Of a stretch of 64,000 nucleotides of DNA, positions 1 through 64,000 are shown in pieces. The stretch covers positions 59,936 to 123,935 of the forward strand of contig PNAM01000042.1 of NCBI GenBank assembly GCA_003170275.1, in the 5' to 3' direction. The stretch comes from Myxococcales bacterium (lineage in GTDB: Bacteria; Myxococcota_A; Polyangia; Palsa-1104). The notes under the pieces were generated by a model. It saw only the letters and a program-made list of their open reading frames with translations, did no database searches and was not told the DNA's origin. Position 1 is the stretch's first letter, and each line of letters starts with the position of its first letter. A program made the position numbers and the translations under genes.

Positions 1-1
1 C

Positions 2-418
2 TCCGTCTGCCCGCTGTTCTATCGGCCCGAGTGCGGCTGCGACGGCGTCACCTACGGCAACACCTGCCAGGCCGCGTCGCATGGCACCAGCATCCAGCGC
101 GTCGGTACGTGCGCGGCGAACGTGGTAGGCAACTGGGAATTCATCGCCAAGAGCGGCGGCAGCCACTACGACTACACTTTCAACGCCGACGGCACGTTCG
201 TCTCGACGGAGCAGCCGGGCTGCGCGTTCACCACCCCACGCTGCCTGATCAAGATCGCGCCCGCGTCGGGCAACTACGCGGTCTCGGCCACCGACCTGTC
301 GCTGACCTACAGCTCCGACTTCCGCAGCGGCCAGACCGCCGACTTCTCGATCCAGAAGGCGGGCACGCACCTGGTCGGCAGCGACTGGGGCGCCTCGCTC
401 GACCTCACCCGCAAGTAG
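2..418 (+). CDS. Kazal-type protease-inhibitor domain protein (5' end outside window)
   Basis: The reading frame is open from the first bases of the window, so the true N-terminus is missing; 138 residues remain. The first ~40 residues carry the Kazal signature: a Cys-Pro, then PECGCDGVTYGNTC, then a closing Cys. This is the Cys-rich fold of serine-protease inhibitors and of many secreted myxobacterial proteins. The remaining ~95 residues (from VVGNWEFIAKSGG) look like a small beta-rich domain with alternating hydrophobic residues that I do not recognise; its WEF...YDYTFNADGTF pattern resembles lipocalin-like stress domains, but this is only an impression. The supplied ORF beginning at 122 is the same frame started too late. 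The gene ends 5 bp before the 3' end of a convergent tRNA gene. Likely secreted, but the signal peptide is off-window. The Kazal call is firm; function is inferred. Confidence 0.75.
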   Translation, partial: SVCPLFYRPECGCDGVTYGNTCQAASHGTSIQRVGTCAANVVGNWEFIAKSGGSHYDYTFNADGTFVSTEQPGCAFTTPRCLIKIAPASGNYAVSATDLSLTYSSDFRSGQTADFSIQKAGTHLVGSDWGASLDLTRK

Positions 419-423
419 CCCGG

Positions 424-509
424 TGCCGGGGGCGGGAGTCGAACCCGCACACGCCTTTCGGCGTTAGGGATTTTAAGTCCCCTGCGTTTACCAGTTTCGC
501 CACCCCGGC
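424..509 (-). tRNA. tRNA-Leu (anticodon TAA)
   Basis: The reverse complement folds as a class II tRNA of 86 nt. The acceptor stem GCCGGGG pairs with CCCCGGC, followed by discriminator A; the D-arm region is GGCGAAACTGGTAAACGC; the anticodon loop CTTAAAA lies on a 5-bp stem and gives anticodon TAA; there is a long variable arm (AACGCCGAAAGGCGT), and a T-arm with GGTTCGACTCC. The length and long variable arm fit tRNA-Leu. CCA is not encoded. Upstream on the minus strand, TTGGCG (544-549) and TAGCGT (520-525), 18 bp apart, could be its promoter. Any integrase-type insertion at the tRNA 3' end would lie to the left (below 424), not on the methylase-remnant side. Confidence 0.93.
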
Positions 510-602
510 GTGGTGGTAAACGCTACGTCACGTCTGAGTTTTTCGCCAACTCGTGTTGCGAGTCGCTTTGACCGTTCGAGCCCGTTTGCGGTCGTCGTCG
601 TC

Positions 603-632
603 GGGGCCTACCAGGCCGTCACCGCGCCATGG
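603..632 (+). repeat. REP-like dispersed repeat, copy 1
   Basis: A 30-bp sequence starting GGGGCCTACCAGGCC and ending CGCGCCATGG recurs in inverted orientation at 3433-3462 with one mismatch. Each copy contains a short hairpin (GGCCT, 3-nt loop, AGGCC), and weaker similarity (GTCGTCG before, GTGGAAC after) extends the match to about 45 bp. Both copies are between genes. This copy sits directly in front of the surviving part of the methylase remnant. The look is that of a REP-type intergenic repeat; genome-wide copy number cannot be judged from one window. Confidence 0.6.
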
Positions 633-665
633 CGGCGGTGGAACGCACGTGCGCGACGCGAGCGT

Positions 666-1071
666 AGAAGTGACGTCACCTCACCGCCCTACCTCGGCAC
701 CTACGACTACGCGCAGCAGCACGCGCGCCGCTTCGGCCGGCTCGGGCTCGATCCGCGCCCGTTCGAGGAGCAGGAGATCGGCGCGACGCCGCGCCAAGAC
801 GCCCGACGCCGCGCTCGCCAAGTGGCAGGCCGACGTGGACGCGTTCGTCGCCGGGTTCGCGCGCGTGCTCGCGCTCGGGGGCCGCGCGTTCGTGGTGATC
901 GGCGACTCCGCGGTCGGCAAGCAGGTGATCCCCGGCGACGTCGCCATCCGCCGCGCGGCGGAGCGCTGCAAGCTGGTCGTCCCCGCCGCGGCAGTGCAGG
1001 TCCGCCCGAGCTTCTACCAGCCCGCCGCGCAGAAGACCCGCCGCGAGCACCTGCTCCTGCTCACCCGCTGA
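666..1071 (+). pseudogene. DNA methyltransferase remnant (TSPPY motif), truncated and frameshifted
   Basis: One frame encodes DVTSPPYLGTYDYAQQHARR and continues to EIGA; the next frame then continues RRRAKTPDAALAKW through VVIGDSAVGKQVIPGD to the stop at 1071. Joined, they read as the C-terminal half of an N6-adenine/N4-cytosine type methyltransferase with catalytic motif IV (TSPPY) followed by the family's YDY and EIGARR-like segments. The break lies at about 781-788 and is explained by loss of two bases from a GCGCGCG run. Nothing upstream of TSPPY (510-665) looks like the expected N-terminal half with the SAM-binding part; a REP-like repeat is there instead. So the gene is both 5'-truncated and frameshifted. 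A sequencing indel could explain the frameshift but not the missing half. The stop lies one base from the stop of the convergent lipoprotein gene. Confidence 0.65.
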
Positions 1072-1072
1072 G

Positions 1073-2749
1073 CTACATGAGCTTGCAAACGTTGGTGGTG
1101 CAACCCACGCCCCCGCAGCAATGCTGCGGCGAGACGCAGATCGGGCCGGGACACTGGCCACCACAGGTGTCCGCCTGGCGGCAACCGTCGCACTGAGGCG
1201 TGCAACACGTCCCGTTGTAGCAACGATCGCCGAAGCCGCACGTGCAGGTTCCGCCGCACGCCGTGTCGGGGCCCCCGCAGCTCGTGCCGCAGCTCGAGGT
1301 ACAGCAACTCCCCGTGGTGGAACACTTCTGCGGGAACGTGCAGCCGCTCCCGCAGGTGCCGCCGCAGCCGTCCGAGCCGCAGCTCTTTCCGGCGCAGTCC
1401 GGCGTGCAGCAAGCAGTGCCGAAGCAGGTCGAGCCGGAGACGCAGTCGCTCGGCACGCTGCAGGTGGCCGGACAATCGTTGCCACTGCACAAGAAGGCGC
1501 CGCACGAGGTCATCGTCGGCGCTGAGCAGCCACCGGCGCCATCGCAGCCCGCCTGATCGGTGCGCGTGCTCGTGCCCGACGGGCAGCTCTGTGCGCTACA
1601 GATCGTGGCCGCGCCGGCGAAGCCGCACGCGGTATTGGAGGCGCCGTCGCACGTTCCCTTGCACACGCCTGAGCCGGCGCACGCGCCGCGCGTGCCGTGC
1701 GGCTGGCCCGAAATCACGGTCTGGCAGCTTCCCACGTTGCCGCTCACGTCGCACGCCTCGCACTTGCCGGCACACGCGACGTTGCAGCACACCCCGTCGG
1801 CGCACTGATTCGAGGTGCACTCGGCGCTGGCCGCGCAGGCGCGCGCGATCGGCTTGGTGGCCAGGCACACGCCATTGTTGCAATACGGGGTCGCGGTCGC
1901 ACAGGTCGCGTCGCTGCCGCACGCGCCCAGACAATCGTTGCCGCTACAGGTGGTGCCGCAGTTGATGGTCTGCGGTACCGGGCACGAGCCCGCTGCGTCA
2001 CATCCAGCGGCGAGGGTCTTGGTGCTGCCCGTGCACGACTGCGCGCGGCAGCTCACCGACGAGCCAGGATAGGTGCACGCGGTGCGCGAGGAGGTCGTGC
2101 ACGATCCCATGCACGGGGCGGTTCCGGTGCAGTCGCCACGGGTGCCATGCGGCTGGCCCATGATGACGGCGCTGCAGGTGCCGGCCGAGCCCGCCACGTC
2201 GCAGGCCTCGCACTTGCCGTCGCACGGCAGGTTGCAGCACACGCCGTCGACGCAGCGCCCGGACACGCACTCGCCTCCGCCACCGCACGCGACGCCGTTG
2301 GCCTTCTGCGCGGTGATGAGATCGGGCGGAGATCCGCCGCCGTCGCTGCCACCGTCGCCCGCGTCATCGGGCGTGCCAGCGTCGAACGCGCCGATCGCGA
2401 GGGCCAGGCTGCTGCAGCCTGAAGGCAGCGTGACCGACTCGATCTTGGATCCGTGCACAACGCTGCCCACCAGCGCGTCGATCTCGACGCTGATCGATTT
2501 CCCGGTCGGATAGCCCGCCGGGAAGTCGACTTCGAGCGTGCCGGTCGCGTCGCCGGGCCTGTGCGCGACGTCGTCCGCGAGTGTCGCGCCGTCGAGGGTC
2601 ACCTCGACGTGCAGTACGTCGGCAGTCGCCGCGTCGGCGTCCAGCGTGAGGGTCACGTAGAGAGTCCCCTCCTTGCACGGGCGCGTGTCGACGCAGCCAG
2701 CCCACAGGAGCGCGAGCGCAGCGGGAGCAAGGAGGGTCTTCATCATCAT
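1073..2749 (-). CDS. Cys-rich repeat lipoprotein, 558 aa
   Basis: The N-terminus is a lipoprotein signal peptide with lipobox LWAGC, so the mature protein should be anchored to a membrane by Cys ~19. About 110 residues of beta-rich sequence follow. Next come two tandem copies of a roughly 150-residue Cys-rich unit, each with the core DGVCCN(L/V)xCxGKCEACDV and a shared GQPHGTRG segment, and then a Cys/Gly-rich tail with CGSDGCGGTCG-type motifs. Such arrays are common in exported myxobacterial proteins and presumably form disulphide-rich knots; a specific function is not known to me. The start ATG follows directly on the TAG stop of the TPR gene at 2750, so the two are probably cotranscribed and translationally coupled. 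The several ORFs on the opposite strand are shadows. The architecture is clear; the role at the cell surface is inferred. Confidence 0.8.
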   Translation of the reverse strand: MMMKTLLAPAALALLWAGCVDTRPCKEGTLYVTLTLDADAATADVLHVEVTLDGATLADDVAHRPGDATGTLEVDFPAGYPTGKSISVEIDALVGSVVHGSKIESVTLPSGCSSLALAIGAFDAGTPDDAGDGGSDGGGSPPDLITAQKANGVACGGGGECVSGRCVDGVCCNLPCDGKCEACDVAGSAGTCSAVIMGQPHGTRGDCTGTAPCMGSCTTSSRTACTYPGSSVSCRAQSCTGSTKTLAAGCDAAGSCPVPQTINCGTTCSGNDCLGACGSDATCATATPYCNNGVCLATKPIARACAASAECTSNQCADGVCCNVACAGKCEACDVSGNVGSCQTVISGQPHGTRGACAGSGVCKGTCDGASNTACGFAGAATICSAQSCPSGTSTRTDQAGCDGAGGCSAPTMTSCGAFLCSGNDCPATCSVPSDCVSGSTCFGTACCTPDCAGKSCGSDGCGGTCGSGCTFPQKCSTTGSCCTSSCGTSCGGPDTACGGTCTCGFGDRCYNGTCCTPQCDGCRQADTCGGQCPGPICVSPQHCCGGVGCTTNVCKLM

Positions 2750-3385
2750 CTAATGGAGCCGCGCCGTTCCGAAGCTGCCGCTCGGATCCTGCGGGCCGCC
2801 CGACAGCCCCAGCCCCAGCCCGAGGCCAACCCCCAGCCCGACCGCTGCGACCGCCCCGACGACCACACCGATGACCCACGGCTTGACCCGTTGCCTCTTT
2901 TGCGGCGGCGGTGCGGTGAGCGTGGCCGCCAGGTCGGGGTGGCTCACGACCGGGTGGGACGGCGGCTCGTCGGGCGGCGGCGCGGCCACCGGCTTGCCGA
3001 CCGGCGCGACCTCGGTCGGCGGCGAGGCCGTAGCCCGCTTGTCGCTCTCGATCGCCGCGTTGAGCGCGACGATGTGGCGCTGCACCTCGTCCCGGTTTCG
3101 CTGCTTGTCGAACAGCCGCAGGTAGTTCTGGTACAGCAGCAGGGCGCGCGGCTTGTTGCCTGCCAGCCGATGCGACTGCGCCGCGTTGTATAAGAGCGCC
3201 GGGTCGGGCTTCACCGCAAACGCCTTCTCGTAGGCGATCGCCGCTTCGGGGTAGTTGCCGAGCGCGTAGGCCGACAGCCCCTGCTCGTAGTAGGCCTTGG
3301 CGTCCTCGAGCCCACCGGCGTGCGCGACCCCGCACAGAAGTGCGCACGCAACGCCAATCGATCTCAGGGTACTACTACCCACCAC
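2750..3385 (-). CDS. Exported TPR protein with C-terminal membrane helix, 211 aa
   Basis: Starts with a signal peptide (SIGVACALLCGVAHA) followed at about residues 25-115 by two to three TPR units (AKAYYEQGLSAYALGNYPEA and a following LLYNAAQSHRLAGNKPRAL). A Pro-rich linker leads to a basic patch (QKRQRVKPW) and a single Gly/Val-rich membrane helix near residue 180, then a short tail. This layout recurs widely in myxobacterial proteins, usually as periplasmic scaffolds; its partner here is likely the Cys-rich lipoprotein encoded immediately downstream with no gap. The start is a GTG. A TACCCT hexamer 9 nt before it could be the -10 box of a leaderless promoter, but this is one of the weaker examples. 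TPR call firm, function unknown. Confidence 0.75.
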   Translation of the reverse strand: MVGSSTLRSIGVACALLCGVAHAGGLEDAKAYYEQGLSAYALGNYPEAAIAYEKAFAVKPDPALLYNAAQSHRLAGNKPRALLLYQNYLRLFDKQRNRDEVQRHIVALNAAIESDKRATASPPTEVAPVGKPVAAPPPDEPPSHPVVSHPDLAATLTAPPPQKRQRVKPWVIGVVVGAVAAVGLGVGLGLGLGLSGGPQDPSGSFGTARLH

Positions 3386-3432
3386 TAGATAATGAGGGTA
3401 TCAACTTTCGGCGGGCTGTTCCACTGCTGCTT

Positions 3433-3462
3433 CCATGGCGCGGTGACGGCCTGGGAGGCCCC
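3433..3462 (-). repeat. REP-like dispersed repeat, copy 2 (inverted)
   Basis: Reverse complement of the 603-632 element, 29 of 30 bases identical (GGGGCCTCCCAGGCC... here). It lies in the 120-bp gap between the aldehyde dehydrogenase stop and the TPR gene start. The flanking TGGAAC (minus strand) is also shared with copy 1. The two copies face each other around the methylase remnant and the lipoprotein/TPR pair. Confidence 0.6.
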
Positions 3463-3505
3463 GCCGACGACACCGGCGCCGGCACGGTAAGCCGGTTTTC
3501 TTCGA

Positions 3506-4945
3506 CTACCCGGCGGTCGTCGTCGCCCCGTAGCCGATGACCGCCTTGGTCTCGAGAAACTCGTGGATGCCGAACTCACCGCCCCATTCGCGGCCGTTGC
3601 CGGACTGCTTGTAGCCGCCGAACGGAACGTTGAAGTCCACCGGTGCGCCGTTGAGGTGCACGTTGCCGGTGCGTAGCTGGGCCGCCACCTTGCGCGCGTG
3701 GTCGATCGAGCAGGACTGCACGTAGCCCGACAGACCGTAGACGGTGTCGTTCGCCAAGTCGATCGCCTGCTGCTCGGTGTCGTAGGGCAGGATCGCGAGC
3801 ACTGGCCCGAAGATCTCCTCGCGCGCGATGGTCATGTCGTTCTTGACGTCGGCGAAGATCGTGGGCCGCACGTAATAGCCGTGGCTCAGACCCTCCGGCC
3901 GTCCCAGGCCGCCCACCACGAGCCGCGCGCCTTCGTCGATGCCCTTCTTGATGAGCCCCTGGATCTTGTTGTACTGGGCCTCGCTCACCACGGGACCCAG
4001 GCTCCCGGGCGATCCGTCGCCCACCCTGGTCGTCTCGACGACGGCCTTGGCCATGGCCGCGATCTCGTCCTGCTTTCTGCGCGGCACGAACATCCGCGTG
4101 GGCGCGTTGCAGGATTGGCCGGAGTTGAGGAACAGGCTGCTCAGCTCCGACTCGACCGCCTTCTGAAAGTCGGCGTCTTCCAGGACGATGTTGGCGGACT
4201 TGCCGCCCAGCTCCTGCGCCACGCGCTTGACCGTGTCCGCTGCGGCCTTGGCCACCGCGATGCCGGCGCGCGTCGAGCCGGTGAACGACATCATGTCGAT
4301 GCCCGGATGCCTGGACATCGCGTCGCCGACGGTGGGTCCGTCGCCATTGACCAGGTTGAAGACACCGGCGGGAACGCCCGCTTCATGCATCACCTGCGCG
4401 AAGACCATGGCGTTGAGCGGGGCGATCTCGCTCGGCTTGAGGACCATCGTGCAGCCGGCGGCGAGCGCCGGCGCCACCTTGCAGGCGATCTGGTTGACCG
4501 GCCAGTTCCACGGCGTGATCAGCCCGCACACGCCTACCGCCTCGTAGCGGATCATGTTGTTGCCGCGCGGCACCTCGAACTGGAAGTCCGTGAGCGCCTG
4601 CAACGTCCCGCCGAAGTGGGCCAGCGCCGAGGGACCCTGCGCCGCCTTGGCCAACCACATGGGCGCGCCCATCTCGCTATGGATCGCCTCTGCGATCTCG
4701 CCCAGATGCTTCTGGTAGGTGGCGATGATCGATTGCATCAGCTCGATGCGTTGCTTCTTGGTAGTGCGCGAGAAGCTCTCGAAGGCCCGGCGCGCTGCAG
4801 CCACCGCCTTGTCCACGTCGGCAGGGGAGCCCAGCGATACGCGAGCGAAGGCCTGTTCGTTGGCGGGGTTGATGACGTCGCGGGTCGAAGGCGTGACCGG
4901 ATTGACCCATTTCCCATCGATATAGAACTGCAGGCGCTCGAGCAT
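3506..4945 (-). CDS. NAD(P)-dependent aldehyde dehydrogenase, 479 aa
   Basis: Full-length member of the aldehyde dehydrogenase superfamily, which oxidises aldehydes to acids with NAD(P)+. Visible landmarks: the substrate-channel Asn in TPWNWPVNQ, the cofactor-binding FTGSTRAG, the general-base Glu in QELGGKS (about 245), and the nucleophile Cys279 in NSGQSCNAP, followed by EEIFGPVL and NDTVYGLSGYVQ. Length matches the family norm of ~480-500. Upstream by 59 bp on the same strand is a 92-residue dimeric-barrel-like protein, and beyond that a divergent MarR regulator, so this looks like a small inducible detoxification or catabolic operon. The actual substrate cannot be deduced; the family includes betaine-aldehyde, salicylaldehyde and medium-chain aldehyde enzymes. 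Confidence 0.92.
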   Translation of the reverse strand: MLERLQFYIDGKWVNPVTPSTRDVINPANEQAFARVSLGSPADVDKAVAAARRAFESFSRTTKKQRIELMQSIIATYQKHLGEIAEAIHSEMGAPMWLAKAAQGPSALAHFGGTLQALTDFQFEVPRGNNMIRYEAVGVCGLITPWNWPVNQIACKVAPALAAGCTMVLKPSEIAPLNAMVFAQVMHEAGVPAGVFNLVNGDGPTVGDAMSRHPGIDMMSFTGSTRAGIAVAKAAADTVKRVAQELGGKSANIVLEDADFQKAVESELSSLFLNSGQSCNAPTRMFVPRRKQDEIAAMAKAVVETTRVGDGSPGSLGPVVSEAQYNKIQGLIKKGIDEGARLVVGGLGRPEGLSHGYYVRPTIFADVKNDMTIAREEIFGPVLAILPYDTEQQAIDLANDTVYGLSGYVQSCSIDHARKVAAQLRTGNVHLNGAPVDFNVPFGGYKQSGNGREWGGEFGIHEFLETKAVIGYGATTTAG

Positions 4946-5004
4946 GGCCGTCTCCCTTGTGGTGTGTTGGCGTCGCGGGGATGCGGCACTATAGTGGAAC
5001 CGCT

Positions 5005-5283
5005 TCAGGCAGTCATCTTATGGTCGGCGATCCAGATCTCCCGCTTCACCTTGCCGGCCCGCGCCACGCCTTCCTTGAACGCCTGCGACTTGAACCACTC
5101 CATGGCGCGCGTGATCTCCTGGACGTCGAGGTGCACCAGGACCGACCCTGGCTCGGCGGCGTCGCGGTAGACCGGACCGTCGGTGATGCCGTAGTCCAGG
5201 CGCGCCGTCTGGCAGCTGTTGTGCGCCTCGAGCCAGAGGTCGTAATTCTCGGGGGTCACGCGAATGAGAATGGCCGTGCTCAT
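5005..5283 (-). CDS. Small dimeric alpha/beta-barrel-like protein, 92 aa
   Basis: Starts MSTAILIRVTPENYDLW. Strand-helix-strand patterning (a short beta strand, a helix containing WLEAHNS, a strand GSVLVHLDV, a helix EITRAMEWFKS, a final strand REIWIADH) resembles the ABM/DUF1330-like dimeric barrel fold used by small monooxygenases and stress proteins. No catalytic residues can be assigned. It is the first gene of a likely two-gene operon with the aldehyde dehydrogenase, and its promoter region is shared with the divergent MarR gene. The recognition is structural and tentative; it may be a sensor, a detoxifying enzyme, or an accessory to the dehydrogenase. Confidence 0.65.
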   Translation of the reverse strand: MSTAILIRVTPENYDLWLEAHNSCQTARLDYGITDGPVYRDAAEPGSVLVHLDVQEITRAMEWFKSQAFKEGVARAGKVKREIWIADHKMTA

Positions 5284-5314
5284 GTAGTCGCTCCTGGTAG
5301 GGGTGGCTTCGAAT

Positions 5315-5349
5315 CACTTGTATCGTGAAACAGTTTCGTTTGTAAAGTG
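5315..5349. promoter_or_regulatory. Probable MarR operator between divergent genes
   Basis: The gap between the 92-aa gene and the marR gene contains a perfect 11-bp dyad GAAACAGTTTC (5327-5337) centred on base 5332. CACTT (5315-5319) and AAGTG (5345-5349) are symmetric about the same base. MarR-family dimers usually bind palindromes of 16-20 bp in such divergent regions and repress both sides, so this is the best operator candidate. Autoregulation is inferred. Confidence 0.5.
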
Positions 5350-5382
5350 TTTTTCGGTGAAGAAAGCGATAGAGTGTCTCCC

Positions 5383-5826
5383 ATGAAGAAGCCCAGACGC
5401 GCTGCCGACTTGTCGAAGACCGTGTGCATGGATCTGGCGCGCGGCTTTCATCGGGTCCGCGCCGAGATGGTCGCGCACGCCGAGCGCTACGCCAGGGAAG
5501 CGGGCGTCGAGGCGAGCCTGCTCGCGCTAATCCATGTGCTCGGCCTGCGCGGCCCCACGCGCATGAGCGACCTCGCCGAGCGCACCGTCATCGCTGCGCC
5601 CAGCATCACCCGCCGCGCCAAGCAGCTCGAGGCGCTCGGGCTGGCGGTGCGGGAACGGGCTCCCACCTCCGATCGCGAGGTCCTCATCCGGCTCACCGAA
5701 GCCGGCCGCGCTCTGTTCGAGCGCAGCTTCCGCTTCATCCACGACGAGCACGCCCGCTACTTCGACGACCGCCTCGGCGCCGCCGAACAGCGACAGCTGC
5801 TGGCCCTGCTCGAGCGGCTGCGCTGA
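5383..5826 (+). CDS. MarR-family transcriptional regulator, 147 aa
   Basis: Winged-helix regulator of the MarR type: an N-terminal dimerisation helix (about 10-45), a helix-turn-helix at about 60-90 (RMSDLAERTVIAAPSITRRA), the wing with ERAPTSDREVLIRLTEAG and the C-terminal dimerisation helices. The supplied ORF starts at a GTG 36 bp upstream. I prefer ATG 5383 because TAGAGT (5370-5375) lies 7 nt before it, matching the leaderless pattern seen elsewhere in the window, and because the extra residues are not regulator-like. It is divergent from the small barrel protein/aldehyde dehydrogenase pair and probably represses it in response to an aromatic or aldehyde ligand; ligand and target are inferred from position. 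Confidence 0.85.
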   Translation: MKKPRRAADLSKTVCMDLARGFHRVRAEMVAHAERYAREAGVEASLLALIHVLGLRGPTRMSDLAERTVIAAPSITRRAKQLEALGLAVRERAPTSDREVLIRLTEAGRALFERSFRFIHDEHARYFDDRLGAAEQRQLLALLERLR

Positions 5827-5871
5827 CCGCTACGCTTCCGCGGGAGACACGATTCGTGGTAACAGCGGGAC

Positions 5872-6846
5872 ATGCTCCGGCGGGCCTGGCCGATCTTGCT
5901 CTTCGCAGCTGCCTGCGCGCCCTCGATCGGTGAGCGCAGCGCGGCGATCATCGGCGGCGTGCGCGACAGCGGCGATCCGGCGATCGTGTTGCTGGTCGCG
6001 TATCCGCCGAGTCTGTCGACCTTCGACACCTGCACGGCCTCGGTCGTCGGGCCGTCGCTGCTGCTCACCGCCGCCCACTGCGTCGACGCGGCGAATCATC
6101 CCGGCTATTCGTTCGGCGCGTTCCTCGGCGACGACGCCTCGGCGTACGCCACCGCGGCCACGCTGGCGCCGCAGCTCCTACCCGCCGCGGCGGTCCACGT
6201 GCACCCGCAGTACGATCCGCAGCCGCCGTTCACCGCGGACCTTGCCGTCGTCGAGCTGGCCAGCCCGCTGTCGATCGTGCCGCTGCCGGTCGGCCACGCG
6301 GCGCTCGCCTCGTCGCTGGTCGGCCAGTCGGCCACGCTCATCGGCTACGGCCAGATCCAATACCAGCAGTTCAACGTGAAGAAGTATTCGACCGCCACCA
6401 CCATCGCCAGCCTGCCCGCCGACGATACGGTGGTGGTGGGCGACGCGCAGCATCGGAGCTGCGTCGGCGACTCCGGCGGGCCGGCGCTGATCTCCGTCGC
6501 AGGGATCGAGACCATCGTCGGCGTCGACTCCTACACCGACACCACTGGCTGCACGCAGCCGTCGCACTACCGCCGCGTCGACCTCTACGCCGGCTTTCTC
6601 GATCCGTTCCTTCCCGCGCCCGCGCCCGCGCTGGACCTGAGCGCTGCGCCGGCCGACGGGAGCACCTCGCTCGATCTCGGCGACGATCTGGGCGGCGCCA
6701 GCGACGGGGCTGGAGCATCACCAGTCCCACCGCCAGCCCCACCGGGCGGCGGTGGCTGCGAGATCGGCGGCGCGAACAGCGGCGTCACGATGACCGCGCT
6801 CGCCGCGCTTCTCTTGTGGCTCGTGCGGCGTAGACGCCATAGCTGA
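5872..6846 (+). CDS. Trypsin-like serine protease with MYXO-CTERM-like tail, 324 aa
   Basis: Exported S1-family protease. The N-terminus is a lipoprotein-type signal ending FAAAC. The activation-site-like IIGG follows, then the catalytic triad: His in LLTAAHCVDA, Asp in FTADLAVVEL, Ser in SCVGDSGGPAL. After the protease domain (about 25-245) comes an acidic/Ala-rich linker and a Pro/Gly stretch, then GGGGCEIGG, a hydrophobic helix (ALAALLLWLV) and a terminal RRRR. That Cys-helix-Arg tail is the tripartite form of the MYXO-CTERM sorting signal, which in Myxococcota is processed so that the protein is held at the cell surface. Two possible lipidation Cys (N- and C-terminal) is odd; the N-terminal one may be an ordinary signal peptide. 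Substrate unknown. Confidence 0.88.
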   Translation: MLRRAWPILLFAAACAPSIGERSAAIIGGVRDSGDPAIVLLVAYPPSLSTFDTCTASVVGPSLLLTAAHCVDAANHPGYSFGAFLGDDASAYATAATLAPQLLPAAAVHVHPQYDPQPPFTADLAVVELASPLSIVPLPVGHAALASSLVGQSATLIGYGQIQYQQFNVKKYSTATTIASLPADDTVVVGDAQHRSCVGDSGGPALISVAGIETIVGVDSYTDTTGCTQPSHYRRVDLYAGFLDPFLPAPAPALDLSAAPADGSTSLDLGDDLGGASDGAGASPVPPPAPPGGGGCEIGGANSGVTMTALAALLLWLVRRRRHS

Positions 6847-6900
6847 AGCTGGTCGGACCAGTGCTTGCCGTTTGGCGGTCGGGCGCGTAAGAATCGCTTC

Positions 6901-7581
6901 ATGTTGCGCGCGGTGCTCTTCGATCTCGACGGGACGCTGGTCGACAGCGAGCGTCAGAACGCCGAGTCGGTGGCGCGCGTGCTGACCCGCCGCGGGCGGC
7001 CACTCACCGACGAGGAGCGCGCGTTCGTGATCGGCCACGGGTGGGCCGAGATCCACCATCATCTGGTGTCGCACGGGGGCGTCGATCTGCCGCTCGAGGA
7101 GCTGATGCGGATGGCGGCGCACGAGCGCGAGCTGCTGGTGCAGGAGCAGGGCCTCGAGGTGCTTCCAGGCGCGGTCGAGCTGGTGCGGCGCGTCACCGGC
7201 CGGTACGCATCGGTGGTGGTCTCGGGCTCGAGCCGAGCCGAGATCGAGATGTGCCTGCGCGCCCTCGACGTGTATGGCTGCTTTCCGTGGTTCGTCGGCG
7301 CCGAGGACGCGGCGCGAGGTAAGCCGTTTCCCGACGGGTACCTGCTGGCAGCCCAGCGGCTCGGGGTGAAACCAGCCGAATGCCTGGTGATCGAGGACTC
7401 GGCCGCCGGTATCCGGGCGGGCCGCAGCGCCGGGATGACCGTGGTCGCCGTGCGCGCCGGCAACTTCGCGGGCCAGCCGCAGGACGAGGCCCACCTGATC
7501 GTCGGCACGCTGCTGGAGCTCGACGACGCAATGCTGGCGCGCCTCTCCGACGGTGCTTACGCTATTATCGAGAAGCAGTAA
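6901..7581 (+). CDS. HAD-superfamily phosphatase/phosphomutase, 226 aa
   Basis: Carries the four HAD motifs: nucleophile motif DLDGTLVDSE at residues 8-17 (Asp8, Asp10), the motif II Ser in VVVSGSS, Lys in RGKPFPDGYL, and the acidic motif IV IEDSAAGIRAG. The helical cap after motif I and the overall length match the beta-phosphoglucomutase/phosphoglycolate-phosphatase subgroup. Phosphate-ester hydrolysis or sugar-phosphate mutase activity on a small cytoplasmic metabolite is expected; the exact substrate cannot be told. Start ATG 6901 is chosen over the longer ORF at 6865 because MLRAVLFDLDGT is the natural N-terminus, and because TTGCCG-17 bp-TAAGAA (6865-6893) ends 7 nt before it, giving a leaderless promoter. 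The stop overlaps the HMG-CoA lyase start (TAATG). Confidence 0.88.
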   Translation: MLRAVLFDLDGTLVDSERQNAESVARVLTRRGRPLTDEERAFVIGHGWAEIHHHLVSHGGVDLPLEELMRMAAHERELLVQEQGLEVLPGAVELVRRVTGRYASVVVSGSSRAEIEMCLRALDVYGCFPWFVGAEDAARGKPFPDGYLLAAQRLGVKPAECLVIEDSAAGIRAGRSAGMTVVAVRAGNFAGQPQDEAHLIVGTLLELDDAMLARLSDGAYAIIEKQ

Positions 7582-8522
7582 TGGATCTCGCGAAGTTTCC
7601 CGAGCGCGTCACGATCTACGAGGTGGGCCCACGCGACGGCCTGCAGAACGAGGCGCGTCCGATTCCCACCGCCGACAAGGTGGCGTTCATCGATGCGCTC
7701 TCGGCGACCGGTCTTTCGCACATCGAGATCACCAGCTTCGTCAATCCGAAGTGGATCCCGCAGCTCGCCGACGCGGCGCAGGTCGCCACCTCGATCACGC
7801 GGCGGCCGGGCGTTCACTACTCGTGCCTGGTGCCGAACAAGAAGGGGCTCGAGAGCGCGCTCGCCGCCGGCATGCGCGACGTGGCGGTGTTCCTCTCGGC
7901 GTCGGAGACGCACAACAAGAAGAACGTCAACAAGACCATCGGCGAGACGTTGATCGCGTTCGAGGACGTGATCGCGCCAGCCAAGGCCGCGGGCGCTCGC
8001 GTGCGCGCGTACGTGTCGACGGTGTTCGGCTGCCCGTACGAGGGCGCGGTCGATCCCGTCAAGGTGGTCGCGTTGGTCAAGGAGCTGCGCGCGCGCGGCG
8101 TCTACCAGGTCTCGCTCGGCGACACCATCGGCGTCGGCACGCCGCTGCAGGTGCAGTCGGTGCTCGGTCAGGTGCTCGCGGTCGCGCCGATCGAGGAGAT
8201 CGCGGTGCACTTCCACGACACGCGCGGCACCGCGCTGGCCAACGTGCTGGTCGCGGTCGGCCTGGGCATCTCGACGGTGGACTCGGCGCTGGGCGGGCTC
8301 GGCGGCTGTCCCTACGCGCCGGGCGCCTCGGGCAACCTGGCCACCGAAGACGTGGTCTACATGCTGCACGGCATGGGCATCGAGACCGGCGTCGATCTCG
8401 AGGCGCTGGTCGCGTGCTCCTCCCGCGTCGCTGCGCTGGTCGGCCACGAGCTGCCGTCGAAGTACCTGAAGGCTGCCTTGGGCACGATCGCGCGCCAATC
8501 GCGCCGCGTCACCGCCGGCTGA
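7581..8522 (+). CDS. mvaB: Hydroxymethylglutaryl-CoA lyase, 313 aa
   Basis: Cleaves HMG-CoA to acetyl-CoA and acetoacetate, the last step of leucine degradation. Seen: N-terminal EVGPRDGLQNE (catalytic Arg and Asp), SFVNPKWIPQ, the metal-binding HFHDTRGTALANV, and GGLGGCPYAPGASGN with the catalytic loop Cys. The protein has the typical bacterial length and TIM-barrel motif order. The start codon overlaps the stop of the HAD gene (TAATG), so the two are cotranscribed. No other leucine-degradation genes (isovaleryl-CoA dehydrogenase, methylcrotonyl-CoA carboxylase) are adjacent. The stop lies one base from the stop of the convergent peptidase. Confidence 0.95.
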   Translation: MDLAKFPERVTIYEVGPRDGLQNEARPIPTADKVAFIDALSATGLSHIEITSFVNPKWIPQLADAAQVATSITRRPGVHYSCLVPNKKGLESALAAGMRDVAVFLSASETHNKKNVNKTIGETLIAFEDVIAPAKAAGARVRAYVSTVFGCPYEGAVDPVKVVALVKELRARGVYQVSLGDTIGVGTPLQVQSVLGQVLAVAPIEEIAVHFHDTRGTALANVLVAVGLGISTVDSALGGLGGCPYAPGASGNLATEDVVYMLHGMGIETGVDLEALVACSSRVAALVGHELPSKYLKAALGTIARQSRRVTAG

Positions 8523-8523
8523 G

Positions 8524-9696
8524 TCAGACGACGCGCGCGGCGAGGAAGCGGGCCAGGGCGGCGGCCTTGGGGACCAGCGACGCGCGCTCGATGAATTCGT
8601 CGACGGTGTGAAAGCCGCGACCACGCGGGCCGAGCCCGTCGATGGCGGGGATGCCGAGGGCGGCGGCGGTGTTGGCGTCGGAGCCGCCGCCGAGGAGCGG
8701 CGATTCGGCGCACCCGAGGCCGGCCGCGGTCGCGCACGCGCCGTACTCGGCGGCCAGCTGCGCGGACGCGTCGGTGCGCTGCAGCGGCGGGCGCGAGACG
8801 CCGCCGGTGACGGTGACGCTGGTGCCGGGCACGGAGGCGGCCGCGTCGCCGGCGGCCTGGCGCAACGACGCGTCGAGCTCAGCGCCGTCGGCGGCCTCGA
8901 TGAAGCGGAAGTCGACCAGCGCCTGCGCCTCGTCGGGCACGGTGTTCTTGCCGATGCCGCCCGAGATCTTGCCCACGTTCACCGTCACGCCGCGATCGTA
9001 GTCGGTGAGCCCCTGCGCGCGATCGATGAAGCGCGCCAGCGTCCAGATGGCGTTCTTGCCCTCGTGGTGCAGGTTGCCGGCGTGCGCGCCCTTGCCGTGC
9101 GCGGTGACGGTGAGGCCGCCGGTGCCCTTGCGCCGCGTGATGATCAGATCGTCCTTGCGGCCGGACTCGAACACCAATGCGGCGTGCGCGCCATTGCCGG
9201 CCTCGCGCACCAGCAGCTTGCCCTCGGGCGAGCCCACCTCTTCATCCGACACGCTGACCACGCGCACCGGCGTGCGCGCGAGCAGCCCGGCCTCGGCCAG
9301 CGCGCCGAGCGCGAACGCGATCACCACCAGGCCGCCCTTCATGTCGAGCACGCCCGGCCCGCGCAACAGCTCGCCGTCCTCGCGGAACCCGGCGAAGGTC
9401 GCCTTGGGAAACACCGTGTCGTGATGGCCGAGCAGCAGCACCACGCCGGCGCCGCGGCCTGCCTGCGTCGTCAGCGTGACGTGATGGCCGTAGCTGCCGC
9501 TCGGGCTCAGGTGCACCGCGCCGTCGAGCGCCCCGCGTCCGAGCGCGCGCGCGGCGCCGGCGTAGGCGGCCGCCACCTCGTCGTTGCCCGCCTTGTCCGG
9601 CGTGTGCGACGAGATCTCGACCAGCTGCGCGAGCAGCTCTTCCATGTCGGGCCCGCGCTCGTTCAACCACTGGAGCGCCGCGTCCAGGGGCAGCAT
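8524..9696 (-). CDS. M20-family metallopeptidase (carboxypeptidase G2-like), 390 aa
   Basis: Zinc-dependent exopeptidase/deacylase family. Seen in order: GHHDTVF (first metal His and Asp), LDMKGG (bridging Asp), SDEEVGSPEG (catalytic Glu and metal Glu), ALVFESG, the dimerisation domain from about 175 to 290 with KGKGAHAGNLHHEGKN-like sequence, and FHTVDEF near the C-terminus (last metal His). This order matches glutamate carboxypeptidase/CPG2-type enzymes rather than DapE. There is no signal peptide, so it is probably cytoplasmic. It lies 9 bp downstream of the helicase gene and is probably cotranscribed with it, with no obvious functional link. The first ATG is used; an internal Met 17 codons in (MEELLAQL) is an alternative. 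Confidence 0.9.
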   Translation of the reverse strand: MLPLDAALQWLNERGPDMEELLAQLVEISSHTPDKAGNDEVAAAYAGAARALGRGALDGAVHLSPSGSYGHHVTLTTQAGRGAGVVLLLGHHDTVFPKATFAGFREDGELLRGPGVLDMKGGLVVIAFALGALAEAGLLARTPVRVVSVSDEEVGSPEGKLLVREAGNGAHAALVFESGRKDDLIITRRKGTGGLTVTAHGKGAHAGNLHHEGKNAIWTLARFIDRAQGLTDYDRGVTVNVGKISGGIGKNTVPDEAQALVDFRFIEAADGAELDASLRQAAGDAAASVPGTSVTVTGGVSRPPLQRTDASAQLAAEYGACATAAGLGCAESPLLGGGSDANTAAALGIPAIDGLGPRGRGFHTVDEFIERASLVPKAAALARFLAARVV

Positions 9697-9705
9697 TCGG
9701 CGAGC

Positions 9706-11361
9706 CTAGCCGATTGGGTGGGGGTTCTCTAGCGCTTTGACGAAGTCCTCGCGCAGCGTCTTCTCACCGACCTGCGGGAAGAAGATCGTGAGCAACGCGC
9801 CGCGCTTCGCGATCACCTCGCCCTCGCCGAACTCCGGATGCGCCACCAACGGACGGCTCGCGCGGCCGGTGTGGCGTGCGGCGCGCAGGCAATTGTCGCA
9901 ACGCGTGCACGGCGGCGGCGGGACCTCGCCGAAGTAGGTGCTGAGGATGCGCACGCGGCACATGGTCGACTCCCCGTAGCGCTCGACCGCCTCGAGCCGC
10001 CGCTTGTCCTCCACGCGGCGCACCACGTAGCGGTGCACCATCGCCAGCGTCGCTTCTTTCGACAAGGTGGCGCCGGTAGAGGCGAATCCCGCGTCGTCCT
10101 CGATCACCACGCCCGCGTCGCGCAGCTGCCGGAGCAGCACCTGCGTCTTGCGCTGCGAGAGCTGCGCGTCGCCCGCGATCGCGTCGAGGGTGAGCGGCAT
10201 CGCGTGCCCCGAGCCGGACGCGACCGTGCCGATCAGGCGCTGCAGATCTTCGCCGTCGGGATAGCGCCCGCCGAGGAAGAACGCCTGGATGCGGCGATCT
10301 TGCGGGCAGTACAAGAGCACGCAGTGGGCCGTCTTCCCGTCGCGGCCCGCGCGTCCGGCCTCCTGGTAGTAGGCCTCGAGCGAGCCGGGAAAGTGGTAGT
10401 GCACCACGAAGCGCAGCTGCGCCTTGTCGACGCCCAGGCCGAACGCATTGGTCGCCACCATGATGCGCGGCAAGGTGCCGTCCATGAACGCGTCCTGCAC
10501 CTTGGTGCGGCGCGGCGCGGGGAGCCGGCCGTGGTACACGCCGACCTCGAGCCCAGCGTCGCTCAAGAACGCGCCCAGCTCGTCGGCCGCCTTCACCGTC
10601 GCCACGTAGACGATGCCCTGGCCCGGCAGTCGCTGCAGCAGGTCACTCAGCTTCTTGCGCTTGTCGAGCTCCGAGCGCGCGCGCGTGACCGAGAAGTTCA
10701 GGTTGGGCCGCACCGTGCCGACCGCGACGATCTCCGCGTCGGGGATGCCGAGCCGCTCGAGGATGTCGCCGCGCACCTTGGGCGGCGCGGTCGCGGTGAG
10801 CGCGAGCACCGAGCGCGCGCCCAGCTCCGCCGCTGCCTCGCCGAGCCCGAGATACGCCGGCCGGAAATCGTGTCCCCACTGCGAGATGCAGTGCGCCTCG
10901 TCGACCACGAACAGCGCCACCCCGTCGGGGCGCAGCGTCTTGAGCTCCATCCGGAAGGCGCGGTCGGCGATCCGCTCGGGCGTCAGATAGAGGATCGTCG
11001 GGTCCTTCGGATCGGCCGCCGCCAGGCCCTTCATCACCCGCTGCACCGCCTTGTCGCCCATCGTCGAGTCGAGCCGCTCGGCGATGATGCCGCGCTCTTT
11101 CAGCTTCTCGATCTGATCGTGCATGAGCGAGATCAGCGGCGAGCACACCAGCGTGAGCCCGCCCTGCAGCATCGCCGGGAGCTGATAGCACAGCGACTTG
11201 CCGAACCCGGTGGGCATCACCGCCAGCACGCTCTTGCCGTCGAGCACCGCGTTCACGGTCTCTTCCTGGCCGGGGCGGAAGTCGCGCAAGCCGAACCAAC
11301 GCCGCAGGCCGAGCCCAACCCGGGGCGATGCCTGCAATGTCGTAGTCTTGCGCCTGCGCAT
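9706..11361 (-). CDS. recQ: RecQ-family DNA helicase with C-terminal DUF3553-like domain, 551 aa
   Basis: ATP-dependent 3'-5' DNA helicase of superfamily 2. Visible: RecQ motif 0 (FGLRDFRPGQEE), Walker A (MPTGFGKS), aromatic-loop/DEAH box (VVDEAHCISQWGHDFR), motif III (ALTATAPP), motifs V/VI (ATNAFGLGVDK and QEAGRAGRDG). The RQC zinc-binding Cys cluster follows (MCRVRI ... CTRCDNC). There is no HRDC domain. Instead the last ~45 residues (VAHPEFGEGEVIAKRG ... VGEKTLREDF) resemble the DUF3553/Tudor-like tail of PcrA/UvrD helicases, which contacts RNA polymerase. The gene is shorter than E. coli RecQ (~610). It is divergent from asd and followed by the M20 peptidase. Helicase call firm; tail identity by eye. 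Confidence 0.9.
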   Translation of the reverse strand: MRRRKTTTLQASPRVGLGLRRWFGLRDFRPGQEETVNAVLDGKSVLAVMPTGFGKSLCYQLPAMLQGGLTLVCSPLISLMHDQIEKLKERGIIAERLDSTMGDKAVQRVMKGLAAADPKDPTILYLTPERIADRAFRMELKTLRPDGVALFVVDEAHCISQWGHDFRPAYLGLGEAAAELGARSVLALTATAPPKVRGDILERLGIPDAEIVAVGTVRPNLNFSVTRARSELDKRKKLSDLLQRLPGQGIVYVATVKAADELGAFLSDAGLEVGVYHGRLPAPRRTKVQDAFMDGTLPRIMVATNAFGLGVDKAQLRFVVHYHFPGSLEAYYQEAGRAGRDGKTAHCVLLYCPQDRRIQAFFLGGRYPDGEDLQRLIGTVASGSGHAMPLTLDAIAGDAQLSQRKTQVLLRQLRDAGVVIEDDAGFASTGATLSKEATLAMVHRYVVRRVEDKRRLEAVERYGESTMCRVRILSTYFGEVPPPPCTRCDNCLRAARHTGRASRPLVAHPEFGEGEVIAKRGALLTIFFPQVGEKTLREDFVKALENPHPIG

Positions 11362-11406
11362 GGACGGTTAGGGGTAGCACGCGATCGAGAGCTGCGCCCG
11401 TGCCCC

Positions 11407-11434
11407 TTGATTTTTGCGGGTTGCATGCGATAAG
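11407..11434 (+). promoter_or_regulatory. Candidate sigma70 promoter for asd
   Basis: TTGATT (11407-11412) and GATAAG (11429-11434), 16 bp apart, lie in the 93-bp divergent gap between the helicase and asd. GAGAGG at 11441-11446 is a good Shine-Dalgarno sequence 8 nt before the asd ATG, so this gene has a normal leader, unlike several others in the window. Confidence 0.4.
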
Positions 11435-11454
11435 CGGGAAGAGAGGTTTGACAC

Positions 11455-12543
11455 ATGGCGTCGAAGCTTCGCGTTGCGGTGTTGGGGGCGACGGGCGTGG
11501 CGGGTCAGCAGTTCCTGGCGGCGCTGCCGAATCATCCGCTGTTCGAGGTGATCCGGTTGGGCGCGTCGGAGCGCTCGGCGGGCAAGCCCTACGGCGAGGC
11601 GATTCGCGACGCGAGTGGCAAGGTCAACTGGTACGCCAAGAAGCCGCTCGACTCCTCGTTCGCCAGGCTGCACCTCGAGGACGCGTCGCACATGAGCACC
11701 GACGGGCTCGACCTGGTGTTCACCGCGGTCGAGTCGGACGCGGCCAAGCTACTCGAGCCGCGCTTCGCCGAGAAGGTGCCGGTGGTCTCGACGGCCAGCG
11801 CGTTCCGCTACGAGCCGGACATGCCGGTGTTCTTGCCGGCGGTCAACCTCGATCACGCCAAGCTGATCGATCTGCAGCGCAAGCGCCGCGGCTGGAAGGG
11901 CTTCATCACGCCCGGCCCTAACTGCACCACCACCGGCCTGGCGATCACGCTCAAGCCGCTCGAGGACGCGTTCGGCGTCGACAAGGTGGTGATGACCTCG
12001 CTACAGGCGGTGTCGGGCGCCGGTCGCTCGCCCGGCGTGCTCGGCCTGGACATCATCGACAACGTGGTCCCGTACATCGCCAAGGAAGAAGAGAAGGTCG
12101 AGCGCGAGACCAAGAAGATCCTCGGGACGATCAACGGTAACGGCGACGGCATCGTCGACGCGAAGATCGCGGTGTCGTGCACCTGCACGCGCGTCAACGT
12201 GATCGAGGGGCACACCGAGTCGGTGTTCGTGGGCCTGAAGAAGCAGGCCTCGGTGGCCGAGTGCCGTCGGGCGATGCAGGAGTTCGGGCGCGCGTTCATC
12301 GAGCTCGGGCTGCCGTCGTCGCCCGCGCACCTGATCACCGTCTCGGACGATCCGTATCGCCCGCAGCCGCGCCTCGATCGCGACAACGAGGACGGCATGA
12401 CCACCACGGTCGGTCGCCTGCGCGAGGAGCCGGTGCTCGGCGGGATCAAGTATGTGTTGGTCTCACACAACACGCAGATGGGCGCCGCAAAAGGGGCGAT
12501 GTTGATCGCCGAATATCTGGTCAAGCAGGGCTATATCGGCTGA
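11455..12543 (+). CDS. asd: Aspartate-semialdehyde dehydrogenase, archaeal/fungal-type, 362 aa
   Basis: Reduces aspartyl phosphate to aspartate semialdehyde with NADPH, the branch point to lysine/diaminopimelate, threonine and methionine. Seen: the NADP-binding GATGVAGQQ near the start, nucleophile Cys157 in GPNCTTTGL, SLQAVSGAGRSPGV, and the substrate/acid-base region with TRVNVIEGHTESVFV. The GPNCTTTGL context and the overall layout match the archaeal/fungal branch of the family rather than the E. coli-type Asd (whose motif is QNC). No lysine or threonine pathway genes adjoin it. Good Shine-Dalgarno GAGAGG. Single gene, flanked upstream by the divergent helicase. Confidence 0.93.
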   Translation: MASKLRVAVLGATGVAGQQFLAALPNHPLFEVIRLGASERSAGKPYGEAIRDASGKVNWYAKKPLDSSFARLHLEDASHMSTDGLDLVFTAVESDAAKLLEPRFAEKVPVVSTASAFRYEPDMPVFLPAVNLDHAKLIDLQRKRRGWKGFITPGPNCTTTGLAITLKPLEDAFGVDKVVMTSLQAVSGAGRSPGVLGLDIIDNVVPYIAKEEEKVERETKKILGTINGNGDGIVDAKIAVSCTCTRVNVIEGHTESVFVGLKKQASVAECRRAMQEFGRAFIELGLPSSPAHLITVSDDPYRPQPRLDRDNEDGMTTTVGRLREEPVLGGIKYVLVSHNTQMGAAKGAMLIAEYLVKQGYIG

Positions 12544-12637
12544 TTGCCGGCGCTTGACGCACGCTGTTCTCCACGTAACCGCAGCGACACTTCTTACGAC
12601 TTCACGCAGGCCCCGCTTTGCGATTTGATGGCAGATC

Positions 12638-13447
12638 ATGAGAGCGGGCGTGGCGGAGCAGTTCCTGATTCATCTGCGCGAGCGCGACGGCGAGCTGGAC
12701 CATCAGGCGCGCACGTTGAGCCGGCGTGAGGCAGAGCTGAAGCGGCGGGAGCGATCGGGCGTGCGATCGCGGATGCGCATCGATGCGGAGCTATTCCGCA
12801 GCGCGTACGGCAAGCGGCGCATGGACCCACGCACCGACGAGCGGCTGGCCTGGCTGATGTTGCTGGCCAAGCTCGAGCGCGGCGAGAAGTTCGTCGCCGA
12901 GCGGCGGCTGCAAGCGCCGCTCGGCGAGCGCGTCGAAGGGTACCTGAATGTCGAGGCGCTCTATCACGTGCGCATGATCGGCGAGGTGCTGCGCTGCTTC
13001 GGAATCGAGGCGCCGATCGGCGCGCCGCCGGCGTTCGAGCGCGGGATGCTGCGCCTGTGCGAGCTGCTGTCGCCAGGGTGGGCTGAGCCGATCCTGTTCA
13101 CGCACCAGGCGCTCACGCTGACGGTGATGACGCTGCAGCGCAAGCGCGCGCACCGGCTGTTCGCCGACAGCCCGATGCTGATCGATAGGCTCGAGATCCT
13201 GCTCGCCGATCTGGTGGTCGACGGCGCGGCGCAGGTGGCGTATCGCCACGCGCAGCTCGATCGCGCCGGGCTGGAGCGCGCGCAGCGCCTGTTGCCGTGG
13301 ATGCTGCGTGGGATGGTCTTCGAGCTGCCGCAGGTGGGCGCGCTGTATGGCGTCGACAAGGTGCAGGCGCGCGCCCGGGCGCTCGATCTGCGCGCGCTGC
13401 GGCAGCTGCAACCGGCCGGATTTGCGAGCGAGCGCTCGGCTGCTTGA
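12638..13447 (+). CDS. Uncharacterised helical protein, 269 aa
   Basis: I do not recognise a family. The first ~60 residues are charged and helical (ERDGELDHQARTLSRREAEL) and may form a short coiled coil. The remainder is mostly alpha-helical with Leu-rich stretches (DERLAWLMLLAKLERGEKF and LERAQRLLPWMLRG) and no signal peptide or membrane helix, so it is probably cytoplasmic. The start is uncertain: ATG 12638 is used, with an in-frame GTG at 12650 as an alternative, and neither has a strong Shine-Dalgarno site. The large antisense ORF 12791-14626 covers both this gene and the phosphofructokinase and is a composition artefact. Sense-strand codon use is typical of the window, supporting a real gene. 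Confidence 0.6.
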   Translation: MRAGVAEQFLIHLRERDGELDHQARTLSRREAELKRRERSGVRSRMRIDAELFRSAYGKRRMDPRTDERLAWLMLLAKLERGEKFVAERRLQAPLGERVEGYLNVEALYHVRMIGEVLRCFGIEAPIGAPPAFERGMLRLCELLSPGWAEPILFTHQALTLTVMTLQRKRAHRLFADSPMLIDRLEILLADLVVDGAAQVAYRHAQLDRAGLERAQRLLPWMLRGMVFELPQVGALYGVDKVQARARALDLRALRQLQPAGFASERSAA

Positions 13448-13463
13448 CCTTCGTCTCTTGCAC

Positions 13464-13483
13464 GTAACTCTCATCTGAGTTAC
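13464..13483. promoter_or_regulatory. Perfect dyad upstream of phosphofructokinase gene
   Basis: GTAACTC and GAGTTAC, perfect 7-bp inverted arms separated by 6 bp, lie 45 bp before the phosphofructokinase start. TTGCAC (13459-13464) overlaps the left arm and TACTAA (13481-13486) the right arm, 16 bp apart, so a repressor bound here would cover the promoter. There is no T-run after it, so it is not an intrinsic terminator. Confidence 0.45.
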
Positions 13484-13528
13484 TAACCTCCGGACGAACG
13501 GGCTTATGCTCTTCGGAAGGAGTCGACC

Positions 13529-14638
13529 ATGGCGCTCAAGCGAATCGGAGTCTTGACCGGCGGCGGCGATGCCCCGGGCCTCAATCCGGCGATCCGGGCC
13601 GTGGTGTGGAAGGCCGCCGAGCTGGGCATCGAGGTCACCGGCATCTACGACGGCTGGAAGGGGTTGCTCGACGGCTACTGCGACGAGACCTGGCCGCTCG
13701 ACGTGGAGCTGGTGCGCTACTGGGATCTCGACGGCGGCACGCGGCTGGGCTCCTCGCGCACCAACCCGTTCAACCACAAGAAGGACGGCGAGAAGTTCGA
13801 CGCCAGCGATCAAGTGATCGCCAACTTGAAGAAGCTGGGCATCGACGCGCTGGTGCCGATCGGCGGCGAGGACACGCTCGGGGTCGCGGCCAAGCTGTTC
13901 GCCAAGGGCGTGCAGGTGGTCGGCATCCCCAAGACCATCGACAAAGATCTCGGCGGCACCGACTACACGCTCGGGTTCGACACCTCGATGCGGACCTGCG
14001 CCGACATCATCGAGCGCTCGCGCACGCCGGCCGGCTCGCACCACTGGGTGCAGGTGGTCGAGGTGATGGGGCGCCACGCTGGGCACCTGGCGCTGTGGTC
14101 GGGGCTGGCGGGCGGCGCGTTCATCACGCTGATTCCGGAGGCGCCGTTCAATCTCGAGCGCGTGGTGCAGCTGCTCGACGAGCGGCTCTCGCGTGGCAAG
14201 CGCGATCGCCGGTTCCCGCGCTACGCGGTGGTGGTGATCTCCGAGGGCGCGCTGCCCGAGGGCGGGCAGGAGGTGAACGTCGAGCAGCAGGTGGACGCGT
14301 TCGGGCACGCGCGGCTGGGCGGCATCGGCGCGTGGCTCGCCGATCAGATCCGCGCGCGCACTTCGTGGGATTCGCGCGCGGTCGCGCTCGGCCATCCGCA
14401 GCGCGGCGGCGTGCCGTCGCCGATCGATCGCATCATGGGTCATCTGTTCGGCACCGCGGCGGTCGAGGCGTGCGTCCAGGGCGCGTGGGGCAAGATGATC
14501 TCGGCGCGCGGCATCGCGCCGGCGTGCACGATCGGCCTTCAGCCGCTCGAGGAAGCGACCAAGGGGCTCAATCTGGTCGACGTGGCGCGCCACTACAACC
14601 TCGAGCGCTACCAGGTCTCGCGGCACGTTCTCGGGTAA
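13529..14638 (+). CDS. pfp: 6-phosphofructokinase, probably pyrophosphate-dependent, 369 aa
   Basis: Phosphorylates fructose 6-phosphate in glycolysis. Family motifs: GGGDAPGLN at the N-terminus, PIGGEDTLG, PKTIDKDLGGTDYTLGFDT, EVMGRHAGHLAL, GHPQRGG. The donor-selecting positions are informative. E. coli PfkA has Gly104 and Gly124 and uses ATP, whereas PPi-dependent enzymes have Asp and Lys there. Here the aligned residues are Asp115 (in GGEDT) and Lys135 (in PKTIDKD), 20 apart as in the family, so the pyrophosphate-dependent, reversible form is predicted. The GGEDT form also matches the mixed group III clade. Strong Shine-Dalgarno GGAAGGAG at 13516-13523. An automated pipeline would probably call it ATP-dependent. 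Enzyme class certain; donor by inference. Confidence 0.9.
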   Translation: MALKRIGVLTGGGDAPGLNPAIRAVVWKAAELGIEVTGIYDGWKGLLDGYCDETWPLDVELVRYWDLDGGTRLGSSRTNPFNHKKDGEKFDASDQVIANLKKLGIDALVPIGGEDTLGVAAKLFAKGVQVVGIPKTIDKDLGGTDYTLGFDTSMRTCADIIERSRTPAGSHHWVQVVEVMGRHAGHLALWSGLAGGAFITLIPEAPFNLERVVQLLDERLSRGKRDRRFPRYAVVVISEGALPEGGQEVNVEQQVDAFGHARLGGIGAWLADQIRARTSWDSRAVALGHPQRGGVPSPIDRIMGHLFGTAAVEACVQGAWGKMISARGIAPACTIGLQPLEEATKGLNLVDVARHYNLERYQVSRHVLG

Positions 14639-14686
14639 CGCGTAGATCGACCCGTGTAGCCGGGCTTACGCTAGAGTGTCCGCCTG

Positions 14687-15430
14687 ATGACCGGGTTGGT
14701 CCTCGCGCTGTTTGCCGCCGCCGCCGTTCTCGGCCTGAGCGAGGCCACGCGCGTGGGTCGGCGCCGCCGCGCGCGCGATCGGGTGGCGCGCGACGCGATC
14801 GCCGATCCCAACCTGCGTGGGCGCGCGATCACCGGGCTGCGCGCGGAGCTGGTGCGGCTGAAGGGACGCCCGAGCTGGACCACACGCTGGTTCGGCACCC
14901 GCTCGCTCGCGCAGGAGCTGTGCGAGATCCGACTGGTGCTGGCGCTGATGCTGCTCGTCGACGATCGGCCGGAGGACGCGCTGGAGAATCTGGTGCTGAT
15001 CGATCCCAACGCGATCCCCAAGCACCTGCAGGCGGTGCTGGCGATGCACGCGATCGAGGCGCACCTGCGGCTCGGCGAATGGCACGCGGCCGAGCGCGTG
15101 ATCGAAGGCTACCCGCCCGATGCGCTCAACGCCAACGGGCGCGCGATGCGGGCCAACGCCAAGGCGCAGATCCGGCTCGGACGCCAGGACGCGCGCGGCG
15201 CGTTGCGCTGTCTCGAAGAAGCGCAGCCGATCCCCGACGAGGTGCGCCCCGAGCTCGAGCTGACGCGGGCGCGCGCGCTGGCGGCCGAAGGGCGTGACGC
15301 CGCCGAGGTGTGGCGCATCCTGCAAGCGCAGCCGCGCGGCGCACTCGAGCTCCTGTTGCGACGCCACGGCGGGGAGGCCGCGACCCAGGTCGCGCGCCGC
15401 ATCCTCGACGGCGAGCCCGAGCGCCGCTAG
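14687..15430 (+). CDS. Membrane-anchored TPR-like protein, 247 aa
   Basis: An N-terminal hydrophobic helix (GLVLALFAAAAVLGL) is followed by a strongly basic patch (RVGRRRRARDR), giving an N-out signal anchor with a cytoplasmic domain. The rest is helical with degenerate TPR-like pairs (DDRPEDALENLVLI ... LRLGEWHAAERVIEG ... LGRQDARGALRCLEEA). Molecular role unknown; probably a scaffold. TAGAGT (14672-14677) lies exactly 9 nt before ATG with no Shine-Dalgarno sequence, a clear example of the leaderless-type start. The last four bases, CTAG, are shared with the stop codon of the giant surface-protein gene on the other strand. Confidence 0.65.
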   Translation: MTGLVLALFAAAAVLGLSEATRVGRRRRARDRVARDAIADPNLRGRAITGLRAELVRLKGRPSWTTRWFGTRSLAQELCEIRLVLALMLLVDDRPEDALENLVLIDPNAIPKHLQAVLAMHAIEAHLRLGEWHAAERVIEGYPPDALNANGRAMRANAKAQIRLGRQDARGALRCLEEAQPIPDEVRPELELTRARALAAEGRDAAEVWRILQAQPRGALELLLRRHGGEAATQVARRILDGEPERR

Positions 15431-18400
15431 TAGAATCCCTGGGCGCGCACGAAGAAGCCTTTTTCGCTGCCGCGGCCGAGGGTGAGCTCGTTGTCGGAGA
15501 AGTCGGCGAAGTTCCAGCCGGCGCCGATGCGCAGGTGGCCGACGACGATCACGTTGGCCTCGAGCGAGACGCCGTGCGTGATCGAGGTGCCGGGGACGGT
15601 GAGCAGCCGATACTCGACCACCGCGTCCCAGCGGCGCGTGACGTGGAACGAGACGCGGTTGACCCACAGGATGTACCAGGCCGCCGTGTTGAGCGTGGGA
15701 TCCTCCATGTACTTGGCGGCGATCTTCTCGCCGAGCGAGAAGCGCCACACGATGCGCCCGTCGGCCGCGAGCGACATCACGTGCGAGCGCTCGCGCAAGT
15801 CGAGCGGTTGGCCCGACAGCGGGTCGACCGCCGCGTTCAGGGCCTGGGGCTGCGGCGAGAACTCGTCGAGGAAGGTGTAGCGGCCGAGCAGCGCGATCCG
15901 ATCGGTAAACGACGGACGCCAGGCAAAGCCGACGGTGGCCTCCGCGGAGCGTGCCTGCGTCGCGCCGCCCGTCGGTGCCGACACCGAGTAGAACAGCTTG
16001 CCGCGCAGCGTGAAGTCCTTGTGCGGGCGGTAGGTGCCCATCGCCGAGGCAAGCCACTGCAGCGGCGAGCCGGTCACGCCCGGCTGCTCATCCTCGCGCA
16101 GCTCGCCGCGCGCCTGCAGGCGCAGCCGATCGCCGCCGTAGCTGGCGTACAGCGTGCCCGCGGTGCGCTCGAGCGGCTGCGTGCCAGGCGCGAGCGAGAA
16201 CGGCGAGCCCGACGGTTGAACGGTGCCGCGCTCGAAGGTGGCGCCGAAGACGAAGCGCTTCGAGATCGGCACGTCCAGGCCGGTGGCGAGCACGTGCGCG
16301 CGCCCGCCGTCGTCGCAGCCGATGCGCGCCACACACGTGCCGAGCGGCCCGTCGCGGAACTGATCCTCGGCGAACAAGATCGCTCGCGCGTTGCCCTGAC
16401 GGTCGGTAACCCGCTCGCGCCCGCCGGCCGCCACGGTGGTGGCCAGGCGATCGTCGCGATCTTGCGAGAGGGTGACGGTGCCGTAGATCACGCGGCCGGG
16501 GCCGAGCGCGGTCTTGAGCGAGACCAGCGCGCCGATGCCGTGCTCGTTCCACGGTGAGTGCAGGTTGAGCTCGGTGGTGAGTTTCGTATCCCAGCCGAGA
16601 TCGCTGATGAAGCCGAGCGCGGCGAGCGAGTTGTCGAGCGCGAGCAGGCCGTTGCCGCCGCCGTGCTCGACGGCGTATTGGCCGGCGCCGTAGACGGTCA
16701 GGCGCGGCACCAGCTTGACGTCGACGCGCGCGCCGATCGCGGTGCGATGGCCGGCGCGCAGCGGATCGGTGTCGTCGGCGCGCTCCGAGCGTACGCCCAC
16801 CCGCACGCCGACCGAGCCGAACGTGCCGCCGATCTCGGCGCCGAGGTCGCGGCGGGTCTCGCTGGCCACCGTGGTCGCGATGCCGTTGAGGTCGTAGGTC
16901 GCTTGATCGTAGCGCCGCTCGTCGTAGTGCAGCCGTAGCTTGAGCTTCCAGAAGCTCGCGTCGGCGTCCGCGCCCCACTGGATGTAACCGGCGTCCTGCG
17001 CGTGCGCGGTGTCGGTGAAGCCCTGGTCCACGCCGCGCGCGTACGGGTGGAAATTGACCACGCCCCAGCCGTGCAGATCGGCCTCCGCCTTCCATGCGCC
17101 GCCCTGGCGCTGCGCCGGCGTCGCCTGCAGCGTGCCCTCGGCGTTGCCGTAGCTGAGCCCGCCGTCGTCGGAGCGCGAGAAGCTCGAGAGCGACCCGTAC
17201 GAGTGCGCGTACTCGCCGATGATCACGCCCCATTTCTTCAGATCGATCTGCAGGTCGGCGCCCAACAGCGTGTAGCCCGCGCCGACGGAGCGAAACTCGT
17301 TGGCCACCGTGCCGCCGATGCGCACCGGACCCACGCGCTGCGTGGCGCGCGCGCCGACCGTGCCGTCGTCGCTGTCGCCGTCGACCAGATATTCGTAGTC
17401 CACCACCAGGAACGCGCTGTCGCCGTCGATCGAGGTGGAGCGGACCAGCGAGGGATTGGCGCCCACAGCCGAGAGCGGATCGCGCATGATCACCCGGCCG
17501 GCCAGGTAGTCGATCTCGTAGTCCGCGGTGGCGCGCTCGGCCACGTTGGCCACCGGCCGGTCGGAGTACTTGTCGCGCACCTCGACGCGCACCTGCTCGG
17601 AGCCCTCGACGACGTTCTTGTGCGACAGGTAATACAAGGAGCCGCCGGTGCCGCGCAGCTCGTCGTGCGCGCGCGAGGTCTGCAGCCAGGCGCCGAACAC
17701 GATCACCTGCGTCGACGGCGGGCCGGCCGGATCGTCGGTCGACGCGCGCACGAACGAGATGCGCCCGCCGGTGGCCGCGCGCGCGTAGCGGCCGAACTCG
17801 GTGCCGGTGAGCCCGGTCTGCAGGTTGCCGAACAAGAGCTCAGACTTGTCGAACTGGATGCGCACGAACAGCCGCCCGCGCGTCTGCGCCTGCTGCGTGG
17901 TCTGCGAGGCGTCGCCGTAGACGGTGTAGAAGCGATCGGGATCGACGTTGCGGAAGATGCGCTGCGGATCGCCGCGGAACAGATCGCGCCAGGACTCGAG
18001 CTGCGAGGTGTCGAGGTCGAGGCCGCCTTCGAGCAGCCACCGGCCCAGGATGCGTCCCTTGGCGTAGAGCTTGATGCGTCCTTCCGCGTACAGGCCGTTC
18101 TTCGCGGTCGACTGCGCGGCGCCGTCGTGCTGTACGAACCCGATCTTGCCTTCGGCCAGGCCCACCAGCAACAGAAAGTCGCCGCCCGCGGTGAGCACGT
18201 GATCGAAGCGCGCGTTGAAGCCGTCGGAGAAGCGCGCGTCGACCGCCAGCCCGGCGCCCGCTTCGGGCACGCGCAGCTTGACCGCGAAGTGTCCCTGCGC
18301 GTCGGGCACGAGTCGCTGGCCGGCCAGCGTGAGCTCGGCGAGCGGCGCCTGCGCGGTGCCCTCGAGCGTGAAGGTCGGCTCGGCGAGCGCCGACGGTGGG

Positions 18401-20673
18401 AAGCGCAGCACCAGGCGCGGCTCCGCGTCACGCGGCACGATCAGGCTGCCGCCTTCCTTGCGATCGACCCAGAACAGATCGCGCGACGCGACGATCACGC
18501 GCCCGTCGGGCCACGCGGTCACCTCGGCCACACGGGTGCGCCCGTGCCGCAGCAGCACGTCGGCCCACCACGCGCCGGTCTTGCGATCGACGTGCGCCTC
18601 TTTGCCGGCGACGAGGATGCGCGCGCCCGGCACGCTCTGGCCGGCCAGCCGATAGACCAGCCCGCCCGCGTCGGTGAGCTTGAGCTCGGGCAGCACCGTC
18701 GACGCCGTGGCCTTGCCCGCGGCCGGCGGCTCGGGCGCGGGGACCTTGAGGCCGAAGTCGATCTTCACGAGCGAGCCGGGCGTCACCAGCACGATGCGCG
18801 TCTCGTCGGTGGTGAAGGTGGAGCCGGGCGGCAGCGTGTGCGACGCGACCTTGATCGCGCGGTCGCCCGGGACGATCGCCGCCAGGTGGTAGCGCCCTTC
18901 GGCGTCGGTCACCGCTTGCAGGCCGTCGTCCATCACCACCGTCGCGCCCTCGATGCCGCGCTCGCCGCGATCGCGCACGCCGTTGCCGTTGTCGTCGCGG
19001 TATACGTCGCCGAGCAGCGTGCCGAGATCGAACTCGCCGTCGGCGAGCACGCGCACGCTGGCCACCGCGCCGGCCAGCCGCCGGGTGTCCTGGCTGACCT
19101 GCGCGGAGAGCGACTCACGGCTCCCCGGGCTCGCGCGATCGTTCAGGCGCGCGCGCACCTGCGCGGTCACCGTGGCGCCTGCCGGCAGCGGTGGCAGCTT
19201 CACCAGCAGCGCGCCGCCCACCTCGTTGGGGTGAACCAGCGTGGTGGTGCCGTCCGGCGCGGTGACGCGCACGTCGCCGATGCGCAGCCCGCCCGTCGAG
19301 CCGAGGATCAACAGCGGCGCGGGCAACGGTGCGGCGCCCTCGGGCACGCTGATGTTGGCCACGAACGGCACCAGGTCGCCCTTTTCCGCCAGCACCTTGC
19401 CGGCGGTCAGTTGCAGCGACACGCCGGCTGCGTTGGCGTCGGTGACCGAGACCAGCGCGCTGGCCTGCTGCACGCCCGGCGGGGTGAGCCCGTCGGTGAG
19501 CGTGGCGACGTTCTGCAGCGAGCGCGGCGCCGAGGGCAACAGCGTGGCGGAGACCTGCACCACCAGCGGCGCGGTCAGGGTCTGGCCCGCGGGCAGCAAC
19601 ACCGAGAGCTGACGTCCGTCGCCGCCGCACGAGACGGTGAACCCGCCAACCAGCACCGGCAGGGCACCGCAAGCCGCCGGCGCGCCGTTGACCTGCACGG
19701 TGCTCGGCTTGAGCGCCGCGTCGAGCGGATCGGTGAGCGTGATCGGCCCGGGCTGCGGACCGTTGGGCGTCGCGGTCAACGTGTAGATGATGGTGTCGCT
19801 GATCTTCGCGGTGGGCAGGTTCACCACCTTGACCAGCTTGAGCGGTGCCGGTCCGAGCTTGACATCGAAGCTCGCGGCGGGCGACGGCACCGGCGTGCCG
19901 CCCATCGCTCGCACGGTCGCCACGTTGGTGACCGTGCCCTGCGCCGCCTTGTCGAGCATCGCGTGCAGGATCCAGGTGGTGGCGCCCGCCATGAGCAGCG
20001 GCGGGGCGATGTCCACCGTCCCCGCCGTGATCGTGACGTTGGCGGGCGGATCGACCGAGGTGACGATGACGAACGGCGGCAGCGCGTCGTGGATGGTCAC
20101 GCCGGTGAGATCCGAGGTCGCGTTGTTGGTGACCTTCAGCGTGTAGTCGAAGGTCGCGCCGGGCTCGACCTGCGTCGCCGAGGCGTGCTTGTCGATCTTG
20201 AGATCGGCCGGCGCGACGGCGGCCACCGCGGTGTTCGACGGCTGCGTGCAGCTGGTCGCCGGGGTGCAGGTGGCGCGCGCCACGTTGCTGCTCGCGGCGC
20301 CGCTCACGCGATAGGTGACGAGCAGGCTGAACACCAGCTTGGCGGCGGGGAAGTCCTGCGCGGTGACCTGCAGATCGTTGGTCGCACCGACGGCGCAGGT
20401 GGCGACGAGGCCGGGGCCGATCGGGCCTGAGCCCGCGGCTAGGCAGTCGACCTTCTGCCCGCCGGGCGTCTCGACGCTGAGCAGTTGGTGGCCGGCGGGC
20501 GGCGTGTCGATGATCACCAGGTTGGTGTCGCCGGCGTTGCGCGTGACGTCGATGTTGTAGACCACGCGGCCGCCGATCGCCGCCGGTCCCATCGCGGTCT
20601 TCGAGATGCCGACCGTCGCCCAGGCGGCCGGCGCGGTGATGAGGACCAGCGTGACCGCGAGCGCGCGCGTCAT
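15427..20673 (-). CDS. Giant surface protein: DUF11 repeats, SdrB-like and Ig modules, C-terminal barrel-like domain, 1748 aa
   Basis: Signal peptide (LVLITAPAAWA), then to about residue 550 at least three DUF11-type beta domains (e.g. DLKIDKHASATQVEPGATFD, then LTGVTIHDALPP). Next is an SdrD-B-like domain near 553-640 (GDVYRDDNGNGVRDRGE), then Ig-like modules (GQSVPGARILVAGKEAHVD near 680, and a second ~790). From about 850 to the end the sequence has alternating hydrophobic/polar, aromatic-rich strands (FYTVYGDASQTTQQAQTRGR, LLFGNLQTGLTG) and terminates in ...GFY, as expected of an outer-membrane beta-barrel. The most likely reading is a barrel-anchored surface protein displaying an Ig/DUF11 stalk, but the barrel is inferred from pattern only. 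Its start overlaps the stop of the upstream Ig protein (ATGA), so the two are translationally coupled and probably partners. Confidence 0.8.
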   Translation of the reverse strand: MTRALAVTLVLITAPAAWATVGISKTAMGPAAIGGRVVYNIDVTRNAGDTNLVIIDTPPAGHQLLSVETPGGQKVDCLAAGSGPIGPGLVATCAVGATNDLQVTAQDFPAAKLVFSLLVTYRVSGAASSNVARATCTPATSCTQPSNTAVAAVAPADLKIDKHASATQVEPGATFDYTLKVTNNATSDLTGVTIHDALPPFVIVTSVDPPANVTITAGTVDIAPPLLMAGATTWILHAMLDKAAQGTVTNVATVRAMGGTPVPSPAASFDVKLGPAPLKLVKVVNLPTAKISDTIIYTLTATPNGPQPGPITLTDPLDAALKPSTVQVNGAPAACGALPVLVGGFTVSCGGDGRQLSVLLPAGQTLTAPLVVQVSATLLPSAPRSLQNVATLTDGLTPPGVQQASALVSVTDANAAGVSLQLTAGKVLAEKGDLVPFVANISVPEGAAPLPAPLLILGSTGGLRIGDVRVTAPDGTTTLVHPNEVGGALLVKLPPLPAGATVTAQVRARLNDRASPGSRESLSAQVSQDTRRLAGAVASVRVLADGEFDLGTLLGDVYRDDNGNGVRDRGERGIEGATVVMDDGLQAVTDAEGRYHLAAIVPGDRAIKVASHTLPPGSTFTTDETRIVLVTPGSLVKIDFGLKVPAPEPPAAGKATASTVLPELKLTDAGGLVYRLAGQSVPGARILVAGKEAHVDRKTGAWWADVLLRHGRTRVAEVTAWPDGRVIVASRDLFWVDRKEGGSLIVPRDAEPRLVLRFPPSALAEPTFTLEGTAQAPLAELTLAGQRLVPDAQGHFAVKLRVPEAGAGLAVDARFSDGFNARFDHVLTAGGDFLLLVGLAEGKIGFVQHDGAAQSTAKNGLYAEGRIKLYAKGRILGRWLLEGGLDLDTSQLESWRDLFRGDPQRIFRNVDPDRFYTVYGDASQTTQQAQTRGRLFVRIQFDKSELLFGNLQTGLTGTEFGRYARAATGGRISFVRASTDDPAGPPSTQVIVFGAWLQTSRAHDELRGTGGSLYYLSHKNVVEGSEQVRVEVRDKYSDRPVANVAERATADYEIDYLAGRVIMRDPLSAVGANPSLVRSTSIDGDSAFLVVDYEYLVDGDSDDGTVGARATQRVGPVRIGGTVANEFRSVGAGYTLLGADLQIDLKKWGVIIGEYAHSYGSLSSFSRSDDGGLSYGNAEGTLQATPAQRQGGAWKAEADLHGWGVVNFHPYARGVDQGFTDTAHAQDAGYIQWGADADASFWKLKLRLHYDERRYDQATYDLNGIATTVASETRRDLGAEIGGTFGSVGVRVGVRSERADDTDPLRAGHRTAIGARVDVKLVPRLTVYGAGQYAVEHGGGNGLLALDNSLAALGFISDLGWDTKLTTELNLHSPWNEHGIGALVSLKTALGPGRVIYGTVTLSQDRDDRLATTVAAGGRERVTDRQGNARAILFAEDQFRDGPLGTCVARIGCDDGGRAHVLATGLDVPISKRFVFGATFERGTVQPSGSPFSLAPGTQPLERTAGTLYASYGGDRLRLQARGELREDEQPGVTGSPLQWLASAMGTYRPHKDFTLRGKLFYSVSAPTGGATQARSAEATVGFAWRPSFTDRIALLGRYTFLDEFSPQPQALNAAVDPLSGQPLDLRERSHVMSLAADGRIVWRFSLGEKIAAKYMEDPTLNTAAWYILWVNRVSFHVTRRWDAVVEYRLLTVPGTSITHGVSLEANVIVVGHLRIGAGWNFADFSDNELTLGRGSEKGFFVRAQGFY

Positions 20674-22712
20674 CGCGTCACCACCTCGGCGAACGCCGTC
20701 ACCCGCGTGATGGTCTCGGTGACCGAGACGACGAAGCGTGTGCCGGGCGCGGCGTCGGCGGGCGGCGTGAAGCGCAGCTCGGCGGTGCCGCCGCCGACGG
20801 GACGCACCAGATCGATCCGCCCGGCAGTGGCCTGGTAGACGATCGCGCCGTTCGAGGGCGTGCCGTCGGCGTTGGTGAGCCGGATGTGGACCCGCGCCGG
20901 CTGGCCCGCGCGCACCTCGGCCGGTTCGATCACCACGCGGAGATCGACCGCGGCGGCCGGGCTGAGCGGCAGATCAGCGTCGAGCGACGCGCCGGGGGGC
21001 GCCTCGTTGGCATCGACCACGCCGTGCCCGATCAAGCTGGCGACCGCGCGCACGCCGTCGGTGAGCGGTAGCAGGTCGAGCGCGGCCTCGAGGCCTGGCA
21101 GCGCGCGCGGCTGCGCGGTGACCCGGAAGCGGCGCGTGCCGAGCGGCGGCCGCGCGAGCTCGAGGCGCGCCACGCCGTAGCGATCGCTCACCACCTCGTG
21201 CTCGCCGTCGGGCGCGCTGGGCCCGAGAGAAAAAACGACCGGCGCATCGGGGACCGGCAGTCCGAGATCGTCGTCGATCCACGCCTCGGCGGCGATCTTG
21301 CCCGAGGGCGCGCGCCCCACGTGCAACGATACGCGCCGCGGCGGACCGGGCTGGAGGCCACCGAGCTCGACGTGCAGCGCCGCCGCGCCTCGTCCCGGAT
21401 CGTGCGGCGTGATCAAGCGGATGTCGTAGCGGCCGCGCGCGCGCTCGTCGATGCCGAGCACCCGGCCGCCAGCCAGCGTGGCGGTCAGACGCGCGCCGCC
21501 CACCGGCGAGCCCGACAGATCCTCGACGTGCACCACCACCCGCTGCGGCGTGTTGGTCCCGGCGCCGAGCGGCTCGGCCGGCGGCTCGAGCTCGAGGTGG
21601 AACGGTGGGGCGGGCTCGAGCGCGATGCGGGTCTGCGCGTCGCCCGCGCGCACGATCACGCGGCCGTCGCCGACCGTCGCCGGCGCGGCGAACGACCAGC
21701 TCCACGCGCCGTCGCCGCGCGGCTGCGGGGACGACAAGGTGCCGCCGTCGGCCGAGAGCTGCGGCGGCCGATTGCGTTCGGGCGCGCCGCGCGGATCGAC
21801 CGCGAACGCCACCACCTCGGCGCGCGCGCGCCCGTCGGCCGGCAGCGCGCTCGGAACCGCGGCGAGCAGCAGGCGCGGAAAGCTGGGCAGGTGAAGGTCG
21901 AGCTCCCGTCGCTGCTGATTGCCCAGCTTGTCGAGTGACGTGCCCACCGCGCGCCCGCCGGGCGGGACCACGATCGGGATGGCGAACCGGCCGTCCTCGC
22001 CGATCGGTTGCGGTCCGAAGCTGCGGCCGTCGACGGTGATCGACATGCTCCCGCCGGGCTCGCCTTCGCCCGGCACGGTCACCTTCGCCGCCAGCTTGAG
22101 CGGCACGGCGGCGAACGCCCCGTCGGCGACCGACAGCGCGGCGACGATCGCGACCTGGGGAAACTTGTCGTCGGGAGCGGTGTAGGTGGCGCCGTACTCA
22201 CCCGGCGACAGCTCCTTGAGCGGCGACAGCTTGCCCACGCTCGCGCCGATGCGCAGTGGCGCGCGCGCGGGCCGCCCGGTCGCGTCGCGCACCTGCAGCC
22301 GGACGTCGGCGGTGGCGCCCTTGCCGAGCAGCAGCGGATCGGGCTCGACCGAGAGCTGAAGCCGCACACGGCCGGCCGGCTCCAGCCGCACCTCGACCGG
22401 CGTGGTCCGGCCGCGAAAGGTGACCTCGAGCGTGTCGGTGCCCGGCGCCTTCACACGCGGCGGCCGGTAGCGCACGTTGATGCCTCCGTCGCTGGCGGGC
22501 AGCGGCGCGCCGACCACCGCGCCGTGCACCGCGCGCACCTCGGGCACGCCGGGCTGAAGCGCGTCGCCCTCGACCAGGTACAGGCGCATCACGTGCACCC
22601 GCAGCCCGTCGGCCCGCAGCGGCGCGCCCGGCTCGAGCACTACCTCGACGGCGCGCGCACCCGCGCTCGCGCACAGGACCGCCGCCAGGACCACTCGTGG
22701 TAGGAGCCGCAA
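20670..22712 (-). CDS. Exported multi-domain Ig-like protein, 680 aa
   Basis: Signal peptide (VVLAAVLCASAGARA), then a beta-rich protein made of Ig-like repeats of the invasin/Big type: RLQLSVEPDPLLLGKGATAD, TVDGRSFGPQPIGEDGRFA, LLAAVPSALPADGRARAE, VVHVEDLSGSPVGGARL, and a final domain of the form VRAGQPARVHIRLTNADGTP. No catalytic motif is visible. The DGRFA module resembles Ig units in the giant surface protein and in the FecR protein nearby. Stop and start overlap (ATGA) with the giant surface-protein gene, so a coupled two-component surface assembly is plausible: this soluble or periplasmic Ig protein plus the barrel protein. Upstream by 56 bp on the same strand is the propeller gene. Confidence 0.72.
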   Translation of the reverse strand: MRLLPRVVLAAVLCASAGARAVEVVLEPGAPLRADGLRVHVMRLYLVEGDALQPGVPEVRAVHGAVVGAPLPASDGGINVRYRPPRVKAPGTDTLEVTFRGRTTPVEVRLEPAGRVRLQLSVEPDPLLLGKGATADVRLQVRDATGRPARAPLRIGASVGKLSPLKELSPGEYGATYTAPDDKFPQVAIVAALSVADGAFAAVPLKLAAKVTVPGEGEPGGSMSITVDGRSFGPQPIGEDGRFAIPIVVPPGGRAVGTSLDKLGNQQRRELDLHLPSFPRLLLAAVPSALPADGRARAEVVAFAVDPRGAPERNRPPQLSADGGTLSSPQPRGDGAWSWSFAAPATVGDGRVIVRAGDAQTRIALEPAPPFHLELEPPAEPLGAGTNTPQRVVVHVEDLSGSPVGGARLTATLAGGRVLGIDERARGRYDIRLITPHDPGRGAAALHVELGGLQPGPPRRVSLHVGRAPSGKIAAEAWIDDDLGLPVPDAPVVFSLGPSAPDGEHEVVSDRYGVARLELARPPLGTRRFRVTAQPRALPGLEAALDLLPLTDGVRAVASLIGHGVVDANEAPPGASLDADLPLSPAAAVDLRVVIEPAEVRAGQPARVHIRLTNADGTPSNGAIVYQATAGRIDLVRPVGGGTAELRFTPPADAAPGTRFVVSVTETITRVTAFAEVVTR

Positions 22713-22768
22713 GACCGTCGCGCGCGAGAGTACCGCGCAGCGACGGGCGGGGGAAGTCTACAGCGAGG

Positions 22769-24196
22769 TTACTTGGTGGTGCGGATGCTGATCGTGACGG
22801 TCGCCGTCGGCGTGGAGCCGTACAACGCCGCCGACCAGCTGTGCTTCTGGCCCGGCAGCGGCTTCTTGCCGTGTCCGTTGTCGTCGAGGATGCTCGACGA
22901 GACATAGTGCGGTGGGTTGGCCGCGGGCTTGAAGTCCGAGGGGGTCAGGACGACGTCGGTGTCGACGTTGAAGAGGAACTCGGAGGTCCGCAACGCGCCC
23001 GACGGCGCGCCGTTCTCGATGCACACCCAATAGGTCTTGCCGACGATCGGCGAAAACGCGCGCGTGGCGAGAACCGGGGTCTTGGTGGTTCGCGTGAGCG
23101 ACACGGAGGTATCGACCAAATCGGTCTTGGTCGGATCGCAGCCGAACGGCTTGTCGCTCACCGGCGGCGGCGTGTTGATCGCGAACACGTAGACCTGCTC
23201 GAACCCGGTCGCGTTCGAGGTGTAGACCACGCGACTACCGCTGATCGCCGAGAGCATCTGATCGCCCGCGCCGTCGACGATCACGTCCTCGCTGTTGGCG
23301 ACCAGATCGTAGGTGTAGATGTCGAGGTTGCCCGCGCGATCGTCGGCCCACACCACGCGCGTGCCGGAGAGGCGCGGCTGCACCTTGTGGCTGGCGACGG
23401 TGGTGAGCTGGCGCGTGACCTGGGCGGTCAAATCGTAGGCGAAGATCTGATCGACGCCTGCCGCCGAGTCCACCCACACCACGTAGTTGCCGTCGATGTC
23501 GGGCTCGCTCTGATTGGACGGCCCGGTGGCGATCGGGAAGGGCGCTGCATGGGCCGAGATCTGATAGCCATAGATGTCGGCGTTGCCGCTGCCGTAGTCC
23601 TCGTAGACGATGTAGTCACCCGACACGCGCGGGCGAGCCTGGATGGCCGCGTCGTTGGTGACCGGCCTGGCGAACGGCGAACCGAGCGCATTGTCGTAGC
23701 CGTCGACGTCGTCGAACTGCCCGTTGGAGCGGATGTACACCACGTAGCGCCCGCGGATCGCCGGCTGCTCGAAGTGGGTCTTGGTGTCCGCGCCGGCGAT
23801 GGTGGTGGGGGTGCCGGTGTTGAGATCGTAGACGACGATGTCGCCCAGATCGGTCGCGCTGGTGTGCGTGTAGACGATGTTGGTGCCGTCGACGTCGTCG
23901 AGGAACTCCTGCTGATCGGGCGTGTTGGTGAGGTTGCGCGGCGCGCCGCCGGCGCTCAGGTCGTAGAGATAGATGTCGGAGTTGGTCCCGCCGCCCGCGA
24001 GGCTGATGCTGTCGGTCCACACCACGTTGGTGCCGGTGATCGCCGGGGTGGTCTGCGTGTCGGTCGCCGTGCCGGTGGTGAGCTGCGTGATCGTCCCGTC
24101 GAGGTGGGCGGACGCGTCCGACGTCAGCCCGAGCCACAGGCTGCCGACGACGAGGACGCATCGCGCGGATCGCATGCCCGGGTTATACGGCGACAT
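22769..24196 (-). CDS. Exported TolB-like beta-propeller protein, 475 aa
   Basis: After a signal peptide (SARCVLVVGSLWLGLTSDASA) come about six repeats of the form P.I.G..VVW.D...GN.DIY.YDL (e.g. ISGSRVVYTSNATGFEQVY, LSGTRVVWADDRAGNLDIYT), the pattern of TolB/WD40-like propellers. A C-terminal beta-rich region (about 330-475) follows that I do not recognise. Probably periplasmic or extracellular and used for binding rather than catalysis. Two starts are possible. ATG 24196 has TACTAT 7 nt upstream; the internal ATG 24175 begins directly on the signal peptide and has TATAAC 6 nt upstream. It is the third gene downstream of the membrane kinase in the envelope cluster and has its own promoter candidate, so it may be transcribed separately. 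Confidence 0.78.
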   Translation of the reverse strand: MSPYNPGMRSARCVLVVGSLWLGLTSDASAHLDGTITQLTTGTATDTQTTPAITGTNVVWTDSISLAGGGTNSDIYLYDLSAGGAPRNLTNTPDQQEFLDDVDGTNIVYTHTSATDLGDIVVYDLNTGTPTTIAGADTKTHFEQPAIRGRYVVYIRSNGQFDDVDGYDNALGSPFARPVTNDAAIQARPRVSGDYIVYEDYGSGNADIYGYQISAHAAPFPIATGPSNQSEPDIDGNYVVWVDSAAGVDQIFAYDLTAQVTRQLTTVASHKVQPRLSGTRVVWADDRAGNLDIYTYDLVANSEDVIVDGAGDQMLSAISGSRVVYTSNATGFEQVYVFAINTPPPVSDKPFGCDPTKTDLVDTSVSLTRTTKTPVLATRAFSPIVGKTYWVCIENGAPSGALRTSEFLFNVDTDVVLTPSDFKPAANPPHYVSSSILDDNGHGKKPLPGQKHSWSAALYGSTPTATVTISIRTTK

Positions 24197-24203
24197 CCGG
24201 GCG

Positions 24204-24231
24204 ATAGTAACAACAACTTTTCTAAGATCAA
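24204..24231 (-). promoter_or_regulatory. Candidate promoter for propeller gene in an AT-rich gap
   Basis: On the minus strand TTGATC (24226-24231) and TACTAT (24204-24209) are 16 bp apart and lie 7 nt before ATG 24196. The gap 24197-24292 is the most AT-rich short stretch I noticed in the window, as expected of a promoter region. No other function is visible there. Confidence 0.45.
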
Positions 24232-24292
24232 TTGTATGAATGCCCTTACGAAATCATGCGGCGCTAATGGAGCCCGAAAATCGTTAACCGGA

Positions 24293-25176
24293 TTACTTCC
24301 ATTTCAGAGGGTGTATCTTGAAGTCGGTCTTGGTATCGACGATGATTCGCGGGCTTTTCTCGTCGACCAGATGGCCCCCGACGTCGGTGGCGCGGACGTG
24401 CAGCTCGTGCACGCCGTCCGGTTCGTCGAATTCGGCGCGATAATGGCCGCGAGCGTCGACGTGAACCCACTTCCCGCCGATCTTGACGCGCGCGCCGGGA
24501 ACAGTCTGACCCGAGACGGCGAGCCGCGAGCGGGTCGAGGTGGGCGGCGGCCACTCGACGCGCAGGAACAGTGAGGCCGGAACCGGCTGTGGCGTCTCGG
24601 GTGGCGCGCCCGGGAGCACGCGCGAGAACTGACCCGAGCGGATCACCACTTCCTTGCCGCGCGCCGACAAGATCACCTCGCCGCGCCGCGCAGCGACGGC
24701 GGCGGTGCCGTCGCCGTTGGAGCTGGCGGTGAACGCTGCGCCGCGCGTGCGCGCCGCGCCCTCGTCGAAGGCCACTTCGAACACGCGGTTGGGATCGTCG
24801 CGTACGTCCGCTTCCACCATGCCGGCGCCGAGGTGCAGTCGCTTGAGCTCGCGCCGCAGCTCGTCGACGCGCGCCTCGGTGCCGCCGAGCAGCTTGACCA
24901 TCGATCCGTCGGCCGCGCGCAGCTCGGCGGTGCCGTCGTCGCCGGTGCGGATACGCTCGCGCGCGGTCAACTTGTAGCCGGGCGGCGCCGGGCGCCAGGC
25001 GCCATCGGGATTGGCGACCTCGACGGTGCCGCTTGCGGTGGCGAGCAGCAGCGTCTCCGGCTCGAGCGGCGCGGCGGTCTCGGTGCGATGCTCGCGCTGC
25101 ACGAAGAACGCGTAGTACGAGACCCCCAGCGCGAGCAGCGCGCCCAAGATCGCCAGCGTGATTGCGAGCGGGCCCT

Positions 25177-25180
<4 letters not shown>
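24293..25180 (-). CDS. Membrane-anchored FecR-domain protein with C-terminal Ig module, 295 aa
   Basis: One N-terminal membrane helix (AITLAILGALLALGVSYYAF), then a FecR domain at about 45-190 (ATASGTVEVANPDG, RIRTGDDGTAELRAADGSMV, VFEVAFDEGAARTRGAAFTA, AARRGEVILSARGKEV), then an Ig-like module (GQTVPGARVKIGGKWVHVDA). FecR domains are usually periplasmic sensors/anti-sigma partners of ECF sigma factors, but no sigma gene is present. Instead the GTG start overlaps the stop of a membrane histidine kinase (GTGA). The supplied 654-aa ORF is this gene plus a false N-terminal extension in the wrong frame over the kinase; the true start is GTG 25180. Likely a periplasmic/outer-surface structural or signalling protein of the envelope cluster. 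Confidence 0.78.
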
Positions 25181-26991
<1,811 letters not shown>

Positions 26992-26996
26992 CGGAG

Positions 26997-30419
<3,423 letters not shown>

Positions 30420-30428
30420 GGCGCCCGA

Positions 30429-30434
30429 ATCATA
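30429..30434 (-). promoter_or_regulatory. -10 hexamer of hybrid-kinase operon, leaderless
   Basis: Minus-strand TATGAT (5 of 6 match to TATAAT) with 9 nt to the GTG start of the hybrid kinase. This puts the expected transcript start at or within about 3 nt of the start codon. No good -35 at 17 bp. Confidence 0.4.
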
Positions 30435-30446
30435 ACATGTTGGTCG

Positions 30447-30475
30447 TTGAAGGCGTGGGCGCTTGGGGCTACCAT
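30447..30475 (+). promoter_or_regulatory. Candidate sigma70 promoter for giant TPR gene
   Basis: TTGAAG (30447-30452) and TACCAT (30470-30475), 17 bp apart, lie in the divergent gap. About 40 nt of leader follow with GAGGAA (30512-30517) as Shine-Dalgarno before ATG 30522, so this is a conventional start. Confidence 0.45.
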
Positions 30476-30521
30476 CAGCCGGCCGTCAAGATTTCCGCCC
30501 CCCTCCTATCCGAGGAACCTC

Positions 30522-33500
30522 ATGGACGCTGGGATCATTTCCGCACTTGCGTTGTTGGAATCCGAGCCCGAAAACGCCGACGCGCTCGCCACGCTGTCCA
30601 GTCTGATTGATGGGGGCGGCAATGGTCGCGGGAAGGAAGCGGCGGCCGACACCGGCGTGCGGCGCGCGCTCACCGAGGCGCGGCGGGTCCACAAGGAGCG
30701 GGGCGATTGGGAGCTGACCGCGCGGCTGATCGACCTCGAGCTGGGCTGGGAGACCGACAAGGAGCGCCGCGCCGACCTGTACCTCGAGAAGGGCAAGATC
30801 CTCTCCGACGAGCTGTTGCGCGAGGACGAAGCGGTGCGCTGCTACGAGCGCGTGCTCGAGCTGCGCCCCGACGACGAGGCCGCCGAGGACGCGGTCGGCC
30901 ACATCTCGCTGGTCAAGGACAACTGGCAGAAGATCGTCAAGAAGTACCTGGAAGAGGCCAAGGACTCGACCGATCGCCAGCTCACCACGTCGCTGTACCT
31001 GTCGATCGCGGAGATCTACGCCAAGTACCAGCCCTCCGGCGAGGGCGGCGATCACGTCGAGGCGTACCTGCAGCAGGCGCTCGAGGTCGAGCCGCGCAAC
31101 GCCAGGGCGTCGATGCGGCTGGAGCGGCTGTATCGCGGCGAGCAGCGCTGGGAAGAGCTGTGCGAGCTGTACGAGTCGCGCATCGAGGCGGCGGCGACCA
31201 AGGAGGAGCGCGTCGGTGCGTACCTGATGCTCGCCGAGGTGCAGGCGAAGCAGCGCGGGCAGCGCGCCGAGGCGGCCGAGTCGTACAAGAAGGCGCTGGG
31301 GATCGATCCGGCCAACCAGAAGGCGCTGCGCGCGCTGGTCGACTTCTACACGGCCGAGGAGAACTGGCAGGCGCTGATCCGCGTGTACGAGAACGCGCTG
31401 CGGGCGCGGCCCCGCGGCGAGCCCGAGACCGGCATGTACCTGCAGATCGGCATGCTGTGGTGGAAGAAGCTCGCCAACCTGGAGTCGGCCGACGAATATT
31501 GGAAGCGCGTGCGCAAGGCCGAGCCGGCGCACCCGGCGATGCTCGAGTTCTACCGCGAGCTGCACGCCAAGGAGCCGCAGAAGCTGTTGGCGGTGCTGCA
31601 GCAGGCGCAGAAGGTCGAAGCCGACGCCAAGCGCCGCCTCGACCTGGGCGTCGAGATGGCGTCGCTGTCGGCGAGGTCGTCGGGCGGTGTGGAGAAGGCG
31701 ATCGATCTGTGGAAGGGCGTGCTCAAGCTCGACCCGACGCAGGGCCAGGCCATCGACGCGCTCAAGAAGCTCTACGAGCAGACCGAAAAGTGGAACGCGC
31801 TGCTCGAGCTGCTCAAGGACCGGCTCGAGGCGCTGCCCAAGGACGCCGTCGACGAGCGCGTCGAGCGGCTGCTCGAGGTGGTCGCGATCTACCGCGACAA
31901 GCTCAACCTCGACGTGATGGTGATCAACACCTACAACAACATCCTCCAGCTCAAGCCCGATCACACCGGCGCGCTCAATGCGCTCGGCGCCAAGTACGAG
32001 GCGATGGGGCGCTGGAACGATCTCATCGGCGTGCTGCAGCGCACCGCCGACGTGCTGACCGACAACGACGAGAAGGCGGGCCTCCTACGCCGCATCGCGA
32101 CGCTGTGGATCGACAAGTTCGGCAACTTCAACCAGGCGGTCAAGCCGCTCGAAGAGCTGTACGCGATCTCGCCGGTCGATCCGGAGACCGTGGCGCGCCT
32201 GCGCGACATCTACACGCGGCGCCGCTCGTGGCGCGCGCTGATCGATCTCGAGCGCAAGGAGCTCGAGCGGCTGTCGACCCCGCAGCAAGCGCCGGCGCGG
32301 CGCGAGAAGCTGATGGAGATCGCGCGGCTGGCGGCCGACCGGCTGGGCGACGCGCGCGAGGCGATCGCCCTGTGGAACAAGCTGCTCGAGCTCAACGAGA
32401 GCGACCTCGAGGCGCTCGGCGCGCTCGCGGCGCTCTATGAGCGCGAGAAGCGCTGGCTGGCGCTGTGCGAGTGCCTGCGCCGGCAGTCGCTCTTGGCCAG
32501 CGATCCGAAGGCGCAGGTGATCCTGCTCGAGCGCATCGGCACCTTGTACGCGGAGAAGCTCGCCTCGCCGGAGCAGGCGATCTCGGCGTACCAGGAGATC
32601 GTCCGCAAGATGCCGTCGCACCCGAAGGCGATGCGCACGCTGCGCGAGCTGTTCGCGCAGGGGCAGCGGTTCGACGAGCTGGAGAAGCTGTACGGCGAGA
32701 ACGGGCAGTGGGAGGAGCTGTGCGAGGTGCTCCTCGGCGCCGCCGAGCGGATCACCGAGGCGCCCCGCAAGATAGCGCTGTACTCGCGCGTCGCCGAGAT
32801 CGCGCTCACGCAGCTCAAGGCGCCCGATCGCGCCGCCAAGGCCTACGAGCGCATCCTCGCCGCCGACGGCGAGAACCAGGCCGCGGCCGCCGCGCTGGTG
32901 CCGATCTATCGCGCGGCGGAGAAGTGGGCGCGCCTGTTGGCCTGCTACGAGATCCTGCTGGCGCATGCGGGCGAGCTCGACGCCAAGCTGGGCATCCACG
33001 CCGACATCATCAAGCTCGCCGAGGAGAAGCTGGGCTCGCACGGCCTGGCGTTCACCTGGTGCGCCAAGGCCTACGCGCTCAAGCCCTCCGACAGCCGCAT
33101 CGAAAAGGAGCTCGAGCGCCTGGCCGCCGAGGCCGAGGCGTGGGAAGAGCTGGTCGACATCTACGTCGCCGAGGTGGCGCGCGAGACCGATCCGGAGAAG
33201 CAGGCCGAGCGGCACCGCCAGCTGGGACGCATCTCGGTTTCGCGCCTGCACAAGACCGACGACGCGCGCCGACACTTCGAGGCGGTGCTCGAGCGCAAGC
33301 CCGACGACGAGGAGGCGCTCTCCACGCTCGAGCAGATCTTCACGCAGTCGGCCGCCTACCCCTCGCTGCTGGCGATCTACAAGCGGCGCGAAGGGCGCGC
33401 CAAGGATCCACAGCGCCGGCTGGAGATGCTGTTCAAGATCGCCTGGATCGAGGAGGAGCAGCTCAAGGATCTGCCGGCCGCGATCGGCACCTTCAAGAAG

Positions 33501-36500
33501 ATCCTCGACACCGACGGGCAGCCGGCGACGCAGCTGCGCACGCTGCGCGCGCTCGAGAAGCTCTACGCGGGCCGCTCGGAGTGGGCCGAGCTGGCCAACG
33601 TGCTCGAGAAGCAGCTGGCGCTGATCGGCGGCAACGATCTCGATTCCAAGGTCGCGCTCGAGCACCAGCTCGGCGAGCTGTACGAGACCCGGCTCGACAA
33701 GCGGCACCAGGCGCTCGATCACTACCAGTCGGCGTTCGCGCTCATGCCGTCGAACAAGCCGACGGTGGGCGCGCTCGAGCGCTGGCTCCTGGCCGTGCCG
33801 AAGGCCAAGGCAGAAGACACCAAGGACCGCGTCGACGTCGCCAACCTGCTCCTGCCGGTCTACGAGCAGCGCGACGACGCCAAGCGGATGGTCGAGTGCC
33901 TGGACATCCAGCTCGAGGCCACCACCGACGAAGCCCGGCAGCTCGAGCTGTTGCGCCGGCTCGGCGAGCTGGTGGGCACGCGGCTCGGCGACGCCAAGCG
34001 CGCCTACGAGCTGACGGGGCGGGTGTTCACGCTCAAGCCGGCCGACGGGGAGAACCGCCGAGCGATGGCCACGCTGGCCGACACGCTCGAGTGCCCCGAC
34101 GATCTGGCGGTGCGCTACGGCAAGGCCGAAGAAGTGGCGGCCAAGGCCGGCGACCAGGATCTGGCGCGCGATCTGGCGTGGGATCTAGGCCAGCTCTTCG
34201 ACGCGCGCCTGCAGATGCCCGACGAGGCCGAGCAGGCGTACCTGCGCGTGCTCGATCGCGACGCGGAGAACCCCGACGCCTACGTGGCGCTGGTGCAGCT
34301 CTACAGCGTCAACGAGCGCTGGGCGCAGCTACGCACGCTGCTCGCCAAGAAGAAGGCGCGCGCGCTCGACTCCGCGGGGCGGCTCTCGGTGCTGTTCCAG
34401 ATCTCGGACCTCGACGAGGGCGTGCTCGGCGCGGACGACGCGGCGGTCGCCGACTACCTCGAGATCCTGGAGATCGATCCGTCTTCACATCGCGCCTTCC
34501 GCTCGCTCGACCGGCTGTACACCAGCGCCGAGAAGTGGAAGGAGCTCGACGGGCTCCTCGAGAAGCGCGTGCCGCACGCGGCGCAGACGCCCGACAGCAT
34601 GGGCACGCCCGATTCGCGCGCGCACCTCAACTACCGGCGCGGCGATCTGCACGCCAACCGGCTCGACGATCCCAACGGCGCCGCGGACCTGTACGAAGCG
34701 GCGCTGGCTGACGAGCCGCGCCACGAGGCCGCGCGCAAGGGCCTCGAGATGCTGATGAAGCGCCCCGAGCTGCGGCAGCGCATCGCCAAGGCGCTCGAGC
34801 CGCTCTACGTCGCCGACGACGCGTGGTCCAAGCTCGCGCTGGTGATCGGCGCGCAGCGCGAGGCGGCCGAGGGGCGCGACGCGGCGGCGCTGGCCGGCCG
34901 GCTGGCGGAGCTTCAAGAGGAGAAGCTGGGCGCGCGGCAGCTCGCGCTCGCCACCTGGCGCGAGGCGCTGCGGCTCGATCCGGGCGACAAGAAGGTGCGC
35001 GACAACGTGGAGCGGCTGGCGCAGCTGCTCGGCCGGCTGCCCGATCTGGCGGCGGCGTGGGAGGAGGCGGTGCTGGCCTCCGATCCGGCGGACCTCACGC
35101 TGCGCGGCGAGCTGCTCGAGAAGGTGGCCGAGCTCTACGAATACGAGCTCAAGGACACCGAGCGGGCGCGCGTCGCCTGGAAGCGGCTGCTCGAGCTCGA
35201 CCCGACCAACCTGCACACCTCTCGGCCGGCGGCGGCGGCGCTGGCGCGCCTGCACGAGGCGCAGGAGAACTGGCCCGAGCTGATCGAGGTCCTGCACCGC
35301 CAGGCGGAGTGGACCGAGAAGCTGCCCGAGCGCAAGGAGCTGCTGTTCCGCATCGGGCGCATCCAGGAGGGGCTGACCGTCGACCCGGTGGCCGCTGTGC
35401 GCACCTATCGCGAGGTGCTGGAGGCCGATGGCGAGGATCGCGAGGCGCTCGATTCGCTGGAGCGCCTGCACCAGGCGCAGCGCGAGTGGACCGATCTGGT
35501 CGACGTGCTGCGCCGCCGGCTCGAGCTGGAGAAGGACGGCGGCGTGCGCCGCGATCTGTTGTGGCGCATCGCAGGGCTCAACGAGCGCGAGCTCAAGGAC
35601 TCGTCCGAGGCTGTAACCGGCTACCACGCGATCCTCGACGAGCGGCCCGACGATCAGCCGTCGCTCGAGGCGCTGGCGCGCCTGTACGAGGCCGCCGAAC
35701 GGCCCGCCGACCTGCTGGAGATCCTCGAGCGGCAGCTGCAGCTCGGCGACAAGCAGGGGCCGCGCCCGCTCGACGTGCGCATGCGCATCGCGGTGATCCT
35801 CGACGGGTTCAAGCGCTACGATCAGGCGCTCGAGCGCTACCGCGAGGTGCTGGCCGAGGAGCCGCGCCACGAGGGCGCGCGCGCCGGCCTGGAGAAGCTG
35901 CTCGACGACGAAGACCTGCGCCTGCGCGCGGCCGAGGTGCTCGAGCCGCACTACGAGAAGGCCGGCGAGATCGAGAAGCTGATCCGCCTGTCCGAGCTGT
36001 GGGCGCGCTATGCGCCGGATCCGCGCGAGCGGATCAACCGACTCGGTCGCATCGCCGAGCTGCGCGAGCAGGGCGCGTCGGCCAGCGGCGCGTTCGATGC
36101 GCTCAGCCGCGCGGCGCGCTTTGCCGTCGGCGAGCCGGATCTGCCGCAGCTCCTCGATCGGCTCGAGCGCGTGGCGGTGATGGCCGGTCAGGGGACCAAC
36201 GTGCGCACCGAGCTGGTCGCGCTGTACCGCGAGCTCGGACCGGACATCCTCGACGCGACCACGCAAGAGCGCGTGTACCTGACCGTCGCCGCCGAATCGC
36301 ACAAGCTCGGCGATCGCGCCACCGCGCGCGAGTACTACCGGCGCGTCATCGACACCACGCCCGATCACCCGAAGGCGCTCGACGCGCTCGAGCAGATCTA
36401 CCTGGAAGGGCGCGAGTGGGAGCCGCTGTTCGAGGTCTACGCGCGGCGCGCCGAGCTGTTCACCGGCGACGACGACAAGCGGCGCCACTACCTGATGCTG

Positions 36501-39500
36501 CTCGCCGAGCTGTGCGAGCGCGAGCTCGATCGCGCGTCGGAGGCGATGCGCGCCTACGAGCAGGTGCTCGAGCTGTTTCCCGCCGATCTCGAGGCCTTCC
36601 GCTCGCTCGAGAAGCATTACGCCTCGACGCATCGTTCGGCGGATCTCGCCGAGCTGCTCGAGAAGCGGCTCACCTTCGCCGACGATCTCGACGAGGCAGT
36701 CTCGCTGCGCTTCCGGCTGGCGACGCTGTACGACGAGGATCTGCAGGACTCCGATCGCGCGGTCGACAACTATCGCGCCACGCTCGGCGGCGATCCGACC
36801 CACGAGGGCGCCATCCACGCGCTCGAGAAGTTCCTCGACGACGACGCGCAGCGCGTTTCGGCCGCCGAGGTGCTGGAGCCGATCTATGCGGCGCGTCATG
36901 ATTGGCCGCGGCTGGTGCGCATCTATCAGATCCGCCTGGAAGCGGCCGACGATCCCAAGGTGCGGCTCGGTCTCACCAAGCGGATCGCGCGGCTCTACGA
37001 GGAGCAGCTCGAAGACCTCGAGGGCGCGTTCACCTGGTTCGGCAAGGTCTTCCGCGAGGACCCGGCCGACCGCGCCATGCGCGATCAGCTCGCGCGCCTG
37101 GCCGGCATCCTCGGCGCGTGGGAGAAGCTGGCCCGCGTGTACGAGGACTACCTCACCGACGTGGTCGGCGAGGAGGGCCCGATCGCGGTCGAGATCCTGC
37201 GCACGCTGGCGAGCGTGTACCACGCGCGCCTGGAGAACGTCGACGGCGCCAAGAGCTGCTACAAGCGGCTGATCGCGCTCGACGCCAACGACGAGGTGGC
37301 GTTCCACAACCTCGAGCAGTTGCTCACCCGCGCGCACCGCTGGCAGGATCTGCTCGAGACCTATCGCGAGTCGGCCGAGGGCGCACTCGATCTGGAACGC
37401 AAGAAGACCCTGCTGTTCAAGCAGGCGGCGATCCAGGAGAACGAGCTCAAGGAGGTCGATCCGGCCATCGATCTGTATCGCGCGATCCTCGACGTGGATT
37501 CGGAAGATCCGCGCGCGGTCGCCGCGCTCGATCGGCTGTACACCGACGGCAAGCGCTGGCACGACCTGGTGGAGCTCCTGGTGCGGCGGCTGGAGCAGGC
37601 CGAGGGGCCGGGGTGGATCGCGCTCGAGCTGCGGCTGGGCGCGGTGTACGAGGCCGAGCTGGAGGATCGCCCGGGCGCGATCGACGCCTACGAGCAGGTG
37701 CTGCAGCGCGCCGCCGGGCACCCCGACGCGGTGCGCTCGCTCGAGCGGCTGATCGTCGACCACGAGCACACCTTCCGCATCGCGCAGATCCTCGAGCCGA
37801 TCTATCGCGCCGAGGACGCGTGGCAGAAGCTGGTGGTGATCTACGACGCCGAGCTGGAGTTCATCGACGACAAGCCCAAGCGCGTCGAGCTGCTGCGCGA
37901 GATCGCGCGCATCCACGAGCAGCGCGGCGGCGACGGGCGGCTGGCGTTCCAGGCCCTGGCCCGCGCGTGGACCGAAGAGGCGGGCGAGGACGGCAGCGAC
38001 CGCGAGACCGCGCTGTACCTCGAGCTGGTGCGGCTCTCCCGCGTGCTGGTCATGTGGCGCGAGCTGGTGTCTACCCTCGAAGGCGCGGTCGAGAAGTCGT
38101 ACGACGCCGAGCTGCAGGCGCGCGTGCACTCGCGCATCGCCGAGCTCAAAGAGGCGCACCTGGCGGATCCGCTGGGCGCGATCGAGAGCTGGCGCAAGGT
38201 CACCGGCGTGCGCGACGACGACGATGACGCATGGAAGGCGCTGGAACGGCTGTACGAGCAGGAGAAGCGGCAGCCCGAGCTGGTGTCGGTGCTGGAGAAG
38301 CGCGGCTCGCTGGTCAGCGACGTGGGCGAGCAGAAGTCGCTGGCCTACCGTGCGGCGGCGATCTACGAGAGCGCGCTCGGCCAGCCCGATCAGGCGATCG
38401 CGACCTGGCGGCAGGTGCTCACGCTCGACGAGGACGATCGCGCGGCGCTCGACGCGCTCGAGCGGCTGTACCTGGAGAAGAAGGCGTTCCGCGATCTCGC
38501 GGGCGTCTACGCGCGCAAGATCGAGCTGACCTCCGACGAAGCCGCGCGGCGGCCGTTGCGCTTCTCGCTCGCCAAGGTGAACGAGACCGAGCTGCACGAC
38601 ACGTTCGCCGCCATCGACGCCTACAAGGGCGCGCTGTCGGTCAACGGCGAGGATCGCGAGGCGCTCGAAGCGATCGCGCGCTTGTACGAGGGCGAGCGGC
38701 TGTGGGCTGATCACCTCGAGGCGCTCGACGCGCTGGTGCCGCTCGCCGCCGGGCAGGCGCGCATCGATCTGGAGCTGCGCGCCGCCGAGGTCGTCGAGAA
38801 GCAGCTGGGCGACGTCGAGGCAGCCATCGGACGCTACGACAAGGTGCTGCGCATGCATCCGGCCGCGCGCGTCGCGCTCGAACGGCTGGCGCGCGACGAG
38901 GCCACGCGCACCCAGGCTGCCGACGTGCTCGAGCCGTACTATCAGGAGCGCAACGAGCAGCCGGCGCTGATCGAGCTCGCCGAGCTGCGGCTGTCCGCCG
39001 AGAGCGAGCCGGCGGCGCGGCGCGCGCTGCTCTCGCGCATCGCCAGGCTCAGCGAGGAGGGCCTGGGCGATCCGCAGGCGGCGTTCGCGGTGTGGGGACG
39101 CGTGCTCGGCGAAGATGCCGGCGACCGCGGCGCGCAAGAGGAGCTCGAGCGCATCGCCGAGGCCACCAACACGCCCGCCGAGTTGGCGCGGCTGTACGAA
39201 GAGCGCATGTCGGCGGCGTACGACCAGGACGTGCAGCGCGCGCTGGCGTGGAAGCTGGGCATGCTCTACGAGAACCGGCTCGGCGACGACGACAAGGCCA
39301 CGCGCGCCTACAACAAGGCGCTCGAGCTGCCAGCCCCCGAGGGCCACAGCGGCGGCGACGCGGTGTCCGAGCGCGACGTGCTCGAGGCGCTCGATCGGCT
39401 GCTGACGCGCAGCGGGCGCTGGCGCGATCTCGGCGAGATCCTCGAGAAGGAGGCGCAGGTCGCGCCCGAGCCCGACGCGCAGGCGGAGTTCTTCCACCGG

Positions 39501-41858
39501 CTCGGCGTGCTGCGCGCCGGCGAGCTGCTCGATCTCGACGCGGGGCTGGCGGCGTTCCGCGACGCGCTCGCGCGGGCTGCAGCGCACGCCGGCGCGCGGG
39601 CGGGCCTGGAGAAGCTGCTGTCCTCGACGGTGCACGCCGAGGCCGCGCTCGACATCCTCGAGCCGCTCTACGAGTCCGACGGCGATCACGAGAAGCTGGT
39701 GTCGCTCTCCGAGGTGCGGCTGGGCATCACCGAGCACCGTTCGGAGCAGGTCGCGCTGCTCGAGCGCATCGCCGAGCGTTGCGAGAAGAGCCTCGGCGAC
39801 ACCGTGCGCGCGCTCGACGCGATGTCGCGCGCGGCCATGCTCGATCCGGCCGAGACGCGGCTGCTCGACGAGGTCGAACGGTTGGCGCGCGAGGCGGGCG
39901 CCGAGTCGATGGCCGGCGAGATCTTCGAGAAGGTCCTCGAGAACGGCGTGGCCAGCGAGATCGGGCGCGAGGTCGGGTTGCGCGCGGCGCGGCTGTGGGA
40001 GCGCGCCCAGGATCTGCGCGCCGAGGCCCGCTATCGCGCGGTGCTGCAGCTGGACGGCGAGAACGGCGAAGCGCTCGAAGCGCTCGATCGCATCTACCGG
40101 GTCAAGGGCGACGCGGCGCAGCTGGCCGAGATCCTGGCTCGGCGCGCCGAGCTGGAGCTGGACGTCACGCAGAAAAAGCTGCAGCTCGCCGAAGCGGCGC
40201 GGCTGTACGAATCGTCGCTCGGCGATCAGACCCGCGCGATCGAGACCTGGCGCAAGGTGATCGACACCGACGAGGCGGATCATGCCGCGCTCGACGCGCT
40301 CGCCCGATTGTACGAATCGGCGGGCCGCTATCCGGAGCTGGTGGCGACGCTGACCGAGAAGGCGCGCTTCGAGGAGGATCACGGCGCGCAGGTGGGGCTC
40401 AAGAGCCGCGTGGCGGCGATCTGGGCGGAGAGGCTCAACGATCTCGACAAGGCGGTCGAGGCCTACCGCGACCTGCTCGATCTGGCGCCCGATTCGCTGG
40501 CGGGGCTCGAGGCGCTCGAGGAGCTCGAGCGGCGCCGGCAGAACTGGACCGCGGTGCAGGAGGTGCTGGTGCGGCGTCTCAACGCGGTCGGCGCCGGGGC
40601 CGCGCAGATCCCGGTCTACCGCCAGCTGGCGCAGCTCGCGGTGGAGAAGAACGACGCTCCCGAGGACGCGATCGGCTATCTGCACGAGGTGCTGGCGATC
40701 GCGCCGCCCGAGAGCAGTGACGCCGCGCAGGCCAACCACGAGCTGGGTGCGCTGCTCGAGCGGACCGGCAAGTTCCACGATCTAATCGATGTGCTCACGC
40801 AGCAGGCCAACGCGCGCTCGCAGGCCGGCGATCAGGCGGGCGAGGTGCGCCTCCTGGTGCGCGCCGCCGATCTGTGGGAGCAGAAGCTCGGCAGCCCCGA
40901 CTCGGCGACCGAGATCCTCGAGCGCATCCTCGAGCGCGATCCGTCGAACGTGCGCGCGCTCACGTCGCTGGCGCGCATCTACGAAGGCGCCCACGATCTC
41001 GAAAAGTGCCGCGCCACGCTCGAGAAGGCGATCGCGCTGGCGTCCGAGCCGACCGAAAAGGCCGAGCTGTACTTCCGCATCGGCAAGCTCGAAGGGGACG
41101 CCAACGGCGACGACGCCGCCGAGCCGTTCTACGTGCAGGCGCTCGAGGCCGACTATCACCACGCGGCGGCGGCGCTCGCGCTGGAGAAGCTGGCGCGCGC
41201 CAAGGGCAACTGGGCCAAGGTGGCGGACCTGCTCTCGCGCCGCGAGGACTCGACGCCGGACGCGGACAAGCGCGCGCTGTACCTCGAGCTGGCCAACGTG
41301 CTGGTGGAGAAGCTGCGCCAGGCCGGCTCGGCGCTGCCGTACCTCGAGCGGGCACTGGCGATCTCGCCGGACGATCCGGTGGTGCTCGAGCCGCTCGCCG
41401 ATCTGTACTTCCAGGCCAACCGGCTCGACGACGCGCTACCGCTGTACCGCTCGCTCGCCGAGCGCATGCAGAAGGCGCGGCGCATGAAGGACGTGGGCCG
41501 GCTGCGCTTCCGCATCGGCGCGATCGCGGAGAAGCGCGGCGACTCCAAGCTGGCGCTCGAGGAGTACGCGGCCGCGCACCAGATCGATCCGGCGCACGCG
41601 CAGACGCTCGAGTCGCTCGGCCGGCTGCACCTGGCGGCTGGCGACTGGGAGAAGGCGCGCGGCATCTACCGCAAGATGCTGCTGCAGAACCTCGACCCGG
41701 CGGCCGGCGTGACCAAGGCCGACGTCTACCTGCACCTGGGCGAGATCCACGAGAAGCTCGGGGAGGCGCCCAAGGCGATCGGCATGTACGAGCGGGGCCT
41801 CGAGCTCGACGGTGCTCATAAGGCGCTGCGTGAAGCGCTGGCGCGCTCCAAGCATTAG
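30522..41858 (+). CDS. Giant cytoplasmic TPR solenoid protein, 3778 aa
   Basis: Uninterrupted frame of 11.3 kb built almost entirely of degenerate TPR units in ~70-76 residue pairs. The recurring pattern is AL..L..LY.....W..L...L..R..L......R..L..RIA.L.E..L.D...AI..Y..VL..DP. Examples are EDREALDSLERLHQAQREWT and DDRAALDALERLYLEKKAFR. There is no signal peptide or membrane helix, so a very long alpha-helical solenoid in the cytoplasm is expected. The supplied ORF opens at 29619, but MDAGIISALALLESEPENA at 30522 with GAGGAA 4 nt upstream is the true start; the earlier part is antisense to the hybrid kinase. A PEGA-domain gene follows 17 bp downstream. The family is common in Myxococcota in shorter forms. 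The 2097-aa antisense ORF inside it is a shadow. Role unknown; scaffold inferred. Confidence 0.9.
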   Translation: MDAGIISALALLESEPENADALATLSSLIDGGGNGRGKEAAADTGVRRALTEARRVHKERGDWELTARLIDLELGWETDKERRADLYLEKGKILSDELLREDEAVRCYERVLELRPDDEAAEDAVGHISLVKDNWQKIVKKYLEEAKDSTDRQLTTSLYLSIAEIYAKYQPSGEGGDHVEAYLQQALEVEPRNARASMRLERLYRGEQRWEELCELYESRIEAAATKEERVGAYLMLAEVQAKQRGQRAEAAESYKKALGIDPANQKALRALVDFYTAEENWQALIRVYENALRARPRGEPETGMYLQIGMLWWKKLANLESADEYWKRVRKAEPAHPAMLEFYRELHAKEPQKLLAVLQQAQKVEADAKRRLDLGVEMASLSARSSGGVEKAIDLWKGVLKLDPTQGQAIDALKKLYEQTEKWNALLELLKDRLEALPKDAVDERVERLLEVVAIYRDKLNLDVMVINTYNNILQLKPDHTGALNALGAKYEAMGRWNDLIGVLQRTADVLTDNDEKAGLLRRIATLWIDKFGNFNQAVKPLEELYAISPVDPETVARLRDIYTRRRSWRALIDLERKELERLSTPQQAPARREKLMEIARLAADRLGDAREAIALWNKLLELNESDLEALGALAALYEREKRWLALCECLRRQSLLASDPKAQVILLERIGTLYAEKLASPEQAISAYQEIVRKMPSHPKAMRTLRELFAQGQRFDELEKLYGENGQWEELCEVLLGAAERITEAPRKIALYSRVAEIALTQLKAPDRAAKAYERILAADGENQAAAAALVPIYRAAEKWARLLACYEILLAHAGELDAKLGIHADIIKLAEEKLGSHGLAFTWCAKAYALKPSDSRIEKELERLAAEAEAWEELVDIYVAEVARETDPEKQAERHRQLGRISVSRLHKTDDARRHFEAVLERKPDDEEALSTLEQIFTQSAAYPSLLAIYKRREGRAKDPQRRLEMLFKIAWIEEEQLKDLPAAIGTFKKILDTDGQPATQLRTLRALEKLYAGRSEWAELANVLEKQLALIGGNDLDSKVALEHQLGELYETRLDKRHQALDHYQSAFALMPSNKPTVGALERWLLAVPKAKAEDTKDRVDVANLLLPVYEQRDDAKRMVECLDIQLEATTDEARQLELLRRLGELVGTRLGDAKRAYELTGRVFTLKPADGENRRAMATLADTLECPDDLAVRYGKAEEVAAKAGDQDLARDLAWDLGQLFDARLQMPDEAEQAYLRVLDRDAENPDAYVALVQLYSVNERWAQLRTLLAKKKARALDSAGRLSVLFQISDLDEGVLGADDAAVADYLEILEIDPSSHRAFRSLDRLYTSAEKWKELDGLLEKRVPHAAQTPDSMGTPDSRAHLNYRRGDLHANRLDDPNGAADLYEAALADEPRHEAARKGLEMLMKRPELRQRIAKALEPLYVADDAWSKLALVIGAQREAAEGRDAAALAGRLAELQEEKLGARQLALATWREALRLDPGDKKVRDNVERLAQLLGRLPDLAAAWEEAVLASDPADLTLRGELLEKVAELYEYELKDTERARVAWKRLLELDPTNLHTSRPAAAALARLHEAQENWPELIEVLHRQAEWTEKLPERKELLFRIGRIQEGLTVDPVAAVRTYREVLEADGEDREALDSLERLHQAQREWTDLVDVLRRRLELEKDGGVRRDLLWRIAGLNERELKDSSEAVTGYHAILDERPDDQPSLEALARLYEAAERPADLLEILERQLQLGDKQGPRPLDVRMRIAVILDGFKRYDQALERYREVLAEEPRHEGARAGLEKLLDDEDLRLRAAEVLEPHYEKAGEIEKLIRLSELWARYAPDPRERINRLGRIAELREQGASASGAFDALSRAARFAVGEPDLPQLLDRLERVAVMAGQGTNVRTELVALYRELGPDILDATTQERVYLTVAAESHKLGDRATAREYYRRVIDTTPDHPKALDALEQIYLEGREWEPLFEVYARRAELFTGDDDKRRHYLMLLAELCERELDRASEAMRAYEQVLELFPADLEAFRSLEKHYASTHRSADLAELLEKRLTFADDLDEAVSLRFRLATLYDEDLQDSDRAVDNYRATLGGDPTHEGAIHALEKFLDDDAQRVSAAEVLEPIYAARHDWPRLVRIYQIRLEAADDPKVRLGLTKRIARLYEEQLEDLEGAFTWFGKVFREDPADRAMRDQLARLAGILGAWEKLARVYEDYLTDVVGEEGPIAVEILRTLASVYHARLENVDGAKSCYKRLIALDANDEVAFHNLEQLLTRAHRWQDLLETYRESAEGALDLERKKTLLFKQAAIQENELKEVDPAIDLYRAILDVDSEDPRAVAALDRLYTDGKRWHDLVELLVRRLEQAEGPGWIALELRLGAVYEAELEDRPGAIDAYEQVLQRAAGHPDAVRSLERLIVDHEHTFRIAQILEPIYRAEDAWQKLVVIYDAELEFIDDKPKRVELLREIARIHEQRGGDGRLAFQALARAWTEEAGEDGSDRETALYLELVRLSRVLVMWRELVSTLEGAVEKSYDAELQARVHSRIAELKEAHLADPLGAIESWRKVTGVRDDDDDAWKALERLYEQEKRQPELVSVLEKRGSLVSDVGEQKSLAYRAAAIYESALGQPDQAIATWRQVLTLDEDDRAALDALERLYLEKKAFRDLAGVYARKIELTSDEAARRPLRFSLAKVNETELHDTFAAIDAYKGALSVNGEDREALEAIARLYEGERLWADHLEALDALVPLAAGQARIDLELRAAEVVEKQLGDVEAAIGRYDKVLRMHPAARVALERLARDEATRTQAADVLEPYYQERNEQPALIELAELRLSAESEPAARRALLSRIARLSEEGLGDPQAAFAVWGRVLGEDAGDRGAQEELERIAEATNTPAELARLYEERMSAAYDQDVQRALAWKLGMLYENRLGDDDKATRAYNKALELPAPEGHSGGDAVSERDVLEALDRLLTRSGRWRDLGEILEKEAQVAPEPDAQAEFFHRLGVLRAGELLDLDAGLAAFRDALARAAAHAGARAGLEKLLSSTVHAEAALDILEPLYESDGDHEKLVSLSEVRLGITEHRSEQVALLERIAERCEKSLGDTVRALDAMSRAAMLDPAETRLLDEVERLAREAGAESMAGEIFEKVLENGVASEIGREVGLRAARLWERAQDLRAEARYRAVLQLDGENGEALEALDRIYRVKGDAAQLAEILARRAELELDVTQKKLQLAEAARLYESSLGDQTRAIETWRKVIDTDEADHAALDALARLYESAGRYPELVATLTEKARFEEDHGAQVGLKSRVAAIWAERLNDLDKAVEAYRDLLDLAPDSLAGLEALEELERRRQNWTAVQEVLVRRLNAVGAGAAQIPVYRQLAQLAVEKNDAPEDAIGYLHEVLAIAPPESSDAAQANHELGALLERTGKFHDLIDVLTQQANARSQAGDQAGEVRLLVRAADLWEQKLGSPDSATEILERILERDPSNVRALTSLARIYEGAHDLEKCRATLEKAIALASEPTEKAELYFRIGKLEGDANGDDAAEPFYVQALEADYHHAAAALALEKLARAKGNWAKVADLLSRREDSTPDADKRALYLELANVLVEKLRQAGSALPYLERALAISPDDPVVLEPLADLYFQANRLDDALPLYRSLAERMQKARRMKDVGRLRFRIGAIAEKRGDSKLALEEYAAAHQIDPAHAQTLESLGRLHLAAGDWEKARGIYRKMLLQNLDPAAGVTKADVYLHLGEIHEKLGEAPKAIGMYERGLELDGAHKALREALARSKH

Positions 41859-41875
41859 CTGATAAAATGGCTTCC

Positions 41876-42571
41876 ATGAGAGCTGTCGTCGCGACCGTGC
41901 TGCTCCTGAGCGGCACGCTCGCGTTCGCAAAGCCCCCGGTCGCGCCCGTCGTGCAGCCTCCCGGCGCGCTGGTGGTCAACTCGACCACCGACGGGGCCGA
42001 GGTCTACGTCGACGGTGAGAAGCGCGGCGATACGCCGCTACCCGGGCCGATCGCGCTGCAGCCGGGCGAGCACACCATCAAGGTGCAGAAGGTCGGCTAC
42101 GCGCCGCTGATCGACGTGTTCAAGATCGCGCGCAAGGGCCAGACCAAGTTCGACGTCGAGCTGGTGCCGATCTCGGGCGTGCTGGCGGTGACCTCGAACG
42201 TCGAGAAAGCGCGCGTGCTGGTCGACGGCAAGTTCATCTGCGAGGTGCCGTGCACAACCGAGGTCGACGTGGGCGCCCGCGCGGTGCAGGTCTCCAAGGG
42301 CGGCTTCAAGGACTTCTTCCAGAACATCTCGGCGGTCGCCGGGCAACAGGTCGCGCTCGAGGTCAAGCTCGAGGAGCTGCCGATGGGCCTCAACCCCTAC
42401 AAGCCGCCGCCGCCGCCGCCGCCCAAGTGGTTCGAGAAGTGGTGGGTCTGGACCGCAGGCGTCGCCGCCGCCGGCGCGATCGCAGTCGCCATCGCCGTAC
42501 CGGTGACCGAATCGCAAAAAGATCCGATCAAACAGTTCAACCCCGCCTACACCTGGACCATCGGCAAGTAG
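41876..42571 (+). CDS. Exported PEGA-domain protein, 231 aa
   Basis: Signal peptide (VVATVLLLSGTLAFA) followed by two PEGA-type beta domains, each about 70 residues: ALVVNSTTDGAEVYVDGEKR with LPGEHTIKV-like ending, then GVLAVTSNVEKARVLVDGK. Then a Pro-rich stretch (PPPPPPPKWFEKWW) and a C-terminal membrane helix. PEGA domains are surface/periplasmic Ig-like modules often paired with TPR proteins. Start: ATG 41876 is preferred over 41867 because TAAAAT (41863-41868), 7 nt before 41876, would be its -10 box and would overlap the longer start. It sits 17 bp behind the giant TPR gene. Its stop is directly adjacent (no gap) to the stop of the convergent HEAT protein. Molecular partner unknown. Confidence 0.78.
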   Translation: MRAVVATVLLLSGTLAFAKPPVAPVVQPPGALVVNSTTDGAEVYVDGEKRGDTPLPGPIALQPGEHTIKVQKVGYAPLIDVFKIARKGQTKFDVELVPISGVLAVTSNVEKARVLVDGKFICEVPCTTEVDVGARAVQVSKGGFKDFFQNISAVAGQQVALEVKLEELPMGLNPYKPPPPPPPKWFEKWWVWTAGVAAAGAIAVAIAVPVTESQKDPIKQFNPAYTWTIGK

Positions 42572-45148
42572 CTACTTCGCGCAGGTGCGCAGCGCGTTGC
42601 CGGCGGCGCGCCGAACGATCGGATCCGGATCCGCTGCGCCGCGCTTGAGCGCCACGCCCGCGCCGTCGGGGCAGAGCCTGCCGATGGTCTCCATCGCCGC
42701 CGCGCGCACCGACGGTGACAGCGGCTCGTTCGAGGCCGCGCCCAGCGATTCGAGGATCGGCCGCGAGGTGTCGTGCGTGCGAGCGAGGCCGCGCGTGCAC
42801 GCCACCGCCAGCCCCGCGGACCGCTCGTCCGCCGACGGATCCGCGAGCGTCTCGTCGAGCACGGTGGCGAGCGTGCGCGCTGCGTCCGGCCCGTCGCCCT
42901 TGGCGACCAGCGCCGCGGCCAACTCGCGCACGCCGAGCGGCTGCTTGCGGGTCCCGAGAGCGCGCGCGATCGCCGGCGAGCGGGGCGCGCAGCGGGCCAG
43001 CGAGACCAGCGCGCTGCGACGCACGTCCTCGGCCGGATCGGCGCCGCGCGCGTCGTCTCCGTCGCCGGCGGTCGCATGCGCCAGCGCCGCCTCGACGCCG
43101 GGCAGCGAGCACGCACCCCCGAGCGCCTCGGCGGCAGCGTGGCGCACCAGCGGCCAGCCGTCGCGCGCGAGCGCGTCCTCGATCGATCTTCCGACGGCGC
43201 CGGCGCCCGCGCCGTCGACGCGCGCGGCTAGCCCGGTGAGCGCGCTGCGACGCACCCGCGGATCGCGATCGTGCGCGCCCTCGGTCAAGATCGCGCGCGC
43301 CGCTTCCCCGGGCAGCGCCGCCGCGCCTTCGACCGCCGCCCAGCGCAGCACCTCGTCGCCGGGCTCGCGCGCCGCCGCCGCCAGGATCGGCGCGAGCGAC
43401 GGATCGTCCAGCTCGCCGATTGCGCGCACCAGCCGCAACCGGGTCTCGAAATCGCCCGGCGCGTGCTCCCACGCCGTCTTCAGCGCCGGCGCCGCCTCGG
43501 CCGCGCCACCCGCCTGCCGGTGCGCCGCTGCACCGAGCGCGCGCGCCAGATCCGCGAGGCGCCGCCCGTCGGCGCTGCGGGACGCTTCGTTCGTGAGCGC
43601 CGCCGCCAGCTCGCGAACCAGCTCGAGGCGCGCAGCTCCTGCCGCGGCGAGCGCCCGCACGGTCGCGCCGCGCACCGGTCCCTCGCCGCGCCCGGCGCCG
43701 GCGAGCAGCACCCGGGTGGCTTCGATCGAGCCCTCCACCGTCGACGAGGCGAACGTGCCCAAGATCTGCGCTGCGTCGAGCTGCGCCTCGGCTGCCTGCG
43801 CCGGATCGACATAGACGCGCACCGCCTCCGCTGCGCCGCGCGCGCCCAGCCGCTGAAGGCCGTGGACGATCAGCTCGCGCTCGTCGGCCGCCGCCGTCTC
43901 GAGCGCATGTCCGAGCGCCGGCGCCGCGTCGGGCTCGGCGAGCTGCGCCAGGATCTCGATCAGCTGGCGCCGGCAAGGACCCTGCGCGGTGGGCAGCTTC
44001 TCCGCTACAGCCCGCGCCCCTCGCGCACCCTGCGCTGCGAGCACGTGGCCCGCCGCGTCCGACCCGCTCCGGCAGGCGGCCACGTCGGCCGCCAGCTGCT
44101 CGAGCCCGCCGGCCACGTCCGCGTCGGTGAAGATGGCGACCTCGGCCAACGCGGTGCCCGGCGATCCGGCGGGCGACGGCGGCTCGGCGATCACCAGGGA
44201 GACGCAGGCGGTCGGCGGCGCGTCGTCCGGCAGCGCGACGAAGAAGGTCCCCCGGGCGGGTGGGCGCACGGTGAAGCGCGACGCCGCGCCAGGACCGAGC
44301 AGCAGCGTGATGGCTCTCGGCGACGGCCCCGGTCCGGCCGAAATGCGCAGCGCCCGGATGCGATGCGACGGATCCTGCGCGCGCGCGGTCGCCCATTCGC
44401 CACGTCCGGCCCCCGGCCCGCCGGCGGTCCACAACGTCGACGGGTTGCCATCCTCGAGCTCGCTCGGCGCGGCCAGCAGGTCCGCCCGGCGCTCCGCCGC
44501 GGCCGACGGCTCGGTCGAGGCGGCGACGAAGTGAAACAGCCCGAGCGGCTCGGCCGCCAGCCCGCCCGGCGCGCTCGAAGCCGGCTTGAGCGGTAGGCCC
44601 GGCGGCGAATCCAGGTCCACTGGACGGAAGCGCTTCGACGCAAAGTCCCAGCGCTCCGGAAACAGCATGTCGTCGCCGTCGCAGCGCGTGATCGTCGGCG
44701 AGGTCTGAAAGCGCACCACGCCATTTTCGTCCACGCGTAGCCGCACCCGTCGCTCGCCGTCGCCCACCGGCCCGGTGCGCTCGTCGAACAGCGTCTCGAG
44801 CGGCCCCGCCAGCGCCACCACCACCTCGACGGTGCGGCCGTCGTGCAGCCGCGCGCGCAGATGCGCCACGCGATGCTCCTCGACGGTGACGAACGCCAGG
44901 CTCGCGGACACCATCAGCTTCGGGTTGCCCGGCAGCGTGACCTGCCCGCGCTCCCGGCCGTCCGCGCCCTCGACGTGCAGCACACCGTCGCGCCCGAGGA
45001 ACAATCGCTCGGGCTGGCCGTCTCCGTCGAGATCGCTGCGCGCCTCGACCAGCGGCGGGATCGGCGCGGGCGGCGCGGGCGGTGTCGCCTGGGCCGGCGC
45101 GCTCAACGAGATCCCCAGCAGCAGCCGCAGCGCCATCCGGAAGCCCAT
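42572..45148 (-). CDS. Exported HEAT-repeat protein, 858 aa
   Basis: Signal peptide (ALRLLLGISLSAPAQA), a beta-rich N-terminal half (about 30-350) whose first part resembles an integrin/FG-GAP-like DLDGDGQPERLFLGRDG segment, and then an alpha-helical half of HEAT/PBS-lyase-type repeats (e.g. ALTGLAARVDGAG, LVSLARCAPRSPAIARALG, AAMETIGRLCPDGAGVALK) to the C-terminus. Likely periplasmic or outer-surface scaffold. The supplied ORF uses GTG 45166; I prefer ATG 45148 because the upstream GGTATA complement (TATACC) 8 nt away looks like the -10 box of a leaderless promoter. Another Met at 45136 is possible. The gene is divergent from queA and convergent with the PEGA gene. Repeats recognised by eye; function unknown. 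Confidence 0.72.
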   Translation of the reverse strand: MGFRMALRLLLGISLSAPAQATPPAPPAPIPPLVEARSDLDGDGQPERLFLGRDGVLHVEGADGRERGQVTLPGNPKLMVSASLAFVTVEEHRVAHLRARLHDGRTVEVVVALAGPLETLFDERTGPVGDGERRVRLRVDENGVVRFQTSPTITRCDGDDMLFPERWDFASKRFRPVDLDSPPGLPLKPASSAPGGLAAEPLGLFHFVAASTEPSAAAERRADLLAAPSELEDGNPSTLWTAGGPGAGRGEWATARAQDPSHRIRALRISAGPGPSPRAITLLLGPGAASRFTVRPPARGTFFVALPDDAPPTACVSLVIAEPPSPAGSPGTALAEVAIFTDADVAGGLEQLAADVAACRSGSDAAGHVLAAQGARGARAVAEKLPTAQGPCRRQLIEILAQLAEPDAAPALGHALETAAADERELIVHGLQRLGARGAAEAVRVYVDPAQAAEAQLDAAQILGTFASSTVEGSIEATRVLLAGAGRGEGPVRGATVRALAAAGAARLELVRELAAALTNEASRSADGRRLADLARALGAAAHRQAGGAAEAAPALKTAWEHAPGDFETRLRLVRAIGELDDPSLAPILAAAAREPGDEVLRWAAVEGAAALPGEAARAILTEGAHDRDPRVRRSALTGLAARVDGAGAGAVGRSIEDALARDGWPLVRHAAAEALGGACSLPGVEAALAHATAGDGDDARGADPAEDVRRSALVSLARCAPRSPAIARALGTRKQPLGVRELAAALVAKGDGPDAARTLATVLDETLADPSADERSAGLAVACTRGLARTHDTSRPILESLGAASNEPLSPSVRAAAMETIGRLCPDGAGVALKRGAADPDPIVRRAAGNALRTCAK

Positions 45149-45213
45149 CCCGCGAAGGTATAGCACGCGGGCCCCACCGCGCAGCGCAGCGTCAATGCTA
45201 GACTGCCCGCCCC

Positions 45214-47375
<2,162 letters not shown>

Positions 47376-47382
47376 TTAATAG

Positions 47383-47411
47383 TTGACGCTACGGGTCACC
47401 TTTGGTACGAG
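47383..47411 (+). promoter_or_regulatory. Candidate promoter for yajC-secDF
   Basis: TTGACG (47383-47388) and TACGAG (47406-47411), 17 bp apart, in the gap after tgt. The yajC-secD-secF genes could also be read from queA. CGAGG before ATG 47425 is the Shine-Dalgarno candidate, overlapping the -10 box. Confidence 0.35.
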
Positions 47412-47424
47412 GCATCCCAACAAA

Positions 47425-47829
47425 ATGATGCAGACACTGTTACTTCAGGCGCAACCAGTCGGACCTCCCCCCGCGCCAGGGGCCGCTTCCACCGGCGCTC
47501 CCGGCGCCTCGTCCAATCCGCTCGCGCAGGTGTGCGGCGGCCAGGGCGGCATGTTCATCCCGATGATCATGATCTTCGTGGTCTTCTATTTCATGTTGAT
47601 CCGCCCGCAGCAGAAGAAGCAGCGGGAGCTCGGGGATTGGCTGAAGGGGCTGAAGAAGGGCGACGAGGTGGTCACCACCGGCGGCGTCATCGGCAAGATC
47701 TCCGGCCTCACCGACAACATCGTCACCCTCGAAGTGCAGGAAAAAGTCCGCATGAAGATCCTGCGCTCGCACATCTCCGGTAAGGCGCCCGGACCCGGTC
47801 AGCCCGGTCCCGAACCCGAAAAGAAGTAA
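47425..47829 (+). CDS. yajC: Preprotein translocase accessory subunit YajC, 134 aa
   Basis: Small inner-membrane partner of SecD/SecF. An Ala/Pro/Gly-rich N-terminal segment (~45 residues) precedes one membrane helix (MFIPMIMIFVVFYFMLI) and the diagnostic RPQQKKQRELGDWLKGLKKG, then GDEVVTTGGVIGKIS and the C-terminal domain. The supplied ORF begins at TTG 47383 upstream of the likely promoter, so ATG 47425 (MMQTLLLQAQ) is used. The Pro-rich N-terminal extension is longer than in E. coli (110 aa). Confidence 0.93.
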   Translation: MMQTLLLQAQPVGPPPAPGAASTGAPGASSNPLAQVCGGQGGMFIPMIMIFVVFYFMLIRPQQKKQRELGDWLKGLKKGDEVVTTGGVIGKISGLTDNIVTLEVQEKVRMKILRSHISGKAPGPGQPGPEPEKK

Positions 47830-47847
47830 CCCGCACACGAGGTCACC

Positions 47848-49662
47848 ATGGACCGCTCCTGGGTCTACCGCGTCATCACTTATGCCCTGATTACGCTCGC
47901 CGCGTTCGTCATGCTCGTTCCGTCGGTTGCCGGGTTCCTCGGCAAGGACGATCAGCTGCCGGCGTTCGTGAAGAAGCACCTGCAGAAGAAGATCCTGCTG
48001 GGGCTCGACTTGCAGGGCGGCCTGCACCTGGTCTACGAGGTCCAAGTCGACAAGGCGGTCAGCGACAAGGCCGACCGTCTGGCGTCCGATCTGGAGGACA
48101 AGCTCCACAAGGACAAGAAGATCAAGCAGGGCGACGTGCGCTCGGATCGCGCCGGCCGCGACGAGATCATCCTGACCTTCAAGAACCCGAGCGAGGCGAC
48201 CAAGGTCGATCGCTCCTTCCTGAAGGACTACCAGAAGTATCTCTACGAAGACGGCCGCGACGCCGCCAAGGGCGAGGTCAAGCTCAAGATCGACAGCGAC
48301 TACGTCGACGAGCTCAAGGACTACGCCGTGCGCCAGGGCGTCGAGACCATCCGCAACCGCGTCGACAAGCTGGCGGTGTCCGAGCCCACCATCATCCGCA
48401 AGGGCTCCGACATCATCGTCGAGCTGCCCGGCCTTCGTCCCGAGGACTTCGAGCGCGTCAAGAACCTGATCGGCCGCACCGCGCAGCTCGAGTTCAAGAT
48501 GCAGGACGACGGCTCGGAGTACATGAAGAAGCTGGCCGGCATGGCCTCGACCAAGAAGGCCGAGTTCCCCGGCCTCGAGATCGGCCACGACGGCTGGACC
48601 GAGAAGGACTCCGGCGTGCAGCACTCGGACGTCTACCTGCGCGACAAGGATCGCGGCGAGATCGAGCGCTTCCTCGCGTCGCTCGCGAAGGACGACCAGG
48701 TGCCGACCGATCGCGAGATCGGCTACGAGCAGGTCACCTCGAAGGAGGAGGAGGGCACCGCCGCGCCGGACAAGCTGTGGCGCACCTACTACCTGCACCG
48801 GCGCGCCGAGCTCACCGGCGAGTACATCACTGACGCCGAGGTGAATTGGGATCCGCAGACCGGCCGGCCGGAGGTCTCGATCACGTTCGACCACGAGGGC
48901 GCGGTCCTGTTCGAGAAGGCCTCGGGCTCGTCGATCGGCCGCAAGATGGCGATCATCCTCGACGAGAAGATCACCTCCGCCCCGGTCATCGAGAGCCGCA
49001 TCGGCGGCGGGCACGCGCGCATCACCATGGGCGGCTTCTCCGATCCGTTCCAGCTGCAGCAGGAAGCCAAGGACCTCACCGCCGTCCTGCGCACCGGCGC
49101 GCTGCCGGCGCCGCTCAAGAAGACCTTCGAGACCCAGGTCGGCCCGACGCTCGGCCGCGACGCGGTCGACAAGGCCAAGTTCTCGATGACCGTCGGCTCG
49201 CTGGCGGTCATCTTGTTCATGCTCATCTACTATCGGTTGTCAGGCCTGATCGCGAACATCGCGATGGTGCTCAACATCGTCTACCAGCTGGCAATCCTGG
49301 CTGCGCTCGGAGCGACGTTGACGCTGCCCGGAATCGCAGGTGTCGTCTTGACGGTCGGCATGGCCGTGGACGCCAACATCATCATCTACGAACGCATTCG
49401 AGAAGAGTTGCGTGCCGGCAAATCGGCGCGCGGCGCGGTGGAGGCGGGCTTCGGGCGCGCCTTCTGGACGGTCTTCGACGCCCACGTGACCAACCTGGTG
49501 GCGGGCATCGTGCTGTACTCGTACGGCACCGGTCCGATCCGCGGCTTCGCCGTGACGCTGATGATCGGCATCTGCGCCAACCTGTTCACGTCGGTGTGGT
49601 TGTCCCGCTCCATGTTCGATTACGTTGTCGGGCGTCGCCAGGCTGCGACGCTGTCGATTTGA
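47848..49662 (+). CDS. secD: Protein-export membrane protein SecD, 604 aa
   Basis: Proton-driven half of SecDF that pulls proteins across the inner membrane after SecA/SecYEG. Helix 1 (ITYALITLAAFVMLVPSVAGF), the large periplasmic P1 domain beginning LGLDLQGGLHLVYEV, the strand-rich P1 head to about 390, and six membrane helices in total at the C-terminus with the conserved GMAVDANIIIYERIREEL. Length matches E. coli SecD (615). In the operon yajC-secD-secF. Confidence 0.96.
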   Translation: MDRSWVYRVITYALITLAAFVMLVPSVAGFLGKDDQLPAFVKKHLQKKILLGLDLQGGLHLVYEVQVDKAVSDKADRLASDLEDKLHKDKKIKQGDVRSDRAGRDEIILTFKNPSEATKVDRSFLKDYQKYLYEDGRDAAKGEVKLKIDSDYVDELKDYAVRQGVETIRNRVDKLAVSEPTIIRKGSDIIVELPGLRPEDFERVKNLIGRTAQLEFKMQDDGSEYMKKLAGMASTKKAEFPGLEIGHDGWTEKDSGVQHSDVYLRDKDRGEIERFLASLAKDDQVPTDREIGYEQVTSKEEEGTAAPDKLWRTYYLHRRAELTGEYITDAEVNWDPQTGRPEVSITFDHEGAVLFEKASGSSIGRKMAIILDEKITSAPVIESRIGGGHARITMGGFSDPFQLQQEAKDLTAVLRTGALPAPLKKTFETQVGPTLGRDAVDKAKFSMTVGSLAVILFMLIYYRLSGLIANIAMVLNIVYQLAILAALGATLTLPGIAGVVLTVGMAVDANIIIYERIREELRAGKSARGAVEAGFGRAFWTVFDAHVTNLVAGIVLYSYGTGPIRGFAVTLMIGICANLFTSVWLSRSMFDYVVGRRQAATLSI

Positions 49663-49670
49663 GGTAGACG

Positions 49671-50873
49671 ATGTCCTCTAAAGTCACACATACGGAGTTC
49701 TTCGAGCTGATCAAGCCGAACCACAACTTCGAGTTCGCCGGGCGGATGAACCTGCTGCTGGCGATCTCGTTGATCCTGGTCTCGGTGTCGCTCGCCATGC
49801 TGCCCATCAATCACTACTGGCGCGGCAACGCGCTGAACTACTCGATCGACTTCCGCGGCGGCTCCGAGGTGCAGGTCGCCTTCGCCAAGCCCGAGGATTC
49901 GGGCAAGGTGCGCGACGCCATGGTGGCCGGCGGCTTCTACGGCGCCGACGTGGTGTCGATGAAGGACGCCCTGCACCCCAACACCTACCTGTTGCGCTTC
50001 GGCGCCGTGTCGCCGGTGTCCGAGCAGAAGGCGCTGGAGCTCGAGCAGAAGGTCAAGCAGAAGCTCGGCGAAGGCGTGCTGCGCAAGTTCGACTTCTCCG
50101 ACGGCGGCGACAAGATCTTCCTGCGCTTCCACAAGCCGGTCGAGGCGGACGTGATCACCGGCATCCTGAAAGAAGCCGGCGTGCAGAACAACTCGGTGCA
50201 GCGCTACGGCCGCCCCGAGGACAACACCTACGAGATCATCCTGGTCGGCCTGGACGTCGAGGTGAAGCACGCGCTCGAGGCCAAGCTGGGCGTCGGCTCG
50301 GTGGAGAACATCCCGGCGGTCGAGTCGGTCGGCGCCAAGGCCGGAGCCGAGCTGCGCGACGACGGCATCAAGTCGCTCTTGTTCGCGATCGTCTGCATCA
50401 TGGTGTACATCGCCGTGCGCTTCGACTTCCGCTACGGCCCCGGCACCGTGGTCGCGCTGCTCCACGACGCGATCCTGACCATGGGCGCCTTCGCCATCAC
50501 CTACAAAGAGTTCTCGCTCACCACCATCGCTGCCATCTTGACGGTCATAGGCTACTCGATGAACGACACCATCGTGGTCTTCGACCGGATCCGCGAAAAC
50601 GTCTCCCGTCTGCGTGACAAGAAGTTCGACCGCATCGTCAACACCTCGATCAACGAGACCCTGTCGCGCACCATCCTCACCTCGGCGACGGTGTTCTTCG
50701 TCACGCTGGCCATGAACGTGTGGGGCACCGGCGTCATCCGCGACTTCGCGTTCGCCATGAACATCGGCGTGGTGGTCGGCACCTACTCGTCGATCTTCGT
50801 CGCCGCGCCGATTCTCATCTGGCTCAACGAGCGCTTCTTCAAGAGCGTCGGCGGCAAGAAGGCGACCGCCTGA
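49671..50873 (+). CDS. secF: Protein-export membrane protein SecF, 400 aa
   Basis: Partner of SecD. Helix 1 near residue 20 (MNLLLAISLILVSVSLAML), YSIDFRGGSEVQVAF (P4-type start), periplasmic domain to about 215, then helices with TLAMNVWGTGVIRDFAFAM and GYSMNDTIVVFDRIRENV. The latter is the SecF counterpart of the SecD VDANIIIYER motif and carries the proton-pathway residues. The N-terminal leader (SKVTHTEFFELIKPNHNFEF) is normal for non-enteric SecF. It lies 8 bp after secD. Confidence 0.96.
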   Translation: MSSKVTHTEFFELIKPNHNFEFAGRMNLLLAISLILVSVSLAMLPINHYWRGNALNYSIDFRGGSEVQVAFAKPEDSGKVRDAMVAGGFYGADVVSMKDALHPNTYLLRFGAVSPVSEQKALELEQKVKQKLGEGVLRKFDFSDGGDKIFLRFHKPVEADVITGILKEAGVQNNSVQRYGRPEDNTYEIILVGLDVEVKHALEAKLGVGSVENIPAVESVGAKAGAELRDDGIKSLLFAIVCIMVYIAVRFDFRYGPGTVVALLHDAILTMGAFAITYKEFSLTTIAAILTVIGYSMNDTIVVFDRIRENVSRLRDKKFDRIVNTSINETLSRTILTSATVFFVTLAMNVWGTGVIRDFAFAMNIGVVVGTYSSIFVAAPILIWLNERFFKSVGGKKATA

Positions 50874-50875
50874 CC

Positions 50876-51244
50876 GTGCGCGGGGCCTTGCTCTACGGCC
50901 TCGTCGTGATTGGCGGCTGCGCAGCACCGCACGAGCTGACCCTCAAGCAGGGCGAGTTCGTCGCCGCGCATCCCGAGCTCACCTACCCGGATTTCGAACG
51001 GCTCAAGGAGCGCCAGGTGCTGGTGGGCGACACGCTCGAGCGCGTCAAGGACACCTGGGACGGCGCCGAGTTCGAGCTCATGAAGGAAGACGGCACGCTG
51101 GCGATCTATCGCGTGCACGTCCCGATCGACGTGCGGCCGATCTACATGGCCCACGAGGTCGCCGATGAAGAGGGCTGGGTGATGCTCACCTTCGATCGGC
51201 AGGTGCTCAAGTCGTATTACTTCCTGGGAGATCGCTACCATTGA
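50876..51244 (+). CDS. Small lipoprotein, BamE-like pattern, copy 1, 122 aa
   Basis: Starts GTG two bases after the secF stop. Signal with lipobox VVIGGC gives a mature protein from Cys ~15. The rest, about 105 residues, has a helix-helix-beta layout ending in a TFD strand: GDTLERVKDTWDG, LAIYRVHVP, VMLTFDRQVLKSYYFLGD. The G.T.E.V...W.G and final LTFD....K elements recall the BamE/SmpA/OmlA fold of outer-membrane assembly lipoproteins, but this is by eye. The supplied ORF starts earlier, inside secF. It is followed by a paralogous lipoprotein with an overlapping start, so the two probably form a pair. Confidence 0.68.
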   Translation: MRGALLYGLVVIGGCAAPHELTLKQGEFVAAHPELTYPDFERLKERQVLVGDTLERVKDTWDGAEFELMKEDGTLAIYRVHVPIDVRPIYMAHEVADEEGWVMLTFDRQVLKSYYFLGDRYH

Positions 51245-51603
51245 AAGCGCTCGCGCTCGTCCTGTTGGCCGGCTGCAGCTCGGGGCCGGTCCTCACCAAG
51301 CGGCTCGGCGACTACATCGCGCACCAGAACCCGCCGCTCACCAGCGTCGAGGTCGATCGGCTGTACGCGCGGCAGACGCAGCTCGGCGACACCCTCGAGC
51401 GGGTCCAGGCGGCGTGGGAAGGCTGCGAGATCGAGCTGGCGCGCAACGACGGCTCGCTGGCCATCTACGACGCACATGTGCCCTACGGGACGCGCAAGAT
51501 CCACGTCGGCGCCGAGACCGTCGGTGAGAACGGCAAGGTGATCCTCACCTTCGATCACAAGCAGCTCAAGTTCTTCGTCGTGCTCGACGCCGGTCTGCGC
51601 TGA
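51241..51603 (+). CDS. Small lipoprotein, BamE-like pattern, copy 2, 120 aa
   Basis: TTG start overlapping the previous stop (TTGA). Lipobox LLAGCSSG, mature Cys ~12. Clearly homologous to copy 1 over its whole length: shared GDTLERV...W.G.E.EL...DG.LAIY..HVP...R.I....E....G.V.LTFD...LK. The recJ ATG overlaps its stop (TGATG), so the translation chain secF-lip1-lip2-recJ is tight. Tandem duplication inferred. Function not known to me; the position behind SecDF suggests envelope biogenesis. Confidence 0.7.
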   Translation: MKALALVLLAGCSSGPVLTKRLGDYIAHQNPPLTSVEVDRLYARQTQLGDTLERVQAAWEGCEIELARNDGSLAIYDAHVPYGTRKIHVGAETVGENGKVILTFDHKQLKFFVVLDAGLR

Positions 51604-53318
51604 TGCAGGCGCACTGGATCCTCGCGCCGTGCGATCGTGAGCGTGCGGGCGTGCTGGGTCTCGCGCTGGGCGTGAGCCCGCTGTGCGCGCAGTTGCTCAT
51701 CAACCGCGGCGTGGACAGCCCCGAGCTCGGCCGTCGCTACCTCGCGCCGCGCCTGGCCGATCTGCGGCGCCCCGACGGTGAGCTGCCCATGTCGGGCTTT
51801 GCGCGCGCGGTGGAGCGCCTGGAGCGCGCGCTCACCGGCGGCGAGACCATCGGCGTGTTCGGCGACTACGACGTCGACGGGGTGACCAGCTGCGCGCTGT
51901 TGACCTCGTTCCTGACCGGCGCCGGCGGTCGCGTGGTGCCGCGCGTGGCGCGCCGCGACACCGGTTACGGGTTCTCCGTCGACGACGTGCAAGCGTTCCA
52001 CGACGCCGGCTGCGCGGTGATCGTCACCTGCGATCTGGGCACCAGCGATCACGAGGCGCTGGCCGCCGCGCGCGCGCGTGGACGCGACGTGATCGTCGTC
52101 GATCACCACCAGGTGCCCGACCGCGAGCCGGACGCGCTCGCGCTGCTCAACCCGCACCAGCCCGGCTGTCGCTTTCCGTTCAAGGGCCTGGCGTCGGTGG
52201 GCGTGGCGTTCTATCTGGCGGCGGCGTTGCGCACGCGGCTCAAGGCGCGCGGGCAGGCGGAGCTGCCCGATCCGCGCGACCTGCTCGACTTGGTCGCCGT
52301 CGGCACGGTCGCCGACATGGCGCCGCTCACCGACGAGAACCGCATCCTGGTTCACTGCGGGCTGCGGCGCTTGTTCGCCAACCAGCGACCCGGGATCGCC
52401 GCCTTGTGCGCGCTGGCGGGGCTGCCCGAGGGCATCCGCCGCACCGCCGACATCGGGCTGCGCCTGGGGCCGCGGCTCAACGCGCCCGGCCGGCTCGGCG
52501 CCGCGCAGACCTCGCTCGATCTGCTGCTCGCGCCCGATGCGCAGCGCGGCGAGGAGCTGGCGCGCGCCTGCGAGGACGCCAACGCCAAGCGCCGCGACGT
52601 GCAGGAGCGCGTGCTCAAGGAAGCGCTGGTAGAGGCCGAGGCCGGCGTGCGCAACGATCACGCGGTGCTGGTGGTGGCGGGCGAGGGCTGGCACCCGGGC
52701 GTGGTGGGCATCGTCGCCGCCAAGCTGGTCGATCGCTTCGCCCGCCCCGCGTTCGTCATCGCGCTCGACGGCGCCACGGGCCGCGGCTCGGGCAGATCTG
52801 CACACGGCTTCGACCTGCACGCCGGGCTCAAGACCTGCCACGAGATCCTGGTCCGCTACGGTGGCCACGCGGCGGCGGCCGGGCTCACCATCGACAAGGC
52901 GCGGCTCCCCGAGCTGTCGGCGCGCCTGCAGACCGCCGCACGCGCCGCGCTCGCCGAAGCCGCGCTCGGCCAGCGGGAGCTCAAGGTCGACGCCGAGGTC
53001 GGCCTCGCCGAGGTCGACGAGCCGCTCGCCACCGAGCTGCAGCGCCTCGAGCCGTTCGGCATCGGCAACCCCGAGCCGCTGTTCGGCTGCCGCGGCGTGT
53101 TGCTCGAGCGCGCGCGCGTGGTCGGCAATCCGCCCGGCCACCTGCAGGTGACCCTGCGCGACGGGATGCACGCGCGCGACGGCATCGGCTTCAACCTCGC
53201 CGAGCGCGCGCCCGACCTGGGCAGCCGCGTGCGCGCGGCGTTCTTCCCCGAGCTCGACACCTTCCGCGGCGTCACGCGGCTGCGCGTCCGCCTGCGCGAG
53301 ATCGTCCTCGAGGTCTGA
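51603..53318 (+). CDS. recJ: Single-stranded-DNA exonuclease RecJ, 571 aa
   Basis: 5'-3' exonuclease of recombination and mismatch repair, DHH family. Seen in order: GVFGDYDVDGVTSCALL (motif I, metal Asp), IVTCDLGTSDHEA (motif II), VIVVDHHQVP (DHH box), GLASVGVAFYLAAAL, GTVADMAPLTDENR, RLGPRLNAPGRLG, EGWHPGVVGIVAAKL (DHHA1), the RGSGRSAHGFDLHAGL stretch and RYGGHAAAAGLTI, then the OB-fold C-terminus. A typical full-length bacterial enzyme. Start codon overlaps the lipoprotein stop. Confidence 0.96.
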   Translation: MQAHWILAPCDRERAGVLGLALGVSPLCAQLLINRGVDSPELGRRYLAPRLADLRRPDGELPMSGFARAVERLERALTGGETIGVFGDYDVDGVTSCALLTSFLTGAGGRVVPRVARRDTGYGFSVDDVQAFHDAGCAVIVTCDLGTSDHEALAAARARGRDVIVVDHHQVPDREPDALALLNPHQPGCRFPFKGLASVGVAFYLAAALRTRLKARGQAELPDPRDLLDLVAVGTVADMAPLTDENRILVHCGLRRLFANQRPGIAALCALAGLPEGIRRTADIGLRLGPRLNAPGRLGAAQTSLDLLLAPDAQRGEELARACEDANAKRRDVQERVLKEALVEAEAGVRNDHAVLVVAGEGWHPGVVGIVAAKLVDRFARPAFVIALDGATGRGSGRSAHGFDLHAGLKTCHEILVRYGGHAAAAGLTIDKARLPELSARLQTAARAALAEAALGQRELKVDAEVGLAEVDEPLATELQRLEPFGIGNPEPLFGCRGVLLERARVVGNPPGHLQVTLRDGMHARDGIGFNLAERAPDLGSRVRAAFFPELDTFRGVTRLRVRLREIVLEV

Positions 53319-53320
53319 CC

Positions 53321-53494
53321 ATGGCGAAGCGGCCCGCCCTCCCGACCCGTGAGATCACCACCATCGTGATGTTCGTCTTCATGATGATCGCGGTGATCGT
53401 GATGAAGAGCCGCTGCTCGCAGTCGGTCGGAAACATGTTCAAGGTGCTCGAGGTGCCACCCGTCGGCGACGCAGGGGCCACCAAAGGTCCTTGA
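53321..53494 (+). CDS. Small single-pass membrane protein, 57 aa
   Basis: Begins two bases after recJ (TGA CC ATG). A hydrophobic helix (TTIVMFVFMMIAVIVMK) follows a basic N-terminus (AKRPALPTRE), then a short cytoplasmic or periplasmic tail. It is seen only as the tail of an out-of-frame long ORF in the supplied track (52406-53494) and could be missed by pipelines. Met-rich helix with no catalytic features. Confidence moderate because it is short, but the clean start and transmembrane pattern favour a real gene. Confidence 0.5.
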   Translation: MAKRPALPTREITTIVMFVFMMIAVIVMKSRCSQSVGNMFKVLEVPPVGDAGATKGP

Positions 53495-53528
53495 CACACT
53501 GTGTCGTGCGCGTTGAGGATGGCGGCAA

Positions 53529-53831
53529 ATGGCCGAGAACAAGATTCACCAAGCCTGGATGAACCTGCTCGGCGTGTTCTCCACCGCCGAGCGTACGCTG
53601 ATGGAATCGCTGGGGCTGAACCCGGAGAACCCGCTGGGCGTCGAGCTGCTCGCGCGCATGAAGAAGAATCGCGAGGAGTTCGAGCGCCGCGTCGATGAAG
53701 GCGTCAAGACCGCCGTCGCCAAGGTGCGCGCGCCGATCGACAAAGAGATCGCGGTCATCAAGTCGCGCGTGGAGAAGATCCAGACCCGCATGGACAAGCG
53801 TAAAGCCGCGAAGAAGAAGGACGAGGCCTGA
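53529..53831 (+). CDS. Phasin-like coiled-coil protein, 100 aa
   Basis: Amphipathic helix over most of the length (EEFERRVDEGVKTAVAKVRA, EIAVIKSRVEKIQTRMDKRK) with a highly basic Lys/Ala end (RKAAKKK), like the PhaI/PhaF phasins and polyhydroxyalkanoate-granule DNA-binding proteins. No catalytic motif. The stop overlaps the dienoyl-CoA reductase start (TGATG). A lipid-granule or membrane-associated coiled coil near fatty-acid genes would make sense; the identification is by pattern only. Start ATG 53529 is the first Met of the frame. Confidence 0.55.
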   Translation: MAENKIHQAWMNLLGVFSTAERTLMESLGLNPENPLGVELLARMKKNREEFERRVDEGVKTAVAKVRAPIDKEIAVIKSRVEKIQTRMDKRKAAKKKDEA

Positions 53832-54694
53832 TGTTCAAGACCGACCTTCTGAAGGGCAAGGTCGTGGTGGTCACCGGGGGCGGCACCGGCCTCGGCAAGT
53901 CGATGGCGCTGCGCTTCGCCCAGTTGGGCGCGAAGCTGGTGCTGACCAGCCGCTCGCTCGATCACCTGCAGCCGGCTGCCGAGGAGATTCGCCAAGCGGT
54001 GTCCGGCGCCGAGGTGCAGGTGGCGGCGTGCGACATCCGCATGCCCGATCAAGTCGAGGCGATGGTGCAGGGCACGGTCGAGAAGTTCGGCAAGCTCGAC
54101 GTGCTCATCAACAACGCCGCCGGCAACTTCCTGGCGCAGACCGAGAAGCTCACGCCCAACGGCTTCGGCTCGGTGGTCGACATCGTTCTGAAGGGCAGCT
54201 TCAATTGTACGCTTCAGTGCGGCAAGCAGATGATCGCGCAGGGGACCGGCGGCAGCATCTTGTCGATCGTGACCACCTACGCCTGGACCGGCTCCGCCTA
54301 CGTGGTGCCGTCGGCGTGCGCCAAGGCGGGCGTGCTGGCGATGACGCGCTCGCTCGCGGTCGAGTGGGCGCGCCACAAGATCCGCTGCAACGCGATCGCG
54401 CCGGGGCCGTTCCCGACCGAGGGCGCGTGGGCCAAGCTGGTGCCGGGCGGCCTGGGCGAGACGACCAACGCGATGGCCACCAAGAAGATCCCGGCCGGCC
54501 GCTTCGGCGAGCACCACGAGCTCGCCAACCTGGCCACCTACCTGATCGCCGACGAGTCCGCCTACATCACCGGCGAGTGCGTTGTGATCGACGGCGGCGA
54601 GTGGCTGATGGGCGGCGAGTTCAACGGCTTCACGACGTTCGACCAGACCGCGCTCGGCCAGATGTTCGACGCGATGCGCCCGAAGAAGCGCTGA
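53831..54694 (+). CDS. 2,4-dienoyl-CoA reductase, mitochondrial DECR1-like SDR, 287 aa
   Basis: NADPH-dependent removal of a double bond from 2,4-dienoyl-CoA, needed for degrading polyunsaturated fatty acids. Rossmann start VVVTGGGTGLGKS, INNAAGNF, then SIVTTYAWTGSAYVVPSACAK in which the ordinary SDR Tyr-xxx-Lys is absent and the Tyr lies earlier (TTYAWTGSAY), exactly as in human DECR1. Then AKAGVLAMTRSLAVEW, RCNAIAPGPFPTEGAW, ELANLATYLIADESAYITGE and GGEWLMGGEFN. These make it DECR1/2-like rather than the unrelated iron-sulphur FadH of E. coli. The fused FadN-like protein and thiolase are 1.5 kb downstream. Confidence 0.88.
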   Translation: MFKTDLLKGKVVVVTGGGTGLGKSMALRFAQLGAKLVLTSRSLDHLQPAAEEIRQAVSGAEVQVAACDIRMPDQVEAMVQGTVEKFGKLDVLINNAAGNFLAQTEKLTPNGFGSVVDIVLKGSFNCTLQCGKQMIAQGTGGSILSIVTTYAWTGSAYVVPSACAKAGVLAMTRSLAVEWARHKIRCNAIAPGPFPTEGAWAKLVPGGLGETTNAMATKKIPAGRFGEHHELANLATYLIADESAYITGECVVIDGGEWLMGGEFNGFTTFDQTALGQMFDAMRPKKR

Positions 54695-54695
54695 C

Positions 54696-55721
54696 CTAGC
54701 GACGCTTGCCCGAGACGCGCTCGGCGCGATAGTCGGCCAACCACGACAAGACCTGGCTCATCAGATCCGGCGGCACCAGCGCCGGATCGATCTTCTCGCG
54801 CGCGTGCCGCGCAGCCTCGAGGAACTCGGTGCGAAAGCTCTCCGAGACTGTCACCGCAGTGAGGCCCTGCTTGACCAACAGGCCGCTCATCAGCGCCTCG
54901 TCCTGCGACGCGCCCACGTCCTCGAAGCGCGCCGCCAGCTTGGCCGCCGCGGTGCGCACCGCCTGCTGATGCTCGACCGGCAGCGTGTCGAACACGCGCT
55001 GCGAGATCACGTTGCACGCGGGCAGCATGCCCAGCTTGAGATCCATGAAGTAGCGCGCCTGCGTCGACCATTGAAACGCCAGCGCCGCGCCCGGCATGGC
55101 CAGAAAGCCGTCGGTGCGGTGATCTTCGTAGGCGCGCGCGGCCTCCTCGACGGGCAGCGACACGCCGTGCATGCCGAGATCGTCTTCGATCTTGCGCCAC
55201 AGCGCATCCTTGTCCCACTGCCAGATCTTGGCGTTGCGCAGGTCCGACAGCGTGCGCACCGGCTCGCGCGAGAACACCAGGATGGGTCCGAAGGTGCCCA
55301 GCCCCAGGTTGACGAACCCTGCGTGCGCCATCTCCTGATCGATTCGCTGGCGCAGGTGCCCGTACACCATGCGCGACTCCTCGCGCGATTGGAACAGCCC
55401 GGCCGCGCGGGTGGCGCTGAGCGACGGCGCCAGCTTCTCGCACAACAGCGCGCCCGCCTCACCGTCGAGCTGGCCCTTGCGGATTCGCTCGAGCACCGCG
55501 AACTCGTCGCCGGCGATCCCGCCCAGGTACCACTTGAGCCGCACCGCGCCGTGGGTCGAGACCTCGATGTCGCGGCTGAACGCCTTCATCTCGCGCGCCC
55601 AGGCCGTGCCCTCCGGCGCCAGGCTGGCCATGCGCAAGAGGACCGGCTCGGCCGAGGCGGTGCCCGACACGAGGAGCAGCGAGAGGACCAGGGCGCGCAC
55701 GCCGAACCAGCGTACCACCAT
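54696..55721 (-). CDS. TRAP-transporter solute-binding protein (DctP-like), orphan, 341 aa
   Basis: Signal peptide (RALVLSLLLVSGTASA), then the TAXI/DctP-type layout: LLRMASLAPEGTAWAREMKAF, GDEFAVLERIRKGQLDG, FGPILVFSREPVRTLSDLRN (the DctP signature), SLPVEEAARAYEDHRTDGF, and a C-terminal helix with DLMSQVLSWLADYR. Binds an acidic ligand in the periplasm. No DctQ or DctM membrane component is encoded nearby, so its transporter, if any, is elsewhere, or the protein acts as a sensor or carrier. The stop lies one base from the stop of the convergent dienoyl-CoA reductase. The ligand cannot be inferred. Confidence 0.82.
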   Translation of the reverse strand: MVVRWFGVRALVLSLLLVSGTASAEPVLLRMASLAPEGTAWAREMKAFSRDIEVSTHGAVRLKWYLGGIAGDEFAVLERIRKGQLDGEAGALLCEKLAPSLSATRAAGLFQSREESRMVYGHLRQRIDQEMAHAGFVNLGLGTFGPILVFSREPVRTLSDLRNAKIWQWDKDALWRKIEDDLGMHGVSLPVEEAARAYEDHRTDGFLAMPGAALAFQWSTQARYFMDLKLGMLPACNVISQRVFDTLPVEHQQAVRTAAAKLAARFEDVGASQDEALMSGLLVKQGLTAVTVSESFRTEFLEAARHAREKIDPALVPPDLMSQVLSWLADYRAERVSGKRR

Positions 55722-55746
55722 TGGGAGGCCCTGGCGGCTACTGTGG

Positions 55747-56087
55747 TCAGTTGCTGTGGACTCGCGACCTCATGCGCTCGGCGCGGGCGCGCACTTCGGA
55801 AGCGGACAGATAGGCCGCGTCGATGGACCGTCTCTCGGCGCCCGCCACCTCGTGCCCCATCGCATCGATCCGCGGCCGGGCGTGCACGACGCGCCCGAGC
55901 GCTTCGATGCATCCGCCCCAAGTCTCCGGGATCCGTTCGGCCCGATGTCCCGCGCGCGAGCCGAAGCCAGGCGGCCGAGCGTCAGTTCACCCGATCGCGC
56001 ATCGAAGATCTGATAGCGAACCGAAAGCCGGGTGGACCCGCGCGGCGCGCGCCGTTCGATCGTCGTGGCGGACACTTGGATGGCCAT
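55747..56087 (-). pseudogene. Possible frameshifted small gene upstream of the TRAP protein
   Basis: Between the TRAP gene and the FadN-like gene (55722-56228) no intact long gene exists. On the minus strand one frame begins MAIQVSATTIERR at ATG 56087 and looks protein-like to about 55950, giving TRLSVRYQIFDARSGEL. The adjacent frame then reads RAERIPETWGGCIEALGR and DAMGHEVAGAERRSIDAAYL to TGA 55747-55749 with typical codon usage. That suggests one ~110-residue gene broken by an indel near 55945, possibly cotranscribed with the TRAP gene 25 bp downstream. No family recognised. Sequencing error or a decaying gene are equally possible. The remaining 141 bp (56088-56228) hold nothing I can identify. 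Confidence 0.35.
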
Positions 56088-56228
56088 CTTGGATGCCGAC
56101 AAAGCACGCGACGTGGCACGCAAAACGTGGAGTTTCGCCACTGTGGATAACTTTCGCGCGCGCGTCTGCGGTCTCCTTGACGCGCTGCCCCAGCTACCCT
56201 ACGTTTCTGCGACTTTCGAGGGAAACGG

Positions 56229-58562
56229 ATGACCAACGAGTTCAAGAAGGTGGCCGTGCTCGGCGCGGGCGTGATGGGTTCGGGGATCGCCGCGCACCTG
56301 GCCGGCGCGGGCATCGAGGTGCTGCTCCTCGACATCGTGCCGCCCGACGGAAAGTCGCAGCGCAACGCGTTCGCGCAAGGCGGCAAGGAGAAGGCGCTCA
56401 AGGCCAAGCCGGCGTCGTTCTTCACGCCGCGTGACGCCGAGCGCATCGCCGTCGGCAACCTGGAAGACGATCTGGCCGCCGCCGCGAAGTGCGATCTGGT
56501 GATCGAGGTGGTGAAGGAAGACGTCGCGGTCAAGCGCGCGCTGTTCGCCAAGCTCGAGCCGCTGCTCGCGCCGCACACCATCGTCGCCTCGAACACCTCG
56601 GGCCTGCCGATCCAACAGCTCATGGAGGGCCGCTCCGAGTCGCTGCGCAAGCGCTTTCTGGTGACGCACTTCTTCAACCCGGTGCGCTACATGAAGCTGC
56701 TCGAGGTGGTGGCCGGCAAGGACACCGACCCGGCGGTGGTCGAGCGCCTGGCTCGTTTCGGCGCCGACGTGCTCGGCAAGGGGATCGTGTTCGGCAAGGA
56801 CACGCCCAACTTCGTCGCCAACCGCATCGGCGTGTTCGCCATGATGCACCTCATCAAGCTCGCGCTCGAGGGCAACTACACCGTCGAGGAGATCGACGCG
56901 ATCTTCGGCGCGCCGATGGGCCGGCCAAAGAGCGCGGTGTTCCGCACCGCCGACGTGGTGGGCCTCGACACGGTCGTGCACGTGGCGCAGAACTGCTTCG
57001 ACAGCCTGAAGAACGACGAGCGCCGCGCCGACTTCGAAGTGCCGGCGCCGATCGCGCAGATGGTCGAGCGCAACATGCTGGGCGACAAGACCGGCGGCGG
57101 CTTCATGAAGAAGACCAAGGAGGGGATCGTCACCCTCGATCTGAAGACGCTCGAGTACCGGCCCCAGCAGAAGGCGAAGTTCGCGTCGGTGGGCGCGACC
57201 AAGGGGCAGGCCAACACCAAAGAGCGCATCCGCACGCTGCTTAAGGGTGACGACCGCGCGGCCGAGATCGCGCGCAAGGTCACCTGGGCGACGCTGACGT
57301 ACTCGTCCCATCGCCTCGGCGAGATCGCCGACGACGTGGTCAACATCGATCGCGGCATGCGCTGGGGCTTTGGCTGGGACCTGGGACCGTTCGAGACCTG
57401 GGACGCGATCGGCGTAGCGGATTCGATCGCCAAGATGGAAGCGATCGGGTGTAAGCCGGCAGGCTGGGTCAAGGAGATGCTCGCGTCCGGCCGTCAGTCG
57501 TTCTACGAACCCTCGGATGACACCTATTGGGATCCGAAGGCGAAGAAGGCCAAGCCGATCGACCTGTCGCCGCGCGCGATCTCGCTGCCGAAGAAGAAGA
57601 AGGTGTTCGAGAACGACGGCGCGACGCTCTGGGACGTGGGCGATCGCATCGCCTGTCTCGAGTTGCACACCAAGATGAACGCGATCGACGCCGACGTGAT
57701 CGCCATGCTGCACAAGAGCGCCGACGAAGCGGAGAAGAACTTCGACGGCCTGATCGTCGGCAACCATGACTCGACCGCGTACTCGGCGGGCGCCAACATC
57801 TTCCTGGTGGTGATGGCGGCGCAGCAGGGCAACTGGAAGGCCATCGAGGACATGGGCAAGTCGCTGCAGGACGGCGTGATGCGCCTCAAGTACGCGGCGG
57901 TGCCGGTGGTGACCGCGCCGTTCGGCCTGACGCTCGGCGGCGGCGCCGAGATCGCCATGCACGGCGTGGCGACGCGCGCGCACTGCGAGCTGTACATGGG
58001 CCTGGTCGAGGCGGGCGTGGGGTTGATCCCCGCCGGCGGCGGCTGCAAGGAGCTGCTCGCGCGCGCGCTCAGCGAGCTGCCCGACGACGCCGATCCGTTC
58101 CCGTACATCCGGCGCATCTTCATGAACGTGGCGATGGGCAAGGTCTCGATGAGCGCCGAGGAAGCGCGCGCGATGGGCATGCTCGACGAGCGCGATCAGG
58201 TGACGCTCAACCGTGACTACCTGCTCGAGGACGCCAAGCAGACCGCTCTGGGCCTGGCGCGCGCCGGCTATCAGACGCCGCGGCGACGCACCTTCCGCCT
58301 GCCCGGCGAGAGCGGCTACGCCACCATCCGCTCGTCGCTGCAGATGATGAAGGAGGCCCAGCAGGTCTCGGCGCACGACGTGATCGTCGGCTCGAAGCTG
58401 GCGTGGGTGCTGTGCGGTGGGCGGACCTCGCCGGCCATGCGCGTCACCGAGCAGCACGTGCTCGATCTCGAGCGCGAGGCGTTCCTCTCGCTGTGCGGCG
58501 AAGAGAAGACGCGCGAGCGCATGCAGTACATGCTGATGAACAACAAGCCGCTGAGGAACTAA
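56229..58562 (+). CDS. Fused 3-hydroxyacyl-CoA dehydrogenase/enoyl-CoA hydratase, FadN-type, 777 aa
   Basis: Two steps of beta-oxidation in one protein. N-terminal NAD-dependent dehydrogenase: [20 protein letters not shown] (Rossmann), catalytic [15 protein letters not shown] (His and Asn-Pro), [14 protein letters not shown], then the 3HCDH C-terminal helices. The C-terminal crotonase (about 465-660) has [20 protein letters not shown], the catalytic Glu in [16 protein letters not shown], then helices to the end. The dehydrogenase-first order matches Bacillus FadN (~789 aa), opposite to E. coli FadB/FadJ. The thiolase ATG overlaps its stop (TAATG). Start ATG 56229; it lies divergent and 141 bp from the frameshifted fragment. 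Confidence 0.93.
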
Positions 58563-59740
58563 TGGCCAATCGTGACGTAGCGATCATTTCCGGTGTGCGC
58601 ACTCCGTTCGGCCGCGCGATCAAGGGCAGCTTCAAGGACACGCGGCCCGATCAGCTCGGCGCGCTGGTCATAGCCGAGGCGATCAAGCGGGCCGCCGGTA
58701 TCCAGCCGGCCGAGGTCGACGACGTGGTGCTCGGCTGCGCTATGCCGGAAGCGGAGCAGGGCATGAACGTGGCGCGCATCGCCGCGCTCGCCGCTGGGCT
58801 GCCGGTGGAAGTGTCGGCCATGACCATCAACCGCTTCTGCTCGTCGGGCGTGCAGTCGATCTCGATCGTCGCCGATCGCATCGCCTCGGGCGCGTTCGAC
58901 GTCGGCATGGCCGGCGGGCTCGAATCGATGTCGATGATCCCGATGGCCGGCAACAAGCCGTCGCTCAATCCGGAGATCGTCGAGAAGCACCCCGAGGTGT
59001 TCACGCCGATGGGCATCACCGCCGAGAACATCGCCCGGCGCTTCGAGATCTCGCGGCAGGCGCAGGACGAGTTCGCGCTGCGCTCGCACCAGCGCGCCAC
59101 CGCCGCGATGGCGTCCGGCAAGTTCGACGCCGAGATCGTCGCGGTGAAGACGCGCATCTTCAACGCCAGGGACGAGGTCGAGGAGCTGACCGTCTCCAAG
59201 GACGAAGGCCCGCGCGGCGACACCACGCTCGAGAAGCTCGCCAAGCTCAAGCCCGCGTTCGTCTCATGGCCCACCGGCTCGGTCACCGCCGGCAACTCTT
59301 CGCCGCTCACCGACGGCGCCGCCGCGGTCGTGCTGGCCTCGGCCGATCGCGCCAGGTCGCTCGGCCAGAAGCCGCTCGGCTGGTTCCGCGCGTTCGCGGT
59401 CGCCGGCGTGCCGCCCGAGATCATGGGCATCGGCCCGGTCCCCGCGGTTCGCAAGCTGCTCAAGCAGACCGGCCTCGCGATCGATCAGATCGATCTGTTC
59501 GAGCTCAACGAGGCGTTCGCCGCCCAGTCGCTCTACTGCGCGCGCGAGCTCGGCATCGACCACGAGAAGCTCAACGTCAACGGCGGCGCGATCGCGCTGG
59601 GCCACCCGCTCGGCGTCTCCGGCGCCCGCCTCACCATCACCATCCTCAACGAACTGGCCCGCCGCAACGGCCGCTACGGCATCGTCACCATGTGCATCGG
59701 CGGCGGCATGGGCGCGGCGGCGCTCGTCGAACGCGCCTAG
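58562..59740 (+). CDS. fadA: Acetyl-CoA acyltransferase (3-ketoacyl-CoA thiolase), 392 aa
   Basis: Last beta-oxidation step, cleaving 3-ketoacyl-CoA with CoA to release acetyl-CoA. Nucleophile Cys93 in [21 protein letters not shown], catalytic His in [16 protein letters not shown] and second Cys in [10 protein letters not shown]. The supplied ORF starts earlier inside the upstream gene; ATG 58562 overlaps that stop (TAATG), giving coupled expression with the FadN-type protein. The pair constitutes the core of a FadN-FadA beta-oxidation operon, with the DECR1-like reductase nearby. Confidence 0.95.
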
Positions 59741-59784
59741 CGGGCTCAAGTTGAGTCTAAATTAGGAGCAGAGGATGCGCCTGA

Positions 59785-60249
59785 TCATTTCGCGGCGTTG
59801 AATCGCTTCACGACTTCGTCGGTGAGATCGGCGCCTGGCTCTTTGGGCGCGTAGAGCACTGCGTTCAGATCGAGGACCCACGAGATCTTGTGGGCCTCGG
59901 CGACCTGCGCGATCGAGGCCTTCATCTTCTGGAACAGGCGCGCGGTCTCGACCGAGAGCTTGTCGTCGATCTCGCGCTGCAGCCGATCGCCGCGCTGCTG
60001 CAGCGAGAGCTGGCGCTCGAGCAGCTCCTGCTTCTTCGGCTCCTCGGCCATCAGCCGCTTGAGATCTTCTTTCTGTACGTCGAGCTCGTGCTGTCGCTTT
60101 TCGAACTCGGTCTGCAGCTTGGACTTCACCTGCCTGCCCTCGTTGCTCTGATCGACCGCGCGCTGCAGGTCCACGTATCCCAGGCGGGTTTCGGCGCGCA
60201 CGATCGTGGGCAGCAAAGTGAGAACAATAGTCAGCAGTATCAGCCGCAT
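59785..60249 (-). CDS. skp: Skp/OmpH-family periplasmic chaperone, 154 aa
   Basis: Holdase for outer-membrane proteins. Signal peptide (LILLTIVLTLLPTIVRA), then the Skp pattern RLGYVDLQRAVDQSNEGRQV, long coiled-coil arms rich in Lys, Glu and Gln (about 45-115), and the return segment ISWVLDLNAVLYAPKEPGAD with DLTDEVVKRFN. Length 154 fits (E. coli Skp 161). The supplied ORF starts upstream; ATG 60249 is used because TATTCT sits 7 nt before it. Divergent from a lipoprotein gene; the BAM genes that often adjoin it are not here. Confidence 0.9.
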   Translation of the reverse strand: MRLILLTIVLTLLPTIVRAETRLGYVDLQRAVDQSNEGRQVKSKLQTEFEKRQHELDVQKEDLKRLMAEEPKKQELLERQLSLQQRGDRLQREIDDKLSVETARLFQKMKASIAQVAEAHKISWVLDLNAVLYAPKEPGADLTDEVVKRFNAAK

Positions 60250-60298
60250 GGAACGCAGAATATCTGAAGGCGAGGCACAGTGGGGGACATCTACCAAC

Positions 60299-60679
60299 AT
60301 GACGACCCTTCGCGTTGTGTTGGTTGGCGCGCTGGCGATGTTCGTTGGGGCGCTGTGGCTCGCAGGTTGCGCGCACCATCCGACGGTGACCGTCGCGTCG
60401 GTGGATCAAGTGCGCATCACCGTCCATCCGTGGAAGAAGAGCCCCAGCGACGTGCGCCTGGTGGGCAAGGCGCCCGACGCCGAGCACTATCGCTTCGTCG
60501 GCCGCGTCGCCGGCCGCGCGCCGTCGAGCGACTTCGTCGAAGGTGCCAAGGACGCGGAAGCCGCGCTCAAGCAGCAGGCGGCCGATCTGGGCGCCGATCT
60601 GGTCAAGATCGATCGCTTGAAACCGTCGCGCCGCGTGGTGCTCGTCGGCGGCCGCGCCTACAAAGCGATCGCAAACTGA
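60299..60679 (+). CDS. Small lipoprotein, RcsF/DUF4156-like, 126 aa
   Basis: Signal with lipobox ALWLAGCAHH, mature Cys near 22, then a compact domain: VTVASVDQVRITVHPWK, HYRFVGRVAGRAP, EGAKDAEAALKQQAADLGAD, LVKIDRLKPSRRVVLVGGRA. The helix followed by GADLVKID recalls RcsF-like and DUF4156 lipoproteins of the outer membrane, but similarity is weak. The supplied ORF is longer; ATG 60299 is chosen because the signal peptide starts there and GGGGGA lies ~11 nt before. The stop is immediately next to the stop of the convergent TPR gene. Confidence 0.68.
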   Translation: MTTLRVVLVGALAMFVGALWLAGCAHHPTVTVASVDQVRITVHPWKKSPSDVRLVGKAPDAEHYRFVGRVAGRAPSSDFVEGAKDAEAALKQQAADLGADLVKIDRLKPSRRVVLVGGRAYKAIAN

Positions 60680-61708
60680 TTACTGCTGAGCCGTAAAGAA
60701 GATCGTCGGCCGAAGGGTCGGCTCGGCGCCGACGAACGGCGCGAGTCGTACCTGTCGCGCAATCCGCAGAACGCAGTTGGCGAACGCGCTCGAGCCATCG
60801 CTGCCGGGCAGCTCGACCGTGCTCGGGATTCCCGCTCGCGTGATCGTCACCTGCAGGAGCAGCTCGCGGGTGTCGGGCGCGTAGGCGTGCCGGCAATCGT
60901 CGAGCAGCTTGCGGTTGCCGGCGATCGCGAGGGCGAAGTCATGCTCGTCTGGTGGAGTGGTCCTTGGGCCAGGCTGGGGGACCACGGCAGCCGGCGGCGG
61001 GGCGGGACGAAGTCGGGCGGTCGGATGGACGATGGACAGCTGACGCGCCAGCTCTTCAATCGCTTGCGCGCACAGCTCCTCCATTCCTTCGCGCCCGAGG
61101 ACGCGGCGCGCCACCGGCCGGCCGTTGGCAAACACCGTCAGCTCGTTACGGTCCTTGGAAAGCCATAGCGTCGCCTCGACGACCGAGAGGCGGTGGAGAT
61201 CCCACCCGCTGCTCCACGCCACCTGCTCACAACGTCGCTGCTTCTTCGGATCGGATGCGGGTCCGGTGAGCTGAATCCAGGTCGCCGGCTTCTCGGCCAT
61301 CGCCGACCGCGACGGCGACACTGGCACAGGCGCAGGTGCCGGGACGGATGGCGGCGCCGCCCGGGCCCGACAACCATCGAGCGTTCGGCGAGCCTCCGGA
61401 TGGAGGTCGGTCGTCTGCAGCTTCAGATATTGTTCCAGCTCGGGGATCGCGCTGGCGCAGTCGTTCGATGCCGACAACGCGAGCCCGAGCATCAGGTGCG
61501 AAGCAGGCTTGGACGGCGCCAGGGCCACCGCGGACTTGAAGTGCGCAATCGCTGTCGGGTAATCCGCCTCCGACAGGGCCTGTTTGCCCTTGGCCAGGTG
61601 GTGCTCCGCCTCTGCGGCGAGATCGCCGGCGTGCGCAGGGGCGCGCGCGCCCAGGAAGAAGGCTGCGCACAGCAGACAACGCACGCATCGTGAATGGGCT
61701 TGGCTCAT
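60680..61708 (-). CDS. Exported TPR protein with AgmX/PglI-like C-terminal domain, 342 aa
   Basis: Signal peptide (CLLCAAFFLGARAPAHA), TPR pairs at about 30-105 (AEHHLAKGKQALSEADYPTA, LMLGLALSASNDCASAIPEL), then a Pro-rich spacer, a beta-rich central domain and a C-terminal module in which a Cys pair (DDCRHAYAPDTRELLLQV ... ANCVLRIARQVRLAPF) recalls the AgmX/PglI domain found in TonB-like and gliding-related myxobacterial proteins. Likely an envelope scaffold. The ATG overlaps the stop of the nitrilase-family gene (ATGA), so the pair is coupled. The C-terminal assignment is by eye. Confidence 0.68.
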   Translation of the reverse strand: MSQAHSRCVRCLLCAAFFLGARAPAHAGDLAAEAEHHLAKGKQALSEADYPTAIAHFKSAVALAPSKPASHLMLGLALSASNDCASAIPELEQYLKLQTTDLHPEARRTLDGCRARAAPPSVPAPAPVPVSPSRSAMAEKPATWIQLTGPASDPKKQRRCEQVAWSSGWDLHRLSVVEATLWLSKDRNELTVFANGRPVARRVLGREGMEELCAQAIEELARQLSIVHPTARLRPAPPPAAVVPQPGPRTTPPDEHDFALAIAGNRKLLDDCRHAYAPDTRELLLQVTITRAGIPSTVELPGSDGSSAFANCVLRIARQVRLAPFVGAEPTLRPTIFFTAQQ

Positions 61709-62517
61709 AGGCGGCGGTGGCCCAGCGACGGTAGCTCGCGTCGGACCTTGTCCTGGTAGTCGAAGTCGAGCTCGGCGACCGCCACACCCTCGGCGTCACC
61801 CACCTCGGCGAGGATCTGGCCCCACGGGTCGACGATCAGCGAGTGTCCGTAGGTCACGCGCTTGGGGTTGTGCCGGCCGTACTGCGCGGCGGCCAGCACA
61901 AACGACAGGTTCTCGATCGCGCGCGCGCGTAAAAGAACGTGCCAGTGATCGCGTCCGGTGTGCAGGGTGAACGCCGCGGGAATGGCGATCATGCGCGCGC
62001 CCTTGGCGGATAGCGCGCGGTACAGCTCGGGAAAGCGCACGTCGTAGCACACCGACAGCCCGAGCCCGCCCCACGGTGTATCCGCCACCACCGCGTCCTG
62101 GCCCGGCGCCACGGTGCCCGACTCGCGATAGTCCGCGCCGTCGGGGATCGACACGTCGAACAGGTGGATCTTGCGGTAGATCGCGCGCACCTCGCCCGCC
62201 TGATCGAGGTACACCGCGGTGTTGTGCACGTGGCTGTCGCGCGCCGATTTCTCGGGCATGCCGCCGAGCACCAGCGCGATGTTGTGTTTCTTCGCAAGCC
62301 CGCGCATCGTCGAAAGGATCGGGCCCTCGCCGGGCACGCTCTCGGCCACCGCGAACTTGGCGCTCTCGTTGTCGGCCAGGATCGCGAAGTTCTCCGGCAA
62401 GACCGCCAGCTCGGCCCCTCGCCGCGCGGCCTGCGCGACCAACTCGGACGCGCGCTCGAGGTTGTGGCCGACATCCCCTCCGGAGGTCATCTGCACGACG
62501 GCGGCGAGCGTGTTCAT
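61705..62517 (-). CDS. Nitrilase-superfamily amidohydrolase (Nit2/omega-amidase-like), 270 aa
   Basis: Catalytic triad Glu42 (VLPENFAILAD), Lys116 (YRKIHLFD) and Cys157 (SVCYDVRFPELYR), and the conserved RARAIENLSFVLAAAQ and DPWGQILAEVGD. The SVCYDVRFPELYR form and ~270-aa length match the Nit1/Nit2/YbeM branch, which deaminates side products such as deaminated glutathione or alpha-ketoglutaramate. Start MNTLAAVVQM at 62517 is the normal N-terminus (the supplied ORF is longer). Divergent from ybjN-like gene; the stop overlaps the TPR gene start. Confidence 0.9.
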   Translation of the reverse strand: MNTLAAVVQMTSGGDVGHNLERASELVAQAARRGAELAVLPENFAILADNESAKFAVAESVPGEGPILSTMRGLAKKHNIALVLGGMPEKSARDSHVHNTAVYLDQAGEVRAIYRKIHLFDVSIPDGADYRESGTVAPGQDAVVADTPWGGLGLSVCYDVRFPELYRALSAKGARMIAIPAAFTLHTGRDHWHVLLRARAIENLSFVLAAAQYGRHNPKRVTYGHSLIVDPWGQILAEVGDAEGVAVAELDFDYQDKVRRELPSLGHRRL

Positions 62518-62546
62518 TGTGCTGGAAGTAACACCGTCGCGCATGC

Positions 62547-62575
62547 TTGACAAGGCGTGGGGCAGCCGGTAAGAC
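62547..62575 (+). promoter_or_regulatory. Strong sigma70-type promoter of ybjN-like gene, leaderless
   Basis: TTGACA (perfect, 62547-62552), 17 bp spacer, TAAGAC (62570-62575), then exactly 9 nt to ATG 62585. The predicted transcript start is at or within about 3 nt of the ATG. This is the best two-box promoter in the window. Confidence 0.7.
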
Positions 62576-62584
62576 GCGGCGCAC

Positions 62585-62992
62585 ATGCCAATCTCGAGTA
62601 CCCGCGTCGAGGAATTCATGACCAAGGACGGGTGGCCGTTCGAGCGCGTCGACGATCACACCTGGCGCTCGGGCTTTCGTGGCGACGTGAACAGCTTCCG
62701 CTTCTTCGTCCGCCTCACCGACAACTGGATCTTCTTCACCATCGTGCCGTTCGTGGTCGCGCCCAAGCTCGAGAGCTCGGCGCTCAACCTGTACCGCCAC
62801 CTGCTCAAGCTCAACCGCGAGATCAACATGGCCAAGTTCGCCATCGACGACGACGCGGACGTGGTCCTGACGGTGGAGCTTCCCACCGAGAACCTGGACG
62901 AGAGCGAGTTCAAGGACGCGCTCGACGCGCTCAGCTACTACGCGGACAAGCACTACCTGGACGTGCTCAACCTGGCGCAACGTACGCCGTAA
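62585..62992 (+). CDS. YbjN-domain protein, 135 aa
   Basis: YbjN-like fold (type III secretion chaperone-like): an N-terminal helix (RVEEFMTKDGW), beta strands (FERVDDHTWRSGF, FRFFVRLTDNWIFFTIVPF), a helix with ALNLYRHLLKLNREINMAKF, and strand DADVVLTVELPTENLDE with a final helix. No signal peptide. ATG 62585 is preferred to ATG 62618 (GAGGAA, only 3 nt spacing) because the first helix belongs to the fold and because of the promoter spacing. Function of the family is loosely linked to stress and motility regulation; here unknown. The attenuator of the rimP operon follows directly. Confidence 0.82.
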   Translation: MPISSTRVEEFMTKDGWPFERVDDHTWRSGFRGDVNSFRFFVRLTDNWIFFTIVPFVVAPKLESSALNLYRHLLKLNREINMAKFAIDDDADVVLTVELPTENLDESEFKDALDALSYYADKHYLDVLNLAQRTP

Positions 62993-63002
62993 ACTAGTTG
63001 CA

Positions 63003-63082
63003 GGGCCATATGGATTGTGGTAAATGGCCCTCACCTTTTTAGTGTTTTTACTAAAAGTGGGCTTTCCGCCCACTTTTTTTTT
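63003..63082 (+). promoter_or_regulatory. Candidate attenuator leader of rimP-nusA (three hairpins)
   Basis: Hairpin 1: GGGCCAT (63003-63009) with ATGGCCC (63024-63030). Hairpin 2: TTTTAGT (63037-63043) with ACTAAAA (63050-63056), extendable outward with bulges. Hairpin 3, the terminator: AAAAGTGGGC (63053-63062) with GCCCACTTTT (63068-63077). Hairpins 2 and 3 share 63053-63059, so only one can form. A weak -35/-10 pair, TTGCAG (62998-63003) and TAAATG (63021-63026), 17 bp apart, could start transcription near 63033. Confidence 0.5.
63053..63082 (+). terminator. Intrinsic terminator just upstream of rimP
   Basis: A 10-bp perfect stem (AAAAGTGGGC/GCCCACTTTT), 5-nt loop TTTCC and a run of nine T (63074-63082). 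It is the only clear rho-independent terminator I found. It stands 6 nt before the rimP ATG, so it ends ybjN transcription and must be passed or bypassed to express rimP. Confidence 0.88.
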
Positions 63083-63088
63083 GATGCC

Positions 63089-63589
63089 ATGAAAACAGTC
63101 GACGTCGATAAAGTGACAGCCCTTGCCGAACCCGCGATCCGCGGGTTGGGCTACGAGCTCGTCGACCTCGAGTGGAAGCTCGAGGCCAACGCGTGGGTGC
63201 TGCGCGTCTTCATCGACCGCATCGAGGGTGACGGTGGCGTCAAGCTCGACGATTGCGCGGCCGTCAGCCACCAGCTCTCGGCCACGCTCGACGTCTCGGA
63301 GTTGATCGATGTCCACTACAGCCTGGAAGTCTCTTCTCCCGGGCTCAACCGCCCGCTCAAGAAGGAGTCGGACTTCCTGCGTTTCGTGGGCAAGAAGGCC
63401 AAGATTCGCACCAAGCATCCGGTCGGTCCTGATGAAACAGCGACCCGCCGGAATTTTTCAGGAACGTTGATCGCGGTCGAGAGTGGCAAGGTGCGCATCG
63501 ACGTCGGCGACCAGACCTATGACGTGCCGGTGGACGACGTAGAGAAGGCGAACTTAGTCTTCGAATTCAATAATCAGCAAGGAAGGTAG
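63089..63589 (+). CDS. rimP: Ribosome maturation factor RimP, 166 aa
   Basis: Needed for 30S ribosome subunit maturation. N-terminal domain: [54 protein letters not shown]; then [20 protein letters not shown], the family signature (EVSSPG..RPL), and the Sm-like C-terminal domain. ATG 63089 is used; the supplied longer ORF (63017) runs through the terminator. No Shine-Dalgarno sequence fits between the T-run and the ATG. nusA follows 4 bp downstream, as is usual. Confidence 0.94.
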
Positions 63590-63593
63590 GAAG

Positions 63594-64000
<407 letters not shown>

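Follow-up and report, generated by a model that had tools for sequence, protein, structure and literature searches.

A putative rimP-nusA transcription attenuator with a competing 5' hairpin in Myxococcota

Results

The 3' end of the window, by which we mean the whole 64-kb stretch of DNA analysed here, carries rimP and the 5' part of nusA, preceded by a gene of the YbjN family (Table 1). The contig ends within nusA, so infB is out of view at this locus. The stop codon of the YbjN gene lies 5 nt before a predicted -35 element, and a short, predicted leader RNA that ends in an intrinsic terminator lies between this element and the rimP start codon.

Table 1. Genes and predicted regulatory features around the start of rimP (positions are those of the window).
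Feature	Position	Strand	Sequence or evidence
YbjN-family gene, upstream of rimP	62585..62992	+	Pfam YbjN 1.1e-11
Predicted -35 element	62998..63003	+	TTGCAG; 17-nt spacer to extended -10; plan common to most class leaders
Inverted repeat, formerly read as a third hairpin	63002..63031	+	AGGGCCAT/ATGGCCCT; inside promoter, probably untranscribed from it
Predicted extended -10 element	63018..63026	+	TGGTAAATG; hexamer 63021-63026; promoter score
Predicted leader RNA	63033..63082	+	start about A63033 to end of T run; spacing from -10
Alternative hairpin (putative antiterminator)	63034..63060	+	arms CCTTTTTAGTG / TACTAAAAG(T)GG; covariation in relatives
Intrinsic terminator stem-loop	63053..63077	+	AAAAGTGGGC-TTTCC-GCCCACTTTT; pairs almost invariant in relatives
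Terminator T run	63074..63082	+	nine T
rimP	63089..63589	+	Pfam RimP_N 2.7e-25; RimP C-terminal domain 4.2e-15
nusA, 5' part	63594..64000	+	Pfam NusA_N 1.4e-19; runs off window

A previous interpretation of this DNA, made from its letters alone and hereafter called the sequence-only reading, had placed a strong terminator just before rimP, with no promoter between the two. Both statements hold, as the T run ends 6 nt before the rimP ATG and a promoter is predicted directly upstream of the leader instead. Folded alone, the terminator reaches -14.8 kcal/mol (z -5.3 vs shuffles), and its stem, GTGGGC..GCCCAC, contains the conserved GGGc..gCCC motif of the known rimP-leader. Only GATGCC (63083-63088) separates the T run from the ATG, and this segment is devoid of any Shine-Dalgarno-like sequence, so that translation of rimP on read-through mRNA must begin in another way.

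RimP was located in 138 of the 144 genomes of the window's class, the corresponding leaders were fetched, and the 134 leaders with a terminator were analysed. They follow a common plan, namely an extended -10 promoter (TTGC-N17-TGnTA), approximately 20-40 nt, the terminator and rimP, the median distance between the -10 element and the terminator stem being 27 nt. GGGC was present on the left side of the stem in 72 of these 134 leaders, and GGGC and GCCC together in 48. The best promoter match had a 17-nt spacer in 119/134 leaders, mostly as TTGC..TGnTA, compared to 47% in shuffles, and such near-constant spacing would be hard to explain otherwise than by a promoter. Promoter scores of 11.5 or more were reached by 87% of the leaders, against 2% of more distant upstream positions and 5% of shuffles, and the window's own score was reached at this one site only on either strand of the 64 kb; as the score was designed after inspection of the sequences, against which the controls guard only partly, these figures are supportive and not independent. 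With a promoter at this position the RNA should start near A63033, and we infer this nucleotide as the approximate start site; the conserved block begins there as well, and the match to a covariance model described below covers 63033-63080. The class scan found no terminator upstream of rimP in G090, G124, G132 (f21), G047, G049, G051, G052 and G115; loss or replacement of the attenuator, or a terminator overlooked by the scan, may explain this. Moreover, RimP_N was matched in none of the seven family f35 genomes searched (G157, G173, G177, G180, G200, G204 and G215), each at least 91% complete; RimP has possibly been lost in this lineage or has strongly diverged.

The sequence-only reading had also listed a third hairpin among the leader elements. 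While the inverted repeat exists, it overlaps the -35 and -10 elements of the class-conserved promoter, and its most likely place is 5' of the start of transcription. The nearest relatives showed no equivalent of it. Given its position in the promoter and this lack of conservation, we rejected it as an RNA element.

A second hairpin, which would use the left arm of the terminator, proved to be real, even though the limits initially assigned to it (63037-63056) were too short. This alternative hairpin reaches -9.7 kcal/mol (z -3.3 vs shuffles) and has AAAAGTGG (63053-63060) in common with the terminator's left arm. The overlap is partial in the window, meaning that the proposed mutual exclusion of the two hairpins applies to part of the terminator stem, whereas the upper half of the alternative hairpin can coexist with the terminator; indeed, the lowest-energy full fold has it beside a 7-pair terminator stem. 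According to free-energy calculations, the terminator is favoured over the full antiterminator by about 7-8 kcal/mol. Since, in addition, the stems are only partly shared, the antiterminator cannot win at equilibrium unaided, and read-through needs either timing (kinetics) or a bound factor. In step-by-step folding, the alternative hairpin appears to be complete when the free RNA reaches about 63062; its lower part would then give way to the terminator upon emergence of the right arm.

The alternative helix was followed in 11 relatives whose leaders have a ACATTTTT-type start. In these, 97.3% of the cells of the helix were paired, with 7 double-sided changes, and the covariation value of 0.351, compared with 0.174 in shuffles, was reached by none of 500 shuffles; sliding the partner abolished the pairing. 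The terminator was nearly invariant in the same comparison. The sequence-only reading had made its case dependent on conservation of the alternative hairpin in relatives, and in these 11 the pairs are kept with compensatory changes.

At the level of the class, dinucleotide shuffling was applied to the sequence preceding the terminator arm in 114 leaders from 19 families. Capture of the terminator arm was significant at p<=0.05 in 23 of the 114 leaders (5.7 expected) and at p<=0.01 in 12 (1.1 expected), and the mean of the 19 family means was z -1.23 +/- 0.38. The signal came mostly from families f1, f3, f6, f14, f16, f22 and f23, and in f16, f6 and f14 the competing helix spans the terminator arm largely or completely; in families f2, f5, f10 and f13 the competing hairpin was not beyond chance in this shuffle test. 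In the f8 leaders (L179, L180, L181, L193, L194 and L207, from genomes of about 11-13 Mb), TTGCCTTTCGC..GCGAGCAGGC could span the entire terminator arm, a pairing with a plausible energy that did not differ significantly from shuffles. The class was also compared, under identical settings (25 nt, mononucleotide shuffles), with an out-group of contig-scan matches with RimP, mostly from Gammaproteobacteria. This comparison gave a family mean of -1.03 +/- 0.41 for the class (-0.61 +/- 0.13 over all leaders) and -0.16 +/- 0.13 for 70 mostly gamma- and betaproteobacterial leaders, in which the terminator is present and, for the set as a whole, no competing hairpin exceeded chance. Two types of terminator, AAATGGGC..GCCCATTTTT and CCCCG..CGGGG, directly precede rimP in the gamma- and betaproteobacterial leaders L029-L099.

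A covariance model of the hairpin and terminator core had one match in the genome of the window (E 2e-13), the next one (E 2.6) being at chance level, and this single match led us to reject a multi-copy regulon. Among 285 genomes of the phylum the model had 25 matches at E<=0.01. Such a search had been proposed by the sequence-only reading, and 20 of the 22 non-training matches lay just upstream of rimP, within a few hundred bases. Two phylum matches, L242 and L247, are not followed by rimP and probably arose by chance. Family f33 does not belong to the class of the window, and its arms are TTTCGC/GCGAAA in place of TTTTAGT/ACTAAAA, so that the pairing persists although the letters differ; within f33 the sequence was too conserved to show covariation. 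Altogether, conservation, covariation and phylum-wide location support an attenuator in the rimP-nusA leader that includes a competing hairpin, as had been suggested from the window.

Discussion

Feedback of NusA on its own operon is a proposal that is decades old, and NusA is known to aid RNA hairpin formation in the RNA polymerase exit channel. In the survey by Naville and Gautheret (2010), rimP ranked first among the attenuated genes, and NusA feedback was proposed for the resulting rimP-leader, which was described from species including Firmicutes and Gammaproteobacteria and carries a conserved GGGc..gCCC terminator with, in its general form, no visible antiterminator (PMC2965389). The leader in the window resembles the rimP-leader in having its terminator directly upstream of rimP-nusA-infB, with GGGc..gCCC arms and a T run, as well as in the distance from terminator to gene (6 nt, compared to 4-130 nt in PMC2965389), and the location by which the rimP-leader is defined, an intrinsic terminator in the rimP 5' UTR, is also found here. 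Unlike the rimP-leader, it carries at its 5' end a competing hairpin that is conserved and covaries, and its hosts are Myxococcota; the lack of a visible antiterminator in the general rimP-leader was, however, reported as a trait and is not strictly required. It also differs from the gammaproteobacterial rimP-leader, where an antiterminator goes with a second, upstream terminator (PMC2965389). The Rfam family RF01770 shares with the window the terminator and the position upstream of rimP, yet the window scores 15.6 bits, below the gathering score of 47. No Rfam match above threshold was present in the window, and none at E<=0.1 in 20 related loci. The sequence-only reading had referred to a known rimP leader from alphaproteobacteria, which appears to be mistaken, as the leader has been described in Gammaproteobacteria and Firmicutes (PMC2965389; RF01770 'Gammaprotebacteria rimP leader') and we found no alphaproteobacterial description.

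Two individually studied operons can be compared as well. For the Streptococcus agalactiae genes gbs0413-0418 (rimP-nusA-infB), PMC4448216 reports termination 31 nt after the start and proposes NusA feedback; the leader is thus very short, like that of the window, but its description there mentions no antiterminator and the phylum is distant. In the Escherichia coli operon metY-rimP-nusA-infB, the terminators t1 and t2 precede rimP (PMC6511841), and NusA feedback on the rimP-nusA operon was described (Bylund 2011, as cited in PMC4448216). In contrast to the 50 nt of the window, the E. coli leader holds the metY tRNA gene and RNase III sites. Our literature search, largely limited to open-access papers, found no description of a rimP attenuator in Myxococcota. 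A rimP attenuator is known in general, and the two-hairpin version with a competing 5' hairpin, present in many Myxococcota, appears to be undescribed.

With moderate confidence, we favour a compact transcription attenuator of rimP-nusA in which an antiterminator competes with the terminator and NusA is the likely effector. Transcription would start about 20 nt before the terminator stem, giving a leader of about 50 nt as a whole. The antiterminator hairpin would arise early, while the remainder of the leader is still to be synthesised, by pairing of the first ~11 nt of the RNA with the terminator's left arm. The emerging right arm would then invade this hairpin, and the finished terminator would release the polymerase immediately ahead of the rimP ATG. 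How strongly rimP, nusA and the genes behind them are expressed would depend on how often the terminator is completed, and the competition between the hairpins would control this output. Plentiful NusA would favour the terminator, and when NusA is scarce the antiterminator would hold and allow read-through. NusA is a natural candidate because of the position of its gene, the feedback in E. coli and the proposals made for the rimP-leader and for S. agalactiae; both its role as the effector and the direction of its effect are inferred.

A simpler explanation, which we regard as unlikely, at perhaps one chance in four, is a plain NusA-stimulated intrinsic terminator, with the upstream hairpin serving as a pause or protein-binding hairpin or as a stacking aid to terminator folding. 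The side-by-side arrangement of both hairpins in the lowest-energy fold speaks for this explanation, and it agrees with the several families of the class in which the competing hairpin is not significant and with the gamma- and betaproteobacterial rimP terminators, which do without such a hairpin and are nevertheless thought to be regulated (PMC2965389). Against it stand the maintenance, in 11 relatives, of the pairs that overlap the terminator arm, and the extensive competing helix of families such as f16, f6 and f14.

Two further possibilities concern the terminator as a whole. It could end the YbjN gene, which is co-directional and stops ~60 nt before the terminator stem, and play no regulatory role for rimP, whose own promoter would be elsewhere. 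The mere 6 nt between T run and ATG fit this poorly, and promoter and terminator stay with rimP where the upstream gene differs: in 7 of the 8 loci tested the upstream neighbour is divergent (nitrilase, trigger factor, release factor, ThiC or a sigma factor). Because the upstream gene changes and is mostly divergent, the terminator belongs to rimP; we rejected its role as the end of an upstream gene and consider this possibility highly improbable. The compactness of the promoter-terminator unit would suit a separate small RNA of ~50 nt with a function elsewhere, rimP expression being leakage. However, the unit is tied to rimP and has no further copy in the genome, a fixed location that a small RNA would leave unexplained, and beyond its paired arms the leader shows no sequence conservation from one family to another, all of which makes a small RNA very doubtful.

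Returning to the attenuator, its antiterminator 5' arm consists of the first ~11 nt of the predicted RNA, often starting with ACATTTTT, and it is conceivable, if quite a long shot, that the switch reads the RNA start itself. If this were true, the choice of start site, slippage on the T run or loss of the first bases would destroy the antiterminator and force termination, and nusA expression would be coupled to nucleotide supply or to 5'-end processing.

In the loci examined, the terminator has remained with rimP while the upstream neighbour has changed, which points to selection on the control of rimP. The finding extends the rimP-leader family to Myxococcota. Moreover, no RNA switch was visible in the common form of that family, and the 50-nt leader with its phylogenetically supported competing hairpin offers a minimal and directly testable system for a general termination factor that would tune its own terminator.
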